In this document: positions 1 through 64,000 of the stretch, piece after piece | Numbering within the stretch: the stretch's first letter is position 1 | Layout of the letters: every line of letters starts with the position of its first letter | DNA from: a bacterium | GTDB lineage: Bacteria > Gemmatimonadota > Gemmatimonadetes > Gemmatimonadales > Gemmatimonadaceae | Assembly: GCA_027484025.1 (NCBI GenBank) | Contig: JAIXTI010000121.1 | Coordinates: forward strand, 1 to 64,000 | Direction: 5' to 3' | Length of the DNA stretch: 64,000 nt | Notes under the pieces: model-generated | What the model was told of the DNA's origin: nothing | Database searches by the model: none | The model's input: only the letters and a program-made list of their open reading frames with translations | Program-made: the position numbers and the translations under genes

Positions 1-281
1 GACGGCAGGAACGACAGACGGCAGGGGCGCAGGAACGGCGGATGCTTCTGCGTTCCTGCCTGCTGTGTTTGCTGCCGTCTGCGAGACTCGGCGCGATGCG
101 GCGGGATCGCGCCGAGACGGCGGACGGCAGCAACGACAGACGGCCGGGGCGCAGGAACGGCGGATACTTCTGCGTTCCTGCCTTCTGTGTTTGCTGCCGT
201 CTGCGAGACTCGGCGCGATGCCGCGGGATCGCGCCGAGACGGCGGACGGCAGGAATGACAGGCGGCAGGGGCGCAGGGGGT
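1..281. repeat. 122-bp palindromic tandem repeat array 1 (cut by window start)
   Basis: Units begin at about positions 1, 123 and 245, a period of 122 bp, with the third copy partial. Each unit holds two self-complementary parts. One has outer arms CTGCCGTC/GACGGCAG and an inner 11-bp stem CTCGGCGCGAT/ATCGCGCCGAG. The other has AGGAACG/CGTTCCT arms. 122 is not a multiple of 3, so the open frames through the array shift every unit and look non-coding. The same family recurs at 3700-4062. Confidence 0.85.
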
Positions 282-305
282 CATTCCGCATTTACCTTAT
301 GCTGT

Positions 306-2270
306 ATGTCCGACCGCATTCTCTCCCCCGCCAGCGCCGCGCTCGAAGCGACCTTCGATGTGATCGTCGTGGGCGCCGGTCATGCCGGGACCGAAGCGGC
401 GGTGGCCGCGGCGCGCAGTGGGGCGCAGGTGGCGCTTATTACCGGCGCGCTCGAGCAGATCGGGCAGCTGTCGTGCAACCCGGCCATTGGCGGCATCGCC
501 AAGGGGACCGTGGTGCGCGAGGTCGACGCCCTCGGCGGTATCATGGCGCGCGCGACGGATATGGCGAGTGTGCAGTTCCGCATGCTCAACCGCGGCAAAG
601 GTCCGGCGGTGTGGGCGCCGCGCGCGCAGTGCGATCGCGGTCTCTATCGACGCGCCGTGCGCACGCTGCTCGAGGAGCAGCCGTCGCTCGTGACGATGCA
701 AGGCATGGTCGCGCGTTTGCTCTTCGACGAAAGCGATGGCGCGGGCGAGCGTCGTGTTGCCGGCGTCGAGACCGTGGAAGGTCGACGCTTCGGTGCGCGC
801 GCGGTGGTGCTGACCACCGGCACGTTCGGACGCGGCACCATGCACATCGGGACGGGGACGCGCATCAGTGGTGGCCGTGCGGGTGAAGCCCCCAGTGTGC
901 ATCTGGGCGAACAACTCGATGCAGTGGGACTCACGACAGACCGCTTCAAAACCGGCACGCCGCCGCGCATCGATGGACGCAGTGTGCGCTACGACGCGAC
1001 CGAAGCGCAGCAGAGTGAGATCGATCAATTCGACTACTCGTGGTCGCACTTCTGGACGACACCGCGCGTGCAACACACCGCGCACGGCGTGCGCACGCGT
1101 CATCCGGCGCAGATGCCCTGCTGGATTACGTGGCTCGAAGCCGACGGCACACAAATCATCACCGACCATATCAACGAGTCGGCGATGTACGGCGGGGCGA
1201 TCGCGTCGCGCGGGCCGCGTTATTGCCCGAGTGTCGAAGACAAAGTCGTGAAGTTCCCCGACAAGACACGCCATCAGCTCTTCCTCGAGCCCGAGGGGCA
1301 CGACACGACCGAGCTGTATGTGAACGGCCTGTCGACGAGTTTGCCCGCGCCGGTGCAGCTCGAGATTTTGCGTTCGGTGCCCGGTCTCGAAGCGGTGCGC
1401 ATGACGCGCGCGGGCTACGCCATCGAGTACGACTACTATCCGCCCACGCAGCTCGACGCGTCGCTCGCCTCGCGCGCCATTCACGGGTTGTACTTCGCCG
1501 GACAGGTGAACGGCACCACGGGCTACGAAGAAGCCGCGGGCCAAGGCGTCGTGGCAGGAATCAACGCGGCGCGCTACACGCAGTCCCGCGACGCGCTCGT
1601 GCTGGGACGCGAGACGAGCTACATCGGTGTGCTGGTGAACGATCTCGTCACGCGCGGCGTGGATGAGCCCTATCGCCTGTTCACGTCGCGCAGCGAATTC
1701 CGTCTCACGGTACGCCAGGACAACGCCCTATCGCGCCTCGCGCCGGTGGCCGATGGCTTGGGGCTGTTTACTGAGGGGGAGCGCGAGGTGATGACGGCGC
1801 GCCTGGACGCCGTCCGCGACGCGCTCGCGCTGGCCGACCGCACGAGCATGACCCCGGAGGTCGCCGACCCGGTGCTCATCGCTGCCGGGTCGCGCCCGCT
1901 GCAGCACGCCGTGCGGGCCGTGGAGCTGACCAAGCGGCAGGATATCTCGCTGCAGTCACTGTTCGACGCGGCCGGAGTAGGCGCCGATCTGCCACGGGAC
2001 GCGGTCATTGGCGCCGAACTCGAGATCAAGTACGCCGGATACTTCGATAAAGAACGATCGCGCGCGGCTCGGCTGACGGCGCAGGGTGCCATGACACTGC
2101 CGACGTCGCTCGATTACGATGGGATCCGAACGATTTCCATTGAAGCGCGCCAGAAGCTGGGCCGGCTGCGCCCGGAAACGCTGGCGCAGGCGAGCGCGAT
2201 CCCGGGAATCAGCCCCGCCGATCTGCAAAATCTGATGTGGGAAGTACGCCGGCGCGGCGCATCTATATAG
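306..2270 (+). CDS. mnmG: tRNA uridine-5-carboxymethylaminomethyl modification enzyme MnmG (GidA)
   Basis: FAD-dependent subunit of the MnmEG complex, which installs the cmnm5 group on the wobble uridine of certain tRNAs in the cytoplasm. The 654-residue product has an N-terminal dinucleotide-binding loop (GAGHAG, about residues 23-28), the family signature GPRYCPSVEDK starting near residue 303, and the C-terminal helical domain. ATG 306 is chosen because family homology starts there; the open frame upstream runs only through the repeat array. No clear Shine-Dalgarno is visible. Its partner mnmE lies about 51 kb away at 53415, and rsmG, often next to mnmG, is not in the window. Confidence 0.96.
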   Translation: MSDRILSPASAALEATFDVIVVGAGHAGTEAAVAAARSGAQVALITGALEQIGQLSCNPAIGGIAKGTVVREVDALGGIMARATDMASVQFRMLNRGKGPAVWAPRAQCDRGLYRRAVRTLLEEQPSLVTMQGMVARLLFDESDGAGERRVAGVETVEGRRFGARAVVLTTGTFGRGTMHIGTGTRISGGRAGEAPSVHLGEQLDAVGLTTDRFKTGTPPRIDGRSVRYDATEAQQSEIDQFDYSWSHFWTTPRVQHTAHGVRTRHPAQMPCWITWLEADGTQIITDHINESAMYGGAIASRGPRYCPSVEDKVVKFPDKTRHQLFLEPEGHDTTELYVNGLSTSLPAPVQLEILRSVPGLEAVRMTRAGYAIEYDYYPPTQLDASLASRAIHGLYFAGQVNGTTGYEEAAGQGVVAGINAARYTQSRDALVLGRETSYIGVLVNDLVTRGVDEPYRLFTSRSEFRLTVRQDNALSRLAPVADGLGLFTEGEREVMTARLDAVRDALALADRTSMTPEVADPVLIAAGSRPLQHAVRAVELTKRQDISLQSLFDAAGVGADLPRDAVIGAELEIKYAGYFDKERSRAARLTAQGAMTLPTSLDYDGIRTISIEARQKLGRLRPETLAQASAIPGISPADLQNLMWEVRRRGASI

Positions 2271-2635
2271 AAGTGGGTCGGCGGCGAACGGTGTGCTGTC
2301 CGCTAGACCGATAGAACAGATCACACGAAGACATCCAAGGCAACCGAGGCATCCGAGAAGCACTCTTGGATGCCTCGGTTGCCTTCGCGCCATCGGTTCA
2401 ACAGTGCTGGCGTCGGCGACGACGCTGCGGATCCCTCCCAAGCTTCGCGCGTCTGGGACGAGTTCGTAATGCCTAGTGAAAGTGCTCAGCACCAAGCCCA
2501 AAAACTACTGGCATTATATTGGCCTTATAGTGTCGCCTTTCGAGCCAGTCGCCGAACGATGGTGACAGAGCGGGGTTTCATGAGGTAGAGTTGCCCAGTC
2601 CCGATCCATGAACAGGCCGATGGCCAGGAGTCCAT
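2271..2635. other. intergenic spacer between mnmG and the SIMPL gene
   Basis: A 365-bp spacer with no convincing gene. It holds the perfect inverted repeat at 2337-2385 and, at the right end, a GGAG Shine-Dalgarno five bases before the start at 2636. Short open frames here lack recognisable domains and are not called. Confidence 0.6.
2337..2385. repeat. 18-bp perfect inverted repeat downstream of mnmG
   Basis: Arms 2337-2354 and 2368-2385 are perfectly complementary around a 13-nt loop. No T-run follows, so it is not a classical intrinsic terminator, although its position 67 bp after mnmG fits mRNA 3'-end protection or termination. Confidence 0.75.
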
Positions 2636-3406
2636 ATGCACCCTACGACGTCCGATGATGTGCGCCCCCGAACGATCGGGCAACATTCGCTCACGCAGAT
2701 GCTCGGCGCCTTTGCCTTGAGCACTGCCTTTGCCAGCATGGGCGGTGCGCAGCAGGCTCCCGCCCCGCAGCCGCCCACGATCTTCGTGCAGGGTCGCGGT
2801 GAAGTCCAAATGGCCCCTGACCGCGCGCGCGTCCAGGTGGGCATGGAAACCCAGGCGCGTACCTCGCAGCAGGCGGCGCAGGAAAACAACAAGAAGCAGG
2901 CGGCGATCCTCGCCGCCATTCAGAAGCTCGGCGTTCCGGCTGCGAACATTCAGACGCTCAACTACAACGTGAGCCCGGTGCAGCGCTACGACGAGAAGCT
3001 CAAGCGCGTCGTGATCGACGGCTACCAGGTGAGCAACATCGTGCAGGTCGAAACCGACAAGCTCGAGCAGGCCGGGCAAATCATCGACGCCGGGCTCGCC
3101 AACGGCGCCAACCGGGTGGCCGGGCTCGACTTTCTCGTAAAGGACCGCGCCAAGGGTCAGGATTCCGCCCTCACCCTCGCGGTCGCCTCAGCGCGTCGCC
3201 AGGCAGAAGTGGCCGCCAAAGCCGCCGGCGGAGAGGTCGTCGAGCTGCTGGAGCTCAACATCAATGAGTTCGAGCGCCCGGAGCCCCGCGCCATGATGGC
3301 CATGAAGGTGGAAATGGCCGACGCCGCGCCCACCCCCATCAGTGCCGGCATGAACACCATCAGCGTGTCCGTCGGCACCCGGTGGCGGTTCGCCAAGCGG
3401 CCGTAA
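2636..3406 (+). CDS. SIMPL domain (DUF541) secreted protein
   Basis: 256 residues with a hydrophobic N-terminal segment (about residues 20-38, ending near GGAQQ) that looks like a signal peptide. It is followed by one SIMPL/DUF541 domain, including the typical start IFVQGRGEVQMAPDRA near residue 48. Members of this family are periplasmic or envelope proteins; no enzymatic activity is established. ATG 2636 is favoured by GGAG five bases upstream; ATG 2699 would give a shorter, cleaner signal peptide. An intrinsic terminator follows. Its position between mnmG and parAB implies no specific function. Confidence 0.85.
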   Translation: MHPTTSDDVRPRTIGQHSLTQMLGAFALSTAFASMGGAQQAPAPQPPTIFVQGRGEVQMAPDRARVQVGMETQARTSQQAAQENNKKQAAILAAIQKLGVPAANIQTLNYNVSPVQRYDEKLKRVVIDGYQVSNIVQVETDKLEQAGQIIDAGLANGANRVAGLDFLVKDRAKGQDSALTLAVASARRQAEVAAKAAGGEVVELLELNINEFERPEPRAMMAMKVEMADAAPTPISAGMNTISVSVGTRWRFAKRP

Positions 3407-3432
3407 CGCCGGTCGAGAGGCAGAGAAACAGA

Positions 3433-3466
3433 GGGCCCGGGCGCAGATCGCTCGGGCCCCTTCTGT
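3433..3466 (+). terminator. intrinsic terminator after the SIMPL gene
   Basis: An 11-bp GC-rich stem (3433-3443 with 3449-3459, one G-U pair) with a 5-nt loop, followed by a short T-rich tract. It lies 27 bp after the stop codon. Confidence 0.6.
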
Positions 3467-3490
3467 TGGTAGCTGAGCGGCTTGGGTTGT

Positions 3491-3595
3491 AACTGCTTAC
3501 ACAGAGACACAGAGGAGCGGAGGACACGGAGAACAGCCCCAAAGGCCGCTTCTCTCTGTGACCTCTGTTCCTCATGTGTCTCTGGGTGAGCAGTT
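3491..3595. repeat. CGGAG-rich inverted repeat (copy 1)
   Basis: Arms of about 42 bp (3492-3533 and 3550-3595) are imperfectly complementary and built from short ACAGAG/CGGAG/CACGGAG words. The word composition resembles the repeats at 24491-24600 and, more loosely, 28820-28903. Confidence 0.7.
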
Positions 3596-3641
3596 CAAAC
3601 CAACTCGCCCCACGCACCGCCCAATGCGGATGTGCGAAACC

Positions 3642-3655
3642 GTTTCACGTGAAAC
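3642..3655. promoter_or_regulatory. parS site 1
   Basis: GTTTCACGTGAAAC is the palindromic core of the conserved bacterial parS centromere bound by ParB. An identical copy lies at 4084-4097, and both sit just upstream of parA-parB. Confidence 0.92.
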
Positions 3656-3699
3656 GCCGTGATCTTGCGCCTCCCAGAACCGCGGACGTCAATGCGCCC

Positions 3700-4062
3700 C
3701 TGCCGTCTGAGTAGCTGCCGTCTGAGTGGCTGCCGTCTGAGTGGCTGCCGTCTGCCACACTCGGCGCGATGCCGCGGATTCACGCCGAGACGGCGGACGG
3801 CAGGGACCCAGACCGCAGGCACGGGGGAACGGCGGGGCACCCCTGCGCCCCTGCCGTCTGTGTGGCTGCCGTCTGCAAGACTCGGCGCGATGCGGCGGAT
3901 TCACGCCGAGACGGCGGACGGCAGCAACGACAGACGGCAGGGGCGCAGGAACGGCGGATGCTTCTGCGTTCCTGCCTTCTGTGTTTGCTGCCGTCTGCCA
4001 CACTCGGCGCGATGCCGCGGATTCACGCCGAGACGGCGGACGGCAGGGACCCAGACCGCAGT
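3700..4062. repeat. 122-bp palindromic repeat array 2, between the two parS sites
   Basis: Begins with three 15-bp tandem copies plus a partial fourth (unit CTGCCGTCTGAGTGG, 3700-3755). Units of the array-1 family then start at about 3796, 3917 and 4039 (partial). The inner stem is shorter than in array 1 (CTCGGCG/CGCCGAG, 7 bp), because the flanking bases read GATTCA instead of GGATCG. The stretch 3407-4201 therefore has no gene: terminator, inverted repeat, parS, array, parS, parA leader. Confidence 0.85.
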
Positions 4063-4083
4063 CGCGGGGAAACCGCGGGACCG

Positions 4084-4097
4084 GTTTCACGTGAAAC
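4084..4097. promoter_or_regulatory. parS site 2
   Basis: Second exact GTTTCACGTGAAAC, 442 bp from the first and about 105 bp before the parA start. The two sites bracket the palindromic array. Confidence 0.92.
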
Positions 4098-4201
4098 GCC
4101 CCGCCGCGCCCAAAGTGCAGCGAATTGCGCGCGCGCCATGGTCCCCCGCCCCGTGGCGCCCTATACTTCGCCTCCCGCGAACATCCCTCTCAGACAAGAC
4201 C

Positions 4202-5020
4202 GTGGGACGCATCCTCGCTATCGCCAACCAGAAAGGTGGAGTCGGTAAGACCACCACCGCCGTGAACCTCGCCGCTTCCCTCGCGGTCGCGGAGCAGCGC
4301 ACGCTGCTCATCGACGCCGATCCTCAGGGAAACGCGACCTCCGGGTGCGGCATCAGCCGCGATGATTTCACCGTCAACACCTACGACGTGTTGCTCGGCG
4401 AGGTCCCCATCGACCAGGCACTCATTCGCGGTGTCCAGTTCCGGCATCTCGATGTCCTCCCCACCACCCCGGACCTCGCGGCGGTGGAAGTGGAGCTGGT
4501 CGATGCCGAAGATCGCGTCTCGCGCATGCGAAATGCGCTGGCCGGGGTGCGAGACCGGTACGACTTCATTCTGATCGACTGCCCGCCGTCGTTAGGGCTG
4601 ATCACGCTCAACATGCTCGTCGCCGCCGACGCCCTGCTCATTCCCCTCCAGTGCGAGTACTACGCGCTCGAAGGACTGTCGCAGCTCATGCAGACCGTGC
4701 AGCGCGTGCAGGATTCGCTCAATCCCGAGCTCGATGTCGATGGCGTGCTGCTCACCATGTACGACACTCGCCTCAATCTGAGCCGACAGGTGGCCGCCGA
4801 CGCCCGCGGGCACTTCGGCGACAAGGTCTTTCAGACCGTGGTGCCGCGGAATATCCGGCTCGCCGAAGCGCCGAGCTTCGGGAAGCCGATCGTCGTGTAC
4901 GACGTGGCCTCGGTTGGCGCGCAGGCGTACATGGCCGTCGCCCGCGAAATGATCGAACGGCGTGATGGCACTGCCGACTCGCAGAACAACCCGGCCGCTG
5001 CCGAAGGTGATGCCGTATGA
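4202..5020 (+). CDS. parA: chromosome-partitioning ATPase ParA (Soj)
   Basis: Deviant Walker-A ATPase that with ParB and parS segregates newly replicated origins. The 272-residue protein opens with a strand leading straight into KGGVGKTTT (residues 11-19) and later has the DCPPSLG loop typical of ParA. The start is taken as GTG 4202: no ATG lies in frame between the repeat array and the ATPase domain, and this start gives the usual ParA N-terminus. No Shine-Dalgarno is seen; TATACT at 4162-4167 could be a -10 element giving a short leader. The stop overlaps the parB start by four bases. Confidence 0.95.
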   Translation: MGRILAIANQKGGVGKTTTAVNLAASLAVAEQRTLLIDADPQGNATSGCGISRDDFTVNTYDVLLGEVPIDQALIRGVQFRHLDVLPTTPDLAAVEVELVDAEDRVSRMRNALAGVRDRYDFILIDCPPSLGLITLNMLVAADALLIPLQCEYYALEGLSQLMQTVQRVQDSLNPELDVDGVLLTMYDTRLNLSRQVAADARGHFGDKVFQTVVPRNIRLAEAPSFGKPIVVYDVASVGAQAYMAVAREMIERRDGTADSQNNPAAAEGDAV

Positions 5021-5985
5021 CCCCTGAACCACCGCGCCGCCTCGGTCGCGGCCTCGATGCCCTCCTTGCCCGAAAGGAGCCCGCGAAGACCGCGCCGGTA
5101 GCCGCGGCCGCGCCGACTGCCGCCGCACCGGTAGCGGCACCCGAAGAGCCCAATGCCGCGGGGTCGCTCCGGACGCTCAAGCTCTCCGACATCCGCGCGA
5201 ACCCGTATCAGCCGCGAAAGGAATTCCGCGCTGAGGAACTCGCCGATCTCGAGTCGAGCCTGCGCACCAATGGACTGCTGCAGCCCATCACCGTGCGCCC
5301 CGCGCCGACTGGGCAGGGCTTCGAGCTGATCGCCGGCGAACGCCGCTTCCGGGCGGCCAGCCGGTTGGGGTGGACCGAGATCCCGGCGCTCGTCAAGCCC
5401 GTCGACGATCGCATGCTCGCCACGCTGGCGATGATCGAGAATCTCCAGCGCGCCGACCTCGATCCCATCGAAGAAGCCGACGGCTACCAGCGCCTCATCG
5501 ATGACTTCGCGCTCACCAACCAGGAAGTCGCGGATGTGGTGGGCAAGGACCGGTCGACCGTCGCCAACGCGCTGCGGCTCCGGCAACTCCCCGCCAGCGT
5601 GCGGCGCATGCTGCAGGACAAGCAGCTCACGGCCGGGCACGCGCGCGCCCTGCTCCCACTGGGCACCGAGCGCGCCATCGTCGACCTGGCCCGTGAGGTC
5701 TCGGCCAACGGCCTGTCCGTGCGCGAAGTCGAGCGCCGCGTGCAAGCCGGTCGCCCCAAGCCGCCCGCGGCCGGGAAGAAGGCCGCCCCCGACGCGACCA
5801 CCGCGCTCCCCCCCGGCGCCTCCGGGGCCGTCGTCCGCCAGCTCGAAGAAAAGCTGCGCCGGAAACTGCAGACGGGGGTAAGCATTTCGTTGTCAGCGAA
5901 GGACAAGGGCGAACTCCGCATTGCCTTCTTCTCCAACGACGATCTCGAGCGCTTGCTCGAAATCCTTGGAGTCTCGCTGGACTGA
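5017..5985 (+). CDS. parB: chromosome-partitioning protein ParB (Spo0J)
   Basis: parS-binding CTPase clamp protein, 322 residues. It starts with the typical RRLGRGLDALL segment, then an Ala/Pro-rich linker (about 25-50), box I NPYQPRK (62-68), the CTP-binding arginine box GERRFRAA (107-114), a helix-turn-helix near 167-190, and a C-terminal dimerisation region with KLRRKLQTGVSI. It is translationally coupled to parA by an ATGA overlap. The two parS sites upstream of the pair are the expected targets. Confidence 0.95.
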   Translation: MTPEPPRRLGRGLDALLARKEPAKTAPVAAAAPTAAAPVAAPEEPNAAGSLRTLKLSDIRANPYQPRKEFRAEELADLESSLRTNGLLQPITVRPAPTGQGFELIAGERRFRAASRLGWTEIPALVKPVDDRMLATLAMIENLQRADLDPIEEADGYQRLIDDFALTNQEVADVVGKDRSTVANALRLRQLPASVRRMLQDKQLTAGHARALLPLGTERAIVDLAREVSANGLSVREVERRVQAGRPKPPAAGKKAAPDATTALPPGASGAVVRQLEEKLRRKLQTGVSISLSAKDKGELRIAFFSNDDLERLLEILGVSLD

Positions 5986-6026
5986 ACATCAAGGCGCCAC
6001 ACGAGCGCCACTATAGGATAATCGCG

Positions 6027-7070
6027 ATGATCTCGACCACGTTCCGCGCGTTCACGCTTGCCGCCGTCGCTGCGATCGCCGTCGCCTGCGGCGGCAGCGG
6101 CGCCGACAAGGCTGTCGACAGCACCGGCGCCAAGAAAATGCGCGTCGCCCTGCTCACGCCGGGACCCGTCTCCGACAAATCGTGGAACGGCATCGCCTAC
6201 GAAGGGCTCCAGGCCATTCGCGATTCGCTGGGCGCCGAGATCTCGCATATCCAGACCAAGACCCCGGCGGAGTTCGAAGAGAACTTCCGGCAGTACGGCG
6301 TGCAGGGGTACGACCTCGTCATCGGCAACGGCTTCGAATATCAGGACGCCGCCGCGCGGGTCGCGCCGAGCCACCCCAAGACCAATTACGCCATTACCTC
6401 GGGACGGACCACCGGCCCCAATCTGGCCGGCTTCGCCTTCGCCTTCGAAGAAGCGTCGTATCAGGCCGGCATGATCGCCGGCGCCATGACCAAGAGCAAC
6501 AAGCTCGGACTCATCGCCGGGCAGGAGCTCCCGCCGGTCAAGGCCAGCTTCCTCGCGTTCGAGCGCGGCGCCAAGTCGGTGAACCCCGCGGTGCAGGTCA
6601 TCACGTCGTACATCGGCAACTGGGATGACGTGAGCGCCGGCCGCGAGCAGGCGCTCGCGCAGATCACGCAGGGCGTCGACATCATCTTCCAGAACGCCGA
6701 CGCGGCCGGCCTCGGCATCTTCCAGGCGGCCAAGGAAAAGAACGTCTACGCGTTCGGCACCAACGCCGACCAGAACGCGGTCGCGCCCGAGATCATTCTC
6801 GCCAGCGTCGTCATCGATCTGCCCAAGGCGTTCCTCATTGCCGCCCGCGAAGTGCAGGCCGGCACCTTCAAGGGTCGCGTCTACTACCTCGGTGTGAAGG
6901 ACGACGTGGTGCGCCTCGTCTACAATCCCGCGCTCGCCGCCAAAATTCCGGCCGCCGCCAAGGCCGCCTCGGACAGCGTGGGCACCCTGCTCCGTGCCGG
7001 AACGTTCGAGGGACTCAAGGATCTCACTGCGGCCGGCGACAGCGCGAAGCCCATCGCTCCCGCCAAGTAA
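6027..7070 (+). CDS. BMP-family (PnrA-like) substrate-binding lipoprotein
   Basis: 347 residues with a lipoprotein signal (lipobox AVA|C, Cys21) and a basic-membrane-protein/PnrA fold: the strand near VALLTPGPVSDKSWN, and the NGFEY segment near residue 100. In characterised family members this protein binds purine nucleosides and delivers them to an ABC permease. The downstream ATPase and two permeases match that system, so the likely role is nucleoside (or related) uptake at the outer face of the inner membrane. It lies 41 bp after parB. The exact ligand cannot be read from the sequence. Confidence 0.88.
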   Translation: MISTTFRAFTLAAVAAIAVACGGSGADKAVDSTGAKKMRVALLTPGPVSDKSWNGIAYEGLQAIRDSLGAEISHIQTKTPAEFEENFRQYGVQGYDLVIGNGFEYQDAAARVAPSHPKTNYAITSGRTTGPNLAGFAFAFEEASYQAGMIAGAMTKSNKLGLIAGQELPPVKASFLAFERGAKSVNPAVQVITSYIGNWDDVSAGREQALAQITQGVDIIFQNADAAGLGIFQAAKEKNVYAFGTNADQNAVAPEIILASVVIDLPKAFLIAAREVQAGTFKGRVYYLGVKDDVVRLVYNPALAAKIPAAAKAASDSVGTLLRAGTFEGLKDLTAAGDSAKPIAPAK

Positions 7071-7090
7071 CCCGGCCCCGTTCCCCGCGC

Positions 7091-7927
7091 ATGCCCACTC
7101 CTGCTGTCGATCGCATTCTCGCTGACGCCACCGGCGACGGTACCGAGCGCAATCATGCCCCGCTGCGGGACATCGTGGCGGCGCTCGACGCGGAGCTGCG
7201 CACCTTCGACATCCCCGATTACGGCGGCGCGGTGAACGGCCTGCAGGTCGCCAATCGCGGGACCGTGACCAAAATCGCCGTCGCCGTCGACGCCTCGCGC
7301 GCCGCGATTACCGAAGCGGCCATCAGCGGCGCGAACCTGCTGATCGTCCACCACGGACTCTTCTGGGGCGGGGCGCAGCCGCTCACCGGCGTGCACTACG
7401 AAAAATTCCGCACGCTCCTCGGCGCCGACATCGCGGTCTACTCCACGCATCTCCCGCTCGACTGCCACCCCACCCTCGGCAACAACGTGCGTCTGGCCGA
7501 AGCGCTGGGGCTCACCCCCAGCGGTGGCTTCGCCCGTTACAAGAGCATCGATGTGGGCGTGATGGGGACCGGCAACGACGACACCGCGCAGCTGCTCGCG
7601 CGCGTCGAAGCGTTCAGTGCACGATACGGCGGCACGGTGCGCACCTCGGTGCCCGTGACGGGGCGGCGCACCAAACGCTGGGCCATCTGCACGGGTGGCG
7701 GCGCGAGCACGGAAACGCTGCGTGAAGCCCGCGAGCGTGGCATCGACACGCTCATTGTGGGTGAAGGGCCGCACCACACGACGGTCGAAGCGCTCGAACA
7801 CGACTTCTGTGTCATCTACGCCGGACACTACGCCACCGAAACGCTCGGCGTACAGGCACTCGGCGCGTGGATCGAATCGCGCTTCAGTCTGCCCTGGACC
7901 TTCTTGCATCTCCCCACCGGCTCGTGA
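7091..7927 (+). CDS. Nif3-like dinuclear metal centre protein
   Basis: 278 residues. Family metal ligands are visible: VHHG (His87-His88), the THLPLDCH segment with Asp124, and a C-terminal GHYATETLG carrying the late His and Glu. Nif3/YbgI proteins form a toroidal hexamer with two metal ions per subunit; their substrate is generally not established. The gene sits 20 bp after the BMP lipoprotein and overlaps the ABC ATPase by four bases (GTGA), so it is co-translated with a nucleoside-type transporter. A role in handling the imported compound is possible but only inferred. Confidence 0.88.
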   Translation: MPTPAVDRILADATGDGTERNHAPLRDIVAALDAELRTFDIPDYGGAVNGLQVANRGTVTKIAVAVDASRAAITEAAISGANLLIVHHGLFWGGAQPLTGVHYEKFRTLLGADIAVYSTHLPLDCHPTLGNNVRLAEALGLTPSGGFARYKSIDVGVMGTGNDDTAQLLARVEAFSARYGGTVRTSVPVTGRRTKRWAICTGGGASTETLREARERGIDTLIVGEGPHHTTVEALEHDFCVIYAGHYATETLGVQALGAWIESRFSLPWTFLHLPTGS

Positions 7928-9432
7928 GCGACCCTCTCGGGACAGCCACTCCGGGTGGAGCAGCTCCCGATGGCGTCCCGATGCTCGTGCTCGACGACAT
8001 CACGCGGCGCTTCGGGAGCGTGCGCGCGCTCGATGGCGCGTCGCTCGCCGTGCGTCGCGGCACCGTACACGCGCTGCTCGGTGAAAACGGCGCCGGCAAG
8101 ACGACGCTCATGCGCGTTGTCTTCGGCTTGCTCACCCCCGACAGCGGGCACGTACTCTGGCAAGGTGCGCCGCGACAGTTCGCGTCGCCGGCGAGCGCGT
8201 TGGCCAACGGCATTGGCATGGTGCATCAGCACTTCACGCTGGTGCCCGCCATGACCGTGGCGGAGAATGTGGCACTCGGTGGTACCGGCTTCTTCGACCC
8301 GCAGGCCGCGGCCGCGCGCGTGCATGATGTAGCCGCGCGTGCCGGGCTCACGCTCGATCCGCAGGCGCGCGTGGATACGCTCCCGGTGGGCGCGCAGCAG
8401 CGATGCGAAATCGTGAAGGCCCTCGCGCGCGACGTGCAGCTGCTCATTCTCGACGAGCCGACCGCGGTACTCGCGCCCGGTGAAGCCGCCGAATTGCTGT
8501 CGTGGGTGCGCCGTTTCGCCGACGCGGGCAACGCCGTCGTACTCATCACGCACAAACTGCGCGATGCGATGGCCGTGGCAGACGACATTACCGTGCTGCA
8601 CCGCGGACGCACCGTGTTGACCACGCGTGCCTCGAACACGACGGCCGACGCCCTCGCCGCCGCGATGCTGGGCGAGCGCCGTACCGAGCCGCTCGCGGTG
8701 GCCACGACCGACACGCCGACGACATCCGACACGAGCGCGCGCGCTGGCAACGTCGTGCTCTCGCTCGACAGCGCCTCGTGGGTCGACGCGCGCGGTGTGC
8801 AGCGCGTCCAGCGCGCCACCATGCAGGCGCGAGCCGGAGAAATCGTGGGTGTTGCCGCCGTCGAGGGCGCAGGACAGCACGAGCTGCTGCGATTGCTCGC
8901 GGGGCGACTGCAGCCAAGTGATGGACGTGCCGAGCGTCCCGAACGTCTTGGTTTTGTGCCCGAAGATCGTCATCGTGATGCGTTGCTGCTCGATGCGCCG
9001 CTGTTCGAGAACAGTGCGCTGCGCAACGCGGGCACACGGCGCGGACGCATGCCGTGGGACACGCTGCGCGAGAGTACAGCGCGGTTGCTCACGCAGTTCG
9101 ACGTACGTGCGCCGGGTCCTGCGACGGTGGCGCGCACGTTGTCCGGCGGCAATCAGCAGAAGTTCGTGTTGGGACGCGAGCTCGCCGACGCGCCGCAAGC
9201 ACTGGTCGTGGAGAATCCGTCGCGCGGCCTCGACTTCAAAGCCACGGCGGCGGTGCAACAGTCGCTGCGCGATGCGCGCGCTGCTGGCACGGCTGTCGTG
9301 GTGTACAGCAGTGATCTCGATGAAGTCCTGTCGCTGGCCGATCGCGTGTATGTCATGCACGCCGGGCAGCTACGCGAAGTTGTCGGCGATCGTGATGCGG
9401 TAGGCCGCGCCATGCTGGGTGGTGCGTCGTGA
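7924..9432 (+). CDS. nucleoside/simple-sugar type ABC transporter ATP-binding protein (two NBDs)
   Basis: About 502 residues with two tandem nucleotide-binding domains. The first has Walker A GENGAGKTT (about 53-61) and Walker B LLILDEPTAVL; its signature is altered (LPVGAQQR). The second lacks a normal Walker A (GVAAVEGAGQHEL) but keeps LSGGNQQKFVLGREL, as usual in this RbsA/NupA-like class. GTG 7924 is chosen because it overlaps the Nif3 stop; ATG 7981 is the alternative. It is expected to energise the two permeases encoded next. Confidence 0.9.
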   Translation: MSDPLGTATPGGAAPDGVPMLVLDDITRRFGSVRALDGASLAVRRGTVHALLGENGAGKTTLMRVVFGLLTPDSGHVLWQGAPRQFASPASALANGIGMVHQHFTLVPAMTVAENVALGGTGFFDPQAAAARVHDVAARAGLTLDPQARVDTLPVGAQQRCEIVKALARDVQLLILDEPTAVLAPGEAAELLSWVRRFADAGNAVVLITHKLRDAMAVADDITVLHRGRTVLTTRASNTTADALAAAMLGERRTEPLAVATTDTPTTSDTSARAGNVVLSLDSASWVDARGVQRVQRATMQARAGEIVGVAAVEGAGQHELLRLLAGRLQPSDGRAERPERLGFVPEDRHRDALLLDAPLFENSALRNAGTRRGRMPWDTLRESTARLLTQFDVRAPGPATVARTLSGGNQQKFVLGRELADAPQALVVENPSRGLDFKATAAVQQSLRDARAAGTAVVVYSSDLDEVLSLADRVYVMHAGQLREVVGDRDAVGRAMLGGAS

Positions 9433-10478
9433 ATACGCGCGCGTGGCTGCGTGGCGCCGGTCAACTGGCGGCCGTGTTGGGCGCAGCGTTCGTCATGTTG
9501 TCGTTGCTCCTGATCGCCACCGGACACGACGTCGCGACGGCGTTGCAGGCCATGGTGCGTGGCGCCTTCGGGTCGTACTACGCGATTACGTCGGCCACGA
9601 TGGTGCGGATGGTGCCGCTAGGCTTTGCCGGGCTCGCGGTGTCGATCGCGTTCCGCGCCGGCATTCTCAACGTGGGCGCCGAAGGCCAGTTGCTGGTTGG
9701 CGCGGCTGCGGCAACGGCACTCGCGGTGCCGCTGGCGGGGGTGCCGCCGCTGATCGCCATTCCGCTCATGGTGGCGGGTGGTGGCATTGCCGGTGCACTC
9801 TGGGCCGGTGTGGCCGGGTTGCTGCGCCTGCGCTTCGGTGTGCTGGAAGTGATCAGTACCATCATGCTCAACTTCGTCGCGCTCTATCTCACCGGGTGGC
9901 TGGTGCGTGGCCCGTTGCAGGAGCCCACGCGCATCAATCCGCAATCGGTGTCGTTGCCCGATGCACTGCATTTGCCGGTACTGCTCGAGGGCACGCGCTT
10001 GCATGCTGGCGTGCCGTTGGTGGTGGTGGTGGCCGTTGGCGCCTGGTGGTGGCTCTCGCAAACCGCCAGCGGGTTTCGTGTGCGGGCGGTAGGCGCCAAC
10101 GTGTTCGCCGCGCAATCGGCAGGCGGTATTGCCGTAGGACGTACGGTGTTCGGTGCGTTTCTCCTAAGCGGATTGCTGGCCGGCCTTGGCGGCGCCGTGG
10201 AGTACACCGGCATTACGTATGCGCTGTACGAAAACTTTTCGCCGGGCTACGGCTATACCGCCATTGCCGTGGCGCTGCTCGCGCGTCTGCATCCCATTGG
10301 TGTCTTGGGCACGGCGCTGCTCTTTGGCGCGCTCGAAGCGGGCGCCAACGCCATGCAGCGTGATGCGGGTGTGCCAAGTGTGGTGGTGAGTGTCGTCGAG
10401 GCGCTGCTCATTCTGCTCATCGTGGCCGCCGATCGCTGGTCGGAACGGGTGTCGGCGCGCGCGGAGATGGCCACATGA
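9429..10478 (+). CDS. nucleoside-type ABC transporter permease 1
   Basis: 349-residue polytopic membrane protein with a short basic N-terminus and about ten hydrophobic segments. The NVGAEGQLLVG motif near residue 77 is characteristic of the BPD_transp_2 permeases of the nucleoside/sugar class. It starts with GTG overlapping the ATPase stop by four bases and ends overlapping the next permease by four. It should pair with permease 2 to form the channel of the transporter fed by the BMP lipoprotein. Confidence 0.9.
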   Translation: MNTRAWLRGAGQLAAVLGAAFVMLSLLLIATGHDVATALQAMVRGAFGSYYAITSATMVRMVPLGFAGLAVSIAFRAGILNVGAEGQLLVGAAAATALAVPLAGVPPLIAIPLMVAGGGIAGALWAGVAGLLRLRFGVLEVISTIMLNFVALYLTGWLVRGPLQEPTRINPQSVSLPDALHLPVLLEGTRLHAGVPLVVVVAVGAWWWLSQTASGFRVRAVGANVFAAQSAGGIAVGRTVFGAFLLSGLLAGLGGAVEYTGITYALYENFSPGYGYTAIAVALLARLHPIGVLGTALLFGALEAGANAMQRDAGVPSVVVSVVEALLILLIVAADRWSERVSARAEMAT

Positions 10479-11395
10479 GCGCGCTCGATATCGGGACCGG
10501 CTTCGTCGAAGCCACGGTGCGTACCGCAACGCCGCTCGCACTGGCCGCGTTGGGCGAGTGCATCAGCGAACGTGCTGGCGTCATCAACATCGGCCTCGAG
10601 GGCTCCATCATTGCCGGCGCACTCGGTGCGACTGTCGCCGCAGGGGTGATTGGCGTGGGCGGCGGCTTCGTTGCCGGCGCCGCCGCCGGTATGGCCGTCG
10701 CGGCGATCTTTGCCTGCTTCACGGTCGGGTTCAAAGCGGACCAGATCATTACCGGCACCGCGATCACGATGTTCGCGCTCGGCCTCACGGGCACGTTGTA
10801 TCGCACGCTCTTCGGGACATCGGGGGTGGCGCTCAACACGCCCACGACGGGTGCGGTGGCGATTCCGGGGCTCTCGTCCATTCCGCTCATTGGCCCTGGC
10901 ATCTTTCACCAGCCCATCGTCACCTACGTCACGATGCTGCTCGCCCCGCTGCTCGCGTGGTGGCTGCAACGCACGCACCGCGGTCTCGCGCTGCGCGCGA
11001 TCGGAGAGTATCCCGATGCCGCCATTGCCGCGGGCGTTGCGCCGCGTCGCATTCAGGCGCTCGCGGTGCTCTTCGCCGGCGCCATGGCGGGACTCGCGGG
11101 CGCCACACTCGTGCTCGCGCAGGCTGGGACGTTCGTCGAGGGGATGTCGGCCGGCCGCGGCTTCATCGCGATCGCGATTGTCGTACTTGGCCGGTGGAAG
11201 CCACTTGGTGTTGCCGCCGCCGCGCTACTGTTCGGCGCGGCGAATTCGCTGCAGACACTCTTTCAGTCCATGGGCTGGACCGGCGTGCCGTATCAGCTGT
11301 TTCTCGCGCTGCCGTATGTGCTGACGCTGCTGGTGCTGGCTGGCGCGAGTGGACGAGCGGCAGCGCCGGCGGGGCTGGGGAAGCGCGTGGCGTAA
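10475..11395 (+). CDS. nucleoside-type ABC transporter permease 2
   Basis: 306-residue polytopic permease of the same class as its neighbour. It has the motif SERAGVINIGLEGSII near residue 29 and a run of Ala/Gly-rich membrane helices. It is the last gene of the overlapping set starting with the BMP lipoprotein. A 235-bp palindrome begins on the first base after its TAA stop. Confidence 0.9.
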   Translation: MSALDIGTGFVEATVRTATPLALAALGECISERAGVINIGLEGSIIAGALGATVAAGVIGVGGGFVAGAAAGMAVAAIFACFTVGFKADQIITGTAITMFALGLTGTLYRTLFGTSGVALNTPTTGAVAIPGLSSIPLIGPGIFHQPIVTYVTMLLAPLLAWWLQRTHRGLALRAIGEYPDAAIAAGVAPRRIQALAVLFAGAMAGLAGATLVLAQAGTFVEGMSAGRGFIAIAIVVLGRWKPLGVAAAALLFGAANSLQTLFQSMGWTGVPYQLFLALPYVLTLLVLAGASGRAAAPAGLGKRVA

Positions 11396-11630
11396 GGCGG
11401 TTGAACTACGGGTGACTGGTCCGTCGACTTACTCGCGACGGTACTAGCCCTCAGGGGGAAGAACGCAAGGGGAAAGGACGAAGCGCGGTTGTGTCTACCT
11501 AGACCGAGACTGCGGTTGGTTGCGGACGGCACCGCGCTTTCCCCTGTGCACTTGCGTTCTTCCCCCTGAGGGCTAGTGCCGTCGCCAGTAAATCACCGGA
11601 CCAAACGCCCGTAGTTCAACCCAAACCGCC
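11396..11630. repeat. long palindrome family P, copy A
   Basis: Nearly the whole gap between two convergent genes is one imperfect inverted repeat. Its core arms 11443-11469 and 11551-11577 are a perfect 27-bp match, and the outer arms also pair (a GGTTGAACTACGGG word at 11399-11412 and its complement near 11609-11622). Copies B (44881-45085) and C (46121-46354) share the core; a half copy lies at 12094-12168. It could serve as a bidirectional terminator here. Confidence 0.88.
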
Positions 11631-11633
11631 CCC

Positions 11634-11987
11634 TCACCGCGTGTTCCCAGAGCTGTCGAAGGGATTGTGTCTCACCGTCTCGCGCAGCTTGCTGAAGCGG
11701 CGTTCGAGCGTACGCACCAGCTTGTCGCGCGCGCCGTGGTACGCGGCCGCGAGCGTGGCACCGGTCGTCGTGACAGCCATCGGGTCGTAGCCACGGAGGC
11801 GCACTTCGAGCATGCACTGTTTGTCGTTGGCGCCTGCCTTGTCGGCGTTGGCGTCGTGAAAGTGGACCTCGATGCGCGTGATCTCGCTGGCGTAGCGTTT
11901 CAGCGCCTGCCCGAGATCGGCTTGGGCCTGTCGAACCACCGGATCGTTGGCATCGACATGGTTGTCGGTGTTGATGAGGACGAGCAT
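11634..11987 (-). CDS. HPF/RaiA-like ribosome-associated protein
   Basis: 117 residues, a single S30AE/HPF-like domain. It starts MLVLINTDNHVDAND and ends in a helix rich in basic residues (RDKLVRTLERRFSKLRETVR). Proteins of this family bind the 30S subunit and promote hibernation or protection in stasis; length fits a short HPF without the long C-terminal extension. ATG 11987 begins exactly at the domain. It sits alone between palindrome copy A, which ends three bases past its stop, and half copy D upstream of its start. Confidence 0.75.
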   Translation of the reverse strand: MLVLINTDNHVDANDPVVRQAQADLGQALKRYASEITRIEVHFHDANADKAGANDKQCMLEVRLRGYDPMAVTTTGATLAAAYHGARDKLVRTLERRFSKLRETVRHNPFDSSGNTR

Positions 11988-12093
11988 GGCACCTCGTGTG
12001 ACGGGGTCATATGCTGGTGCATAGGCGGTGCCACCGGCGCAAACGAGGCTCGACAACGCCTCGCCTCCACGGCGCGTTTTTCCTTGTAGACCG

Positions 12094-12168
12094 CACCGCG
12101 CTCCACCCTGTGCTCTTGCGATCTGTGCCCCGAGGGCTAGATCCGTGGGCAGTTGACCGCCGGACCCA
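12094..12168. repeat. palindrome family P, half copy D (right arm only)
   Basis: Resembles the right half of copy A from ACCGCGCT through the CGGACC end. The 26-bp core matches at about 21 positions. No matching left arm is seen, so it appears to be a decayed half. It lies between the HPF-like gene and the divergent dipeptidase gene. Confidence 0.6.
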
Positions 12169-12185
12169 CCGTTCTTCCCAAGCCC

Positions 12186-13472
12186 ATGCGCCCTCTCAGC
12201 TCCCTCGCTCTTCTCGCCCTCGCCGCCACGGCGGCACATGCGCAGTCCGGCCGCCCCGTCACCGACGAGGCCGCCGTGATGAGCACCGCGCGCGCCGTGC
12301 ACGGCAAGGTGTTGTCCATCGACACCCACGTGGACATCGCGCCCGCCAACTTCACCGCCACCGGCCCCAACTACACGCAGAAGCTGCCGCGCACGCAGGT
12401 CGACCTCGTCAAGATGGAAGAGGGCGGACTCGTGGGCGCGTTTCTCGTGGTATACGTGGGACAGGACACGGCGCTCAACGCCGCCGGCTTTGCGCGCGCC
12501 AACGCCCAGGCGCTCGAGAAGTTCGATGCCATTCACCGTCTCACGGAGCAGCTCGCTCCGGCGCGTGCCGAGATTGCGTACACGGCGGCCGACGCGCGTC
12601 GCATTCACAAGGCCAACAAGCGCGTCGTCTTCATCGGCGTGGAAAACGGCTTCCCCATTGGCAGTGATATCACCAACGTCGCGAAGTTCTTCGAGCGCGG
12701 CGGTCGCTACATGTCACTCGCACACAACGGCCACAGCCAGCTCTCCGACAGCAACACCGGCGAGCGCGACGGCGTGTGGTTGCACAACGGGCTCTCACCG
12801 TTGGGCAAGCAGGTCATCGCCGAGATGAACCGCTTGGGGATGATGATCGACGTGTCGCATCCGTCCAAGCAGTCGATGCTGCAGACGATTGCGTTGAGCA
12901 AGGCGCCCATCATCGCATCACACAGTGGCGCGCGCGCGCTGTGCAATCACAGCCGCAACATGGACGACGAGCAGCTCGACGCGCTCAAGAAGAACGGCGG
13001 CGTGATTCAGCTGGTGGCGTTCAACAGCTACGTGAAGTGCAATCCGGCGAAGGACGCGGAACGGACCGCGGCCATCGACGCCTTGCGCAAGGAGTACGGC
13101 ATCGCATCGGGTAGCCGCGCCCAGGTGCAGCAGGCGATCGAAGCGCTACCGAATGACAAGCGCAACGAGTATCTGGCCAAGCAGGAAGACATCACGGCGC
13201 GCCGCTATCCCAGCGATCCCGCCGCGACGGTCAAGGATTTCGCGAATCACATTGATTACGTGGTGAAGCGCATCGGCATCGACCACGTCGGCATCAGCAG
13301 CGACTTCGACGGCGGCGGCGGCGTGGACGGCTGGCGCAACGCCGGTGAGTCACTCAACGTCACCTCCGAACTCGTGCGGCGCGGCTATACCGCCGGCGAG
13401 ATCGAGAAGATCTGGGGCGGGAATTTGCTGCGGGTGATGGAGACGGTGGAGAAGGTGGCGAAGGGGCGGTGA
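12186..13472 (+). CDS. secreted membrane dipeptidase, peptidase family M19
   Basis: 428 residues with a signal peptide (cleavage after about AAHA, residue 18). Renal-dipeptidase-type zinc ligands are visible: DTHVD near the N-terminus, the bridging Glu in GVENG, His in DVSHPSKQ, His in IASHSGAR, and Asp in GISSDFDGGG. The family hydrolyses dipeptides, often with broad or D-residue tolerance, in the periplasm. ATG 12186 is selected because the signal peptide starts there. It is transcribed alone, with a palindromic terminator-like element 108 bp downstream. Confidence 0.92.
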   Translation: MRPLSSLALLALAATAAHAQSGRPVTDEAAVMSTARAVHGKVLSIDTHVDIAPANFTATGPNYTQKLPRTQVDLVKMEEGGLVGAFLVVYVGQDTALNAAGFARANAQALEKFDAIHRLTEQLAPARAEIAYTAADARRIHKANKRVVFIGVENGFPIGSDITNVAKFFERGGRYMSLAHNGHSQLSDSNTGERDGVWLHNGLSPLGKQVIAEMNRLGMMIDVSHPSKQSMLQTIALSKAPIIASHSGARALCNHSRNMDDEQLDALKKNGGVIQLVAFNSYVKCNPAKDAERTAAIDALRKEYGIASGSRAQVQQAIEALPNDKRNEYLAKQEDITARRYPSDPAATVKDFANHIDYVVKRIGIDHVGISSDFDGGGGVDGWRNAGESLNVTSELVRRGYTAGEIEKIWGGNLLRVMETVEKVAKGR

Positions 13473-13579
13473 CGCTGCGGTTGAGACCGTCACTGTCACA
13501 CTGCTGCGCGTTGCAGAATGGCAACAGAAGCAACGATACGGCAACATTGCTTTAGACGGTGTTTGACGGCGCATAGGTT

Positions 13580-13617
13580 GGGGAGGTGATCACTGATCAT
13601 CTCCCCATCCATTTTTT
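13580..13617 (+). terminator. palindrome plus T-run before the nuclease gene
   Basis: GGGGAGGTGATCA (13580-13592) pairs with TGATCATCTCCCC (13594-13606) with one G-U, followed by T6 at 13612-13617. It could terminate the dipeptidase transcript. It also contains the sequence GGAGGTGATC, a perfect anti-16S match, only about 40 bp ahead of the nuclease start, so a regulatory role is possible. Confidence 0.55.
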
Positions 13618-13627
13618 CGGAACTCCT

Positions 13628-16600
13628 ATGCGTCCTGTTGTCGTGTCGCGTTTTCGCGCGCCGCGCTGTGCATCGTTTGCATCGATGCTACTGGCACTGC
13701 CGTTTCTTGTGCTCGCGTCCTGCTCGGATGCGCCGGTGGAACCCGCGAGCGTCCCCGCTGCTGGGCTGATGGACGGACCGCGCCGCGAGGTGATTGGTGC
13801 CTCTGCGCCAACCGACCTCTTCATCTCCGAGTACATCGAAGGATCGAGTAACAACAAGACCATCGAACTCTACAACGGCACAGCCTCACCAATTAATCTC
13901 GCGACGGGAAGCTACGTCGTGCAGATGTTCTTCAATGGAAGCGCGAGCGCCGGCCTGACGATCAACCTTACCGGGACGGTGCCCGCCGGTGGAACGTTTG
14001 TGCTCGCTCAGGCAACCGCGAACGCAACGATTCTCGGGAAAGCGAATCAGACCAGTACGGCCAGCTGGTTCAACGGCGATGACGCCGTAGTACTCCGCAA
14101 AGGCGGAACAACCGGTGCCATTCTCGATGTGATCGGCCAGATCGGTTCCGACCCCGGCACCGAGTGGGGGACCGGACTGACCAGCACGGCGGACAACACG
14201 GTGCGCCGCAAAGCATCCATCTGCCAGGGTGACATCGACGGCAGTAATGCGTTCGATCCGTCTCTTGAGTGGGACGGTTTCGCACAGGATGCGGTGGACG
14301 GCCTCGGCACGCACTCGGTTTCGTGCGCAGCCACCGCAGTGGCGCCAACCGTCACGGCGGTCACGCCCGGCAACAACGCCACTGATGTCCCGGTAAACGC
14401 CAACGTGACCATCACATTCAGCAACCCGGTCACGGTATCTGGCGCCTGGTACACGATCAGCTGTTCCGCTTCCGGCAATCGTACGGCGACCGTCACGAGC
14501 GGGCCGACTGACTTCACCCTCGACGTCGACACCGACCTGTCCAGCGGCGAAACGTGCACGGTTACCATCGACGCGTCGAAAGTCGCCGCCGCTGGCACAC
14601 CAATGGCAGCCAACTACACGTGGTCGTTTACAACCGTTGCCTCCAACAGTTGCAACGCCCCCTTCACACCTGCCTACTCCATTCAGGGAAGCGGCCTTAC
14701 TTCGCCCTTGGCCGGTTCCTCCGTGACCACCAAGGGTGTGGTCGTTGGCGATTTCGAAGGCCCGGCGCCGGCGCTGCGCGGCTTCTACCTGCAGGACGTG
14801 ACCGGTGACGGCAACGCCGCCACCTCCGACGCCATCTTCGTGTTCAACGCCAGCGCCAACAGCGTCAGTGTCGGCGACGTCGTTCGCGTGACGGGCGCGG
14901 TTTCCGAGTTCCAGGACCAGACACAGGTCACGCCGACGCAGATCGTGGCGTGTGGCACTGCCTCAGTCGCGCCGGTTGATGTGACGTTGCCGGCGGCCTC
15001 GGCCACCGACCTCGAGCGCTTCGAAAGCATGCTGGTGCGCTTCCCGCAGGCTCTGACCGTGACGGAGCACTTCCAACTCGGCCGCTTTGGTCAGGTCGTC
15101 CTGTCATCGGGCGGACGCCTTGCGCAGCCCACCAACGTTGTCGCACCGGGCGCGGCCGCCAATGCGCTGCAAGCGCAGAACGACCTGCGGCGCATCATCC
15201 TCGATGACGCGCTCCAGAGCCAGAACGTCGACCCCATCGTGTTCGGCCGCAGCGGCAGCGCGCTCAGCGCCAGCAACACGCTGCGCGGCGGCGATGTAGT
15301 AAGCAACGTGACCGGAGTCCTGACCTATACTTGGGCCGGCAATGCGGCCAGCGGCAACGCCTACCGTGTGCGCCCCGTGGGTGCGCTCGGCGCCGGGCTG
15401 CCGATGTTCGTGGCGAGCAATCCGCGTCCCACCTCGGTGACGGTCAGTGGATCACTGCGCGTAGCTGGCATGAACGTGCTCAATTACTTCAATACCTTCA
15501 GCGGCTGCACCAACGGTGTTGGTGGCCCGAGCACCGATTGCCGAGGCGCCGACAACGCCACCGAGTTCACCCGCCAGCGCGACAAGATCATCGCCGCCAT
15601 TCTCGCGCTCGGTGCTGACGTGGTTGGCGTCAATGAAATCGAGAACGACGGCTACGGTAGCTCCAGCGCCCTTCAGGATCTGGTCAATGGCCTGAACACG
15701 GCCACGGCGCCCGGCACCTGGTCGTTTATCAACGCCGACGCCGGCACCGGCGAAGTGAATGCGCTTGGCACGGACGCGATCAAAGTGGGGCTGCTCTACC
15801 GCTCCAACGCCGTCACGCCGGTGGGACGCACCGCTGCGCTCAACACCACCGCCTTCGTGAATGGTGGCGATGCGAGCCCGCGCAGTCGCCCGGCGCTGGC
15901 ACAAGCGTTCGAACAGCCCAACCGTGCTCGCGTTGTTGTGGTCGTCAATCACCTCAAGAGCAAGGGAAGCGCCTGCGATGCGGCGGACGCTGGCGACGGA
16001 CAGGGCAACTGCAATCTGGTCCGCACCAACGCCGCTCAGCGCTTGTCGGAATGGCTGGCCACGGATCCCACGGACATCGGCGAATCGCGCACGCTCATCA
16101 TGGGTGACCTGAACAGCTACGCCAAGGAAGACCCGATCTCGGTACTCCTCGGAGCGGGTTATGTGAACCTCGCCGACAGCTTCCTTGGCGCCGGCAGCTA
16201 CAGCTATGTGTTCGACGGCCAGTGGGGATCGCTCGATCACGCCCTCGGCTCGCCGAGCCTTGCGGGACAGGTGACCGGTGTGGTGAAGCATCATATCAAT
16301 GCGGACGAGCCCGCCGTTCTCGATTACAACACGGACTTCAAGAGCGCCGGGCACGTGGCATCGCTGTATGCGGCTGACCAATACCGCTCGGCCGATCATG
16401 ATCCGGTGGTCGTTGGACTCAACCTTGTCGCGCCGTCTGTTGCACCGTACACGTGGGGGGGATTCCTCGCCCCCACGCGCACATTGCCGACGTTGACGGC
16501 CGCCACCGCGGGCTTCACCGCCAACGTCCGCTTCAGCCTGAGCGGCAATATGGGTCTAGGCATCCTCAGGTCAGGCAGCCCGCTCATGCGCCTTGTCGAC

Positions 16601-16789
16601 TGCACCACGCTGGCGCCGTTGGGTTCACTCGCTTCCACGACCGCGGTCACGCCCCTCACCTACGTCGCGTCAACCGCGAGCTACAGCTACTTCTGGCGCA
16701 CCGATCGCACGTGGGCGGGTTCCTGCCGTGAGCTCGTGCTGCGCTTCATTGACGGGTCGCAGCAGCGCGCCGTCTACCGCTTCCAATAA
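13628..16789 (+). CDS. ExeM/NucH-type extracellular endonuclease lipoprotein with LTD, Ig-like and PxKF-like domains
   Basis: 1053 residues. Domains in order: lipoprotein signal (LAS|C, Cys32); lamin-tail domain about 62-175 (DLFISEYIEGSSNNKTIELYN); bacterial Ig-like domain about 240-330; OB-fold region about 345-450; endonuclease/exonuclease/phosphatase catalytic domain about 608-935 with NEIEN, NHLKSKG, GDLNSY and SADHDP; then a PxKF-like tail about 940-1053. Family members are secreted or surface nucleases that degrade extracellular DNA. ATG 13628 gives the lipoprotein signal; an in-frame GTG at 13586 lies inside the upstream palindrome. A strong terminator follows. Confidence 0.88.
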   Translation: MRPVVVSRFRAPRCASFASMLLALPFLVLASCSDAPVEPASVPAAGLMDGPRREVIGASAPTDLFISEYIEGSSNNKTIELYNGTASPINLATGSYVVQMFFNGSASAGLTINLTGTVPAGGTFVLAQATANATILGKANQTSTASWFNGDDAVVLRKGGTTGAILDVIGQIGSDPGTEWGTGLTSTADNTVRRKASICQGDIDGSNAFDPSLEWDGFAQDAVDGLGTHSVSCAATAVAPTVTAVTPGNNATDVPVNANVTITFSNPVTVSGAWYTISCSASGNRTATVTSGPTDFTLDVDTDLSSGETCTVTIDASKVAAAGTPMAANYTWSFTTVASNSCNAPFTPAYSIQGSGLTSPLAGSSVTTKGVVVGDFEGPAPALRGFYLQDVTGDGNAATSDAIFVFNASANSVSVGDVVRVTGAVSEFQDQTQVTPTQIVACGTASVAPVDVTLPAASATDLERFESMLVRFPQALTVTEHFQLGRFGQVVLSSGGRLAQPTNVVAPGAAANALQAQNDLRRIILDDALQSQNVDPIVFGRSGSALSASNTLRGGDVVSNVTGVLTYTWAGNAASGNAYRVRPVGALGAGLPMFVASNPRPTSVTVSGSLRVAGMNVLNYFNTFSGCTNGVGGPSTDCRGADNATEFTRQRDKIIAAILALGADVVGVNEIENDGYGSSSALQDLVNGLNTATAPGTWSFINADAGTGEVNALGTDAIKVGLLYRSNAVTPVGRTAALNTTAFVNGGDASPRSRPALAQAFEQPNRARVVVVVNHLKSKGSACDAADAGDGQGNCNLVRTNAAQRLSEWLATDPTDIGESRTLIMGDLNSYAKEDPISVLLGAGYVNLADSFLGAGSYSYVFDGQWGSLDHALGSPSLAGQVTGVVKHHINADEPAVLDYNTDFKSAGHVASLYAADQYRSADHDPVVVGLNLVAPSVAPYTWGGFLAPTRTLPTLTAATAGFTANVRFSLSGNMGLGILRSGSPLMRLVDCTTLAPLGSLASTTAVTPLTYVASTASYSYFWRTDRTWAGSCRELVLRFIDGSQQRAVYRFQ

Positions 16790-16795
16790 CTGCCT

Positions 16796-16831
16796 GTTGG
16801 CGTGGTTACTCCGGTAGCCACGCCAACTTTT
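16796..16831 (+). terminator. intrinsic terminator after the nuclease gene
   Basis: A 14-bp stem (16796-16809 with 16814-16827) closed by a TCCG tetraloop and followed by TTTT. It separates the nuclease from the PEP-CTERM-like gene. Confidence 0.8.
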
Positions 16832-16851
16832 CATCCTTTCGGGACTCTTCC

Positions 16852-17463
16852 ATGAAGCTTTTTCGCGCACTCGGTACGGCTCTGCTCAGCGTGGCTCTCA
16901 GCACGTCGGCGCAGGCCCAGAACTTTTCACTCAACTTCGACGACGCCACACTTTTTGGTACCCCAGCTGACGGATCAATCATCAGTGGTGTGACCTTCAG
17001 CAATTCGGCATTGGATGCGTTCTTCCTCCCCACGTCATTCGATTGCACGCCATCGATCGTGTGTGATGGCGTCATCCAGGGGACGGCTAGTGGCACTCTC
17101 GGCCTCGCTTTCGGCGGTCCGATATCGAGTCTTTCTTTTGGAATCGTGCGAGCCAGCAACCTCTCATCGTATCTCGCGCTTTATGATGTGAATGGCGCGT
17201 TCATTTCGACGCAGGTATTTAACCCTTCGGCATTGGCTGACCCGTTGTTCGGCTTTGGTGGCGTTTTTTCGTGGTCTGCAAGCGGCACGTTCGCCTACTC
17301 CGCCGTGTTGTCTCACGACTTCGACCGTGATTTTGTCGACGAACCGTTCGAGCTGGACAATCTCACGGCCAGCACGGCCACCGCAGTATCGGAGCCGACG
17401 AATGTTGGGCTGCTTGCCATTGGATTGGTAGGCATTGCCGCCGCGCGGCGGCGGCGGGTTTGA
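16852..17463 (+). CDS. PEP-CTERM-like exported protein
   Basis: 203 residues: signal peptide (about 1-22, ending AQAQ), a beta-rich Ser/Thr/Ala/Phe-rich middle without recognised catalytic motifs, and a C-terminal sorting signal. The latter reads VSEPTNVGLLAIGLVGIAAA followed by RRRRV, i.e. a SEP variant of the Val-Pro-Glu-Pro motif, a hydrophobic helix and a basic tail. Such signals are processed by exosortase and linked to surface or matrix proteins. No exosortase lies in the window. Function is unknown. Confidence 0.75.
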   Translation: MKLFRALGTALLSVALSTSAQAQNFSLNFDDATLFGTPADGSIISGVTFSNSALDAFFLPTSFDCTPSIVCDGVIQGTASGTLGLAFGGPISSLSFGIVRASNLSSYLALYDVNGAFISTQVFNPSALADPLFGFGGVFSWSASGTFAYSAVLSHDFDRDFVDEPFELDNLTASTATAVSEPTNVGLLAIGLVGIAAARRRRV

Positions 17464-17487
17464 GGATGGTGAGGGGGCGGTAAATGC

Positions 17488-17519
17488 ACGGCGGTTGAAC
17501 TGATCCGTTCAACCGCCGT
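17488..17519. terminator. bidirectional hairpin between convergent genes
   Basis: A perfect 13-bp stem (17488-17500 with 17507-17519) with a 6-nt loop, lying between the PEP-CTERM-like gene and the convergent TldE-like gene. No long T-run is present on either strand. Confidence 0.6.
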
Positions 17520-17528
17520 TCACCCACG

Positions 17529-18878
17529 TCACACCGCTTCCGACAAGCTCGTAAAGTTGAAGTCCCGCGCCTTGATCGACGGCATCACCACATCGCCCCC
17601 CTGCTCCGTGCCGGCGAGGCGCTCCGGCTTCCCGAGTGCTTCGAGATTGTTGAGCATGAACAGCGGTGACTCGTTGAAGCGGAAATTGCGCAGACTCTTG
17701 GTGATCTTGCCGTTCTCAATCAGGAACGTGCCGTCGCGGGTGAGCCCCGTGTAGAGAATGGTGCGCGGATCCACCTCGCGCAGATACCACAGACGCGTGA
17801 CGAGAATGCCACGCGTGGTACCCTTGATGAGATCCTCCACGCTCTGCGTCCCGCCGGCCATCTTGAACGAGCTCGGCCCGCCGGTTGGCGTCTTGCCCTG
17901 CTTCTTGCCCCAGAAGCGCGAGTAGATGAGCTGCTTGAGCACGCCGTTCTCGATCCACACCTGACGGCCGAGCGGCATTCCTTCGAAGTCCCACGGACGT
18001 CCGAGCAGCTGCGGGTCGGCCGGGTCGGAGAAGATGGTGACGCGTTCGTCCATGATCTTCTCGCCCACCTTGTTGCCGCCGCCCTGCTTCACGAACGGGC
18101 TACGTCCCTCGTCGGCGCTACGCGCGTCGGCATAGTTGCCGATGAGCTGCACGAGATCGCCCACCGCCTGCGGCTCGAGAATGACCGTATAGCGGCCAGG
18201 CTCGATGGCCACGGGATTGCGCGACAGCCGCGCCTTTTCCACGGCCGTTTCCGCGACGCGACGCGCATCCAGCTGTGCCCAGTCGGCGTGATCACCAGCG
18301 GCCCATCCAGAGCCGGTGCCGTCGGTGGTGCGCACGGTGAGCGTGTAGTTCGCATTCGTGGCGCGGTGATACGCGAACATCCCCGTGCTGTTGCCAATGG
18401 CGAGCGCGCCCGCGGTGGTGACCAGATAGCCCGCCGCCTTGAGGTCACCCGCTTTGCGCGCGAGCTCGAGCGCGCCGAGTGCCGCCTTGGCGCGATCGTC
18501 GGCCGACAAGTTCGCCGTGGACTCGAAGAACGCGTTGACGGGTGTATACGTCTGCGCGCCCAACTGCGGCATCGATTCGGGATCGTCGGGCGCGAGACGC
18601 GCAAGACGCTCGCTTTCACGCACCGCGCGTTCGATGCTCGCGTCGGAGAGATCGTTGGTGGTGACGACGGCGTGCTTGGGGCCGAACGCGCTCTGAATGC
18701 CAAGCTGCGCGTCGGTGGTGCTGCCGGCGGTGCTCACCTGATTGTCGGCAAAGCGGATGTTGCCGGCGGTGTAGGTGTTCACCTGCACGTCGATCGCATC
18801 GGCCTTGGACATCTTGATGGCTTTCTCGACGATCGCCTGCGCCTGCTCACGCGTGAGGATGGCGGAGTTGGGTTGCAT
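17529..18878 (-). CDS. TldE/PmbA-family metalloprotease-like subunit
   Basis: 449 residues of the PmbA/TldD superfamily without the HExxxH zinc motif, as expected of the TldE (PmbA) partner. It has the typical N-terminal domain (DVQVNTYTAGNIRFADN) and a C-terminal core with TRLWYLREVDPRT and YTGLTRDGTFLIENG. In E. coli, TldD and TldE form a heterodimeric protease acting on unfolded peptides. Its start overlaps the stop of the TldD-like gene by one base (TGATG), so the two are co-translated. No signal peptide is evident, unlike its Tat-tagged partner. Confidence 0.9.
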   Translation of the reverse strand: MQPNSAILTREQAQAIVEKAIKMSKADAIDVQVNTYTAGNIRFADNQVSTAGSTTDAQLGIQSAFGPKHAVVTTNDLSDASIERAVRESERLARLAPDDPESMPQLGAQTYTPVNAFFESTANLSADDRAKAALGALELARKAGDLKAAGYLVTTAGALAIGNSTGMFAYHRATNANYTLTVRTTDGTGSGWAAGDHADWAQLDARRVAETAVEKARLSRNPVAIEPGRYTVILEPQAVGDLVQLIGNYADARSADEGRSPFVKQGGGNKVGEKIMDERVTIFSDPADPQLLGRPWDFEGMPLGRQVWIENGVLKQLIYSRFWGKKQGKTPTGGPSSFKMAGGTQSVEDLIKGTTRGILVTRLWYLREVDPRTILYTGLTRDGTFLIENGKITKSLRNFRFNESPLFMLNNLEALGKPERLAGTEQGGDVVMPSIKARDFNFTSLSEAV

Positions 18879-20518
18879 CAGGCCTTCCTCCCGGTGTTGA
18901 TCACGTTGACGTTGCGGAAACGCGCTGGCGGCGAGCCGTGACTCACCGCATTCACCTGCGGCGGTTGTCCCTTGCCGTCGAAGAACGAACCACCAAGCTG
19001 ATAGCTGCGCTTGCCGCCGATCATGTCCATGCTGTTCCAGAAGTCCGGCGTGCGAATCTGGTAGGCGACGTCCTTGAGTACGCCGACCACCTTGCCGCCC
19101 TTGATTTCGTGATAGAGCTGACCGCCGAACTGCGCGTTGAAGCGCTGCTGGTCGATGGAGAAGCTGCCGTCACCCTGAATGAGAATGCCGCGATCGGTGG
19201 CCGCGATGAGATCGTCCTGCGTGAGGTCTTTCTCGCCCGGCATGAGCGATACGTTGGGCATGCGCTGGAACTGGACGTTGTCCCACCCCTGCGCGTACGA
19301 GCAGCCGTGCGAGCGCACCGGCGCGCCGTTCTTTTCGTACCACCAGCGCAGCCACGGTGCCTGTTCGCGTGTGGTCTGGTAGTCGTTGAACATGCCGTTC
19401 TTCACGATGAGGAACTCGTCGGGCTTCACGCCGTCATCGTCCCAACCAATCGTCGAGAGGCCACCGGGCTGCGAGCGATCACCCTGAATGTTCATGAGGC
19501 TCGGGCCGTACTTGAGCGACCCCAGCATCTTCTCCGGCGGTGCAATGAAGCTGGTGCCCGCGTAGTTCGCCTCGTAGCCCATCGCGCGATCGAGCTCGGT
19601 GGGGTGTCCGATGCTTTCGTGAATCGTGAGCCAGAGATTCTGCGGATCGAGCACAAGATCGTAGCGCCCCTGCTCGACTGGCTTGCCGGTGAGTTTCGCC
19701 GCCGCTTCTTCGCCCCACTTCTGCGCGTTGCCCACGAGGTCACTCTGCAGGATGTACTCCCAGCCGCGCGCCATGGGGGCGACCATGTTGCTGCGATTCT
19801 GGAAGTCGGTGAAGTCGGTGCTCACCGCGGTGATCTGCATGGTGGGCCACGAGCGCACGACGTCCTGCTTGGTGACGGTGCCGTCGGTGTTGGCGTAGTT
19901 GCGCTCGTCCTTCACGAAGAAGAAGCCGCTGAACACGTACTTCACGTTCTTCGCCTTGAGCGCGTTCGCGTTGGCCTTGAGCAGCAGATCGGCCTTCTGT
20001 TCGATAGGAATATCGAACGGGTCCTGCGTGAACGCGCTCTTCCACACGCCGTCTTTCACCACCGGCGTGGGAAGCCACTCGATGGGATTGGCGCGCGCAA
20101 TTTTCGACGCCTTGGCAATTGCCACCGCTTCCCGCGCTGCCGCCGCCGCGCCGTCGGTGGTGAGAATGCGCGTGGCCGCGAACCCCCAGGTGCCGTCGAC
20201 GAGCGCGCGCACCCCAATGCCTACGGTATCGGTGTCCGTGACCTGCTGGATCTGCTGTTCGCGCGTGAAGACGAAGTTTTGCCGCTGACGGCTGCAGCGC
20301 ACATCGGCGTAGGTCGCGCCTGCCATCTTGGCCGCATTGAGCGCCGCGTCCATGAGCGCGCGCACATTGGCAACATCGGTGAACGCTTCGAGCGCCTTCG
20401 CATCCGGTGCCGGCGCCGCCGACAGCAGCCGCGGAATGCCGGAGAGCGCACTGCCGGCGAGCAGAGCGCCGCCAAAAGCGGTCCCGCCCTGCCACAAGAA
20501 TTCGCGTCGTGAGGTCAT
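18878..20518 (-). CDS. tldD: TldD-family metalloprotease with Tat-type signal
   Basis: 546 residues. It begins MTSRREFLWQGG, a twin-arginine signal followed by a hydrophobic stretch (about 12-35). The catalytic zinc motif HESIGH is at 300-305, with the following PTELDRAMGYEANYAGTSF region conserved in TldD. The protease would be exported folded by the Tat system, unlike cytoplasmic E. coli TldD. ATG 20518 is chosen because the Tat motif immediately follows. How an exported subunit would meet a partner without a visible signal is unclear; piggy-back Tat export is possible but inferred. Confidence 0.88.
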   Translation of the reverse strand: MTSRREFLWQGGTAFGGALLAGSALSGIPRLLSAAPAPDAKALEAFTDVANVRALMDAALNAAKMAGATYADVRCSRQRQNFVFTREQQIQQVTDTDTVGIGVRALVDGTWGFAATRILTTDGAAAAAREAVAIAKASKIARANPIEWLPTPVVKDGVWKSAFTQDPFDIPIEQKADLLLKANANALKAKNVKYVFSGFFFVKDERNYANTDGTVTKQDVVRSWPTMQITAVSTDFTDFQNRSNMVAPMARGWEYILQSDLVGNAQKWGEEAAAKLTGKPVEQGRYDLVLDPQNLWLTIHESIGHPTELDRAMGYEANYAGTSFIAPPEKMLGSLKYGPSLMNIQGDRSQPGGLSTIGWDDDGVKPDEFLIVKNGMFNDYQTTREQAPWLRWWYEKNGAPVRSHGCSYAQGWDNVQFQRMPNVSLMPGEKDLTQDDLIAATDRGILIQGDGSFSIDQQRFNAQFGGQLYHEIKGGKVVGVLKDVAYQIRTPDFWNSMDMIGGKRSYQLGGSFFDGKGQPPQVNAVSHGSPPARFRNVNVINTGRKA

Positions 20519-20644
20519 GAGGGTAAAGCAAACTCCGCCATAGGTGGAAAACCGCCCTCGAAGGGCGTCGCGCAGGTGGCCAAACGTACGTCGAGCCGCG
20601 CCGCTGCGTTTCGACACCGCAAAGCCCCCGCAGGTTGCGGTGGT

Positions 20645-20875
20645 TGGGGTCTGGGTCGGGGTCTTGGTCGGGGTCTTGGTCGGGGTACTTCCGGGTGTGG
20701 GATCCGCCCGTCACAGCCCCACACCCCCTCCGCGCTTTCCTTCGGGGGTGGCCGTGCAACGCTGCGCGTTGCCGGCGCCACCCCCTCAGAGACGCGCGGC
20801 GGAGGTGTGGGACCGTGACGGGCTAGACCCCGACCTAGACCCCGACCCCGACCAGACCCCAGACCCCGACCAGCG
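20645..20875. repeat. GGTCGGGGTC-type long inverted repeat
   Basis: Left arm about 20645-20695 is made of GGGTCGGGGTCTT words and pairs with GACCCCGAC words at about 20822-20875. Nested inside are a second pair of arms (near 20707-20735 and 20790-20820) and a third (GGGGGTGGC/GCCACCCCC). It forms most of the 554-bp spacer between tldD and the SNF2 gene, in which no gene is seen. Confidence 0.7.
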
Positions 20876-20955
20876 CGCGCAACAAAAAAGCGAGCGAAGC
20901 GACGCGCCCCAGCCCGTCGGCACCACGACCACCGCGGTTCGCTCGAGTGCAACGG

Positions 20956-21041
20956 CACGGGGCGCCCTCCGCCGCCGACAGCGCGTCTCTGAGGGGCGAA
21001 GCCCCGAAGCAACGCGCGGAGGCGGTGGAGGGCGCCCCGTG
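20956..21041. repeat. GC-rich inverted repeat
   Basis: Arms 20956-20976 and 21021-21041 pair over 21 bp with a single G-T mismatch, enclosing a small GGGGC/GCCCC hairpin. It lies 31 bp beyond the 3' end of the leftward SNF2 gene and may end its transcripts. Confidence 0.7.
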
Positions 21042-21072
21042 ACGCCCCACACACCCAAGCAAACCGCTGTCC

Positions 21073-24000
21073 CTAGCCGAGCAGCAGATGGAGTTCGTCG
21101 CGCCCAATGCTCGCCAAGCCGCCGCGATCCTCGGAAAGGATGGAGTCGGCGAGCGCCCGCTTGCTCGCCTGCAGCTCGAGGATCTTGGACTCGATCGTGT
21201 CGCGCGCGACCACGCGCGTCGCCAGCACATGGCGCGTTTGCCCGATGCGGTGCGCCCGGTCGATCGCCTGCGCTTCCACCGCCGGATTCCACCACGGGTC
21301 GAGCAGATACACGTACTCCGCCGCCGTGAGGTTGAGCCCGTGACCGCCCGCCTTGAGACTGATGAGAAAGAGTGGTGGCCCGTCGGCACTCTGGAAGCGG
21401 TCCACGCGCGCCTGACGGTCACGCGTCTTGCCGTCGAGATACTCGTACGGAATGCCCTGCGCGTCGAGCCGGTTGCGCAGCAACGACAGGAAACTCGTGA
21501 ACTGCGAGAACACGAGCGCCTTGTGCCCTTCGTTCGCGATTTCCTGCAACGACGGCACGATGACATCGAGCTTGGCCGACGGCAGCGCCGCTTTGCGCGG
21601 GTCGACGAGCGACGGATGACAGGCCGCCTGACGCAAACGAAGGAGTGCTTCGAGAATGTGCATGCGCGACTTGGCGATGCCCTCGCGCTCCACCTGTTCG
21701 AAGACACTCTGCACGTACTGCAGACGCAGTTCTTCGTAGTACGCGCGTTGCCGAGGCTCGAGCTCCACTTCGAGCGTCTGCTCCGTGCGTGACGGCAGCT
21801 CGGACGCCACCTGCGACTTGGTGCGACGCAGAATGACCGGCCGCAGCGCGCGCGCAAAAAGATCGTCACGCGGCTGACCCGGCATTGCCGGCGCACCACC
21901 GGGCTTCTGCCCGAGTGCGCGCGCGGCCGTGCTGAAGCGCGACGACGCGCCCAGCATCCCCGGATTGAGGAACTCGAAGAGACTCCACAACTCTTCGATG
22001 CGGTTTTCGATGGGTGTGCCCGTCAACGCGAGCTTGTGATCACCCTGCAGCAGGCGCGCCGCCTTGGCCGTCGCCGTACTCGCGTTCTTGATCGCCTGCG
22101 CTTCGTCGAGGACCACGTAGTCGAAGCGACGCGAGCCCAACCGGTCGATATCGCGACGCAACGTGCCGTAGGTCGAGATCACCACGTCGGCGTCGTTGGC
22201 GTCGAGCGCATCCACTTCACGCTCGGCGTGGCTCAAATCGATGACACGCAGGGTGGGCGCAAAACGCTCGGCTTCGCGCATCCAGTTGAACACGAGCGAC
22301 CGCGGAACCACCAGCAGCGACAAGCCTTTGCCTTCGGCGCGGCGCCCTTCGAGCATCGCGAGCACCTGCACCGTTTTGCCAAGACCCATGTCGTCGGCAA
22401 GGCAACCGCCAAGCTGGAAGCGGCGGAGGAACGCGAACCACGAGAGGCCGTCGCGCTGATACGCGCGCAGTTCGCCCACGAACCCTTCTGGCACCGGCTC
22501 CGGGGCAATTTCACGGAACTCGTGCAGCTGCGCACGCGCGGAGGCAAGCTGCGCGTCCACATCCACGTCAGGCAGTTCGGCCAGCAGCGCATCGAGCACG
22601 GCAAGCTGTGACGGCCGGAAGCGCAGCAGTTCACCGCGACGTTCCGCGAGCGCCATGAGTGCTTGCAGCGCGCTCAGCTGCTCGGTGGGCATGACGCCCA
22701 GTGAGCCGTCGGGGAGACGCACCTGTTCTTCACCCGCTTCGGCCGCCGCGAGCAACGTCGCAATCGACGCCATCTGATCGCCGTAGCGCACACCACCATG
22801 CAAGTCGAACCAGTCGACGCCGGAGCTCATCTGAATATCGAGCTTGCCGGGCGCCACCAGCAGCGATCCGTCGGTCTCCACCTGCCATCCTTCACGCACG
22901 AGCGTAGCCAGCGCCTTGGGCAGCGCGTGCGACGACATCGTGAGTCCCATGCGATGATGCGTGTGCGAATACATCTCGAGCGCACCCATGGCGCGCAGGC
23001 GCGTCACGGCGTTGCGCTCCGCGGCCATCCGACGGCGATACAAGGTGCGCGTGTTCTTGTCGAACGTGGTTGGCGCCGGCGACTGCGCGTCGACCATGGA
23101 GGTACCATAGCGGAAGCGCACCAGCAGCCAGGCCTGAGAACGGCGACCGTTATCGGGGCCGCTCGTGATACTCAAATGCGGCACCGGCGCAGCGTCCGTT
23201 TCCGTCTGTAACTCGCCCGGCGGCAGCGACAGACGCGGCGCCGTGCGCAGCGTGTGGAACTCGGCCAGAAACGGCGACGGATCTTCACCCAAGTCGAGCG
23301 ACGAGTCGTACCACAAGCGCTGCACGAGAGGCCACACATCCTGTGCATCGAACCGCGCGAGCTTGTTGCCCAACACGATCAGGCCCTTCGGCGACACCCA
23401 GTCGACATCGGCCAGCGGACGCGATACCCCCTCGCGTTGCACGTCGGCCACGAGCGCATAGCCGTCAATGCTGGGACGCTCGACGCGCAGCACGACCGTC
23501 CACGGCGATTCATCGTCCCACTGCATGACACGCCCGTCGAGTGAACGACGGCTGGTGGCCAGCAGCGCGCGACCGGTATCGCAGATGGCGCGCAGCGTGG
23601 TGCTGTATGCGCGGGGCGGCACATGAAACCCCTGCGCCGGCATCGCGCGCGCCGCCGGAATATCCTGCGCGCCCAGCAACATCTCGGCGATCAACCGGTC
23701 TGCCGGATCGTTCGCGTTGAACCACGCTTCGGCGCTGGCACCAAAGTGGCGCGGCTCTTCCCACGTCCCATCACGCGTACGGCGCTGCGTGCACACCTGC
23801 ACCCGCACCCCCGACTGCTCCGATGCTTCGGTAATGTGCAGCTGATACACGATGCGCCGATCGGCTGGCATCGCCGTGGGGCGATTGCTTTCGGGACGCA
23901 GATCGCGCGCGCGCTGTGCGAGCACCGTCGCGCGAAGGGCAATCTGCCAATCCGTCTGCGGTTCCGCCGGCGCGTCGGGAATCACCACCGCGGGTTCGGG

Positions 24001-24345
24001 CGCGCCAAACTCGACATGCTCATCAGGCGTCACGAATGCCACCGGCAACGGCGACGCCCCAGGGTGCAAGCCATCGGGGAGTGCGCCGTCGCGATCGAGC
24101 ACGAGCAACAGCGCCCACTGATGCTTGCACGGGCCATGCTCTACCGCGTACGCGCAGGTGCACCCCATCTGTGCATCTCGCACGTCGACTTCGACGAGTA
24201 CCCGATAGGGGCGCGTCCCCTGCACCACCGCGTCTACCCGGCTGTCATGCACCTTCCGCCACTCGACGATATCCGGCGCCAGATATGCGCGCGCGCGCTC
24301 ACGGAGTACGGGAGAAAAAAGCCGTTCCAGTTGCGGATCAAGCAT
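21073..24345 (-). CDS. SWIM zinc-finger SNF2-family helicase
   Basis: 1090 residues. An N-terminal SWIM motif (C62-x-C64...C73-x-H75) is followed by a long variable region. The SNF2 ATPase core contains LRAYQRDGLSWFAFLRRF, Walker A/motif I DMGLGKT (652-658), motif II DEAQ, and helicase-C motifs including KALVFSQFTSFL and HRIGQTRHV. Bacterial HepA/SNF2 proteins of this type are ATP-driven DNA translocases; their targets are mostly unknown. ATG 24345 is chosen because the conserved region starts MLDPQLERLFSPVLRERAR. Flanked by inverted repeats on both sides. Confidence 0.9.
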   Translation of the reverse strand: MLDPQLERLFSPVLRERARAYLAPDIVEWRKVHDSRVDAVVQGTRPYRVLVEVDVRDAQMGCTCAYAVEHGPCKHQWALLLVLDRDGALPDGLHPGASPLPVAFVTPDEHVEFGAPEPAVVIPDAPAEPQTDWQIALRATVLAQRARDLRPESNRPTAMPADRRIVYQLHITEASEQSGVRVQVCTQRRTRDGTWEEPRHFGASAEAWFNANDPADRLIAEMLLGAQDIPAARAMPAQGFHVPPRAYSTTLRAICDTGRALLATSRRSLDGRVMQWDDESPWTVVLRVERPSIDGYALVADVQREGVSRPLADVDWVSPKGLIVLGNKLARFDAQDVWPLVQRLWYDSSLDLGEDPSPFLAEFHTLRTAPRLSLPPGELQTETDAAPVPHLSITSGPDNGRRSQAWLLVRFRYGTSMVDAQSPAPTTFDKNTRTLYRRRMAAERNAVTRLRAMGALEMYSHTHHRMGLTMSSHALPKALATLVREGWQVETDGSLLVAPGKLDIQMSSGVDWFDLHGGVRYGDQMASIATLLAAAEAGEEQVRLPDGSLGVMPTEQLSALQALMALAERRGELLRFRPSQLAVLDALLAELPDVDVDAQLASARAQLHEFREIAPEPVPEGFVGELRAYQRDGLSWFAFLRRFQLGGCLADDMGLGKTVQVLAMLEGRRAEGKGLSLLVVPRSLVFNWMREAERFAPTLRVIDLSHAEREVDALDANDADVVISTYGTLRRDIDRLGSRRFDYVVLDEAQAIKNASTATAKAARLLQGDHKLALTGTPIENRIEELWSLFEFLNPGMLGASSRFSTAARALGQKPGGAPAMPGQPRDDLFARALRPVILRRTKSQVASELPSRTEQTLEVELEPRQRAYYEELRLQYVQSVFEQVEREGIAKSRMHILEALLRLRQAACHPSLVDPRKAALPSAKLDVIVPSLQEIANEGHKALVFSQFTSFLSLLRNRLDAQGIPYEYLDGKTRDRQARVDRFQSADGPPLFLISLKAGGHGLNLTAAEYVYLLDPWWNPAVEAQAIDRAHRIGQTRHVLATRVVARDTIESKILELQASKRALADSILSEDRGGLASIGRDELHLLLG

Positions 24346-24490
24346 GGAGGCCGTGGCGGTGCCAATTCGTGTCGCGAGAGAGCATCCACGCAAGTTAGCC
24401 AGCGTGACACCCATTCGCGTACAGGGGCCGACGGATATTTGTGCCAGGACCGCTCAATCCACCCAGATTCTGGCATTTCGGCAGAGTAGT

Positions 24491-24600
24491 GAACAGCTCT
24501 CACGGAAAAACGGAGGGACGGAGCCCTCGAAGAACAGCCTCCTCAGAGCTGTGCTGTTCTCCGTGACCTCCGTCCCTCCGTTTCTCTGTGAGAGCTGTTC
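24491..24600. repeat. CGGAG-rich inverted repeat (copy 2)
   Basis: Arms 24491-24537 and 24555-24600, beginning GAACAGCTCT and ending AGAGCTGTTC, pair over most of their length. Internal words such as ACGGAGGGACGGAG recur in related elements. It lies between the SNF2 start and the tex stop. Confidence 0.85.
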
Positions 24601-24627
24601 AAACCCAGCCAGCCGCCTAACCCACCC

Positions 24628-26985
24628 TTACTTGAAGCGAATCCCGTTCGGCGCCACCGCGCCCTTGGTCGGCACGAACGGCTTGGCGGCCGGCTTGAAG
24701 CCACCCTTGAGCGGCGCACGGTTCTGCTGGTTGCTCTGATTCTGCTGGTTGTTCTGAATCACGTCGCGGCGCGTGCCCCCCTCCGCCGACGCGCCGGCGC
24801 GCGGGCCCATGCCGCCGTCACTGCGCATGCTCAGCGCAATGCGGTTACGTGGCAAATCCACGCTCTGTACCGTGACCTTCACCTTCTTCCCCACCTGCAC
24901 GACGTCGTTGGGGTCCTTCACGAACTTGTCGGCAATCTGGCTCACGTGCACGAGGCCGTCCTGGTGCACGCCAATGTCCACGAACACCCCGAACGCCACG
25001 ATGTTCGTCACCACGCCTTCGAGCACCATGCCCGGCAGCAGATCGCTCGGCTTCTGAATGTCCTCGCGGAAGGCGGGCGGCTCGAACGCCGCACGCGGGT
25101 CACGCCCCGGCTTCTTGAGTTCGGCCACGATGTCGCGCAGTGTGGGCATGCCCACGTCGTCGCTCACGTACTGCTGCAGCGCAATACGATCGACCAGCGA
25201 TTCGTTGCCCACCAACTCGCCCACCGCCACGCCAAGATCCTTGGCCATGCGCTCCACCAGCGCGTACCGCTCCGGGTGCACGGCGCTCGAGTCCAGCGGA
25301 TGCACACCGCCGCGCACACGCAAGAAGCCGGCGGCTTGCTCGAATGCCTTCGCGCCGAGACGCGGCACGTCTTTCAGGTCACCGCGGCTCTTGAAGCCAC
25401 CCTTGCTGTCGCGCAGCGACACGATCGACTGCGCGAGACTGGGGCCGATGCCCGCCACGTAACCCAGCAGCGCCGATGACGCGGTGTTGATCTCCACCCC
25501 CACACGGTTCACGCAGCTTTCCACGATATCGTCGAGGCGCTGCTTGAGACGCGTCTGATTGACGTCGTGCTGATACTGTCCCACACCAATGCTCTTGGGA
25601 TCGATCTTCACGAGCTCCGCGAGCGGGTCCTGCAACCGGCGCGCGATGCTCACCGCGCCGCGCAGCGAGACATCGAGCTCGGGGAATTCACTGCGCGCGA
25701 GATCACTCGCGGAGTACACCGAAGCGCCCGCTTCATTCACCACCACCACCTGCGGACGCGGCGCATCCATTTCGCGCAGCGCCGCCTTGGTCAGCGTTTC
25801 CGTCTCGCGGCTTGCGGTGCCGTTGCCGATGGCAATGAGCTCCGGCGTAAAGCGCTCCACCATGAGGCGCACCGCACCGGCAAAGCGATCTTCCTGGTGC
25901 AGGTACAACGTATCGGTGTGCACGAGCGCACCCGTGGTGCTCACCACCGCGACCTTCACACCCGTGCGGAAGCCCGGGTCGAGTCCAATCACCTTCTTTT
26001 CGCCCGCGGGCGACGCGAGCAACAGCTGCTCGAGATTGCGACCGAAGATCGTGATCGCTTCGTCGTCCGCGCGCGTCTTGAGCTCCACGCGCAGTTCCAC
26101 CTCGATGGCCGGCGACAGCAACCGCTTGTAGGCGTCGGCGCAGGCGAGCGTGAACTGCTGCACAGCCTTCTTGCCGGCGCCCACGTCGGTAAGCAGGCGG
26201 GCGTTGATCTCGTCCACCGGCGCTTCGATGCGCCACAACAGCTCACCTTCCGTCTCGCCACGACGAATGGCCAGCATGCGATGGCTGGGAATGGTGCCCA
26301 ACGATTCGGCAAACTCGAAGTAATCCTTGAACTTCGATTCGTCGCTCTTCTTGTCGGCGAGCACGCTGCTCTTCACGACACCCTTGGCGCGCGTGACTTC
26401 GCGCACCCAGCCGCGAACGACCGCGTCTTCGGCAATCTGTTCGGCGAGAATGTCGCGGGCGCCCTGCAATGCGGCTTCGGCGGTAGGCACCTCGCTCGGC
26501 TTGCCTTCCATTTCCGGAAGCACGAACGCTGCTGCCTGTGCGAGCATTGCGGCATCATCGAGACTGCCTTCGACCAGTGCGTCCGCCAGCGGTCCCAGGC
26601 CGCGTTCGCGTGCAATCATGGCGCGCGTGCGACGCTTGGGCTTGAACGGCAAGTAGAGATCTTCGAGCGCCTGCTTGGTGTCGGCGGCCAGAATGGTGGC
26701 CTTGAGGGCATCGTCGAGCTTGCCCTGCTCATCGATGCTCTTGAGGATCGCCGCGCGGCGATCTTCCATTTCCTTCAGATACTCAGCGCGCTCACGCACA
26801 TCGCGGAGCTGCACTTCGTCGAGACCACCCGTGACTTCCTTGCGGTAGCGGGCGATAAAGGGGAGGGTGGCGCCTTCGGCAAAGAGGGCGAGCGTGCGCT
26901 GAACCTGCGGGGCGTTCAGCGACAGTTCCGTCGCCACGCGCGCAACGATCGCGGGGGCGAGCATATCGAGGGTAGGAGCGGTCAT
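24628..26985 (-). CDS. tex: Tex-family transcription accessory RNA-binding protein
   Basis: 785 residues with the Tex layout: N-terminal helical region (LAPAIVARVATEL, ATLPFIARYRKEVTGGLDE), YqgF/RNase H-like domain in the middle (VIGLDPGFRTGVKVAVV), helix-hairpin-helix repeats, and a C-terminal S1 domain from about residue 650 (VTNIVAFGVFVDIGVHQDGL). The last about 50 residues are Gln/Asn-rich and basic, a low-complexity tail. Tex binds nucleic acid and affects transcription and fitness in several bacteria. ATG 26985 is the natural start. It is divergent from the Uma2-type gene. Confidence 0.95.
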   Translation of the reverse strand: MTAPTLDMLAPAIVARVATELSLNAPQVQRTLALFAEGATLPFIARYRKEVTGGLDEVQLRDVRERAEYLKEMEDRRAAILKSIDEQGKLDDALKATILAADTKQALEDLYLPFKPKRRTRAMIARERGLGPLADALVEGSLDDAAMLAQAAAFVLPEMEGKPSEVPTAEAALQGARDILAEQIAEDAVVRGWVREVTRAKGVVKSSVLADKKSDESKFKDYFEFAESLGTIPSHRMLAIRRGETEGELLWRIEAPVDEINARLLTDVGAGKKAVQQFTLACADAYKRLLSPAIEVELRVELKTRADDEAITIFGRNLEQLLLASPAGEKKVIGLDPGFRTGVKVAVVSTTGALVHTDTLYLHQEDRFAGAVRLMVERFTPELIAIGNGTASRETETLTKAALREMDAPRPQVVVVNEAGASVYSASDLARSEFPELDVSLRGAVSIARRLQDPLAELVKIDPKSIGVGQYQHDVNQTRLKQRLDDIVESCVNRVGVEINTASSALLGYVAGIGPSLAQSIVSLRDSKGGFKSRGDLKDVPRLGAKAFEQAAGFLRVRGGVHPLDSSAVHPERYALVERMAKDLGVAVGELVGNESLVDRIALQQYVSDDVGMPTLRDIVAELKKPGRDPRAAFEPPAFREDIQKPSDLLPGMVLEGVVTNIVAFGVFVDIGVHQDGLVHVSQIADKFVKDPNDVVQVGKKVKVTVQSVDLPRNRIALSMRSDGGMGPRAGASAEGGTRRDVIQNNQQNQSNQQNRAPLKGGFKPAAKPFVPTKGAVAPNGIRFK

Positions 26986-27153
26986 ATGCGCGCATACTAC
27001 GTGCCTCGCCTGACAAATTGGAGGGCTTGCGAAACGGCGCAGATGACGCGTGAAAATGATGCTTGGCGCCTAATTTCGGTGACACACGGCAGAGCGTCAT
27101 TCCCTATCGTGCCGAATGTCCCCTTGCCAACTTCACGCAACGCCGAGCAAACT

Positions 27154-27723
27154 ATGGCCATGCCAGCCACGGAGCAGCGCCGCTGGACCGCGGCGGAAGT
27201 ACAGAATCTGCCCGAAGAGCCGGGCAAAAGGTTCGAGTGCGTGGACGGGGAGCTGCTCGTGAGCCCGAGCCCCGTACTGGCGCACCAGATTGCCTTGGCT
27301 CTCCTGATGACCGCGCTCAACGACTATGCGCGTCAGGGTCAGCGGGCGTTGATTCTCCCTGCACCACTCGACTACGTGCTCGACACTTTCACGGTCGTGC
27401 AACCGGACATCACCGTCGTGCCAACACCAGCAGGACGAGCACCGACACGAAACGAAGCGCCCGAGGCCGCCGTGCTGTTCGTGGAGATTCTCTCGCCGAG
27501 CACGGCGCGCTACGACCGCGTCGTGAAACGCCGGCGCTATCAGCGTGAAGGCATCGAGTATTGGATCGTGGACGTCGAGTCGCGACTCATCGAACGGTGG
27601 CTCGGCGGCGATGAGCGCCCGGAAATTCTCGCGGAGCAGCTCGGTTGGCAGCTGTCGGGGCATGAGGCGGCGTTCTCACTCGACGTGGTGGATTACTTCG
27701 GACGGGTTCACGGCGAGCGCTGA
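27154..27723 (+). CDS. Uma2-family (DUF820) putative endonuclease-like protein
   Basis: 189 residues. It has the Uma2 pattern: an N-terminal WTAAEVQNLPEE, GKRFECVDGELLVSPSP (conserved Glu), VVQPDITVV (conserved Asp), VEILSPSTARYDRVVKRRRY and IEYWIVD. These residues match the PD-(D/E)XK-like fold of the family. The family is abundant in cyanobacteria and some other phyla, and its cellular role is unknown. ATG 27154 is the start; ATG 27160 is a near alternative. Its 3' end overlaps the convergent HxlR gene by 48 bp. Confidence 0.85.
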   Translation: MAMPATEQRRWTAAEVQNLPEEPGKRFECVDGELLVSPSPVLAHQIALALLMTALNDYARQGQRALILPAPLDYVLDTFTVVQPDITVVPTPAGRAPTRNEAPEAAVLFVEILSPSTARYDRVVKRRRYQREGIEYWIVDVESRLIERWLGGDERPEILAEQLGWQLSGHEAAFSLDVVDYFGRVHGER

Positions 27724-28047
27724 GGAACGGTATGCCGACCCCCAGCTGCGCAACGCCTCGATAGCTGGCAACGCGGTGCGCCCAAGCTCGGTAATGGCGT
27801 AGTCCACGTGCGGCGGCACCACGGGATGCACGGTGCGTGTGAGCAACCCCGCATGCTCCAATTCGCGCAGCTGTTGTGTGAGCATCTTGTGCGACACGCG
27901 CGTGAGATCGCGGTGCAATTCGTTGTAGCGCCATGTGCGCTGATTGAGACGCCACAACACCGGCATCTTCCACTTCCCCCCGATCAGGTGCAGCGCGAGC
28001 TCGACCGGACTCTGAAACAGCTGACCATCGTGCATGAACTCCGGCAT
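27676..28047 (-). CDS. HxlR-family transcriptional regulator
   Basis: 123 residues, one winged helix: LHLIGGKWKMPVLWRL, then RYNELHRDLTRVSHKMLTQQLRELEHAGLL, the hallmark of HxlR regulators. ATG 28047 is chosen over an upstream TTG because GGAG sits seven bases before it. It is divergent from the oxidoreductase gene with a 96-bp shared control region holding a partial dyad, so it probably regulates that gene and itself. The ligand or redox signal is not evident. No conserved Cys is present in the protein, which argues against a thiol switch. Confidence 0.9.
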   Translation of the reverse strand: MPEFMHDGQLFQSPVELALHLIGGKWKMPVLWRLNQRTWRYNELHRDLTRVSHKMLTQQLRELEHAGLLTRTVHPVVPPHVDYAITELGRTALPAIEALRSWGSAYRSSALAVNPSEVIHHVE

Positions 28048-28065
28048 GGCACTCTCCAAACAGTA

Positions 28066-28090
28066 AGTATCATCCCAAAAGGTGCATACT
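28066..28090. promoter_or_regulatory. candidate HxlR operator
   Basis: A 25-bp imperfect dyad with AGTAT...ATACT ends lies in the divergent control region between the regulator and the oxidoreductase. Position and symmetry suggest the regulator's binding site; not proven. A TTGACT -35-like hexamer follows at 28093-28098. Confidence 0.4.
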
Positions 28091-28143
28091 GGTTGACTCG
28101 CGCGTAATCCCGTAGCCTCATGCCGACTTCATTCGGAGACGCC

Positions 28144-28797
28144 ATGAGTGCCGACGACAACCTGCCCAACGCCGACCGCCGCATGACCCTGCACACCATC
28201 GCCATTCTCGGTGCCGGCCGCGTGGGCTCCACGCTAGGCGCCCGCTTTGCCGACGCCGGACATACGGTGCACTACGGGGTGCGTGACCCCGCGAGCGACA
28301 AGCACGCAAACGCTGCGCAACCGCTGCAGTCGCTGTCCGACGCCGCAGCCAACGCCGACATCCTCGTCCTCACCTCCGCGTGGGCAGGCGCCGAGTCGAC
28401 GTTACAGGCCGCCGGTGATCTGAGCGGCAAAATCCTCATCGATGCCACCAACCCCATTGGCCCGGGGATGGTGCTCACCCACGGCACTACCGATTCCGGC
28501 GCCGAACAGGTGGCGCGATGGGCGCCCGGCGCGCGCGTCGTGAAGGCATTCAATAGCATCGGCATGGAAGTGATGGCCAATCCCGTCTTCGCCAACGGGC
28601 ACTCCGTGCTCTGGCTCTGCGGCGACGACGATGACGCGTGCAACACGACCATCTCGCTGGCACGCGCCATCGGCTTCGATCCGGTGCGGCTTGGCCCTCT
28701 GTCACGCGCCCGTTTTCTCGAACCTGCAGCGCTCGTGTGGATTACCGCGAGCGCCGGGCTCGGCCGCGAGTTCAGCTGGGGTGTACTGCGGCGATGA
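28144..28797 (+). CDS. NADPH/F420-dependent oxidoreductase-type protein (NpdG-like)
   Basis: 217 residues with an N-terminal Rossmann loop GAGRVGSTLGARFADAG (about 22-38), then a DATNPIGPG motif and VVKAFNSIG, typical of the F420-dependent NADP oxidoreductase/putative dinucleotide-binding family. Many members in non-F420 organisms act as NADPH-dependent reductases with unknown substrates. ATG 28144 is favoured because GGAG lies six bases before it; ATG 28120 lacks such a site. Divergent from the HxlR-type regulator, which likely controls it. Confidence 0.85.
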   Translation: MSADDNLPNADRRMTLHTIAILGAGRVGSTLGARFADAGHTVHYGVRDPASDKHANAAQPLQSLSDAAANADILVLTSAWAGAESTLQAAGDLSGKILIDATNPIGPGMVLTHGTTDSGAEQVARWAPGARVVKAFNSIGMEVMANPVFANGHSVLWLCGDDDDACNTTISLARAIGFDPVRLGPLSRARFLEPAALVWITASAGLGREFSWGVLRR

Positions 28798-28819
28798 TCC
28801 GGCGAGGGGCTGAGACAAA

Positions 28820-28903
28820 CAACTGAACACGGATCAAACGGATGGAGCGGAGGAACGCGGATCAGATCCGTGTCCCTCCGCTCCATCCGTTCAATCCGTG
28901 TTG
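28820..28903. repeat. CGGAT/CGGAG-type inverted repeat between convergent genes
   Basis: Two arms of about 40 bp (left from 28820, right ending 28903), containing GATGGAGCGGAGG words and their complements, fill the gap between two convergent genes. Word composition loosely resembles 3491-3595 and 24491-24600. Confidence 0.8.
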
Positions 28904-28931
28904 CGCTGTGGGTCTGACCTGCCCGAACGAC

Positions 28932-31900
28932 TTATTGGTTCTCGCTCGAGATCTTGAGCTTCGCCGCTTTCAGCATGTTGAGCGCTTCCTCGATCGCCGT
29001 CTTGAGCTCGCGGTCGATCTTCTTCACTTCGTCCATCGGCGTGTTCTTCACCCACACATCGGGCGGAACGCCGAGGTTCTCGAGATTGACGCCGTAGTTG
29101 TTGGGCTTGGTGGGGTCGTACGTCACCACCAGTGACCCCGGCGTACGAATGGTGCCGCCGTTGATGAGCGTGTACGAACCCGTCGCGATCACCGCCGCCG
29201 CCGTGGGGTTGCCCACGATACGCCCCAATCCCAGCTGACGGAACGCCATGGGCGTGACCTCGCTGTCGGAGCCGGAGCGCGCGTTGATCATCATGACCTT
29301 GGGCCCCGCAATCGCCTGACGCGGACGACGCCCCCACACACGTGATCCCGTGCGCTGATTCCAGAACTGATACGGCTGCCGCTCGAGAATGTCGATCAGC
29401 TCCTGGTCGATATTGCCGCCGCCGTTGTAGCGGATGTCGACGATGATCCCCTTCTTGTTGGAGAACTGGTCGATCTCGTTGCGGAAGCGCGCCAACGACG
29501 GCTGATCCATGGAACGAATGTGCACATACGCGATGTCGCCGTTCGTTTCCTTCTCCACCTGCGCGCGGTTGTTCGCCACCCACTCTTCGTACTTGATGTT
29601 CGTGAGTGAGGTCACCGTGGCAATACGCATGGTGCGCGCACCCTCACCACCAGCGCTCTTCGCGACACGCACGGGGATGTACTCGTTCATCGCGGTGGCC
29701 AGCAGACGCTCGTAGTTGTCCCCCGACTTGAGCTCCTGCCCGTTGATGGCGAGCACGTAGTCACCCTCGCGCACATCCAGCCACTCCTTGTCGGCCGGGC
29801 CACCCTTGTACACGTGCCCCACCCTATAGCGTCCCGCGTCGCTCGGTTCGAGTTCGAAACCGAGATAGCGCGTGGTGTACACACTCGGCATGCTGCGTGA
29901 CGGCGGTCCGTTTACGCCGGTGTGCGACGCGTTGAGTTCACCGATCATCTCGTTGGCGAGGTCGTACACGTCTTCGTTGGTCGCCACGTGCTTCAGCAAC
30001 GGCTTGTAGCGTGACTTGATGGCGTCCCAGTCGCGGCCGTGCATCTTCTCGTCGTAGAAGCGGTACTTCATCACGCGCCACGCTTCTTCGAACAGCTGCT
30101 CGCGCTCGGCGCGCGCATCCACCATGACGGGGAACGAAAAGTTCACCGGCTCCGCACGCTGCGGCGTAGCGAGCACGAGTTTGCTGATCTCGAAGCCCGG
30201 CGCGGCGGATTCACCGCCTTCACCGCCACGTGCGGCACGACGGAAGAAGACCGCCCGACGATCGGCGGTGGGCGTGAGCTGCGGATACAACCCGCCCGCG
30301 ATACGCCGACGATTGGTACCGTCGAGGTTCATCGCGAAGAGCCCCACGTTGGGGCTTTCCGGATCGACCGCCGCCGCCTGTGCGTTGCCGCCACCGAAGC
30401 CACCACCACCGCCCACCGTGAAGTACACCGTGCGTCCATCGCGCGACAGGAAGAACTGCCCCACCGCCGTCGTGCCGCGCGTGAGCTGACGTGCGCGGTC
30501 GGCCATGCCGGGTTCATCGATGCTGACGGCCAACGGCGCAGCAGGAGTGGCGGCGGTGGAGTCGGCACGCCCACCGGGCGCGCGACGCATCCGTTCGCGA
30601 ACCAGCGGATCGTTGGGGTCTTCGGTGAGCTTGGCCAGCGACACCACGAACAGCTGCGACACACCGTTGTCGCGGTTCGAGGTGAACATGACATGCTTGC
30701 CATCCGGCGTCATCACGCCGTTGCCGTCGTTGAACGGATTGCGGGTCACGTTCACTTCGCGCTTGTTACGCACGTCGAAAACGAACACTTCCGCGTTCTG
30801 ATCATCGTCGCGACGCGAGTACGTGAGCCAGTTGCCGTCGGCGCTGTACTGCCCCACGGTAAATCCGCCCGCGGCATTGTAGGCCAGTTCGCGCGGCGCA
30901 CCACCCGCCACATCCACTTCCCACAAGCGGTTGTTGCCCGTGTACGCCAGCTTCTGTCCACCCGGCGCCCACGTGAGGTCGGCCTTCACCGACGGCTGCG
31001 TGGTGAGCTTGCGACGCTGCGCACCGGCCATGTCGTACACCCACACTTCCTCGTCGCCGCTTTCGTCGCTCACGTACGCCAGGCGACGCCCGTCGGGCGA
31101 ATACACCTGGTACCGCTCACGCCACGGTGACGACGTGACGGCGGTGCGTTCCCCCACACCCGCCTCCGTGGGCACCACCACGATCTCGCCATGAAAGTCG
31201 ACGGCCACATAATCACCCGACGGCGACGGTGCAAAGCCGTCGGCGCGGTTGCTGTTGGAGACCGTGGAGATGTCGTTCTCCTTCGCATCAGCGGCAACGC
31301 TGATCGCCAGCTTGCGCGGCTGTCCGCCCGGCACATCGATCGTCCACAAATCGAATTCGTTTTCGTACACGATGCGACGGCCATCGGGAGAGATGGCGGG
31401 GAACTGCACGCCATCGTCCTTGTGCTTCGTCACCTGCTGCGGCGCGCCACCGGTGGGCGCAATGCGCCACAGGTTGAAGATGCCGTCGCGCTCCGAGGCA
31501 AAGTAGATCATGCCATCGGCGCCCCACATGGGGTGCACATCGTGGGTGAACGTCTTGAACTGCTTCAGCTCCGTATCGGTGAGCTCCGTGATCTGCCCCG
31601 TCTTGAGATCCTGCACCGCGATATCAGCGTTGCTGTTGCCGCGATATCCCTTGCGCCAATAGCTCGGCACCGTGCGGTTGAACGCCACCATCGTCGCGTC
31701 CTGCTTCATCATGCCGCTGCGACCGAAATCCATGGACATGGCGCGCGGCGCAGAGCCGTCGATGGGCAACCGGTACAGCGGCGAGCCGAAGGGGTGTTCG
31801 CCGCGATTGCTCGTGAACACGATCTCGCGTCCATCGGGCGTGAAATACAACGCCTGATCGTCACCGCTGAACCACGTGAGCTGCTTTGGCTCACCGCCGC

Positions 31901-32234
31901 TCACCGGGACCATGTAGATGTCGTTGTTCCCCATGCGATTGCTCGTGAACGCAATCCACTTCCCGTCGGGCGAAAAGCGCGGCATGAAATCACGCGCCAC
32001 ATGCGCGGTGAGCCGGCGTGGGTTGCCGCCGTCCTTGTCGGCCACCCAGATGTCGTCCTGCCAGGTAAAGGCTATCGTGCCGTCGTTGGCCACGTGCGCA
32101 TAGCGCGCGAACTTGATGGGCTCACGAGGCGCCGACTGCGCCACCGCCGGTGATGCCGTGGCGCCAAGCGCCGCGGCCAGAGTCGATGCCAGAAGGGCCG
32201 CACTCAGGCGGCCCCACACGGTTGCTGCAGACAT
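28932..32234 (-). CDS. tricorn-type S41 family protease, exported
   Basis: 1100 residues. Signal peptide (about 1-33, ending AVAQ); WD40/TolB-like beta-propeller repeats (SPDGKWIAFTSNR, SPDGRRLAYVSDE, TPDGKHVMFTSNR) spanning about 40-640; then the tricorn C1, PDZ and C2 parts. The PDZ region includes LGFELEPSDAGRYRVGHVY, and the catalytic region has VDIRYNGGGNIDQ and the nucleophile Ser in NARSGSDSE. Tricorn homologues degrade peptides. Here the signal peptide implies periplasmic or extracellular action. A Gly/Ala-rich insert (GGGGGFGGGNAQAAA) interrupts the propeller. ATG 32234 begins the signal peptide. Confidence 0.92.
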   Translation of the reverse strand: MSAATVWGRLSAALLASTLAAALGATASPAVAQSAPREPIKFARYAHVANDGTIAFTWQDDIWVADKDGGNPRRLTAHVARDFMPRFSPDGKWIAFTSNRMGNNDIYMVPVSGGEPKQLTWFSGDDQALYFTPDGREIVFTSNRGEHPFGSPLYRLPIDGSAPRAMSMDFGRSGMMKQDATMVAFNRTVPSYWRKGYRGNSNADIAVQDLKTGQITELTDTELKQFKTFTHDVHPMWGADGMIYFASERDGIFNLWRIAPTGGAPQQVTKHKDDGVQFPAISPDGRRIVYENEFDLWTIDVPGGQPRKLAISVAADAKENDISTVSNSNRADGFAPSPSGDYVAVDFHGEIVVVPTEAGVGERTAVTSSPWRERYQVYSPDGRRLAYVSDESGDEEVWVYDMAGAQRRKLTTQPSVKADLTWAPGGQKLAYTGNNRLWEVDVAGGAPRELAYNAAGGFTVGQYSADGNWLTYSRRDDDQNAEVFVFDVRNKREVNVTRNPFNDGNGVMTPDGKHVMFTSNRDNGVSQLFVVSLAKLTEDPNDPLVRERMRRAPGGRADSTAATPAAPLAVSIDEPGMADRARQLTRGTTAVGQFFLSRDGRTVYFTVGGGGGFGGGNAQAAAVDPESPNVGLFAMNLDGTNRRRIAGGLYPQLTPTADRRAVFFRRAARGGEGGESAAPGFEISKLVLATPQRAEPVNFSFPVMVDARAEREQLFEEAWRVMKYRFYDEKMHGRDWDAIKSRYKPLLKHVATNEDVYDLANEMIGELNASHTGVNGPPSRSMPSVYTTRYLGFELEPSDAGRYRVGHVYKGGPADKEWLDVREGDYVLAINGQELKSGDNYERLLATAMNEYIPVRVAKSAGGEGARTMRIATVTSLTNIKYEEWVANNRAQVEKETNGDIAYVHIRSMDQPSLARFRNEIDQFSNKKGIIVDIRYNGGGNIDQELIDILERQPYQFWNQRTGSRVWGRRPRQAIAGPKVMMINARSGSDSEVTPMAFRQLGLGRIVGNPTAAAVIATGSYTLINGGTIRTPGSLVVTYDPTKPNNYGVNLENLGVPPDVWVKNTPMDEVKKIDRELKTAIEEALNMLKAAKLKISSENQ

Positions 32235-32275
32235 AACGCGGCTCCGAAAAAGAGGACCGCGGTATTGTGCGCCCG

Positions 32276-33241
32276 TTAATTACATCCGGCCAGAGCACTT
32301 TCCCACAACACGCGCCAGCCACCCGCCGATTGGGACAGAACGGCCGCACCAAGCGCGATGCCGTCGTCGCGGCCAAAGAGCAGCCGAACGTCGCGCGCGC
32401 CGGCAGCGCGGAACGCCAGCAGCGGCTCCGCCACCACGAGCTCCTCTTCGTGCCCCGACGCGCGCTCGTGCCACCCCACCTTCCACTCCTTGCTGTCGCT
32501 GCCCGGCGCGTCGACGACGATCACGAGACGCTCCTCCTTGGGATCGTCCTCCTGATTCACCCGGCGGGCCAGCGTGGCCACCACAAAGCCGCCGGTCCCC
32601 TCGTTGTCAGTGTTGCGCCCACGCCAGGCGCGGAGCACCACGAAGGGAAGCGCGCGGAAGGTCGCGCTCGTATCATCCGGCAACCGCGACGCGAGCCGTG
32701 TCAGATCGGCCGCCAGTCGCCCCGAATCGCGCGGCGCGAGCCCCTCGATGGAGTCGAGCGGAATGGCCGTCACCCGCCCGGCCGCAAAGGCCGCCGTCCA
32801 CGGCAGCAGTGTCACGCCGGCATCGACGCCCAAGCGGGCCACCGGCCACGCGCTGCACCCGGGTTCCGAAGGCGCGCCAGCCTCAACCGAAATGCGAGCT
32901 ACCCCCACCTTGCCGCCGCGGGCAAAAAGATCGAGCCGGCCGTCGCCCAGCAGCGCCCCCACGCCCGTCGTATCGCTCATCGTCGTGTCGGTGGCCTCTG
33001 GCAGCAACAACGAACCCGCCACCAACCCGCCGTCCACCGTGGGAAGCACCACGAAGGGGCCAGCGGCAATGTCCCACCCGCTGCTGCTCACCGTCGTCGC
33101 AATACTGTCTGCCCCCGAACGGTTCGCATTGCCACCTGCAGAATCACCAGGCTCGGGCGACTTGTTGCGGTCGCACGCCAGAACCAACAGCACCGGAGCC
33201 CATCGCGCGGCCCGGGAAATACGTCGCCAGAGTGTCTGCAT
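32276..33241 (-). CDS. lipoprotein of unknown function
   Basis: 321 residues. A basic N-terminus and hydrophobic stretch end in a lipobox VLA|C (Cys near residue 22) followed by a Gly/Ser-rich linker. The rest is an acidic, mixed alpha/beta domain with no family I recognise; segments such as VVLPTVDGGLVAGSLLL and LVIVVDAPGSDSKEWKVGWH suggest beta structure. ATG 33241 is chosen for the lipoprotein signal, as the upstream open frame runs into the MFS gene's leader. It ends 41 bp upstream of the tricorn-type protease start and is probably co-transcribed with it. Confidence 0.7.
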   Translation of the reverse strand: MQTLWRRISRAARWAPVLLVLACDRNKSPEPGDSAGGNANRSGADSIATTVSSSGWDIAAGPFVVLPTVDGGLVAGSLLLPEATDTTMSDTTGVGALLGDGRLDLFARGGKVGVARISVEAGAPSEPGCSAWPVARLGVDAGVTLLPWTAAFAAGRVTAIPLDSIEGLAPRDSGRLAADLTRLASRLPDDTSATFRALPFVVLRAWRGRNTDNEGTGGFVVATLARRVNQEDDPKEERLVIVVDAPGSDSKEWKVGWHERASGHEEELVVAEPLLAFRAAGARDVRLLFGRDDGIALGAAVLSQSAGGWRVLWESALAGCN

Positions 33242-33332
33242 GCCAAGAAGTATGTCACGAGACGTACTGGACAGCGACCACGCCGCCCCAGAGGATTGTC
33301 TGACGTTGCGACCTCCTCCTTCTCCATCGTTC

Positions 33333-34703
33333 ATGTCTGACGCCACCGCGGTCACCGCGCCCAAAGGATTTCTCAACGCACTCGGACTGCATCGCCCCGA
33401 GCTGCGCGCATGGGCCATGTACGACTGGGCCGTGTCGGCCATGCAGACCGTCATCATGACGGCCGTCTTCCCCATCTACTTCATCTCGGTCGCGGGCGCC
33501 AACGGTACGCCCGAGGCCGCCACACAATCGCTCGCCAACGCCAACACGGTGGCCGCGGTCGTCATCGCCATCCTCGGCCCCATCCTTGGCGCCATCGCCG
33601 ACTATCAGGCCGCGAAAAAGAAGTTCCTCGCGGTCTTCATGATGATCGGCGTCTTCGCCACGATGGCCATGTACTTCATTCAGCATGGCGACCTGTTTCT
33701 CGCCGCCACGCTGTTCGTGCTCTCCATGGCCGGTGCCACCGGCAGCATGACGTTCTACGAATCGCTGCTGCCGCACATCGCGAGCGACAAGGAAGTCGAT
33801 CGCGTATCCACCGCGGCCTATGCCTTCGGCTACATCGGCGGTGGCCTGCTGCTGGCGCTCAACCTCGCGTGGATCAGCAACCCCGCCCTCATCGGCCTCC
33901 CCGTCGGAGACGACCTCCCACGCGAACAAGCGACGCTGCCAGCGCGACTCGCGTTCGTGAGTGTGGGTGTCTGGTGGCTCCTCTTCAGCATTCCACTCTT
34001 CCGTGGTGTACGCGAGCCGGCACGCACCATCGAAGCGGACGAAACACCGCGTGGCAATCCGTTCGTCGCCGCCTTCAGCCGACTCGGCGAAACGCTCCGC
34101 GAGCTGCGGCAGTACAAGCAGGCCTTTCTCGTGATGCTGGCGTTCACGATCTATAACGATGGGATCGGTACCATCATCAAGATGGCGACGGCGTTCGGCA
34201 CGGAAATCGGCATCGCGCGCGCCGACCTCATCACCGCCATTCTCATCGTGCAGTTCGTCGGCATCCCGTTCGCCTTCGCGTTCGGGGCGCTCGCCGGCAA
34301 ACTCGGCACCAAGTTGTCCATTCTGCTCGGACTCGCCGTCTACACCGGGATCTGCATCTTCGCGTACGGGATCAACAGCTCGCGCGAGTTCTACATTCTT
34401 GCCATACTCGTGGGCATGGTGCAGGGTGGCACACAAGCACTCAGCCGCTCGCTCTTCGCGAGCATGGTGCCCAAGCACAAGAGCGGCGAATTCTTCGGCT
34501 TCTACAGCGTGTTCGAGAAGTTCGGCGGCATCCTCGGGCCGCTCGTGTTCAGTATCGCCATTGGAGAAACGGGGAGCAGCCGCGGCGCCATTCTGTGGGT
34601 CATTGGCTTCTTCGTCGTCGGCGGCGCGCTGCTGACGCGTGTGAATATTCCCGAAGGCGAACGCATGGCCCGCGAGGCCGATGCCCGTACGCACACCGCG
34701 TGA
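33333..34703 (+). CDS. UMF1-family MFS transporter (Atg22-like)
   Basis: 456 residues, about twelve membrane segments. It starts with a soluble Ala-rich end then LRAWAMYDWAVSAMQTVIM, the DWA-type motif typical of UMF1/Atg22 permeases. Substrate cannot be assigned; in yeast Atg22 exports amino acids from the vacuole, but bacterial members are mostly uncharacterised. ATG 33333 is the start. It overlaps the acyltransferase start by one base (TGATG), so the two are probably expressed together. Confidence 0.88.
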   Translation: MSDATAVTAPKGFLNALGLHRPELRAWAMYDWAVSAMQTVIMTAVFPIYFISVAGANGTPEAATQSLANANTVAAVVIAILGPILGAIADYQAAKKKFLAVFMMIGVFATMAMYFIQHGDLFLAATLFVLSMAGATGSMTFYESLLPHIASDKEVDRVSTAAYAFGYIGGGLLLALNLAWISNPALIGLPVGDDLPREQATLPARLAFVSVGVWWLLFSIPLFRGVREPARTIEADETPRGNPFVAAFSRLGETLRELRQYKQAFLVMLAFTIYNDGIGTIIKMATAFGTEIGIARADLITAILIVQFVGIPFAFAFGALAGKLGTKLSILLGLAVYTGICIFAYGINSSREFYILAILVGMVQGGTQALSRSLFASMVPKHKSGEFFGFYSVFEKFGGILGPLVFSIAIGETGSSRGAILWVIGFFVVGGALLTRVNIPEGERMAREADARTHTA

Positions 34704-36061
34704 TGTATGCGCTGCTGTTGCCTGTCGTGCGCACCGCGCTCGGCTGGTACTACCGTAGCATCACTACCACCGGGCTCGAACGCATTCCGCAGGGCGGCCC
34801 GGTCTTTCTGGCGGTCAATCATCCCAATGCGCTGGTCGACGCACTGGTAATCGGTGCGATCGCGCCGCGGCGTGTCGGGTTCACCGCCAAAGCCACGATT
34901 TTTGCCAACCCGCTGGCTGCGCGATTTTTCACCGCCATGGGCGTCGTTCCGCTCCGGCGTGCGGCCGACGAGGCCAAGCAGGGGAGCGACGCGGCGCACG
35001 ACCCCACACGCAATGCGGCGTCGTTCGATGCGGTGGCCGAGGCGCTCGCGAGACAGTCGGCGATCGTGATCTTTCCCGAAGGGAAGAGTCACGACGATCC
35101 GCACATGGCACCGCTGCGCACTGGCCTTGCCCGCATGACGATGCACGCGGCGCAGCAGTACGGCGTGCGCAACATTCGCATTGTGCCCATCGGGTTGCTC
35201 TTCGAACAGAAAGAGCAGCCGCGATCACGGGTGCTGGTGCAAGTGGGAGAACCCATTCAGGTCGATGCGCTGCTCGCCGATCAGGTGCAGGTGGCGACGC
35301 TCACCAGTATCGTGACCGAGCGGTTGCGTGCCGTCACGCTCAACTTCGCCTCGGCGGACGACGCCGAACGTCTGCATACGGTGGGGAGCACCCTCGCGGC
35401 GCTACTGGAGCCCTCGGGTGCGCTTGGCGACGACCACACGTCATTAGGGAGCACGTTGGCGATCGTGCGGCGACTCGATCGCGGGTTGCAGCAGGTCCGC
35501 GAGCGACACGACCCGATACTCGAGCAGCGCGCGATCGACTTCGAAGCGCGCGTACGCGCGTTCAGAACAGAGCTCGAAACCCGAGCACTCGACGTTCACG
35601 ACGTCTCGATCAGCGCGAACTTCACGCCCGGCGTGCGCTTCGCAATTCGCGAGCTGTTGCTTGCCGCCGTCCTCGCGCCGGTGGGGGCATGGGGGCGCCT
35701 CACGCATACCGTGCCCATTCAACTCGCGCGTCGCCTTGCGCTACACAACGTCACCGCGCGCGACGAGCCGGCGATGAAAACGCTGGTCGCCGGGTTGGTG
35801 CTCGTGCTCGCCACGTACGCCATTCAAGGCGCCACGGTGTGGTGGCTGGCAGGTCCGTGGTGGGCACTGCTGTTTCTGCTCACCCTCGTCCCGTCGGCGG
35901 GAAGTGATCTGCGCTACGGCGATCGCATGCGTCGGGCGCGGGCCCGAATGCGCGCGTACTTCACGTTCCGACGCGACCCGTCACTGCAGCGCGCGCTGCT
36001 CGCCGACGCTGATCTCATCCGTCGGGATGCGGGCGCACTCGAACGGGCGCTACTCGGATAA
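34703..36061 (+). CDS. PlsC-type 1-acyl-glycerol-3-phosphate acyltransferase family protein
   Basis: 452 residues. The acyltransferase block near the N-terminus has NHPNALVD (39-46), with the HX5D spacing seen in one LPLAT subgroup, then FPEGKSHDDP. Long variable C-terminal region with two hydrophobic segments around 310-400 and a basic tail. PlsC-type enzymes acylate lyso-lipids at the inner membrane. ATG 34703 overlaps the MFS stop. The C-terminal extension of about 200 residues is longer than the core enzyme, and its role is not evident. Confidence 0.85.
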   Translation: MYALLLPVVRTALGWYYRSITTTGLERIPQGGPVFLAVNHPNALVDALVIGAIAPRRVGFTAKATIFANPLAARFFTAMGVVPLRRAADEAKQGSDAAHDPTRNAASFDAVAEALARQSAIVIFPEGKSHDDPHMAPLRTGLARMTMHAAQQYGVRNIRIVPIGLLFEQKEQPRSRVLVQVGEPIQVDALLADQVQVATLTSIVTERLRAVTLNFASADDAERLHTVGSTLAALLEPSGALGDDHTSLGSTLAIVRRLDRGLQQVRERHDPILEQRAIDFEARVRAFRTELETRALDVHDVSISANFTPGVRFAIRELLLAAVLAPVGAWGRLTHTVPIQLARRLALHNVTARDEPAMKTLVAGLVLVLATYAIQGATVWWLAGPWWALLFLLTLVPSAGSDLRYGDRMRRARARMRAYFTFRRDPSLQRALLADADLIRRDAGALERALLG

Positions 36062-36397
36062 CGACCCGTTCGGACCGTCGCCCTCGGGCGCGTGAAGAAG
36101 CCGAGGATCGTGCGGCGGATACACCGGTCCCCCGAGGTCCCAGTGCCAGGCCTCGCGTCGCTGTCCCGTGCGCGGGTCTTTGAGCGGCTTGTACTGCAGG
36201 CGCGATTCGCGAAGTCCCACGGCGTTGCCGAAGTCGACGAGCCGAGCCCGGTCGGTGCTCACCAGGTGTACGAGAGGCTCTCCTTTCCAAACGTGCCGGT
36301 GCAGCCAGAGGCCGCCATCCATCGCGTGCGTCATTCCGACTTTGCGGGAGACGAACTCGCGACACCCCTGCACAAACGTCAGCTCCCGCAGACGCAT
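36050..36397 (-). CDS. small conserved-looking hypothetical protein
   Basis: About 115 residues, no membrane segment or signal. The segment VHLVSTDRARLVDFGNAVGL followed by a basic, His/Trp-containing stretch slightly resembles DUF4031-type proteins, but the match is weak. The start is uncertain: ATG 36397 is used; ATG 36505 or 36523 would overlap the pilin gene. The 3' end overlaps the convergent acyltransferase by 12 bp. Confidence 0.5.
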   Translation of the reverse strand: MRLRELTFVQGCREFVSRKVGMTHAMDGGLWLHRHVWKGEPLVHLVSTDRARLVDFGNAVGLRESRLQYKPLKDPRTGQRREAWHWDLGGPVYPPHDPRLLHAPEGDGPNGSLSE

Positions 36398-36452
36398 ACT
36401 GCGCCGGCGGGAGTCAGGGTCGTTCGCGATGGGAGGAAGCTCGCTCAAGACG

Positions 36453-36836
36453 TTACTGGCAGTTGATGACCCCTTCAACGACGGCCGGCGCAACCGGAGC
36501 CGCATCGCCGTAATACACCGCACAAGTTAGCGGGAAGGCCGACGGGTGCGTGGCAGTGGCCGACCAGCCGCGCCCATCGGCTTCGACGATGTTGATGGTC
36601 ACCCCGTCGGTGCCATCGAAGCTCACCAGGTTCATCGCCGGCGCGTAGCGCTCGTTGAAGTAGAAGTAGTCTTCCTGGACGCTGGTCAGATTCTTGAGGT
36701 CGCTCTTGATGCTGGAGGCATAGGCCTTCCCCTTGGTCGTCTGGAACTTGGGGATGGCGATCGCCGCCAGAATGCCAATGATGACGACCACAATGAGCAA
36801 TTCGATCAGCGTGAAGCCCTTACGGGTGGATCGCAT
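36453..36836 (-). CDS. type IV pilin-like (PilA/GspG-like) prepilin
   Basis: 127 residues. A very short leader MRSTRKG is followed by FTLIELL and a hydrophobic helix (residues 8-28), the prepilin peptidase and assembly signature with Glu5 of the mature form. Two Cys near the C-terminus (LTCAVYYGD and GVINCQ) could form the pilin disulfide loop. It would be the major or a minor pilin, or a pseudopilin. No other pilus gene is in the window, so the machinery lies elsewhere. ATG 36836 has GAGG about nine bases upstream. Confidence 0.9.
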   Translation of the reverse strand: MRSTRKGFTLIELLIVVVIIGILAAIAIPKFQTTKGKAYASSIKSDLKNLTSVQEDYFYFNERYAPAMNLVSFDGTDGVTINIVEADGRGWSATATHPSAFPLTCAVYYGDAAPVAPAVVEGVINCQ

Positions 36837-37007
36837 AATGATGAGCCTCGGGTCGGGACCGGCGGGGGGCCGTACTGATGACGGGAGCGGTTCTGCCTCG
36901 GGCAGATTCCCGCAGACGTTCTCAGGTATAGCAATCACGGTGCCGCGGCGCGGGGCGCAGCCAAGTCGTTGCCAATCAATTGGTTGACGATCGCATTCCA
37001 CAACACA

Positions 37008-37040
37008 GAACAGCGGGGGGTCTCGCACACCCCCGTTCTT
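37008..37040 (-). terminator. weak hairpin after polA
   Basis: CGGGGG/CCCCCG arms with an extra AGAA/TTCT pair and a 3-nt bulge lie about 55 bp beyond the polA stop. There is no clear T-run, so termination is only suggested. Confidence 0.3.
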
Positions 37041-37093
37041 GCTGCACATTGCAAGAGCGGGGGGTTCGTGATTGCAGACAAGCGCTTACGGGA

Positions 37094-40054
37094 TCAGGAC
37101 TTGGCGGCCACCCAATCGCCGCCCATTCCCATCTCCACCAGCAGCGGCACATTGAGGACGGCCGCGCCCTCCATCTCCCGCTTCACCAGCGCCGACAGGG
37201 CCGGCTCCTCCTCGGGCGGTAATTCGAAGACCAATTCGTCGTGCACTTGTAACAACATCCGCGACGCGAGCCGCTCGGTGGCGAGGGCTTCGTGTACCCG
37301 GATCATCGCGATCTTGATGAGGTCGGCCGCCGAGCCTTGGATGGGGGCGTTGGCCGCCACCCGTTCGCCGAAAGCGCGGATGTTGAAGTTCCGCTCCTTG
37401 AGCTCGGGGATGTAGCGACGACGTTTGAAGATCGTTTCGACGTACCCCTTCTGCTTCGCTTCCACGACGCAGCCGTCGAGGAATGCCTTCACGCCCGCGA
37501 ACCGTTCGAAGTACGTGTCGATGAAAGCCTTCGCCTCGGCGTGGGTAATGCGCAGCTGCCGCGACAGCGCGTGTGCCCCCTGCCCATAAATCGTAGCGAA
37601 GTTGATGGTTTTGGCGCGCGCGCGCATGTCGCTGGTCACATCGGCGAGTGGCACACCAAAGATGATCGCGGCCGTCTGCTTGTGAATGTCGCCACCCGCC
37701 TTGAACGCCGTGACGAACGCGGGGTCGGCACTCAGGTGCGCGAGCAGTCGCAGCTCGATCTGCGAGTAGTCGGCACTGAGCAGGCGCCACCCCTCGCGCG
37801 GGACAAAACCGCGACGGATTTCGCGCCCCAGTTCGCGTCGGCTGGGAATGTTCTGCAGGTTGGGATCGGAGCTCGACAAGCGTCCCGTCGCGGCCACTGT
37901 CTGATTGTACGACGTGTGCAAACGGTGATCGCGCGGATGCACGAGCTTGGGGAGCGAATCGATGTACGTGCCTTCGAGCTTGAAGATCTCGCGATACTCC
38001 ATGAGCAGCGTCGGCAACGTGTGTCCTTCTTCCGCAAGCTCCTGCAACACGCTGGCATCGGTGCTCGGGCCGGTGGCGGTCTTCTTCTTCACCGGCAGCT
38101 TCAGATCTTCGAAGAGCACCGTGCGCAGCTGCGGGTTGGAGTTGATGTTGAACTCCTTGCCCGCCTCGGCGTAAATGGCCTGCTCGACGCGCTCGCGTTC
38201 GGCCTTGAAGCGCGTTTTGAGACTTTCGAACCACGGCAGATTGATGGCGATGCCGTCGTACTCCATATCGGCGAGCACCGACACGAGCGGCACTTCCACC
38301 GTCTGCAGCAGCGACAGCATTTCGTGGCTCGCCAGCAGTGGCTCGAGCAGGAGCCGCAGCCGCATCGTGACATCGACATCCTCGCACGAATAATCGCGCG
38401 CGGAATCGACCGGTACGACATCGAAGCCCAGCTGACTCTTGCCTTTGCCGCACAGCTGCTCGTAGGCCGTCATGGTGTGGCCCACGAACTCCAGCGCGAG
38501 CAAATCGAGCCCGTGCGAACGACGTCCCGGATCGAGCACGTAGCTCGCGAGCATCGTGTCGAACTCGAGCCCGGCCATGCGCACACCGGCACCGCGCAGC
38601 ACCAGCACATCGTACTTGGCATTCTGCGCGATCTTCTTGACGCTGGCGTCTTCGAGCATGGCCCGCAGAGGGGCACATGCGTCGCTGCCGAAGGGTGGCA
38701 GATTCACCGGCTCCGGCGCGCCGGCGTTGATGCGCTGGCCGGCAATACCGGCATCACCCGAGAGCAGCGCAAGATTTCCACCGCCATCATCACGACGATG
38801 CCGGAAGGGGAGGTAGTAGGCCTCGCCCGGCATTACGGCAATCGAAAGCCCGACCAGCTGCGCGCGCATCGCATCGATGGCGTACGGCGCGTCGGCATCA
38901 GTGATGGTTTCGGTGTCGATGGCGATGTACGGCACTTCGCGCACACGCGTCAACAGCGCATGAAGCGCGTCGATGTTGTCCACGGTCACATAGCGCGCAT
39001 CGGCCAGTACCGCGACTCCACTCTCGCCACGCACTACCGCCGGCGGTTCCGGACGACCGGGCAATGCGGGAGCACGCACCGCGTCCGTCACGCCATCCTG
39101 TTCGGCAGCCGGACGCGATACGCCAGCTGGCGCACTCGCGGTCGCGGCGCCGCCAACATCCTTGAGCAGGCTCGAAAACTCGAGATCGAGATAGAGCGCG
39201 CGCAACGCGTCGGCGTTGGGCGCATTCACCCGCAGCTTCGTCACGTCGAGCTCGACGGGTACGTCCTGATGAATCGTGACGAGTTGCTTGGAGAGACGCG
39301 CTTCGGCTTCGTACTGCAGCAGCGCTTCGCGCGGACGCTTCTTGGTGATCTCGTTGACGTGCGCGATGATGTCCTCGAGCGCGCCGAATTGCGTGATGAG
39401 CTCGATGGCGCCCTTCTCGCCGATCCCCTTCACGCCCGGCACGTTGTCGGAGCTGTCACCGACGAGTGCGAGGTAATCGATGACGCGCTCTGGCGGCACA
39501 CCCAACCGGTCGCTGGCGTTCTCCACGCCCACCCAGTTTTCCTCGACACTCGCCGGGCCGCCGCGCCCGGGGTTGAGCAGCCATACGCCGGGACGCACCA
39601 GCTGCTGAAAATCCTTGTCGCCCGACACGATCACGACGTTGTAGCCGGCGTCGACGCCTTTGCGCGCCATGGTACCAATCACGTCGTCGGCTTCGAAGCC
39701 TTCCGCGGTGAGCACCGGAATGTCGTACGCCGCGAGCAACTGCAGCACCCGCTCGAGCCCCTGGTCGAAATCGGCCTGCAGATCGTCGGTCAGCCGTTCG
39801 CGGGTCGCCTTGTAGTCGGGATACAGCTCGTCGCGGAACGTCGCGCCGCTGTCGTGCACCCACGCCAGCAGCTCCGGCTTGTGCGTGTTGAGCAGTCGCT
39901 TGAGAAAATTGGCGACGCCCCACGCGATGGAGCTGTTCTCGCCACGACTCGTGGTGAGCGGGCGCTGCATGAGCGCGAAGAACGCGCGATAGATGAGCGC
40001 GTACCCGTCGACCAGAAAGAGCCGCGGTGACGGGGGGAGGGTGACGTCAGCCAT
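37094..40054 (-). CDS. polA: DNA polymerase I
   Basis: 986 residues with all three activities. N-terminal 5' nuclease (LFLVDGYALIYRAFFAL, DDVIGTMARKG, SGDKDFQQLV, GDSSDNVPGVKGIGEKGA); 3'-5' exonuclease with intact motifs DTET, NAKYD and YSCEDVD, so proofreading looks functional; polymerase motif A DYSQIELR, motif B RAKTINFATIYGQG and motif C LQVHDELVFE. It functions in repair and Okazaki-fragment processing. ATG 40054 follows GGAGG by seven bases; an in-frame GTG nine bases earlier is unlikely. The inter-domain region at about 305-345 is rich in Ala and Pro. Confidence 0.97.
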   Translation of the reverse strand: MADVTLPPSPRLFLVDGYALIYRAFFALMQRPLTTSRGENSSIAWGVANFLKRLLNTHKPELLAWVHDSGATFRDELYPDYKATRERLTDDLQADFDQGLERVLQLLAAYDIPVLTAEGFEADDVIGTMARKGVDAGYNVVIVSGDKDFQQLVRPGVWLLNPGRGGPASVEENWVGVENASDRLGVPPERVIDYLALVGDSSDNVPGVKGIGEKGAIELITQFGALEDIIAHVNEITKKRPREALLQYEAEARLSKQLVTIHQDVPVELDVTKLRVNAPNADALRALYLDLEFSSLLKDVGGAATASAPAGVSRPAAEQDGVTDAVRAPALPGRPEPPAVVRGESGVAVLADARYVTVDNIDALHALLTRVREVPYIAIDTETITDADAPYAIDAMRAQLVGLSIAVMPGEAYYLPFRHRRDDGGGNLALLSGDAGIAGQRINAGAPEPVNLPPFGSDACAPLRAMLEDASVKKIAQNAKYDVLVLRGAGVRMAGLEFDTMLASYVLDPGRRSHGLDLLALEFVGHTMTAYEQLCGKGKSQLGFDVVPVDSARDYSCEDVDVTMRLRLLLEPLLASHEMLSLLQTVEVPLVSVLADMEYDGIAINLPWFESLKTRFKAERERVEQAIYAEAGKEFNINSNPQLRTVLFEDLKLPVKKKTATGPSTDASVLQELAEEGHTLPTLLMEYREIFKLEGTYIDSLPKLVHPRDHRLHTSYNQTVAATGRLSSSDPNLQNIPSRRELGREIRRGFVPREGWRLLSADYSQIELRLLAHLSADPAFVTAFKAGGDIHKQTAAIIFGVPLADVTSDMRARAKTINFATIYGQGAHALSRQLRITHAEAKAFIDTYFERFAGVKAFLDGCVVEAKQKGYVETIFKRRRYIPELKERNFNIRAFGERVAANAPIQGSAADLIKIAMIRVHEALATERLASRMLLQVHDELVFELPPEEEPALSALVKREMEGAAVLNVPLLVEMGMGGDWVAAKS

Positions 40055-40083
40055 GACGCGCACCCTCCCGCTTCATGGGTACT

Positions 40084-41508
40084 TCAGCGCGAGCCGAGCT
40101 TGCGGCGAATGGCGACGTCGAGATCGCCGCGGCTTTGTGCGATGAGGCGCCAGCGGCCGAAGCCGGTCTGGTCCACGAAGATGAGCTGCACGCGCAGCTC
40201 GCGATATTCCCAGATCTGCTGGCGGACGCGCTCATTTGGATTGAGCAACCCGGTATCGATAATGTTGTCCGGATCGCCCAGCGCGACGAACGCGGTGCCG
40301 CGATCCGACTGCCACCCAGCTCCGGCGTCGTCACGGAAACGGATGTTGGCACTGCGGATGCGCGCAAAGTAATCACGAAGTCCCTCGTGTTCAGCCGTTC
40401 CCGGGACCGGATCGGTCTCCTTGAGGAACGCATTCCACGCCGCGGCCCGTCCCTGCAGGTCGGCGTCGCGCAGCGCCTTGAGGCGATCGGCGGTGGTGAA
40501 GAGGCGCAAATACGTGAGCATCTCGTCGAACGTCCCAATGGGCACGTCTTCGCCGAGGGAGACGAGTACACGCGTGCGGGCGGTGTCGGAACGTCCGGGC
40601 GCCGTGACGAGCACCGTGTTGATCCCCACCGCCAACCGGTTCACCGGGATGCCTACGGTCCCGCTGCGGCCACCGACGCGCTGCGGCAGCGCCGCCAAGG
40701 TGTCCACCCCCACGATGTCGCCGTCGCCAACGACCCGGATCTGCACCGACGACGGCGCGTTGCCCCCGACGGCATCGATGTAGAGCGCCAGCTCGGGGTC
40801 CACGCCGTACACCACGCTCGCCCGCGGACGGGCCAGCAGGCGCGGCAGCGAGTCGACGCTCTGACGCGGAATGGCCTCGTATACGGGGACCGGCGACGTG
40901 AGTCCCTCGGGGGCGAGACGCGGCACTTCGAGTGAGACTTCCTCGGTCGAGCTGCGGATGCTCGACTCGTCCTTGATGCTCACCGTCATGGTGTAGCGTC
41001 CGGGCGCGAGACGGATGAACTGCTGCCAGATGATGCTTTCGTCGGTCCGCGACGTTTCGCGGAAGGTCGGCACCCGCACCTGTTCCGTGCTTTCGATGGA
41101 GCGCACCATCGTTGCGCCCTGCCGGATCTGCACGCGCGCCACATAGGCCGCCGCATAGCGGTCGCCTTCGCGCGTGAAGCCCAACGCGCGCGAAGGCAGC
41201 GACAGCGCCAGCAGTGTGAGCGTGGAATCGGTCGATGGCGCCCGCAGGAACGACACGGACGCGGCAAAGGGGATGGCCCCCGAGCCCGCCACCAGTCCCA
41301 TGGAGCGATACAGCCGTTGCATTTCGGCCGGCGCCCCCGCTGCCGCGACCGGCGCACCCGGCGGGCCGCCACCCGGCGCCCCTCGCGGGCCTCCACGTGG
41401 CGCGGCCGTTCCGGTGGGACGAGGCGATGCACAGGCGGCGAACAACAGCACGGCAACGGTCGAAATGAGCGTTGCGATGGCGGGGCCGGGATTTGTCTTC
41501 CGTGTCAT
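40084..41508 (-). CDS. GWxTD-domain lipoprotein
   Basis: 474 residues. Lipoprotein signal (VLLFAA|C, Cys26), a Gly/Pro/Ala-rich linker (about 30-60), beta-rich middle regions, and a C-terminal GWxTD domain with GWQSDRG (398-404), then YVALGDPD-like FVALGDPDNI. The WEYRELRVQLIF strand is also typical. These proteins occur mainly in Acidobacteria, Gemmatimonadota and relatives; their function is unknown. Located just upstream of polA on the same strand, with a 29-bp gap, so it may be co-transcribed with polA. Divergent from the kinase gene. Confidence 0.85.
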   Translation of the reverse strand: MTRKTNPGPAIATLISTVAVLLFAACASPRPTGTAAPRGGPRGAPGGGPPGAPVAAAGAPAEMQRLYRSMGLVAGSGAIPFAASVSFLRAPSTDSTLTLLALSLPSRALGFTREGDRYAAAYVARVQIRQGATMVRSIESTEQVRVPTFRETSRTDESIIWQQFIRLAPGRYTMTVSIKDESSIRSSTEEVSLEVPRLAPEGLTSPVPVYEAIPRQSVDSLPRLLARPRASVVYGVDPELALYIDAVGGNAPSSVQIRVVGDGDIVGVDTLAALPQRVGGRSGTVGIPVNRLAVGINTVLVTAPGRSDTARTRVLVSLGEDVPIGTFDEMLTYLRLFTTADRLKALRDADLQGRAAAWNAFLKETDPVPGTAEHEGLRDYFARIRSANIRFRDDAGAGWQSDRGTAFVALGDPDNIIDTGLLNPNERVRQQIWEYRELRVQLIFVDQTGFGRWRLIAQSRGDLDVAIRRKLGSR

Positions 41509-41590
41509 ATGATGACGTATAGTCGAAAGGTTACGACACGTTCCTGTTATTTGTCTTGCTGCAGCTGCTGAACGGCGTTACGTTCGCCCC

Positions 41591-42547
41591 GTGGCCATCG
41601 AGACGCTAGTCGGGACGACTCTTGCCGGGTACACGGTGCGTGGGAAGGTTGGCGAAGGCGGTACTGCTACCGTTTTTCGTGCTGACCATGCCACACATGG
41701 CACCGTAGCCCTGAAGGTGCTGCGCGAAAAGCTGCAGCACGATAAAACCGCCGTCGCGCGCTTCCTGCGCGAGGCGCAGTTCGGTGCACGGGTAGAACAC
41801 CCGAACATCGTACGTACCCTAGACTATGGGCAATCCGACACCGACCGCTATTACCTGGCGATCGAGTGGGCGGGCGGCGCCATTCTGGACAAGTACGCGG
41901 AAACGCACGGTCCTTTGCCAAGCAAGGACGTTGCCGCGATCATGACCCAGATCTGTGGCGCGGTGCAGGCCGCGCACGATGTCGGCATCGTGCACCGCGA
42001 CCTGAAGCCTGAAAACATCATGTACGACCCCGAAGCCAAGCACATCAAGCTGCTCGACTTCGGGATCGCGGCCGACACCGACGCCGCCCCCGATCAGCGC
42101 CTCACCCGCGCCGGCTTCTTCGTGGGCACGCTCATGTACGTCGCCCCGGAAGCACTCTCCGGCGAACTCGTGGGACCGGCGGCTGACCAGTATTCCCTGG
42201 CCACCATCGCGTACTACCTGCTCTCCGGTTGCCTCCCGTACACGGGCAAGTCGCCCCGCGAGCTCTTCTCGCAGCTGCTCACGCAGCCGCCGGTGACGCT
42301 CAACAAGGCCAAGCCCAACATGACGTTCCCCGTGGCCGTCGAAGCGGTCGTCATGAAGGCGCTCTCCAAGGCGCCCGCCGAACGCTATCCCTCGGTGAAG
42401 GCGTTCTCCGACGCCTTCAATGAGGCGGCACTCTCCACGGCCATGCCCTCGGGGCAATCGGCCGCCCAGGCATCTGGCAGCAACGACGCCGTCAAAAAGG
42501 ACGGCGGCGGACTCCTCGGCAAAATGAAGGGACTGTTCGGACGTTGA
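41591..42547 (+). CDS. Ser/Thr protein kinase (Hanks type)
   Basis: 318 residues, one kinase domain without a transmembrane helix. Motifs: glycine loop GEGGTATVF (21-29), catalytic-type Lys42 (VALKVL), Glu61, HRDLKPEN (135-142), DFG (156-158), APE (185-187). After residue 280 a Ser/Ala/Gly linker ends in GGGLLGKMKGLFGR. It would be a cytosolic kinase; no PASTA or other sensor domain is present. GTG 41591 is the only start near the domain. Its stop is 11 bp before the pyrE ATG, suggesting shared transcription, although kinase and pyrimidine biosynthesis are not usually linked. Confidence 0.9.
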   Translation: MAIETLVGTTLAGYTVRGKVGEGGTATVFRADHATHGTVALKVLREKLQHDKTAVARFLREAQFGARVEHPNIVRTLDYGQSDTDRYYLAIEWAGGAILDKYAETHGPLPSKDVAAIMTQICGAVQAAHDVGIVHRDLKPENIMYDPEAKHIKLLDFGIAADTDAAPDQRLTRAGFFVGTLMYVAPEALSGELVGPAADQYSLATIAYYLLSGCLPYTGKSPRELFSQLLTQPPVTLNKAKPNMTFPVAVEAVVMKALSKAPAERYPSVKAFSDAFNEAALSTAMPSGQSAAQASGSNDAVKKDGGGLLGKMKGLFGR

Positions 42548-42558
42548 CCGATACCACC

Positions 42559-43119
42559 ATGACACGCCTGATCGCCCTGCTGGCCAGCCTTTCGGCCAAG
42601 CGGGGCGATTTTGTGCTCGCCTCCGGCCGACGCTCGAATTTGTACGTCGACTGCCGTCTCACGGCGATGCACCCGGAAGGGCAGCTCCTGATCGGGCGCG
42701 CCGGCCTCGCGGCCATCCGCCAGAGCGGCTGGCCCGTCGATTCCGTCGGTGGCCTCACCTTGGGCGCTGACCCCATCGCGTATGCCATCGCCCACGCCAG
42801 CGCCCTCGCCCATGAGCGCGGCGATGGCGAGATGGTTCGGGGCTTTACCGTCCGCAAGGAAGCCAAGCAGCACGGTACCGGAAAGCTCATTGAAGGGCCC
42901 TTCCAGGCCGGAGACAAGGTGCTCGTCGTCGAAGACGTGATCACCACCGGTGGGTCCGCACTCAAAGCCGTCGACGCCATCCGCGCCGCCGGCGGTGATG
43001 TGCAGGGCGTACTCGCCCTCGTCGACCGCCAGGAAGGCGGGCGCGAAGCCCTCGAGGCTGCCGGGCTCAAGGTCATGAGCCTCGTCACCGCCGAACAGCT
43101 GCTGCCGCTTATTGCCTGA
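42559..43119 (+). CDS. pyrE: orotate phosphoribosyltransferase
   Basis: 186 residues. PyrE motifs are visible: [11 protein letters not shown] and the PRPP-binding loop [17 protein letters not shown], with the KEAKQHG-type flexible loop ([16 protein letters not shown]). It adds the phosphoribosyl group to orotate in de novo UMP synthesis. ATG 42559 is used; an in-frame TTG at 42544 overlaps the kinase stop and is the alternative. Followed after 26 bp by a chemotaxis-type receptor on the same strand. Confidence 0.95.
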
Positions 43120-43145
43120 GAGGGGGCTGGGGCGTCTGTGGTCGT

Positions 43146-44846
43146 ATGGCCGCCCCCGCGTTTTTCTCCTCGCCCACACCACGGTCCGTCCGGCGCCTGC
43201 CCACCCCGGCAGCGCTGCGCGCGCTCCCCGTGTCGGCCGCGACGCTCTTCGAAGAAGAGCGCGCCAAAGACGTCGCGACCTTTCGTGTCGCCGCCCGACG
43301 CCGGCTCTGGAGCACCATCATCATTGCCGCGGTCCTCGTGGCCGCGCTGCAAGCCGGGCTCGCGACGATCTCGCTCTGGACCGTCTTCGCCATGTTCGGC
43401 GCCGCCATCGCTCTCAATGGCGTGCTCGCCGTCCTCGGCAGCCGGCCCGCGCTGTACCGCCGCTGGCTCAAGTACGTGTTCGCTTCCTTCGACGCGCTGC
43501 TCATCAGCAGCGTCGTGTACGTGTTCGGCGCCCCGGTGCTCGTGCTCGCGTACATCCTCGCGATCGTCCCCTACTCCTTCGATCGCGGCCCGGCGCTCGG
43601 CTACGTCACCACCGGCGTCTCGGTCGCTGGCTTTCTCGCGGCGAGCTTCGCGCACAACGCGGTCTCCAGCCAAGACCCCACCCCGGTACCGCAGATTCTG
43701 CTGGCCGCCGGACTGCTCCTGATCGTTGCGCAGCAGGTCATTCAAATGCCCACCCGCCTCATCATGCGCCTTCGCCGCACGCGCGAACGCATGGCCCAGG
43801 TAGAGCGTGGTGATCTGTCGGCACGCGCCGATGCACGCCACAGCGATGAGCTGGGCTTTCTGGAGCGCAGCTTCAACGGCATGCTCGATGAATTGCAGCT
43901 GCTCATCGAAACCGTGCAACGCGAAGCGGATGAACTCGCGGCCGTCGCGACGCAGGTATATGGCGCCGCCAGCACGTTGCAGCGGCGCGCGGTCGAAGTG
44001 GCCGGCGGCGCGCACTCGCTGAGCGACGAACTGCATGTGCAGCAGGAGCGCGCGGCCGAAGGACTCCGTACCGGTCAGGATGCGCGACGCACGGCCGATG
44101 CCGCGCGACGGACTGCGGAAATCACCGCCAACGACGCGCACACACTCGATGATATGGCTGGAGCGAGCCGAGAGGCGATTGAACGCGCCGCCCAGGCGCT
44201 GCTGCGCGTTGGCACCGATGTGAACGCGGCCGCCACGACGGTGCGCGCACTCCAGCCCGCGTCGGAACATGTCGGCCATTTCGTCGACACTGTCTCGCGT
44301 ATTGCGCGGCAGACCAACATGCTGGCGCTCAACGCCGCCATAGAAGCGTCGCGCGCTGGTGAAGACGGTTTGGGCTTTGCCGTCGTCGCCGACGAAATCC
44401 GTGCCTTGTCGGTGGAGAGCGGACTCGCGGCCAAGCGTGTCGCCGCCACCGTGCAGCGTGTGCGCGATGACATCAGCGCCGCCGTGCTGGCCATGGATAC
44501 CACAGCCGACGAAGTGCAGGGCGCCGGGACGATTGCCCGCGATGCCACGCGCGCGCTGTCGGGCATGGTGGAAGGGATCTCGCGCATCACCAAGCAGAGT
44601 GATGAAGTGGCGCTGTTGGCACAGACCCAGGCACAGCTGTCCGCTACCGCGGCGTCCGCCTTCGAAGCACTCGATCTTTCTGCACAACGCGCGTCGTCGG
44701 GCGCACGAACCGCGGCCGAAAGCTCGACGGCGCAGCGGAGCAGCATCGAAGAACTCTCACGCAGCGCACAGCAGCTGTCGCAAGCGGCCGCGCGCATGCG
44801 GACGGTGGCACTGCGGCATACGACGGAGTTTCCGGTGGGGGGCTGA
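43146..44846 (+). CDS. methyl-accepting chemotaxis-type protein with N-terminal membrane domain
   Basis: 566 residues. About six hydrophobic segments between 50 and 200, a HAMP-like linker about 205-255 ([20 protein letters not shown]), then a cytoplasmic coiled-coil signalling domain. The hairpin tip reads [20 protein letters not shown] and [13 protein letters not shown], matching the receptor consensus. No periplasmic ligand-binding domain is present, so the signal may come from the membrane or the cell interior. Short gap (26 bp) after pyrE. No che genes are in the window. Confidence 0.88.
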
Positions 44847-44880
44847 GAGGGCTGAGGGGAACTGCAGTCGGGGGTTGGTT

Positions 44881-45085
44881 GGGCTCGGTTAACGGGCTAC
44901 GGATCTAGCCCTCAGGGGGAAGAACGCAAGGGCACAGGGGAAAGCGCGGTTGCGTCCACCGAGAACTGCAGTTGTGGTTCAAGTGGACTGAACCGCGCTT
45001 CTTCCTTTCTCCTTGCGTTCTTCCCCCTGAGGGCTAGTGCGGCGGCAGGTGGACGGCCGGACCAGACAACCGTTGTTCACCCGAA
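44881..45085. repeat. long palindrome family P, copy B
   Basis: Core arms 44905-44930 and 45012-45037 are a perfect 26-bp match to each other and to copy A. Outer arms pair weakly (left short, right up to about 45085). It lies between convergent genes and contains the last 16 or so codons and the stop of the AraC-type gene. Confidence 0.85.
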
Positions 45086-45960
45086 CCGCTTCTGCTGTTC
45101 CGCGCCACCAGCCACTGCGGCGGCGATGCAAACGGATCGAAGTTCTGCAACTGTGTGCGATACGGTGCAACGAGTCTGTCGCGTAACTCATTGAGCATCG
45201 CCTCGCCGGTAAATCGACGTCGGAATTCTGCGGCCCCGATGTTCAGCAGTCCGCTCACATGGCGCGAGAAGCTCTGCGGCGATGAGTACTCCAGCAGAAA
45301 CGACACCTGCGTCAGTGAGCACCCCGGGTTCTCGAGCAGATGGGCAGCGCGTACCAAGCGTGCCATAGCGAGATACTTCTTGGGCGCGGGGATGCCTTGT
45401 CGCGAGAAGCGGCTCATGAGTGTGGTGGGCATCACCCCGACGTAGCGTGAGAGCTGCTGCACCGTCGTCATCGATGGCGGGATGGTGAACAGCGTGTCGA
45501 AGAAACGCACACACGCGTCGCTCGCGCCCGTGAGGTCGGTGCGCAATGTCTGTATGGCCAGGTTGTCGATACTCACCTGGGCATTGGCGCTCACCAGCGT
45601 ACGCAGTTCACGCCACCCTCCGGGATCGCGCGCATCGACGAGTGTGCGCACGCCATGCTCTCCCAACGACAGCAAGGCCGACGACGATCGCGTTTCGTAG
45701 GCCGTGAGTAGCGCGACGGCCGGCACTCTCGGAAACTCGCGCACCATGCGCGCCACCGACGGGGCGAACTGCTGCTGATATCGGGAGACGCTGACGATGA
45801 CCGCCGAGACGGATTGCGAGCGCAGATCGGCCATGACCTGGTCGAGAGACTCGCGATGGACCGTGACGCACGCGGCGTTGGTCACGGCATCCACCCGTTG
45901 CCGCTCCGCCGGTGTGAGAAACGTGACGACCGCCCGGGTTGAACGACTGCTGGTAGCCAT
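45034..45960 (-). CDS. AraC-family regulator with receiver-like N-terminal domain
   Basis: 308 residues. The N-terminal half (about 1-125) has a CheY-like pattern (AVIVSVSRY, PAVALLTAYE, HGVRTLVDARD), but Ser replaces the phosphorylatable Asp and the acidic cluster is missing. The C-terminal half contains an AraC DNA-binding region (ARLVRAAHLLENPGCSLTQV, LEYSSPQSFSRHVSGLLNIG). ATG 45960 has GGAG seven bases upstream. The last residues up to the stop at 45034 come from palindrome copy B. Flanked upstream by palindrome copy C. Targets unknown. Confidence 0.8.
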   Translation of the reverse strand: MATSSRSTRAVVTFLTPAERQRVDAVTNAACVTVHRESLDQVMADLRSQSVSAVIVSVSRYQQQFAPSVARMVREFPRVPAVALLTAYETRSSSALLSLGEHGVRTLVDARDPGGWRELRTLVSANAQVSIDNLAIQTLRTDLTGASDACVRFFDTLFTIPPSMTTVQQLSRYVGVMPTTLMSRFSRQGIPAPKKYLAMARLVRAAHLLENPGCSLTQVSFLLEYSSPQSFSRHVSGLLNIGAAEFRRRFTGEAMLNELRDRLVAPYRTQLQNFDPFASPPQWLVARNSRSGSGEQRLSGPAVHLPPH

Positions 45961-46120
45961 GCACATGCTCCAATCGTGTGTTGCCTCTGGTGCGGCAAGT
46001 GGGGAGGCATGCCGCGTGAGTTTGCAACAGCGACGATAGGACCGGCCGTCAGTAGGACGTCAGCTTTGTGATGCTGCTTGATTGGGGGGGCGTGGAATTG
46101 ATTCGGCTGGGCGTCATCTG

Positions 46121-46354
46121 GGGGTGAACGGCGGTCGGGGTCTTGTCCCGGCGACCAACTCACTGACGGCTCTAGCCCTCAGGGGAAAGAACGCAAGGCA
46201 AAAGGAGAAAGCACGGTTCGCTTGGCACGGAACAACGGGTCGGCATTTCGAGTGGATGGCACCGCGCTTTTTCCTTATTTCTTGCGTTCTTTCCCCTGAG
46301 GGCTAGAGCCGTCAGTCAGTAAGTCGCCGGGACAGACCCCAACCGCTGTTCCCC
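46121..46354. repeat. long palindrome family P, copy C
   Basis: Core arms 46172-46197 and 46281-46306 are a perfect 26-bp inverted match. Outer arms (GGGGTGAACGGCGG from 46121 and its complement ending 46354) also pair. Compared with A and B, the core has one G-to-A change mirrored by C-to-T in the other arm. It fills most of the 417 bp between the AraC-type start and rnpB, where no gene is seen. Confidence 0.88.
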
Positions 46355-46365
46355 TGAAGCCGGGC

Positions 46366-46371
46366 TATATT
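46366..46371 (+). promoter_or_regulatory. rnpB -10 element
   Basis: TATATT ends seven bases before the predicted 5' end of RNase P RNA. The corresponding -35 region would fall inside the right arm of palindrome copy C. Confidence 0.55.
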
Positions 46372-46377
46372 CCGGGA

Positions 46378-46817
46378 CACGGATGTCGCCGGCCGGACGG
46401 TCGCGAAGTTGGGGGACGGACCCTTGTGGTCACGCCCTGGCTCCGAGGAAAGTCCGGGCTCCACAGGGCAGGTTGCCAGGTAACGCCTGGGTGCGTGCGG
46501 CGCGAGCTTCACGCAACGGACAGTGCAACAGAAAGCAAACCGCCGTCTTCGCAAGAAGGCGGTAAGGGTGAAAGGGTGGGGTAAGAGCCCACCGCGCGGC
46601 CGGTAACGGACGTGGCTCGGTAAACCCCGGCCGGAGCAAGGCCAAATAGGCGGTGAGAGACGGCCCGTCTCGAAAGGGCTGCCAGGCCTTCGGGCTGACG
46701 CAGTGAACCGCGGGTAGGCTGCTGGAGCGTGTCGGTGACGGCACGCCGAGAGGAATGACCGTCCGGTGCACCTCGGTGTACCGACAGAACCCGGCTTATA
46801 GGCCGGCGATATCCGTG
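46378..46817 (+). ncRNA. rnpB: RNase P RNA (class A)
   Basis: Catalytic RNA that matures tRNA 5' ends. Conserved parts: GAGGAAAGTCCGGGCTCC near 46451, ACAGAAA and AAGGGTGAAA in the middle, AGAGGAATGACCGTCC near 46750, and ACAGAACCCGGCTTATAGG at the 3' end. Helix P1 pairs 46378-46394 with 46801-46817, 16 Watson-Crick pairs plus one G-U, which sets both ends. The protein subunit gene rnpA lies at 51167. Confidence 0.95.
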
Positions 46818-46860
46818 TGCTGGCTGGCCCGCGTAACCGGTGGGCGACAAGGAGATACTG

Positions 46861-47757
46861 TTGCAGCGTTCGGCAAAGTCGACTGTTTTTCCGTTTATTG
46901 TCTCTATTCTGGCGTCTGCATGCGCTAGTGGTGGCGCTGTGAATCCGGCGCCTCTTCCATCGCCTACGGTGCCCGCGCCGGTTCCGGCGCGACCTGACGT
47001 GCGCCGTGTGTCCTTACCGACGCGTGTTGCCAGCGCCACGTGGCGGGTTTCGTCGGTGGCGCGGGTGAAGGTCGCCGGTGGCGGGGTCACGGGAGCCGCG
47101 GCGGATGAGCAGCGGATCGAGTCGCGCGGCCTCATTTCGTGGAGTGTGGAGCGGACCGGTGCAGGCGCATTGCGGGCCAGCGGTCAGGTCGACTCGTTCA
47201 CGGTGCGCACGAGCTTCGATGCCGGCAAAGGGCCCATGCTCCCCACGATGCCGGCGTTGCTGTTGCTCGAGGCCGTCATGGACAGCGCGACGGTGCGCGT
47301 GACTACCAAGCCGCTGCTTGCCAACGAATGCGACCGTCCCGAAGCCGGCGCATCGGCGATGGCGCGCGAGCTTCTCGTGCGTATCCCGAACGGCATTCTC
47401 GCTGGAGAACGGTGGCGTGACAGCTCAGTGACGCTCATCTGCCGCAGTGGTGTCCCCATGACCGTACATACAACCGTGACGTCGACGCTGGAATCGATCG
47501 ACGATGCGCTGCTGGTCGTGCGGCGTGAGTCGGTGTCGAGGCTCGACGGCAAGAGCGGATCGCCCTTCAGGAGCCTCGAATTGACCGGGACATCCACCGG
47601 GTCGCAGCGGGTGGAGATCGGGGCGCAGCGGGGCACTGTGGAGCGGCTGGAGGGCACCTCCACCCTGACCATGCAGGCCACCGAACGGCTTTCCGGCGCG
47701 CCGCCGCGCGTGCAGCAGGTGACGCAGCGGGTGGAGCTAAAGGCGGAGCGGCGGTAG
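46861..47757 (+). CDS. lipoprotein of unknown function
   Basis: 298 residues. Basic N-terminus, hydrophobic segment and lipobox LASA|C (Cys near residue 21), then a Pro/Ala-rich linker. The remaining beta-rich domain has no family I recognise; regularly spaced Val/Thr strands and a pair of Cys (ANECDRP, VTLICRSG) are seen. TTG 46861 is chosen because AAGGAG lies six bases before it; the upstream GTG 46840 lacks this. It begins 44 bp after the end of RNase P RNA, and a strong bidirectional terminator follows it. Confidence 0.7.
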   Translation: MQRSAKSTVFPFIVSILASACASGGAVNPAPLPSPTVPAPVPARPDVRRVSLPTRVASATWRVSSVARVKVAGGGVTGAAADEQRIESRGLISWSVERTGAGALRASGQVDSFTVRTSFDAGKGPMLPTMPALLLLEAVMDSATVRVTTKPLLANECDRPEAGASAMARELLVRIPNGILAGERWRDSSVTLICRSGVPMTVHTTVTSTLESIDDALLVVRRESVSRLDGKSGSPFRSLELTGTSTGSQRVEIGAQRGTVERLEGTSTLTMQATERLSGAPPRVQQVTQRVELKAERR

Positions 47758-47789
47758 GTAACGGTTTGGTTCGGCCCGGAGCCGGATCT

Positions 47790-47845
47790 CAAAGTCAAAG
47801 CGCACGGCTCGCCGATGTTCGGACGGGCCGTGCGCTTTGTCTTTG
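47790..47845. terminator. bidirectional terminator between the lipoprotein gene and dnaN
   Basis: A 19-bp stem with one mismatch (47790-47808 with 47827-47845) contains AAAGCGCACGGC and its complement. A-rich and T-rich ends on both sides make it usable on both strands, as expected between convergent genes. Confidence 0.85.
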
Positions 47846-47887
47846 GTTCCGGTTGCTGCGTGGGGCGGAGCCTACGCCCCGCGACGC

Positions 47888-49000
47888 TCAGTCCATCAAG
47901 CGCAGCGGCATCACCAGGCACAAGTACTTCGCCGGATCGTCCCAGCCTTCGGGTTCGATCGTCGCGGCGCGCTCGGGGGCCTTGAACGTCAGGCGCACCT
48001 GTTCGGTGGGCATGAAGCGCAGGATTTCGAGCAGGTAGGTGGCGTTGAAGCCGATGTCGAGCTGGTCGCCGGTGTAGTTGATCGGCAGTTCGTCGCTCGC
48101 CTCGCCCAAGTCGGGCGTGGTGACACTGAACTTCAGCATGCCCGTGTTGAACGACATCTTGATGCGGTGCGTCTGGTCGGACGCGATGACGCTCATGCGC
48201 TTGAGGGCGCTGGTGAGCGCGGCCTTGTCGTCCAGCGCATAGCGGTCGTTATCCTTCGGGATGACCTGCTCGTAGTTCGGATACGGGCCTTCGACGAGTC
48301 GCGTGAAGACCTGCGTGAACGGGGAGCGGAAGCCGAGGTGGTTGTCGCCGCGCGCGATCTCGAGCTCCTCTTCGGCGGGGAAGAGGCGACGGATCTGTTC
48401 GAGCGCTTTGGGGGGCACGATGAGATCACCCGGCGGCGCGCTGCTCGCTTCGACTGGGAGTTCCATCTTCGCGAGCCGGTGGCCGTTGGTGGCCACCATG
48501 CGCATGCGTTCTTCGCGCAGCTCCCAGAGGACGCCGTTGAGAATGGGGCGGGACTCTTCGGTGCTGACGGCGAAGGCGACGTGCGAGATGAGCTTTTGGA
48601 GTTCGCCCGACTTGACGCGCCACGAGTCGTTGAAGCGCACCACCGGGAAGGTGGGGAACTCGTCGCGGGGCAGTCCAAGCAGTTTGAACTTGGAGCGACC
48701 GCACTCGATGGTGACGCGCTGTTCGCCGCTCGCCGAGACTTTGACCGGCGACGGTGGGAGCTCGCGGGCAATCTCGCTGAGCTTCTTGGCGGGAATGGTG
48801 ATCGCGCCAGGCGTTTCGACATCCGCACTGACTTCGGTGCTGACGGCGATATCGAGATCGGTCGCGGAGAACCGAATACCGCGATCGGTGGTCTCGACGA
48901 GCAAATTGGCGAGGACCGGCAAGGTGGTCTTGGCCGGTACGGCGGCGGTCACGGCCTGGAGGCCTTCCTGCAGTTTTTCACGCGAGATCGTGAACTTCAT
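47888..49000 (-). CDS. dnaN: DNA polymerase III beta sliding clamp
   Basis: 370 residues with the three-domain clamp pattern: MKFTISREKLQEGLQAV, PVLANLLVET, DLDIAVSTE, then HRLAKMELP-type second domain and the C-terminal YLCLVMPLRL that forms the protein-binding pocket. It tethers the replicase to DNA. ATG 49000 matches family starts; the longer frame upstream begins inside the putative origin. It follows dnaA on the same strand, separated by the candidate origin spacer. Confidence 0.96.
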   Translation of the reverse strand: MKFTISREKLQEGLQAVTAAVPAKTTLPVLANLLVETTDRGIRFSATDLDIAVSTEVSADVETPGAITIPAKKLSEIARELPPSPVKVSASGEQRVTIECGRSKFKLLGLPRDEFPTFPVVRFNDSWRVKSGELQKLISHVAFAVSTEESRPILNGVLWELREERMRMVATNGHRLAKMELPVEASSAPPGDLIVPPKALEQIRRLFPAEEELEIARGDNHLGFRSPFTQVFTRLVEGPYPNYEQVIPKDNDRYALDDKAALTSALKRMSVIASDQTHRIKMSFNTGMLKFSVTTPDLGEASDELPINYTGDQLDIGFNATYLLEILRFMPTEQVRLTFKAPERAATIEPEGWDDPAKYLCLVMPLRLMD

Positions 49001-49233
49001 GCCCGTTTTTGTGGAAGGACTGCGCACACCTGCTGTTTAAAAACAGACTTAGATATAAAAACAGTGGTAGTAGCAGGGGATGTGGGCTTGTCTATAAACG
49101 CTGCAACCTACGCGTTCAGAACAGCTTTCGCCATATGACCTCATGTGGAGTTCCTGTGGGGAGGTGCAAAGACTCCCCGGAAGTGCACAGGAGGGGGTGG
49201 CAGAATTGTGGGGGACTGTGGAGCGGCGGGGAT
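49001..49233. other. candidate chromosomal origin region (oriC) between dnaA and dnaN
   Basis: A 233-bp non-coding spacer with an unusually AT-rich stretch at about 49030-49066. A set of TGTGG-cored motifs in one orientation lies at 49010-49018, 49144-49152, 49155-49163, 49207-49215 and 49217-49225. They are degenerate DnaA-box-like sequences; none is a perfect box. Location between dnaA and dnaN is a classical origin position. Confidence 0.5.
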
Positions 49234-50652
49234 TCAGGTGCCGAGCTGACCGGTTGTCCGCAGAGTTTCCAACATGCCCCGGACCTTCAAAACGCGCTCG
49301 GTGAAGCCCGCTTCGCCGGCCATGTCTTCGGCGACGCGTTCGAGGGAATGGATGACGGTGGAGTGGTCCCGTCCTCCGAACGCATTGCCGATTTCGACCA
49401 GTTGGAGCGCCAGCAGTTCTCGGCAGAGGTACATGGCGACCTGGCGCGGCGTGGTGAGCTGTTTGGTGCGGGTTTTCGAGCGCAGCCCGTCGGGGGTGAC
49501 CCCCCATTCGCGGGCGACGACCTGCTGAATGGTCGCCACCGTAATGGTGGTGGGGGGAATGTCGGGGAAGTCGGCGTTGCTGGCGCCGCGCAGTTTGTCG
49601 CGCAGCGCTTCGCGGGCGAGATCGACGGAGATGTCGCGGTGCTTGAACGATGCGTAGGCGAGCAGCTTGATGATGGAGCCTTCGAGCTCGCGCACGGACG
49701 ACTTCACGTGTTGCGCGATGAACTCGATGACTTCGTCGGGGATGGTGAGCTCGAGGTGGTCGACGCTCGCCTTCTTCTTGAGGATGGCGATGCGGTGTTC
49801 GAGATCGGGCGAATCGACGTTGGCGACCATCCCCCATTCGAAGCGGGAGATGAGGCGGGACTCGAGCCCGGGGATTTCCTTGGGGGGCCGATCGGAGGTG
49901 AGCACGATCTGCCGTCCGGCTTCATAGATGGCGTTGAAGGTGTGGAAGAATTCCTCTTGCGTGGATTCTTTCCCCTTCAGGAACTGGACGTCGTCGACGA
50001 GCAGGAGGTCGATTTCGCGGAAGCGGCGCCGGAAGTCGCCCATCTGGCCGGTCTGGATGGCGCCGATGAATTCGTTGGTGAACTGCTCGGTGCCCACGAA
50101 GGCGATGCGCAGCGCCGGGTTGCGGCGGAGCTGTTCGTGGGCGATGCCCTGCATGAGGTGGGTTTTGCCGAGCCCGGTCTCGCCGTAGATGAAGAGGGGG
50201 TTGTAGACCTTGCCGGGGGCTTGGGCGGCGGCCTGGGCGGCGGCGGCGGCGACGTCGTTGGACTTGCCGATGACGAACTGGTCGAACGTGTAGAGCGGGT
50301 TGAGTGGCGCAGAAATGCGCGACTGCTGTTTTAATGGTGCCGCGACAATTGGCGCTGGCGGCGGCGCCACGAACATGTCCATCTGCACCCGCCCCACCCG
50401 CTCCTCCGCCACCTTGAAGCGCACCTGCATCGGATGGCCCAGCGCGACCGCGGCGAACGTCGCCAGCAGGTCCGCGTGCTTCGACTCGTTCCAGTCGGCC
50501 GAGAACTGGTCCGGCGCGCCGACGAACAAGGTGTCGCCTTCGACGACGATCGCTTCCGTGGGCTCGAGCCACGTGCGGAACGTCTGCTCCGGTAGCACCT
50601 GCCGCGCCCGCTGGCGCAGGCGATCCCAGATTTCAGCAGGCGATAGCGACAT
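49234..50652 (-). CDS. dnaA: chromosomal replication initiator DnaA
   Basis: 472 residues. Domain I (about 1-90), a Pro/Ala-rich linker, AAA+ domain with Walker A GETGLGKT (157-164), Walker B LLLVDDVQF (218-224), and C-terminal DNA-binding domain with FGGRDHSTVIHS near the end. It melts oriC and recruits helicase. ATG 50652 is the start giving a standard N-terminus (MSLSPAEIWDRL). Transcribed divergently from rpmH. A perfect DnaA box (TGTGGATAA) at 50708-50716 lies in its promoter region, compatible with autoregulation. Confidence 0.97.
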   Translation of the reverse strand: MSLSPAEIWDRLRQRARQVLPEQTFRTWLEPTEAIVVEGDTLFVGAPDQFSADWNESKHADLLATFAAVALGHPMQVRFKVAEERVGRVQMDMFVAPPPAPIVAAPLKQQSRISAPLNPLYTFDQFVIGKSNDVAAAAAQAAAQAPGKVYNPLFIYGETGLGKTHLMQGIAHEQLRRNPALRIAFVGTEQFTNEFIGAIQTGQMGDFRRRFREIDLLLVDDVQFLKGKESTQEEFFHTFNAIYEAGRQIVLTSDRPPKEIPGLESRLISRFEWGMVANVDSPDLEHRIAILKKKASVDHLELTIPDEVIEFIAQHVKSSVRELEGSIIKLLAYASFKHRDISVDLAREALRDKLRGASNADFPDIPPTTITVATIQQVVAREWGVTPDGLRSKTRTKQLTTPRQVAMYLCRELLALQLVEIGNAFGGRDHSTVIHSLERVAEDMAGEAGFTERVLKVRGMLETLRTTGQLGT

Positions 50653-50707
50653 TGGTGTCCCGAACGGTGGCGATACAGAGAGGGGGCGGCGAAGGTACCC
50701 CGTTTCG

Positions 50708-50716
50708 TGTGGATAA
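50708..50716. promoter_or_regulatory. DnaA box (TGTGGATAA)
   Basis: Exact complement of TTATCCACA, the strongest DnaA-binding consensus, 56 bp upstream of dnaA in the divergent dnaA/rpmH spacer. It could serve in origin function or dnaA autoregulation. Confidence 0.75.
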
Positions 50717-50837
50717 GTCAATTGGGCAACAGGGCGTGAGTTCCGCTTCGGTTCGTGATGGCAAGCAAGTCGAAATGCCATGGCCCAACTCGTTGCCCGA
50801 GGCCACTTTGCACATCACGCCGACCGAGCTGGGCCCC

Positions 50838-50867
50838 TTGACCTCGGGGGGTGGAGTCGGCTACATT
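50838..50867 (+). promoter_or_regulatory. rpmH promoter
   Basis: TTGACC (50838-50843), 18-bp spacer, TACATT (50862-50867), about 59 bp before the rpmH ATG. It would drive rpmH, rnpA and yidD. Confidence 0.6.
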
Positions 50868-50925
50868 CTGAGGCTCATTCGCATTTACGCTCGTTTATTC
50901 GTCTCCGTTTTCTTAGAGTTTCGTC

Positions 50926-51090
50926 ATGGGCAAGCCCACCTATCGTCCGCGCAACACGCGTCGCATCCGTAAGCACGGTTTCCGTGCGCGCATGGAGACG
51001 AAGTGGGGGCGCGCTGTCCTCGCTCGTCGCCGCAAGAAGGGGCGCAAGGTCCTGACCGTTCAGCTCCCGTCGAAGTACGCGGGCGCCTGA
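50926..51090 (+). CDS. rpmH: 50S ribosomal protein L34
   Basis: 54 residues, very basic. It reads [20 protein letters not shown] and then [16 protein letters not shown], the typical L34 sequence. Small ribosomal protein of the 50S subunit. Conserved order rpmH-rnpA-yidD-yidC-mnmE follows, divergent from dnaA. Confidence 0.97.
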
Positions 51091-51166
51091 TTCACGAGCG
51101 TTCCCGCGCCAGCAGCGACTGACGCGCGGGACCGAGCTCGAACGGGTCCGTCACGAAGGGAAGCGA

Positions 51167-51445
51167 GTGCGCACCGCGTCGTTAGACGTGCGCGCCACCG
51201 CTTCCCTTCATGCGTTTCCACGCGTGGGGTTCGTCGTGCCCAAGTACAAGCACTCGGGCGTCGAGCGGAACCGCGTGAAACGACGGCTGCGCGAAATCGT
51301 ACGACTCCACATGCTCCAACTGCTCGATCCGGCCGTGGCTACCACGCCCCTCGATCTCGTGGTGCGTGTCTTCCCGTCGGCCTACGATCGCGACTACGAC
51401 ACGCTCCGGACCGAGCTGCTCCAGGCGCTCCGGCGCCTCACCTGA
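51167..51445 (+). CDS. rnpA: ribonuclease P protein component (start uncertain)
   Basis: At least 92 residues; protein subunit that helps rnpB RNA process pre-tRNA. The RnpA signature HSGVERNRVKRRLREIVR is present. GTG 51167 is the first ordinary start codon, but upstream in the same frame lies RLTRGTELERVRHEGKRVRT (from about 51116), which matches the usual RnpA N-terminus. That stretch has no ATG, GTG or TTG back to the stop at 51053, only a CTG at 51119. The true start is therefore probably non-standard. Confidence 0.85.
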   Translation: MRTASLDVRATASLHAFPRVGFVVPKYKHSGVERNRVKRRLREIVRLHMLQLLDPAVATTPLDLVVRVFPSAYDRDYDTLRTELLQALRRLT

Positions 51446-51446
51446 G

Positions 51447-51683
51447 GTGCTCGTGACCTCGTGGCGCAGCTGGCCCCGGAACGCGCTCATCCTCGGCGTC
51501 CGCGGCTACCAGCTCGTGCTCTCGCCCATCTTCGGGGGCGCGTGCCGGTATTATCCTTCCTGCTCGGCCTACGCGATCGAAGCGCTCGACAAACACGGCG
51601 CGTGGCGCGGAGGATGGATGGCACTGCGCCGCATTGGGCGCTGCCATCCGTTTCGCCCAGGCGGCTTCGATCCGGTGCCCTGA
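51447..51683 (+). CDS. yidD: YidD membrane-protein insertion factor
   Basis: 78 residues. Family signature: LGVRGYQLVLSPIFGGACRY, then YPSCSAYAIEAL, GAWRGGWMALRRIGRCHPF and GGFDPVP. YidD helps insertion of inner membrane proteins together with YidC. GTG 51447 lies one base after the rnpA stop and overlaps the Shine-Dalgarno-like GAGGTG; GTG 51453 is possible. The same operon order as in most bacteria. Confidence 0.93.
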   Translation: MLVTSWRSWPRNALILGVRGYQLVLSPIFGGACRYYPSCSAYAIEALDKHGAWRGGWMALRRIGRCHPFRPGGFDPVP

Positions 51684-51724
51684 CAACGCGGCTGCCGCGT
51701 TGGTAGCATCACTTTCAATTTCCC

Positions 51725-53410
51725 ATGGAACCACGTCGCATTGCCCTCGCGGTCGTCCTGATGGCCGCGGTCATTCTCGCCAGCAACTACCTCTTCCCGG
51801 CGCCACCCGTGGCGCCCGTGAACAAGATCGTTGCTGCCGACTCGCTGTCGCGTGACACGGCGGCCGCGCCGGCCGCCACGGCCGCAGCCATCGCCGACTC
51901 GCAGGGTACGATCGGCGCGTCGCCGGCGGCGACGAACGCGACGCAGGCCGTCGTGCTTCCCATCGACACCGCCGTCATCAAGACCGCGGTTGCCGACTAT
52001 CGCACCACGAGCAAAGGTGCCGCGCTCATCGGCGCGTCGCTCACGCAATACGCCGCGCTCTCCAATGGTGGACGCACGCGCAGCGGGAGCGTCGAGCTCG
52101 CCCTTCCCGGCGAGCGGTTGCTCGGGTTCCGTCTGGTCATTCCGGGCGACACGATCGACCTCACCAAGCAGGTCTTCAGCAGCACCACTACTGAAGAGAA
52201 CGGCAATACGGTGGTGTCGTACAGCGCCGCGCTCGCCGGTAAGACGGTGTCGGTGCGCTACTCGTTCCTCCCCGACAGCTACCGCGTGAGTGTCGCGGCC
52301 GCCGTCGCCGGTGTGCCCGAGAACAGCTATCTGCTCGTCGATCTGCCGCCGGGCTTCCGCAGCTCCGAGTCGGACACCACCGAAGATCATTCGCACCTCG
52401 CGTACGCGTACAAGCCGGAGCTCTCGGGCGCCAAGCCCATTACGTTCGCCTCGCTCGATCCGGGTGAGCGCGAAATCGAAGCCGGCCCCATCACGTGGGG
52501 TGTGGCCAAGAGCAAGTACTTCATCCTCGGCGTCCTCGCCCCCAAGGGTGGCGCGAACTTCGCCGAGCTGAACGCCACCGGCGGTGTGCGCATCGGCAAG
52601 AACGCCACGCGCGCGCAGGCGACGCTGGTGGCGCCGCTCAAGGCGGGCAACGTGTCGTTCGACGTGTACGCCGGGCCGCAGGAGTTCAAGCGTCTGCTGG
52701 CCATGGGGCGCGAGTTCGAAACGAGCAACCCGTACGGTGGCTGGATTCAGGGCATCGTGCAGCCTTTCGCCACGATGATCATCCGCCTGCTGCTTTGGAT
52801 GAAGGCCACGCTGGGTGTGTCGTATGGCTGGATCCTGGTCATCTTCGGCGTCGCCATTCGCATCATTCTGTGGCCGCTCAACCAGAAGGCGATGCGCAGC
52901 AGCATGCAGATGCAGCGCATTCAGCCGGAAATGCAGGCTCTGCAGACGCGCTACAAGGGCGACCCGCAGAAGCTGCAGGCCGCGATGATGGAGCTGTACA
53001 AGGAACACGGCATGAGCCCGTTCAGCTCGCTGTCGGGATGTTTGCCCATGCTCATTCCGCTGCCGGTGTTCTTCGCGCTCTTCTTCGTGTTTCAGAACAC
53101 GATCGAGTTCCGCGGTGTGTCGTTCCTGTGGTTCCCCGACATTTCGGTGAAGGATCCGTTCTACGTGATCCCCATCCTCGTCGCCCTCACCACGATGCTC
53201 ATGTCGTGGATCGGGATGCGCGGCATGAAGGCCAACGAACAGCAGAAGATGATGATGTATCTCATGCCCGCCATGATGCTCATCTTCTTCTTCAGCATGG
53301 CCTCGGGGCTCAACCTGTACTACTTCATCCAGAACCTCGCGTCGTTGCCGCAGCAGTGGCTCATCTCGCAGGAGCGGAGCAAGGCCTCCACGCCGCTCGT
53401 GCGCGGATGA
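51725..53410 (+). CDS. yidC: membrane protein insertase YidC
   Basis: 561 residues with the Gram-negative layout: one N-terminal membrane anchor (about 6-24), an Ala/Thr-rich linker, a large periplasmic beta domain (about 85-340), and the conserved five-helix insertase core from about 355, containing ILWPLNQKAMRSSMQMQRIQ and KGDPQKLQAAMMELYKEHGM and SGCLPMLIPLPVFFALFFVF. It inserts and folds inner membrane proteins with or without SecYEG. The periplasmic domain points to a diderm envelope. Start ATG 51725. Confidence 0.96.
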   Translation: MEPRRIALAVVLMAAVILASNYLFPAPPVAPVNKIVAADSLSRDTAAAPAATAAAIADSQGTIGASPAATNATQAVVLPIDTAVIKTAVADYRTTSKGAALIGASLTQYAALSNGGRTRSGSVELALPGERLLGFRLVIPGDTIDLTKQVFSSTTTEENGNTVVSYSAALAGKTVSVRYSFLPDSYRVSVAAAVAGVPENSYLLVDLPPGFRSSESDTTEDHSHLAYAYKPELSGAKPITFASLDPGEREIEAGPITWGVAKSKYFILGVLAPKGGANFAELNATGGVRIGKNATRAQATLVAPLKAGNVSFDVYAGPQEFKRLLAMGREFETSNPYGGWIQGIVQPFATMIIRLLLWMKATLGVSYGWILVIFGVAIRIILWPLNQKAMRSSMQMQRIQPEMQALQTRYKGDPQKLQAAMMELYKEHGMSPFSSLSGCLPMLIPLPVFFALFFVFQNTIEFRGVSFLWFPDISVKDPFYVIPILVALTTMLMSWIGMRGMKANEQQKMMMYLMPAMMLIFFFSMASGLNLYYFIQNLASLPQQWLISQERSKASTPLVRG

Positions 53411-53414
53411 CGTG

Positions 53415-54797
53415 ATGCACGCGCCACGCGCCATACCGACGCTGTTGCCCGGCGACGACGACACGATCGTCGCACCGGCCACGGCTCCCGGACGCGGCGC
53501 GGTGGCGCTGGTACGACTCTCGGGGGCGCGCGCGATGACCATCGCTCGCGCCCTTGGTGCATTCGGGGGCGTACACGGCGCGGCCGCGGTGCCACGTCAC
53601 GCGACCCTGTCGACGCTGACGCACCCGGAGAGTGGTGAGCCGCTCGAGCAGGCGCTCGTCACCTGGTTTGCCGCGCCGCGCTCGTACACGGGCGAAGAGG
53701 TCGTCGAGCTCGCCGTGCATGGCGGAGCAGTGTCACCGTCGCTGGTGGTGGCGGCGTGCCTCGCGGCCGGGGCCCGCATGGCGCATCCCGGGGAATTCAC
53801 GCGACGGGCGGTCATGCACGGACGCATGGACCTCGTACAGGCCGAAGCGGTGGCCGACCTCGTCGACGCGCGCACGCGGGCGATGCAGCGCGTGGCGCTG
53901 TCGCAGCTCGACGGTGGCTTGTCGCGTCGGCTGCTCGCGCTGCGCGACGACGTCATTCACCTCGAAGCGCTGCTCGCGTACGACATCGATTTCCCCGAAG
54001 AAGACGACGGGCCCATCGCGCCGGCGCGTATCGCGTCTGCGGTAAGCACCCTGCGCGCCGCACTCGAAGCGCTGCTGCGCACCGCACCACAAGGCGCACT
54101 GGTTCGCGACGGCGTGCTCGTCGTCATTGCCGGCCCGCCCAATGCGGGCAAGTCGAGCCTCTTCAACGCGCTGCTGGGCGAAGCACGCGCCATTGTCACC
54201 GCCATTCCCGGCACCACCCGCGACGCGATAGAAGCGTTACTCGATAGACCATCGCTGCCACTGCGGCTCGTGGATACCGCCGGCATCCGTGATACGACCG
54301 ATGCGTTGGAGCAGCTGGGCATCGAGGTGAGCAGCCGCTATGTGGGGCAGGCGCAGGTGGTACTCGCGTGCGGCGCCACGGACGCCGATGTGCAGCACAC
54401 GGTGCAGGCGCTCCAGGAGCACACTGAGGGCGTGGTGATTCCGGTGCGCACGAAGGCCGACGTTGGCGAGAGCGCCGTTGTACTACAGGTAAGCGCGGAG
54501 CGCGGTGAGGGCCTCGAACAACTCCTGATGGCCGTCGACAGCGCCGTTGTGCACGCGCTCCCAGCCGATGGTGCCAACGAGGCCCTCCTCACGCGCGAGC
54601 GACATCGCGTAGGACTGTCGGCGGCGCTACACGAAGTGCTGGCCTTTCAGGAAGCGTGGAGCGAAGGCACGCTGCCCGCTCCAGTGGCCGCGGTGCATCT
54701 GCTGGCGGCACGCGAGGCGATCTCCGAGCTCATTGGCAGCGTGGATGTCGAGGACGTGCTCGACCGCGTCTTCCGGGACTTCTGCATTGGGAAGTGA
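53415..54797 (+). CDS. mnmE: tRNA modification GTPase MnmE (TrmE)
   Basis: 460 residues. Folate-binding N-terminal domain (DDTIVAPATAPGRGAVALVR), helical domain, G domain with G1 GPPNAGKSS (240-248), G2 PGTTRD, G3 DTAG, G4-like TKAD (Thr for the usual Asn), and the C-terminal FCIGK containing the catalytic Cys. It works with MnmG on wobble uridines. ATG 53415 is chosen over the adjacent GTG. Last gene of the rpmH operon order; mnmG is about 51 kb away. Confidence 0.96.
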   Translation: MHAPRAIPTLLPGDDDTIVAPATAPGRGAVALVRLSGARAMTIARALGAFGGVHGAAAVPRHATLSTLTHPESGEPLEQALVTWFAAPRSYTGEEVVELAVHGGAVSPSLVVAACLAAGARMAHPGEFTRRAVMHGRMDLVQAEAVADLVDARTRAMQRVALSQLDGGLSRRLLALRDDVIHLEALLAYDIDFPEEDDGPIAPARIASAVSTLRAALEALLRTAPQGALVRDGVLVVIAGPPNAGKSSLFNALLGEARAIVTAIPGTTRDAIEALLDRPSLPLRLVDTAGIRDTTDALEQLGIEVSSRYVGQAQVVLACGATDADVQHTVQALQEHTEGVVIPVRTKADVGESAVVLQVSAERGEGLEQLLMAVDSAVVHALPADGANEALLTRERHRVGLSAALHEVLAFQEAWSEGTLPAPVAAVHLLAAREAISELIGSVDVEDVLDRVFRDFCIGK

Positions 54798-54818
54798 CGG
54801 ACCAGCGGTTCCCGCCGT

Positions 54819-55775
54819 TCAGCTCACGACGGTCAGCCGCGGTCTCTCGACAAACGGTTCCGCCGCCGCCGCGATTTCCTCGGCGCTGGCGCGCACGGAC
54901 CACGCAAAACCACGGGCACTGATGGCGGCTTCGACCATGCGCGCGCCGAGGAAGTAGCCGGCGCGTTCGGGAAGCACGATGCGCTCGACGGTGCGCGCTT
55001 CGTCGCTCATCCCGCCCGACAGATAGCGCAGGCGCAGCCCAAGGCCGGCGCGATCGAAGTGGTTGCCGGCGGCGCGCGCGAGGACGGGCTCCACTTCGCG
55101 GATGCGCGCATACTGGCGTCGCGCAAAGCCGAAGTATTCCCAGGCCGCGTGACCCGGGCTGACGGCGCGCGACACGTGTACGGCGAGGCCTTCGTTCACG
55201 AGCAGCTCGCGCAACGTGGCCTGGCGCCCCGTGTCCCAGTACGAGTAGTACCCGCCCGCATCCTGCACGAGCTCGCGCATGCTGCTGCGGCTGGCCGGCG
55301 ACGTGTAGCGGATGACGTGCGTGATTTCGTGCGCGAGCCAGAGCGGAATGAGCTCGGGGTCGAGTCCCAACCCCTGAGTGTCCGGATTGGTGACGCCGGT
55401 GAAGTGCTCGAGGCACACGAAGGCGACGCCGCGGCCGTTGACGACCAGTTCACCGGCGTTGGCTGCGCCCACGCCAACCATGAGGACGATGTCATACGGC
55501 ACGTCGACATCGAGCAGCATGCGCACCTTGTCTTCGGTGAGGCGCGCGAGGGTGACGAGGTCGGTGTTGGCGAGGAGCGAGAGCAGGTCGCTGCGATCGG
55601 CGGCGACGGTGGCGCGCACCACTTCTTCGAAGTGTGGGCCGGAGGGCTCGAGGACGTAGTTGTCCCAGTACGCCGTCAGCAGATCACGGTGGCGCTCGAA
55701 GTACGCGAGATACGCCGCGAAGCGGTCTTCGGCTTCGAGAACGGCGAGAAAATCTGGAACGAGATTGATCAACAT
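54819..55775 (-). CDS. predicted Zn-dependent protease (DUF2268-like)
   Basis: 318 residues, no signal peptide. Putative zinc-protease motif HEITH (149-153) with a downstream Glu195 in LLVNEGLAVHVSR, the gluzincin arrangement also seen in DUF2268 proteins. The preceding VGVGAANAGELVVNG region is another family-like feature. Function unknown. ATG 55775 is used; a preceding TTG codon is an alternative. It is convergent with mnmE, 21 bp away, and has no partner gene. Confidence 0.65.
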   Translation of the reverse strand: MLINLVPDFLAVLEAEDRFAAYLAYFERHRDLLTAYWDNYVLEPSGPHFEEVVRATVAADRSDLLSLLANTDLVTLARLTEDKVRMLLDVDVPYDIVLMVGVGAANAGELVVNGRGVAFVCLEHFTGVTNPDTQGLGLDPELIPLWLAHEITHVIRYTSPASRSSMRELVQDAGGYYSYWDTGRQATLRELLVNEGLAVHVSRAVSPGHAAWEYFGFARRQYARIREVEPVLARAAGNHFDRAGLGLRLRYLSGGMSDEARTVERIVLPERAGYFLGARMVEAAISARGFAWSVRASAEEIAAAAEPFVERPRLTVVS

Positions 55776-55970
55776 CAACGACCCAGAGTCGTGAACCCGG
55801 CGCGGTCGACGTGGAGAGGAAAAACGGCCACGCGACTAGTGAGAGGCGGCAAGTTAGCCCGCGAATGAAGTCGCAACAAGGCAGTGTCGCATTCGGATGT
55901 GGAGAACTCGTTCAACTCCGTGACGGTGTGTGCCGACACTCATCGGCAACATCCCGCCCACGAAGCACTT

Positions 55971-56624
55971 ATGACGACGCTCCATCTCATCGAACTTACC
56001 TGCCCGATCTGCGACAGCGGCTTCCGCTCGCAGACGGTCGTGGCTACCAACGGCTTTGGCGGCAAGCGGACCGACTTTCACGAGCGGGCGGCGGGGATGC
56101 AGCCGCTCCCGTACTTCGTGCATTTGTGTACGCATTGCGGTTACGCCGGAGTGGCGCGCGATTTCGGCGACGAGGTGAATCCGAGCGATCAGCTCAAGGA
56201 GCAGGTGTGGGGTGAACTCGCCCCGGCGCTGCGCACCTCGCTGCCATCGGGCTCGCTCAAGTACGAGCACGCCGCGAAAGTCGCGGCCTGGCAGGACGCC
56301 GACCCGCGCTATCTGGCCGACCTGTATCTGCGCGCGGCCTGGTGCTGCGTGGACGAGGGGGACAGCGAGGCCGAACGGTTCTTCCGTCGCAAGGCGGCGT
56401 GGCGGTTTGCCGAATCGCTGGCCAGCTTCGACGGCATCCCGCCCGACGAGCGCGCCGTCATCACATATCTGGTGGGTGAGCTCTGGCGCCGCGTGGGTGA
56501 TGAAGCGCAGGCCGAACACTGGTTCAGCCGCGTGGCCGACGAGGTCACCGAACCGACCGCGCAAAGCTGGGTGCTCGAAGTGGCGGAGCAGCAGCGCGTG
56601 CAGCCGCGGGAGTGGTTTACCTGA
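55971..56624 (+). CDS. DUF2225-family protein
   Basis: 217 residues. N-terminal zinc-ribbon-like Cys pairs, CPICDSGF (10-17) and LCTHCGYAG near residue 54, then an alpha-helical TPR-like region with LYLRAAWCCVDEGD and FFRRKAAWRF, the DUF2225 layout. Cytoplasmic; function unknown. ATG 55971 begins exactly at the conserved part. Confidence 0.8.
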   Translation: MTTLHLIELTCPICDSGFRSQTVVATNGFGGKRTDFHERAAGMQPLPYFVHLCTHCGYAGVARDFGDEVNPSDQLKEQVWGELAPALRTSLPSGSLKYEHAAKVAAWQDADPRYLADLYLRAAWCCVDEGDSEAERFFRRKAAWRFAESLASFDGIPPDERAVITYLVGELWRRVGDEAQAEHWFSRVADEVTEPTAQSWVLEVAEQQRVQPREWFT

Positions 56625-56638
56625 TCGGACCGGGCGAG

Positions 56639-57295
56639 TCAGCGGGTGCCGAACAACCGGTCACCCGCGTCGCCGAGTCCGGGGAGGATGTACCCGTGCT
56701 CGTTGAGTTCACGATCGAGTGATGCAGTAAGCACCGGCACATCCGGGTGCGTCGCGGCCAGCCGCCGGACGCCTTCCGGCGCGGCCACGAGGCACAGAAA
56801 GCGAATGCGTGTGGCCCCCGCGCGCTTGAGAGAGGTGACCGCTGCGGCGGCGCTGCCACCGGTGGCGAGCATGGGGTCGAGCAGCAGAAAGTCCCGCTCG
56901 CTCACGTCGCCCGGGACCTTGAAGTAGTAGTCCACCGGTTCGAGCGTATCGTGATCGCGATACAGGCCGATATGGCCCACGCGCGCCGACGGCATCAGAC
57001 GCAGAATGCCTTCGACCATGCCGAGGCCGGCGCGCAGAATGGGGACGAGGGTGAGCTTCTTGCCGCGCACGCTCCAGCCGGTCGTCGTCTCGAGCGGTGT
57101 TTCCACCGTGGCTGCGTCGAGGGCGAGATCGCGCGTGGCCTCGTAGGCCATGAGCATGGCGATCTCGTCGACCAGCTCCTTGAACTGCTTGGTGGGCGTA
57201 GCGCGATCGCGCAGCAGCGTGATCTTGTGACGCACCAGTGGGTGGTCTACGATGCTGAGCGTAGGAAAGTCGGAACCATCGTGCGAGTGAGCCAT
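56639..57295 (-). CDS. upp: uracil phosphoribosyltransferase
   Basis: 218 residues. Upp pattern: [28 protein letters not shown], the PRPP-binding [13 protein letters not shown], and [14 protein letters not shown] at the C-terminus for uracil recognition. It salvages uracil to UMP; with pyrE this window carries both salvage and de novo steps. Its start is only eight bases from the divergent DUF2156-type gene, so their promoters must overlap coding sequence. Confidence 0.96.
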
Positions 57296-57303
57296 ACCCG
57301 ATT

Positions 57304-58752
57304 ATGACCGGAAGTGACGCGGAGCGCGAGCGGGTGGTGTCGCGTCACGGCCGGACGTCGACGGCATGTGTCGCGTTGGGCGCGCATGTCTCGGTGTGGT
57401 GGCCGTCGCAGCCCGCTGCCACGGCCGAGGAGCTGGTGGCATACGCGGCTATACCCGGCGCCATGGTCGCCGCCGGCGAGCCCGTCGCCGAACAGGCGCA
57501 ACTGGTGCCGGTGGCGGAGCGGTTCGTGGCCCACGCCAAGGCGCTCGGACAGCGGGTCTGCTTCTTCGCCACCGAGGGACGCCTGGCCACTTCGCCGGCG
57601 CTGCAGCGACGATTGCTTGGCGAGCAGCCGGTGTGGGACCCCAGGCGCTGGCACGACCATGTAGCCGAGCACCGATCCCTGCGCGAACAGATTCGCCGCG
57701 CCCGCGCCAAGGGCGTACGCGTGCACCCGCTCAGCGCTTCCGAAATGGCTGAGCCCGCTATAAACGAGGCGATCGCGCTGCTGCTCGAACGGTGGCGGGC
57801 GACCCGCAGCATGCCGCCGATGCACTTTCTGGTGTCCATCGACCTGACCAGCGGCGCGGCGCTCCGCCGACAGTTCGTTGCCGAACAGAACGGGCAAATT
57901 GTTGCCCTGTTGTCGCTTGCGGCCGTACCGGCACGGTCGGGGTGGTTGTTCGAGCACCTGCTGCGCGACCCCGATGCGCCCAATGGTACGCTGGAGCTGC
58001 TGGTGGACCACGTGATGCGGCAGTTGGCAGAGGAAGGCGTGCCTTGGGCCACGCTCGGGCTCGCCCCGCTGCACGGTCCGGTACACGGATCGTGGCGGTT
58101 GCTGCGAAAGTGGTCGACGCCGCTCTTCAATTTTGAGGGGTTGGCGGCGTTCAAACGCAAACTGCGTCCGGAGCATTGGGAGCCCATGTACCTCGCGTGG
58201 CCCGTGGGGAGCGCGGGTTGGCGGGCGCTAGTCGACGGGCTCCGCGCCTTTGCCGGCGGTCCACTCTGGGTGTTCGGCGCCCGCACCGTCTTTCGCGGCC
58301 CAACACCGCTGCTGATCGCACTCGAGCGATTGCTCGTGCCCTGGATGCTCGCGCTGGCGCTGGTACCTACGGCGACGTGGTTTCCCACGCCCGTTATTCA
58401 TGCCCTGTGGGTGCTCTTTGATGGCGCGTTGTTGCTGGCACTGCGTCAGGTACGGGCTCGGCGCGAGCGCACACCAGCGGGACGGCGCGCGACCGCCCAG
58501 TTGGCGACGGTCGTGGCGATCGCCGTCAGTGCCGACGCACTGCTCACCATCGCGCAGGCATGGTGGTGGAACGTGCCACATCTGCTTGCCAACGCGTCGC
58601 CGAGCACCGCGGCGATTCCGTATGCACAGTGGGTGGCGCTGCTGGTTGCCTGTGCCGGACCCGTGCTGGCCGCGCCGGTGCTCTGGGGCGCCGCGCGGCG
58701 TCTCCGTACGCTCGCCACGGTGCGTCCACGTGTTGCGCAATGGACGCGTTAG
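57304..58752 (+). CDS. DUF2156 / phosphatidylglycerol lysyltransferase-like acyltransferase
   Basis: 482 residues. The N-terminal two thirds (about 30-330) carries a GNAT-type fold with INEAIALLLERWR, the MPPMHFLVSIDLTSG stretch, RQFVAEQNGQIVALLSLAAV and NFEGLAAFKRKLRPEHWEPMYLAW, the hallmark of MprF C-terminal domains. The last 130 residues contain about four hydrophobic helices. MprF enzymes aminoacylate phosphatidylglycerol, but in MprF the membrane part precedes the catalytic domain; here the order is reversed. Substrate is unproven. ATG 57304 is the first in-frame Met; a later GTG is possible. Confidence 0.75.
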   Translation: MTGSDAERERVVSRHGRTSTACVALGAHVSVWWPSQPAATAEELVAYAAIPGAMVAAGEPVAEQAQLVPVAERFVAHAKALGQRVCFFATEGRLATSPALQRRLLGEQPVWDPRRWHDHVAEHRSLREQIRRARAKGVRVHPLSASEMAEPAINEAIALLLERWRATRSMPPMHFLVSIDLTSGAALRRQFVAEQNGQIVALLSLAAVPARSGWLFEHLLRDPDAPNGTLELLVDHVMRQLAEEGVPWATLGLAPLHGPVHGSWRLLRKWSTPLFNFEGLAAFKRKLRPEHWEPMYLAWPVGSAGWRALVDGLRAFAGGPLWVFGARTVFRGPTPLLIALERLLVPWMLALALVPTATWFPTPVIHALWVLFDGALLLALRQVRARRERTPAGRRATAQLATVVAIAVSADALLTIAQAWWWNVPHLLANASPSTAAIPYAQWVALLVACAGPVLAAPVLWGAARRLRTLATVRPRVAQWTR

Positions 58753-58762
58753 CTTTTCAGAC

Positions 58763-59359
58763 ATGGCCACGAAGACCTTTCAGCGCATCGCCGTGTACTG
58801 CGCCTCCAACGACGGGGCGAAGCCCGTGTACGTCGACACCGCGCGTGCGCTTGGCACACTCCTCGCCGCCCGCGGCATTGCCGTGGTGTACGGCGGCGGA
58901 CGCACGGGACTCATGGGCGCACTCGCCGATGCGGCCATGGCCGCCGGCGGCGAAGTCATTGGCGTCATGCCACACGGACTCGTGCAGCGTGAAGTCGCGC
59001 ACCAGGGGATCACGAGCCTGCATGTCGTCGATTCGATGCACGAGCGGAAAGCGCTCATTGCCGAACTCGCCGACGCGTTCATCACGATGCCCGGTGGGAT
59101 CGGCACGCTCGAGGAGTTCTTCGAAACGTGGACCTGGGCGCAGCTCGGGGTACACCAGAAGCCGGTGGGATTGCTCGACGCTGCACAGTTCTGGGATCCG
59201 CTCCTGGCACTGCTCGACCAACTCAACAGCGAAGGGTTTTTGCGGGGGACGCCGCGCGACTGGCTTGTGCGCAGCGACAGCCCGGTGGAGCTGTTGCGCG
59301 CGCTCGAATCGTTCGAGCCGCCATCGGTTCGCAAGTGGATCCGACTGGGCGAGACGTGA
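58763..59359 (+). CDS. LOG-family TIGR00730 protein (cytokinin riboside 5'-monophosphate phosphoribohydrolase-like)
   Basis: 198 residues. Motifs: VYGGGRTGLMG (42-52), MPGGIGTLEE (112-121) and the VIGVMPHGL region. LOG proteins hydrolyse nucleoside 5'-monophosphates, releasing the base; in bacteria often annotated as putative nucleotide hydrolases. ATG 58763 is 10 bp after the preceding stop, so they may form a transcription unit. Confidence 0.92.
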   Translation: MATKTFQRIAVYCASNDGAKPVYVDTARALGTLLAARGIAVVYGGGRTGLMGALADAAMAAGGEVIGVMPHGLVQREVAHQGITSLHVVDSMHERKALIAELADAFITMPGGIGTLEEFFETWTWAQLGVHQKPVGLLDAAQFWDPLLALLDQLNSEGFLRGTPRDWLVRSDSPVELLRALESFEPPSVRKWIRLGET

Positions 59360-59380
59360 GGACCGGGGGCTGTGACCACA

Positions 59381-59436
59381 CGGTGACGGTGACAGCCTGA
59401 GCACGGTGCAGCCCTGACGCTGCACTGGCGTCACCG
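59381..59436. other. nested hairpin between the LOG and histidine kinase genes
   Basis: Outer 8-bp arms CGGTGACG (59381-59388) and CGTCACCG (59429-59436) enclose a perfect 7-bp hairpin (59406-59412 with 59419-59425). No T-run follows. It may terminate the LOG transcript or be part of the kinase leader. Confidence 0.4.
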
Positions 59437-59463
59437 GAAGGGATCGCTGAGAATCCGACATCC

Positions 59464-62013
59464 ATGACGGGGTCTCCTACGGCAATTCCAGCACAACAGC
59501 GCATGAACAGGGGCCGTCCTGAGACGGGCCTTTCACGGTGGCTGGCCATCCTCAGCCTCCTGTCAGTGCTGCCGGGATTGGCCGGTATGCTGCTCGGTAT
59601 GCCGCGGCTCGCGCAACCACTGAACACCTTCGCACCGGCGCGTCTGGGCGGAGCGGTGCTCGTCTCGATTGCTGCGCTGGGGCTGTTGGCGAAGCTGGAG
59701 CAGCGGCGACACCTCGCCCGCGCGCTCGCCGTCGCCGGAGGGCTGCTCGCGCTATACGGCGTGTACCTCTCGCTCGGCGGGTATGCGTCACCCATGGACG
59801 CCATGGTCGCCCACCGATTGGGCAAGGCGTACGCGGACGCCACGCACACATTGCCGGTCACCGTCAGCGCGCTCTTTCTCCTATACTCGACCGCGCTCCT
59901 CCTGCTCTGCAAGGAGAAGCACACAGAGCAGTCGCTCGTGATCATCGGTGCCTTGGCGTCATCACAGGTGGCGCTCGCCGGCGTGATGTTCACCACGCAG
60001 TTGGCAGGATTGATCGAAGGCACGGCGGTACAGCCGCTGCGCGCTCCGTTATTCTCCTTGCTCTCGGCCCTCGCCTTGGGGCTCGCGCTCCTCGAACGCC
60101 TGGCGCGCCGAGAACAGACGAGTGTCGCGCCACCGCGGTGGGCGCCGATGCTCGCCGGGGTGAGCTCGGCGCTCGTGGTGCTCGTCCTCTGGCAGGCACT
60201 GCTCGCGCGTGAGGCTTCGCAACTACAAGCGCGGAGTGCCATCACAGCCGACGCGGTGAACCGCGCAGTGCAGCGGCAGTATGCCGCGCTGGTCCGCACG
60301 ATGGGCCGGGTTGGTGCCAATCTGTCGGCCTCCACCGACGACAACGAACCGCTCTGGTCGGTGGGGCTTCCCCGACTCGTCGAGGACATGCCCGAACTGA
60401 AGCATGTCCTGTGGTTCGATGCCAGCGGTACGCTGCTGCACTCGGCATTGCCACAGTCGCTGCCGGCCGATGTCATGGCAGAGCTGTCGGCGCATATCCG
60501 CACCTCAAATGTGCGCAGCGGCAGCACATTCGTGGCGCACAGCACGACGATGCGGACTGGGGCGTGGCATTTGGCGCTCTGGTGGCCCGTGCAGTCAGCA
60601 ACTCGTGGAGCGACGGTGTTGGTGGCGTTGGTCGACGAGGTCGAAATGATCCGCCTATTTGCTGAGGATGCGAGCCGTGAGTTTTCGCTCCGTTTGCGCG
60701 CGGGCGACACGCTCTTGTTGCGCGTCGGAGATAGCGAGCCTGACGCGTTGCCGTTTGTCTCCGCTCTAACCGTTGGTGCGCGCCAGCTAACGCTGGACGT
60801 GACGCAACGGCCGGGGGTCGCGCGCGCGCCACTGGCCGACGTGGTCCTTGCGCTTGGTCTCACGGTATCGGTACTGCTGGCGCTCACGCTGTGGCTGCAA
60901 CGTCGCAACTGGCTGCAAGCGCACGCTGAAGGGCAGCGTTTTCGCGCCGTGTTCGAAACTGCCTTTCAGGTACAGCTCCTGCTCGATGCGAACGGCACCG
61001 TCCTCGAGGCCAATCGTGCGGCTGGTGAGCTCGCCGAGTGCGATCCGGGTGCCCTCGCCGGCAGGCCTTTATGGAACATCCCCTGGTGGAATGAGGATCA
61101 GGTCACCGAAGCGCGGGTGCATGAGCGTTTCAATCGTGCGAAGGCTGGTGAAACGCAACGTTTCGAAGTGGAAATCGGGCGCGGGCGCGACCGGGCCCTC
61201 ACGCTCGACTTCTCGCTCAAGCCGGTTCTCGATGCGCTCCAGAAAACCTCACAGGTGATTGTTGAAGGTCGTGACCTCACCATTCGCAAGCGCGCCGAAG
61301 AATCGATGCGCGAGATGAGTGCGCTGACGACGATGGGGCGGCTGGCGGCTCGAGTCGCGCATGAGATCAACAATCCGCTGGCGGGCATTCAGAACTCGTT
61401 CCTGCTCATTCGCGGGGCGATACCGACCGACCATCCGCACTACCGGTTTGTGGGCGCCATCGAACGCGAGATCTCACGAATCGCGGCGGTGACGCGTCAA
61501 TTGTACGAGACGTATCGTCCCGATCAGAGTACGGTGGCGGAATCGAGCGTGATTCTGGCGGTGAGTGATGCGGTGAGCTTTCTGGAGCAGGTGAATCGCA
61601 ACCGCAACGTGCGCATTGTGGCCAACATGGCGCAGGCGCCATCCATGGTGCCGGTGCCTGACGCGTTGCTGCGTCAGACGTTGTACAACCTGGTGCAGAA
61701 TGCCATGGATGTGTCGCCTCCCGGTGGGACGGTAACGGTGAGCGCGGTGCGGGAAAACGACGACTGTGTGTTGCGTGTCTCGGATGACGGCCCGGGTATT
61801 CCCGCCGCCATTCGCGAACGGATCTTCGATCCGTTCTTCAGCACGAAAGACCGCACGATGAAGACCGGCGGCATGGGCATTGGCCTCGCGCTGGTGCGAC
61901 AGTCGGTGTTGGCTGTGGGTGGCCGGATCACGGTGCATGACCGTGAGACCGGTGGAACGGAGTTCGAAGTGCGTTTACCGATGACCCCCCTGGATACCGG
62001 AGTATTGCGATGA
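59464..62013 (+). CDS. membrane sensor histidine kinase with PAS domain
   Basis: 849 residues. About eight hydrophobic segments in 25-245 form an N-terminal integral sensor module, followed by an extracytoplasmic-looking region to about 465 and another membrane helix (about 465-490). A PAS domain (about 492-600) follows. The HisKA box is AHEINNPL with His633; HATPase has N746 in the N box, DDGPG (774-778) and GGMGIGLAL near 802-810. Its ATGA stop overlaps the response regulator start. Signal and targets are unknown. Confidence 0.9.
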   Translation: MTGSPTAIPAQQRMNRGRPETGLSRWLAILSLLSVLPGLAGMLLGMPRLAQPLNTFAPARLGGAVLVSIAALGLLAKLEQRRHLARALAVAGGLLALYGVYLSLGGYASPMDAMVAHRLGKAYADATHTLPVTVSALFLLYSTALLLLCKEKHTEQSLVIIGALASSQVALAGVMFTTQLAGLIEGTAVQPLRAPLFSLLSALALGLALLERLARREQTSVAPPRWAPMLAGVSSALVVLVLWQALLAREASQLQARSAITADAVNRAVQRQYAALVRTMGRVGANLSASTDDNEPLWSVGLPRLVEDMPELKHVLWFDASGTLLHSALPQSLPADVMAELSAHIRTSNVRSGSTFVAHSTTMRTGAWHLALWWPVQSATRGATVLVALVDEVEMIRLFAEDASREFSLRLRAGDTLLLRVGDSEPDALPFVSALTVGARQLTLDVTQRPGVARAPLADVVLALGLTVSVLLALTLWLQRRNWLQAHAEGQRFRAVFETAFQVQLLLDANGTVLEANRAAGELAECDPGALAGRPLWNIPWWNEDQVTEARVHERFNRAKAGETQRFEVEIGRGRDRALTLDFSLKPVLDALQKTSQVIVEGRDLTIRKRAEESMREMSALTTMGRLAARVAHEINNPLAGIQNSFLLIRGAIPTDHPHYRFVGAIEREISRIAAVTRQLYETYRPDQSTVAESSVILAVSDAVSFLEQVNRNRNVRIVANMAQAPSMVPVPDALLRQTLYNLVQNAMDVSPPGGTVTVSAVRENDDCVLRVSDDGPGIPAAIRERIFDPFFSTKDRTMKTGGMGIGLALVRQSVLAVGGRITVHDRETGGTEFEVRLPMTPLDTGVLR

Positions 62014-62753
62014 GTCGCGGCCGAATACTGATCGCTGATGACGAACCCACCTATCTCACGTCAACCGCCGAGTTGCTGCGACGTGAAGGGTTCACGGTGG
62101 ACACGGTCGAGGAGGCCGAGGGCGCGCTTCAGGCCATCACCGCCAATCCGTACGACCTGCTCATTACCGACCTCGAGATGCCGGGCAATGCCGATCTCGA
62201 TCTCGTGCAGCAGGTTGCGCATCTCAGCGGCGGGCTGCCCATCATCATCATTACGGGGTTTCCATCGGTCCGTTCGGCAGTGGCGTCCATCGAGCTGCCG
62301 GTCGCGGCGTACCTGGTGAAGCCGGTGCACTTCCCCGAGCTGCTCAAGCGGGTGTCGAGCGCGGTCGCACGATTCCGGTCGTACCGTGCCATGCAGACGG
62401 CGGAAACGCGACTGCGCGAATACCGTCTGCAATTGGAGCCACCACCGGCACCGGGCACGCTTCCGATCGCCCCAACGGGTGACGCGCGAAATGGCGTGGA
62501 CTCCTTTCTCGCGCTGACGCTGCGCAACGTGATGGGCTCGCTCACCGACCTCGAACAGCTCGGCCGTGCGCTGGCTGGCCAAACGACCCCCGACGTGCAC
62601 GCCTGCCAGCTGATCAATTGTCCGCGTGGTGCTCAGCTGCAAGCGGCGCTGGAAGAAACAATCAGTGTGTTGGAGGAAACCAAGGGGGCGTTCAAGTCGA
62701 AAACGCTGGGCGATTTGCGCCACAAGCTGGAACTGGTGCTGAAGCATGTGTGA
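62010..62753 (+). CDS. response regulator with receiver domain and uncharacterised C-terminal region
   Basis: 247 residues. Intact receiver: acidic Asp10-Asp11, phosphoacceptor Asp54 (LLITDLEMPG), Thr82, Lys104 (YLVKP). The C-terminal half (about 125-247) is helical with no DNA-binding motif that I recognise; it is not a standard HTH output, so it may act by protein contact. It is coupled to the histidine kinase by a 4-bp overlap, so the pair is a cognate two-component system. Confidence 0.9.
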   Translation: MSRGRILIADDEPTYLTSTAELLRREGFTVDTVEEAEGALQAITANPYDLLITDLEMPGNADLDLVQQVAHLSGGLPIIIITGFPSVRSAVASIELPVAAYLVKPVHFPELLKRVSSAVARFRSYRAMQTAETRLREYRLQLEPPPAPGTLPIAPTGDARNGVDSFLALTLRNVMGSLTDLEQLGRALAGQTTPDVHACQLINCPRGAQLQAALEETISVLEETKGAFKSKTLGDLRHKLELVLKHV

Positions 62754-62845
62754 GCCGCAGCACTGACGGCGCAGCAATCGGTGCGTCTTTTGCACAAAGC
62801 ATCCACATTTTGTGCGCTACGGTACACGATGGGAAGTTCTGACTC

Positions 62846-62874
62846 TTGCCAAGCGTGACAGTATCCACGATACT
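62846..62874 (+). promoter_or_regulatory. sigma-70-like promoter before the structured leader
   Basis: TTGCCA (62846-62851), 17-bp spacer, GATACT (62869-62874). It would start a transcript near 62881, ahead of a series of hairpins. A weaker sigma-54-like match (GG at 62780 and GC at 62792, 12 apart) lies upstream. Confidence 0.5.
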
Positions 62875-62880
62875 CCCATT

Positions 62881-63093
62881 GTCTAGTTGCAGTGCTCACG
62901 TCCCTTCTGTGCAGGGGCCGAGCACGACCGCCTAGGGAATTTCAGCATTCGCTGAAACGCTGGACCAGTACTGACGGCACAAAAAAACGGATCGCTCGAA
63001 CGATCCAACCTTGACGGACGGGACATCGGTCCCGGTCAGTCGAAGGCGCGAAACCCGCTCACAAGAGTGCGGTCTCGCGTCTTTTTTGTTTTT
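62881..63093 (+). ncRNA. structured leader or small RNA of unknown class
   Basis: Between a promoter-like sequence and an intrinsic terminator lie several stems: TTCAGC/GCTGAA (about 62941-62956), GGATCG/CGATCC (about 62991-63006) and CGGGAC/GTCCCG with an ATCG tetraloop (about 63018-63033). It matches none of the riboswitch classes I know. It ends 65 bases before the sigma-54 activator, so it could be an attenuator or an independent small RNA. No protein gene is seen in 62754-63158. Confidence 0.45.
63047..63093 (+). terminator. intrinsic terminator upstream of the sigma-54 activator
   Basis: A stem with CGCGA/TCGCG and ACC-CGC/GCG-GGT pairs around ACAA, followed by TTTTTTGTTTTT. A strong U-tract lies within the leader of the next gene. 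Confidence 0.8.
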
Positions 63094-63158
63094 GCCCGTG
63101 GTGATGCAGCGCACCCCTCACGAGGCCGGTAGTCACCGGCGTCCTTTCAGGTCCGGAT

Positions 63159-64000
63159 ATGAGCAACGTCGCTCTATACAACACTGAGGTTCCGTCCGCC
63201 TTCCCATTGGCCCGCGGCGCGTCACTCACCACGCGCGTCCCTAGCGGCCGCGATCGGCACCTGCGCATTGCCTCTGAGGGGCAGGTGACCACCTCCACGC
63301 CGCGCCCCGCCCTGCTGCGCATCCTGGTCGTGTCTTCCAACGTGCAGGCGTGCGTGGCACTGCGAGAGGTCTTCGAGCGCGAAGGGCGAGAGGTCTTGAG
63401 CGCGTCGTCGCCGGCCGGTGTGGTCGAGATGATCGGTCGCGCCGAAGTGAACCTGCTGATCAGCGATCAGTTGTTGCCTGACGAGAGTGGTTACGCGCTC
63501 CTTGAATCGGTGCGCGAGAAGCATCCCACCGTCATGACTGCGCTCATGGCCGCGCCGGGAATGTCGCAGGCGCCGCTCCTGGCGTTCGAGCGCGGCGCGT
63601 CGGACTACCTCACGCAGCCCATCGACGCCGACGAAGCGGTAGCCTTCCTGCGCCGCGCTGACAACATGCACACGGTTCGTGAGCATGTCGTGACGCCGAC
63701 GAGCGGAGCATACGAAGCGCCCGACTACCGTGGCATGTACGGCACCACGTCGGTGATGCGTGATGTCTTCCGGATGATCTCGCGGGTGGGCCGTACGGGG
63801 GTGACCGTACTGGTCACCGGCGAGAGCGGCACGGGAAAGGAACTGGTGGCGCGCGCGCTGCACGACGAAAGCGCACGGCGCAACAAGCCGTTCATCGCCC
63901 TCAACTGCTCGGCGTTGCCGTCGGAGCTCGTGGAGAGCGAGCTGTTCGGTCACACACGTGGCGCGTTCACGGGCGCCGTGAAGGATCGCGGCGGCCTGTT
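63159..64000 (+). CDS. NtrC-family sigma-54-dependent regulator with degenerate receiver (3' end beyond window)
   Basis: At least 280 residues; truncated by the window end. A receiver-like domain (about 53-165) keeps the acceptor-type Asp103 (LLISDQLLPDESG), but Ser59-Ser60 replace the acidic pair and Gln153 replaces the switch Lys (YLTQPID). The AAA+ domain starts near 195, with Walker A GESGTGKE (221-228) and the sigma-54 contact loop GAFTGA (268-273). ATG 63159 is the start. Located after a two-component pair and a structured leader. Confidence 0.92.
   Translation, partial: MSNVALYNTEVPSAFPLARGASLTTRVPSGRDRHLRIASEGQVTTSTPRPALLRILVVSSNVQACVALREVFEREGREVLSASSPAGVVEMIGRAEVNLLISDQLLPDESGYALLESVREKHPTVMTALMAAPGMSQAPLLAFERGASDYLTQPIDADEAVAFLRRADNMHTVREHVVTPTSGAYEAPDYRGMYGTTSVMRDVFRMISRVGRTGVTVLVTGESGTGKELVARALHDESARRNKPFIALNCSALPSELVESELFGHTRGAFTGAVKDRGGL

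Follow-up and report, generated by a model that had tools for sequence, protein, structure and literature searches.

The stretch of DNA analysed here, referred to as the window (64,000 nucleotides from the genome of a member of the Gemmatimonadaceae), carries long palindromes of a single sequence family, which we call family P, on both sides of an HPF/RaiA-type gene, and it raises the question of whether such palindromes are the ends of an element that carries passenger genes or have a role at the gene ends where they lie. The preliminary description of the locus leaned towards a passenger-carrying element, in part because the same family flanks an AraC-type gene elsewhere in the window.

The palindromes around the HPF/RaiA-type gene are real. 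Copy A, a full palindrome (11399-11621; profile match 11404-11616), fills the gap between a permease subunit gene (10475-11395, + strand) and the HPF/RaiA-type gene (HPF; 11634-11987, - strand; Pfam Ribosomal_S30AE, PF02482). An inverted-repeat search resolved it into two arms of 91 nt each (11399-11489 and 11531-11621), 85% complementary and separated by a 41-nt tip, and folding it as single-stranded DNA gave z = -18 relative to dinucleotide shuffles. Its borders differ slightly from those proposed initially: the permease stop is 3 bases before the copy, such that arm pairing starts 4 bases after the stop and not on the first base, and at its other end about 12 bases still separate the copy from the HPF stop codon, which it had been said to pass by three bases. 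On the far side of HPF, half copy D (12076-12170) consists, as originally noted, of a right arm only, located about 90-100 bp and not 107 bp upstream of the HPF start; it is decayed and takes the same form in a sister species, G006 (profile model positions 108-202 in both genomes), so that HPF is bracketed by one full copy and one half copy. Both outer neighbours, the permease gene and the dipeptidase-like gene that is divergent from HPF (12153-13472, + strand), are conserved in relatives. The AraC-type gene (45034-45960, - strand) does lie between two full copies, one on its 3' side (44873-45077; 44875-45076 in a narrower delimitation) and one upstream (46137-46350; narrower, 46139-46346), the latter separated by about 35 bp from the RNase P RNA gene that follows it (RF00010, 46385-46814). 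Searching the palindromes against Rfam gave no match above the gathering score; the strongest of the sub-threshold matches were to models of microRNA precursors, a type that scores long hairpins. Long palindromes other than family P also occur in the window, including two copies of one unrelated to it at 1-201 and 3913-3999 (GACGGCAG...GCGCAGGAACGGCGGATGCTTCTGCGTTCCTGCC), and further ones of other sequence at 24490-24601 and 28813-28915, with a stop codon at a distance of 27 and 16 bp, respectively.

Comparison with relatives indicates that HPF is an ordinary resident of this locus, not a passenger: in G013, G004 and G001, none of which has family P, it is flanked by the same permease and dipeptidase genes, and the palindrome on its upstream side is the decayed one. 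The AraC-type gene is likewise resident in relatives without P (G005, G016 and G013). The sister species differ at the HPF locus in another gene. In G006 and G009, two other species of the genus Gemmatimonas that carry family P, the order is permease, a first P copy (P1), a gene for an OmpA-type lipoprotein (omp), a second P copy (P2) and HPF, whereas the window genome (G000) has copy A as its single P, and omp and one P are missing at that locus. Copy A resembles P2 over most of its length. Recombination between P1 and P2 would have removed omp together with one P, and the arrangement in the window, a single P without omp, is the one expected from such an event. Loss of omp in G000 is favoured because, of the two sister species, G009 is the one slightly closer to G000; a related omp gene is present beside the permease gene, without P, in G015. 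Separately, we observed that at locus L084 of G015 and L166 of G013 the omp and creatininase genes are in the opposite orientation relative to the P-bracketed versions in the species with P, hinting at inversion of the bracketed segment.

We collected family-P copies by searching the window's own genome and by applying an iterated profile to fetched loci, and obtained at least 48 copies in G000, at least 43 in G006 and at least 42 in G009. The unit is nearly self-complementary and about 213 bp long in nearly all copies (range 213-226 bp), and the copies are scattered across many contigs, occurring singly or as pairs with more than 600 bp between the members. Among 60 relatives, the family was detected in G006 and G009 only, with G018 adding a single match of 34 bases; no further carriers emerged from 298 genomes sampled across the phylum, the viral contigs searched contained no match, and our literature search found nothing on repeats of this kind in Gemmatimonas. 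Of the 48 sites in G000, 47 could be matched to a site in G006 or G009, showing that the copies are old. The preliminary description had proposed to look for empty sites in close relatives; the sole apparently empty site with good flanks, at contig C86 of G000, retains the outer arms and lacks the centre, and we therefore classify it as a decayed copy and reject it as a virgin site. Other half copies, such as G006:C12:38965, correspond to full copies elsewhere; family-P copies decay through loss of one arm or of the centre. The family would have spread to gene ends in a common ancestor of three close Gemmatimonas species and subsequently been inherited in place.

These data bear on the possibility that family P is an ordinary MITE family, that is, an inverted-repeat remnant moved by a transposase, with no role at gene ends and a position that reflects tolerance only. 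In form, the family is indeed MITE-like (non-coding, within the range of about 50-300 bp, with inverted repeats, multicopy and intergenic), its size, arms and copy number all fit, and YPAL and ERIC provide precedents (PMC2229807). However, we detected no direct-repeat signal of target-site duplication at P copies, which are old, and saw no autonomous partner in the loci examined, the sites are almost fixed between species, and, as described next, the copies strongly prefer the stop side of tandem gaps. We accordingly give this explanation a small, though not negligible, chance.

The position of the copies relative to genes is highly biased. With genes called by a simple hexamer script, single calls of which can be wrong, a stop codon was located 40 bp or less from an end in 110 of 129 full copies, compared to a start codon in 23 of 129. 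In tandem gaps, 59 of 69 copies lay nearer the stop of the preceding gene than the start of the following one (P = 1e-9), with median distances of 11 bp and 80 bp, respectively, and in convergent gaps, which are enriched for P copies relative to divergent gaps (P = 2e-4), both stops were about 10 bp from the copy. For some genes the reading frame terminates within an outer arm, as with the AraC-type gene, the called stop of which falls within the left copy. Thus, most P sites are single and lie directly behind the stop codons of ordinary genes. Judging from their placement, the copies are probably gene-end caps or terminators: as a candidate role, each would cap the gene or genes that stop at it, acting as a bidirectional terminator or as a 3' structure of the mRNA. 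A search for a T-tract terminator motif (a GC-rich hairpin followed by a T run) found none in or beside copy A (window positions 11200-12400), so that it is position that points to termination. Outgroup gene ends orthologous to P sites showed a weak excess of palindromes (5/50 vs 10/663), concentrated in three sites.

Singletons between convergent genes, with no excess of pairs, had been named in advance as the pattern that would speak against a passenger-carrying element. Genome-wide, most copies do lie singly, with convergent sites enriched over divergent ones, yet pairs around one or a few genes are in excess: G000 has 8 P pairs within 3.3 kb, against 1.55 expected under uniform placement (P = 2e-4), and G006 and G009 show a similar excess. 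Members of a pair are also more alike than random copies. The enclosed genes, the names of which were assigned by reading the sequences except where a Pfam test is given, include a creatininase family gene, arsR-arsM-arsC, DUF2283, an S9-type peptidase, a gene for an unknown secreted protein, a flavoprotein gene with an MFS transporter gene, the AraC-type gene and a four-helix-bundle gene (PF05635), but most of these contents are stable across the three P species.

Three of nine bracketed slots differ between sister species, namely the omp/HPF slot, a slot at contig C163 and a slot between lpdA and lipB. At C163, where genes were identified by reading the sequences, the two P copies of G000 have arsenic genes between them, whereas their orthologues in G006 flank a type I restriction-modification locus; the second P was not found in G009. 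The lpdA-lipB slot reads P-DUF2283-P in G000 and P-DUF2442-P-PemK/MazF module-P in G009, where a two-gene module of XRE type comes next; in G016, the MazF-type module seen in G009 lies between copies of a different palindrome, and G005 has other modules and other palindromes. More generally, the region preceding lipB (and following lpdA wherever the locus shows both genes) is a hot spot for modules of toxin-antitoxin type; these vary from species to species, and long palindromes separate most of them (loci L191/L170 in G016, L151 in G009, L043 in G000, L190/L169 in G005 and L128 in G006). The presence of the same mazEF-like module between host-specific palindromes in G009 and G016 shows that passenger and palindromes do not move together: which palindrome family is present depends on the host and not on the cassette.

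A passenger-carrying mobile element, in which P-gene-P moves as a unit and the palindromes are its ends, would account for the excess of pairs and the greater likeness within them, for the cargo swap at C163 and the arrays at lpdA-lipB, and for the PF05635 gene, which is located between two P copies where the same neighbours are only about 110 bp apart in G005 and G013 and about 200 bp apart in G016. It thus fits some of the slots. It does not fit HPF or the AraC-type gene, both resident in relatives without P, and it is further opposed by the prevalence of single copies at ordinary gene ends, by filled sites common to the sister species, by the change of flanking palindrome around the mazEF-like module and by the lack of a target-duplication signal. 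In an automatic control, single enclosed genes showed no excess loss or turnover (1/21 vs 15/454). We consider such an element improbable as the explanation of family P as a whole.

Given this negative control, exchange of cargo has been observed at three slots but is not established as a rule. Homologous recombination between neighbouring P copies would delete, and occasionally exchange, the genes between them. A more far-reaching version, in which species-specific gene-end palindromes are exchangeable slots, such that an enclosed gene excises with one palindrome and integrates at another copy by homology, would let toxin-antitoxin, restriction and arsenic genes circulate in an integron-like manner, with no need for a dedicated recombinase; we regard it as unlikely.

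Orthologous P copies are 83% identical, compared to 93% for their flanks. Across 6705 paired arm positions, 193 had changed on both sides, and 156 of these double changes restore a pair and are thus compensatory, against 16-32 in controls with slid partners. In addition, the central segment of about 64 bp can be inverted in place: among 96 orthologue comparisons, it was flipped in 22, in place in 50 and neither in 24, that is, inverted in 22 of the 72 resolvable cases. In the flipped cases, the gain from inversion is confined to the centre, and the outer arms are unflipped. For example, the tip of the window copy at 46137-46350 has an identity of 0.59 to its G006 orthologue when compared in place and 0.95 when flipped. 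Arm homogenisation together with spacer inversion, both of which family P displays, is described in PMC8604942 as a signature of template switching between inverted repeats; switching of the replication template from one arm of a copy to the other would both match the arms and flip the centre. In 35 of the 96 comparisons, the orthologue was equalled or surpassed in closeness by a different copy of the partner genome; ectopic conversion, in which one copy is replaced by another, could therefore also be a source of paired arm changes, and such replacement may add to the turnover. In tandem copies, G-T and A-C mismatches on the transcribed strand are about equally frequent (317 and 295, respectively), which argues against RNA folding as the cause of arm matching, and we rejected an RNA-level constraint acting through a G-U bias because there is no RNA-strand bias. 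Family P, then, evolves at the DNA level.

Evolution at the DNA level, along with the palindrome-separated toxin-antitoxin-type arrays at lpdA-lipB, would also be in keeping with an integron-like cassette system, in which the palindromes are attC-like sites for a structure-specific recombinase. The likeness to attC extends to palindromes lying between toxin-antitoxin-type cassettes. However, both attC end boxes (RYYYAAC...GTTRRRY) are present in only 2 of 126 copies, so the candidate assignment of family P as attC was rejected; the copies are scattered through the genome and do not form one array beside an integrase, and the palindrome family tracks the host and not the cassette. An integron-like system is therefore very improbable.

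Gene-end palindromes are not confined to the species with family P. G020 has its own palindrome family, separate from P, with about 35 sites (arm search) that also adjoin stop codons, and within one genus the same sort of gene-end position is thus occupied by unrelated palindrome families in different species. Among the loci examined, no P site coincided with a G020 palindrome site. Three G020 palindromes are split in mid-centre by IS3-type elements of two kinds (L300 5005-6419, L303 5372-6790 and L301 6266-7680), resembling IS1397, which inserts into REPs (PMC1525189). At locus L300, a PDDEXK_3 (GxxExxY-type) gene is located between two G020-family palindromes (6444-6872).

Taken together, we consider it probable that family P consists of lineage-specific long extragenic palindromes that are old colonists of gene ends, kept up by template switching, capping the ends of genes and recombining between copies. 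They provide a natural data set of long DNA palindromes that have persisted for long times in bacteria, with upkeep as expected of template switching, and connect such palindromes with sites where accessory genes, of the toxin-antitoxin, restriction and arsenic types, are exchanged among sister species.

Among known systems, family P is best read as a new family of the REP/ERIC/YPAL-like kind that also serves as homology for recombination. Like ERIC (IRU) and bacterial MITEs, which are non-autonomous palindromic intergenic repeats of 100-200 bp, it is palindromic and intergenic, but the TA ends and target duplications of ERIC-type elements (PMC2229807) were not seen for P in the alignment and the test applied. 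YPAL (RU-2) of Yersinia, about 168 bp long, is likewise a long palindromic intergenic repeat with tens of copies; its targets span or adjoin dyad symmetries, and its sequences are expressed together with upstream genes (PMC2229807). Going by its description, YPAL differs in that P is longer and almost all stem, with nearly fixed sites and tip inversion, and in that YPAL has variable duplications of 3-26 bp (PMC2229807), whereas none was detected for P. REPs and BIMEs share with P the character of extragenic palindromes near gene ends; REPs are 20-40 bp long and often form BIME clusters, whereas P copies measure about 215 bp (213-226 bp). Work cited in PMC1525189 has associated BIMEs with strain-specific segments of E. 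coli.

Follow-up and report, generated by a model that had tools for sequence, protein, structure and literature searches.

The closest described counterparts of the repeat considered here come from Yersinia and Neisseria. YPAL, or RU-2, is a dispersed palindromic intergenic repeat of Yersinia, ∼170 nt long, not A+T-rich and without TA ends; its targets lie at or near sequences of dyad symmetry, its target-site duplications measure 3–26 bp, and it may influence the stability of upstream transcripts (PMC2229807). In the minimal mobile elements of Neisseria the whole-gene content varies among strains between the same conserved genes, which has been attributed to homologous recombination (PMC3898611). 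REPs measure 20–40 bp and are tagged by GTAG or CGTC (PMC3733652).

The 64 000-nt window analyzed here is part of contig C45 of an incomplete Gemmatimonas genome (G000; 4.74 Mb in 291 contigs). Two copies, B and C, of a palindromic repeat that we call P flank an AraC-type regulator gene in this window, one on each side. In the literature searched we found no report of Gemmatimonas palindromes of this type. The reading that we favor, and consider on the whole rather probable, is that P is a gene-end repeat, that B and C are independent insertions, and that neighboring copies recombine with each other.

The P repeat family

The consensus of P, derived from a profile of 48 copies, is 234 nt long; individual copies have ∼225 nt and are only ∼77–80% alike. 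Outer arms of ∼45 nt, beginning TGAACTACGG, accompany a core of the form CTAGCCCTCAGGG..AAGAACGCAAG..CTAG. Genome-wide counts were taken from pattern searches, with the reversed pattern as a control. The arm pattern was found 48 times on the forward and 48 times on the reverse strand of G000, 46 and 46 times in the sister species G006, and 46 and 43 times in the sister species G009, against 0 or 1 match per strand for the control; it was absent from the 27 other genomes among the 30 of the genus. Full copies number ∼49 in this genome and ∼46 in each of the two sister species. The exact arm also occurs in records of the isolates UKL202c and RE-15aug16-119, which match G006 and G009. Because the genes that flank most P sites of G006 also flank a site in G000, P spread mainly before the three species parted. 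We picture P as a lineage-specific non-coding palindromic repeat that would have multiplied in an ancestor shared by the three Gemmatimonas species, its first insertions arising with a transposase acting in trans or by another route.

Searches for a phage or plasmid origin of P gave no match; two viral contigs that matched the pattern gave no hit with the P profile. We also rejected a nested origin, in which the core would have entered an outer hairpin at CTAG: among the 27 other genomes the outer arm does not exceed background, and in the P contexts that were fetched we saw no hairpin made of outer arms devoid of the core.

Position at gene ends

With gene ends and orthologs defined by a home-made gene finder applied to draft assemblies, 66 of the 96 copies in G000 and G006 overlap a stop codon or lie within 15 nt of one, compared with 5.5–8.4% of intergenic points drawn at random. 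There is also an excess of convergent gaps, which make up 32 of 95 gaps with P and 77 of 511 gaps free of it. At orthologous P-free sites of the closed genome G042 convergent stops are 3 and 8 nt apart, and at locus L208, where G006 carries P, both G000 and G009 have a stop–start gap of 3 nt. Comparison with these sites indicates that the intergenic DNA beside P was replaced rather than simply split, and for this reason no target-site duplication can be read. P would thus have settled at the 3′-ends of genes, on or next to stop codons.

A hairpin directly after a stop codon is what one expects of an intrinsic terminator, and P has it; the U-run of the classic terminator is lacking. Given the abutment to stop codons and the huge hairpins, P probably works as a bidirectional terminator-like gene end. 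One could go further and suppose that P copies are native bidirectional terminators, evolved in place and homogenized by gene conversion. The strict stop-codon position and the enrichment in convergent gaps would suit such an origin, as would the fact that G000, G006 and G042 also have long gene-end palindromes unlike P in sequence. We nevertheless regard it as improbable, since the same junctions in closed G042 have gaps of 3–8 nt with no palindrome, and P is missing from 27 genomes of the genus.

The alternative that P is a non-autonomous MITE-like element, as YPAL is, moved by a transposase in trans and targeted to gene ends, is compatible with our favored reading, and we give it a chance slightly short of even. 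Terminal inverted repeats, short length, lack of coding capacity and multiple copies are all features of P; the family is dispersed, orthologous sites free of P exist, one P is present in G006 only, and the insertions are found at stop codons in tight gaps. On the other side, no target-site duplication was read, nearly all sites are common to the three species, leaving little sign of recent mobility, and the single Y1 transposase gene of each P-bearing genome has no P on its flanks and is present in five P-free genomes too. No autonomous partner or transposase with P ends was found among the full and half copies or the fetched flanks of this incomplete genome. A link to RAYT was rejected on the same distribution of the Y1 gene and on the absence of P beside it. 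The single Y1 (IS200-like) transposase gene lies at L196:1225-1953; a frame near it translates into repeats of the motif TLTPFG, which makes the adjoining DNA a short tandem repeat.

Other palindromes were seen in the course of this work. Positions 1–285 and 3693–4079 of the window hold another palindromic repeat family, GCTGCCGTCTGC..GCGGACGGCAGC, with direct copies 122 nt apart, and similar palindromes occur in other contigs of the genome. Further long palindrome families sit at convergent or tandem gene ends (gaps L155, L161, L165, L208, L226, L240 and L242); in G042 gene-end palindromes occupy loci L189, L258 and L266, and the families differ between lineages. With other such palindromes both in G042 and in the P-bearing genomes, P is one of several families of this kind in the genus. 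At L239:5506-5729 a P copy lies at a synteny breakpoint; at this place G000 and G009 show a hairpin resembling a terminator, and their sequence downstream is different.

Copies B and C at the AraC-type gene

The features of the locus are the following (window coordinates):
43146..44846, + strand: methyl-accepting chemotaxis protein (MCP) gene, convergent with the AraC-type gene
44866..45082 (profile bounds), no strand: P copy B, a palindrome lying where the MCP and AraC-type genes converge
45034..45966, − strand: AraC-type regulator gene, 310 aa, Pfam HTH_18; ancestral neighbor of rnpB in the genus
46124..46354 (full stem; profile bounds 46136-46346), no strand: P copy C, a palindrome lying where the AraC-type gene and rnpB diverge
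46366..46371, + strand: TATATT box, conserved in the genus, that precedes rnpB and lies immediately beyond copy C
46385..46814, + strand: rnpB, RNase P RNA class A, Rfam RF00010

A sequence-only reading had described two full copies bracketing one gene, and both are indeed there as copies of one near-complete palindrome of ∼225 nt. It rightly placed C upstream of both the regulator and rnpB: C is one of the few P copies located in a divergent gap, and its right edge precedes the −10-like TATATT box of rnpB by ∼12 nt. The arms of C pair over 74 nt at 89% and the core arms of B over 55 nt at 85%; the predicted RNA folding energies are −171.8 kcal/mol for C (z −17.8 against shuffles) and −135.5 kcal/mol for B (z −9.2). 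An Rfam search of the window matched rnpB alone. The right arm of B encodes the end of the regulator: the G042 protein aligns only to residues 1–293 of the 310, so the final ∼17 codons, TAG stop included, derive from B.

The same reading proposed that the two copies are the borders of a one-gene module. In that case B and C would delimit a mobile cassette that brought the AraC-type gene to its place, an idea to which the over-representation of neighboring P copies (8 gaps below 3.2 kb versus 1.6 expected, P-value 0.00025) and the swapped segments between P copies elsewhere lend some appeal. The relatives speak against it. When the synteny of the gene and rnpB was compared, as had been suggested, 27 of 29 relatives had the two side by side on a single contig, and 25 of these 27 lack P; thus the regulator occupies the same locus in the absence of palindromes, the very observation that had been named in advance as counting against a module. 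Closed, P-free G042 has the same order, MCP–AraC–rnpB, with the convergent MCP and AraC stops 3 nt apart at the position of B and a gap of 185 nt between rnpB and the AraC-type gene, compared with 418 nt in this genome. Orientation and content of the locus are identical in all three P-bearing species, and different cassettes between the same conserved genes, the mark of a minimal mobile element, were not found there. The two copies, moreover, match each other poorly: their identity of 0.741 (74%) is under the mean of all pairs, 0.771 (77%), which is unlike a duplicated pair of borders. We consider a mobile AraC cassette very unlikely. Judged by synteny and sequence identity, B and C are insertions independent of each other that flank an ancestral gene, and they do not delimit a mobile module; bracketing by two repeats need not mean that the gene between them is mobile.

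Gene change between neighboring copies elsewhere

The idea of P-bordered modules, which did not survive at the AraC-type gene, held at other places, where OmpA, IVS, toxin–antitoxin and ars or restriction–modification genes differ. One of these places is in the window itself:
11398..11622, no strand: P copy A, chimeric in the sister-species alignment; the OmpA gene has been lost here
12075..12173, no strand: half P copy separating the S30AE gene from the M19 peptidase gene; a half copy in G006 too

What had been read as a pair of palindromes at 11–12 kb is in fact one full copy (A) and one half copy, around a ribosome-hibernation-type S30AE gene. A changing gene does exist at this locus as the module idea had it; it is the adjoining OmpA gene, however, and not S30AE. 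The order in G042 is S30AE–OmpA–permease without P, while G006 and G009 have P–OmpA–P and this genome has a single P with the OmpA gene gone. In the alignment the left edge of copy A corresponds to the permease-side P of the sister species and nearly all the rest to the S30AE-side P. Such a chimera fits what would be expected if two P copies had recombined with loss of the OmpA gene.

An IVS-type gene (Pfam 23S_rRNA_IVP) between two P copies is inverted in G000 relative to G006 and absent from G042. The interval between lpd and lipB holds a DUF2283–HTH gene in G000, DUF2442 and MazEF-type genes in G009, several toxin–antitoxin-type remnants upstream of lipB in G006, and a short gap in G042. 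On the G006 side, toxin–antitoxin-type remnants and IS21-like genes were seen piled up beside a P copy (L232:1-8817). Between the MFS and histidine kinase genes, G000 has the order MFS–P–ars–P with genes whose translations read as ArsR-, methyltransferase- and ArsC-like, and the translations in the same interval of G006 resemble type I restriction–modification. Relative to G042, gene content has changed at 8 of 19 P boundaries and 5 of 85 P-free ones, most of these differences being unpolarised; between G000 and G006 there is no excess at P (2 of 34 P boundaries, 8 of 180 P-free boundaries).

Toxin–antitoxin cargo, palindromes just after stop codons and an integron integrase in the genome could suggest that P is the attC site of an integron-like cassette system. 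We find this the least credible of the possibilities considered, and we rejected the identity because distribution and sequence disagree with P: the integrase is found in 18 of the 30 genus genomes and P in 3, no P lies near the integrase, and the repeats beside the integrase start with the attC-like TAACGC and are not P. The integrase gene, above the cut-off in those 18 genomes, lies beside a DEAD-box helicase gene (L245:9617-10558 in G000, contig C101; L247 in G042), with the attC-like repeats on its other side.

Proposed recombination between copies

Since every copy is palindromic, any two neighboring P are homologous to each other whichever way they are read. If such neighbors recombine, this could delete the gene between them, with copy A as the best case, or invert it, as for the IVS gene; recombination at P could also exchange segments at the same place. 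The content differences there are seen directly, and from sequence comparison we infer recombination between copies as the cause of the exchange. The ∼77–80% identity among copies, low for RecA-type recombination, argues against this part of our reading. Neighboring copies resemble each other more than random pairs do (0.820 versus 0.771; 0/20000), and of the 37 orthologous pairs in which the center of P could be scored, 15 have it inverted. Among G000–G006 orthologs we counted 216 changes affecting both arms, 81 being expected under independence; 79 of them preserve the pair. These joint changes fit either arm-to-arm conversion or selection on the hairpin.

One could speculate, as a tentative idea that we hold to be rather unlikely, that palindromic gene ends are a general kind of cassette border, at which genes or operons would undergo loss, inversion and exchange with no dedicated recombinase needed and which would also end transcription from both sides. 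It could work in this way because each P can pair with any other in both orientations. The cargo would comprise single genes and whole operons (toxin–antitoxin, ars, restriction–modification). If P is both gene end and recombination border, integrase-free gene turnover at fixed chromosomal places would be explained, and P copies, chimeras and center flips would form a record of past recombination and a testable case.

Comparison with known systems

P resembles integron attC sites in being palindromic and directly following stop codons and in its association with toxin–antitoxin cargo, but its sequence is different, it is dispersed over the genome and its distribution is independent of the integron integrase. 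With the REP/BIME–RAYT systems it has in common palindromic extragenic repeats near gene ends and one Y1-type gene per P genome; however, no P flanks that gene, and instead of a 20–40-nt unit tagged with GTAG or CGTC we see ∼225 nt (consensus 234 nt) with an outer arm that starts as given above.

Among described repeats YPAL of Yersinia comes nearest to P in kind, and the Neisseria minimal mobile elements come nearest in behavior. Like P, YPAL is a dispersed palindromic intergenic repeat; the sequence and the organism are others, and P is palindromic nearly from end to end and abuts stop codons, with no duplication read. The Neisseria elements, which have NIME/dRS3 repeats nearby, share with P the variation of gene content between the same conserved genes, seen here at the lpd–lipB and MFS–kinase loci. 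The P segments differ in being bordered by one palindrome family and in undergoing inversion and deletion too, and our comparison is between species rather than strains. The apparent deletion at copy A, with its chimeric P, fits incorporation through homologous recombination alone.
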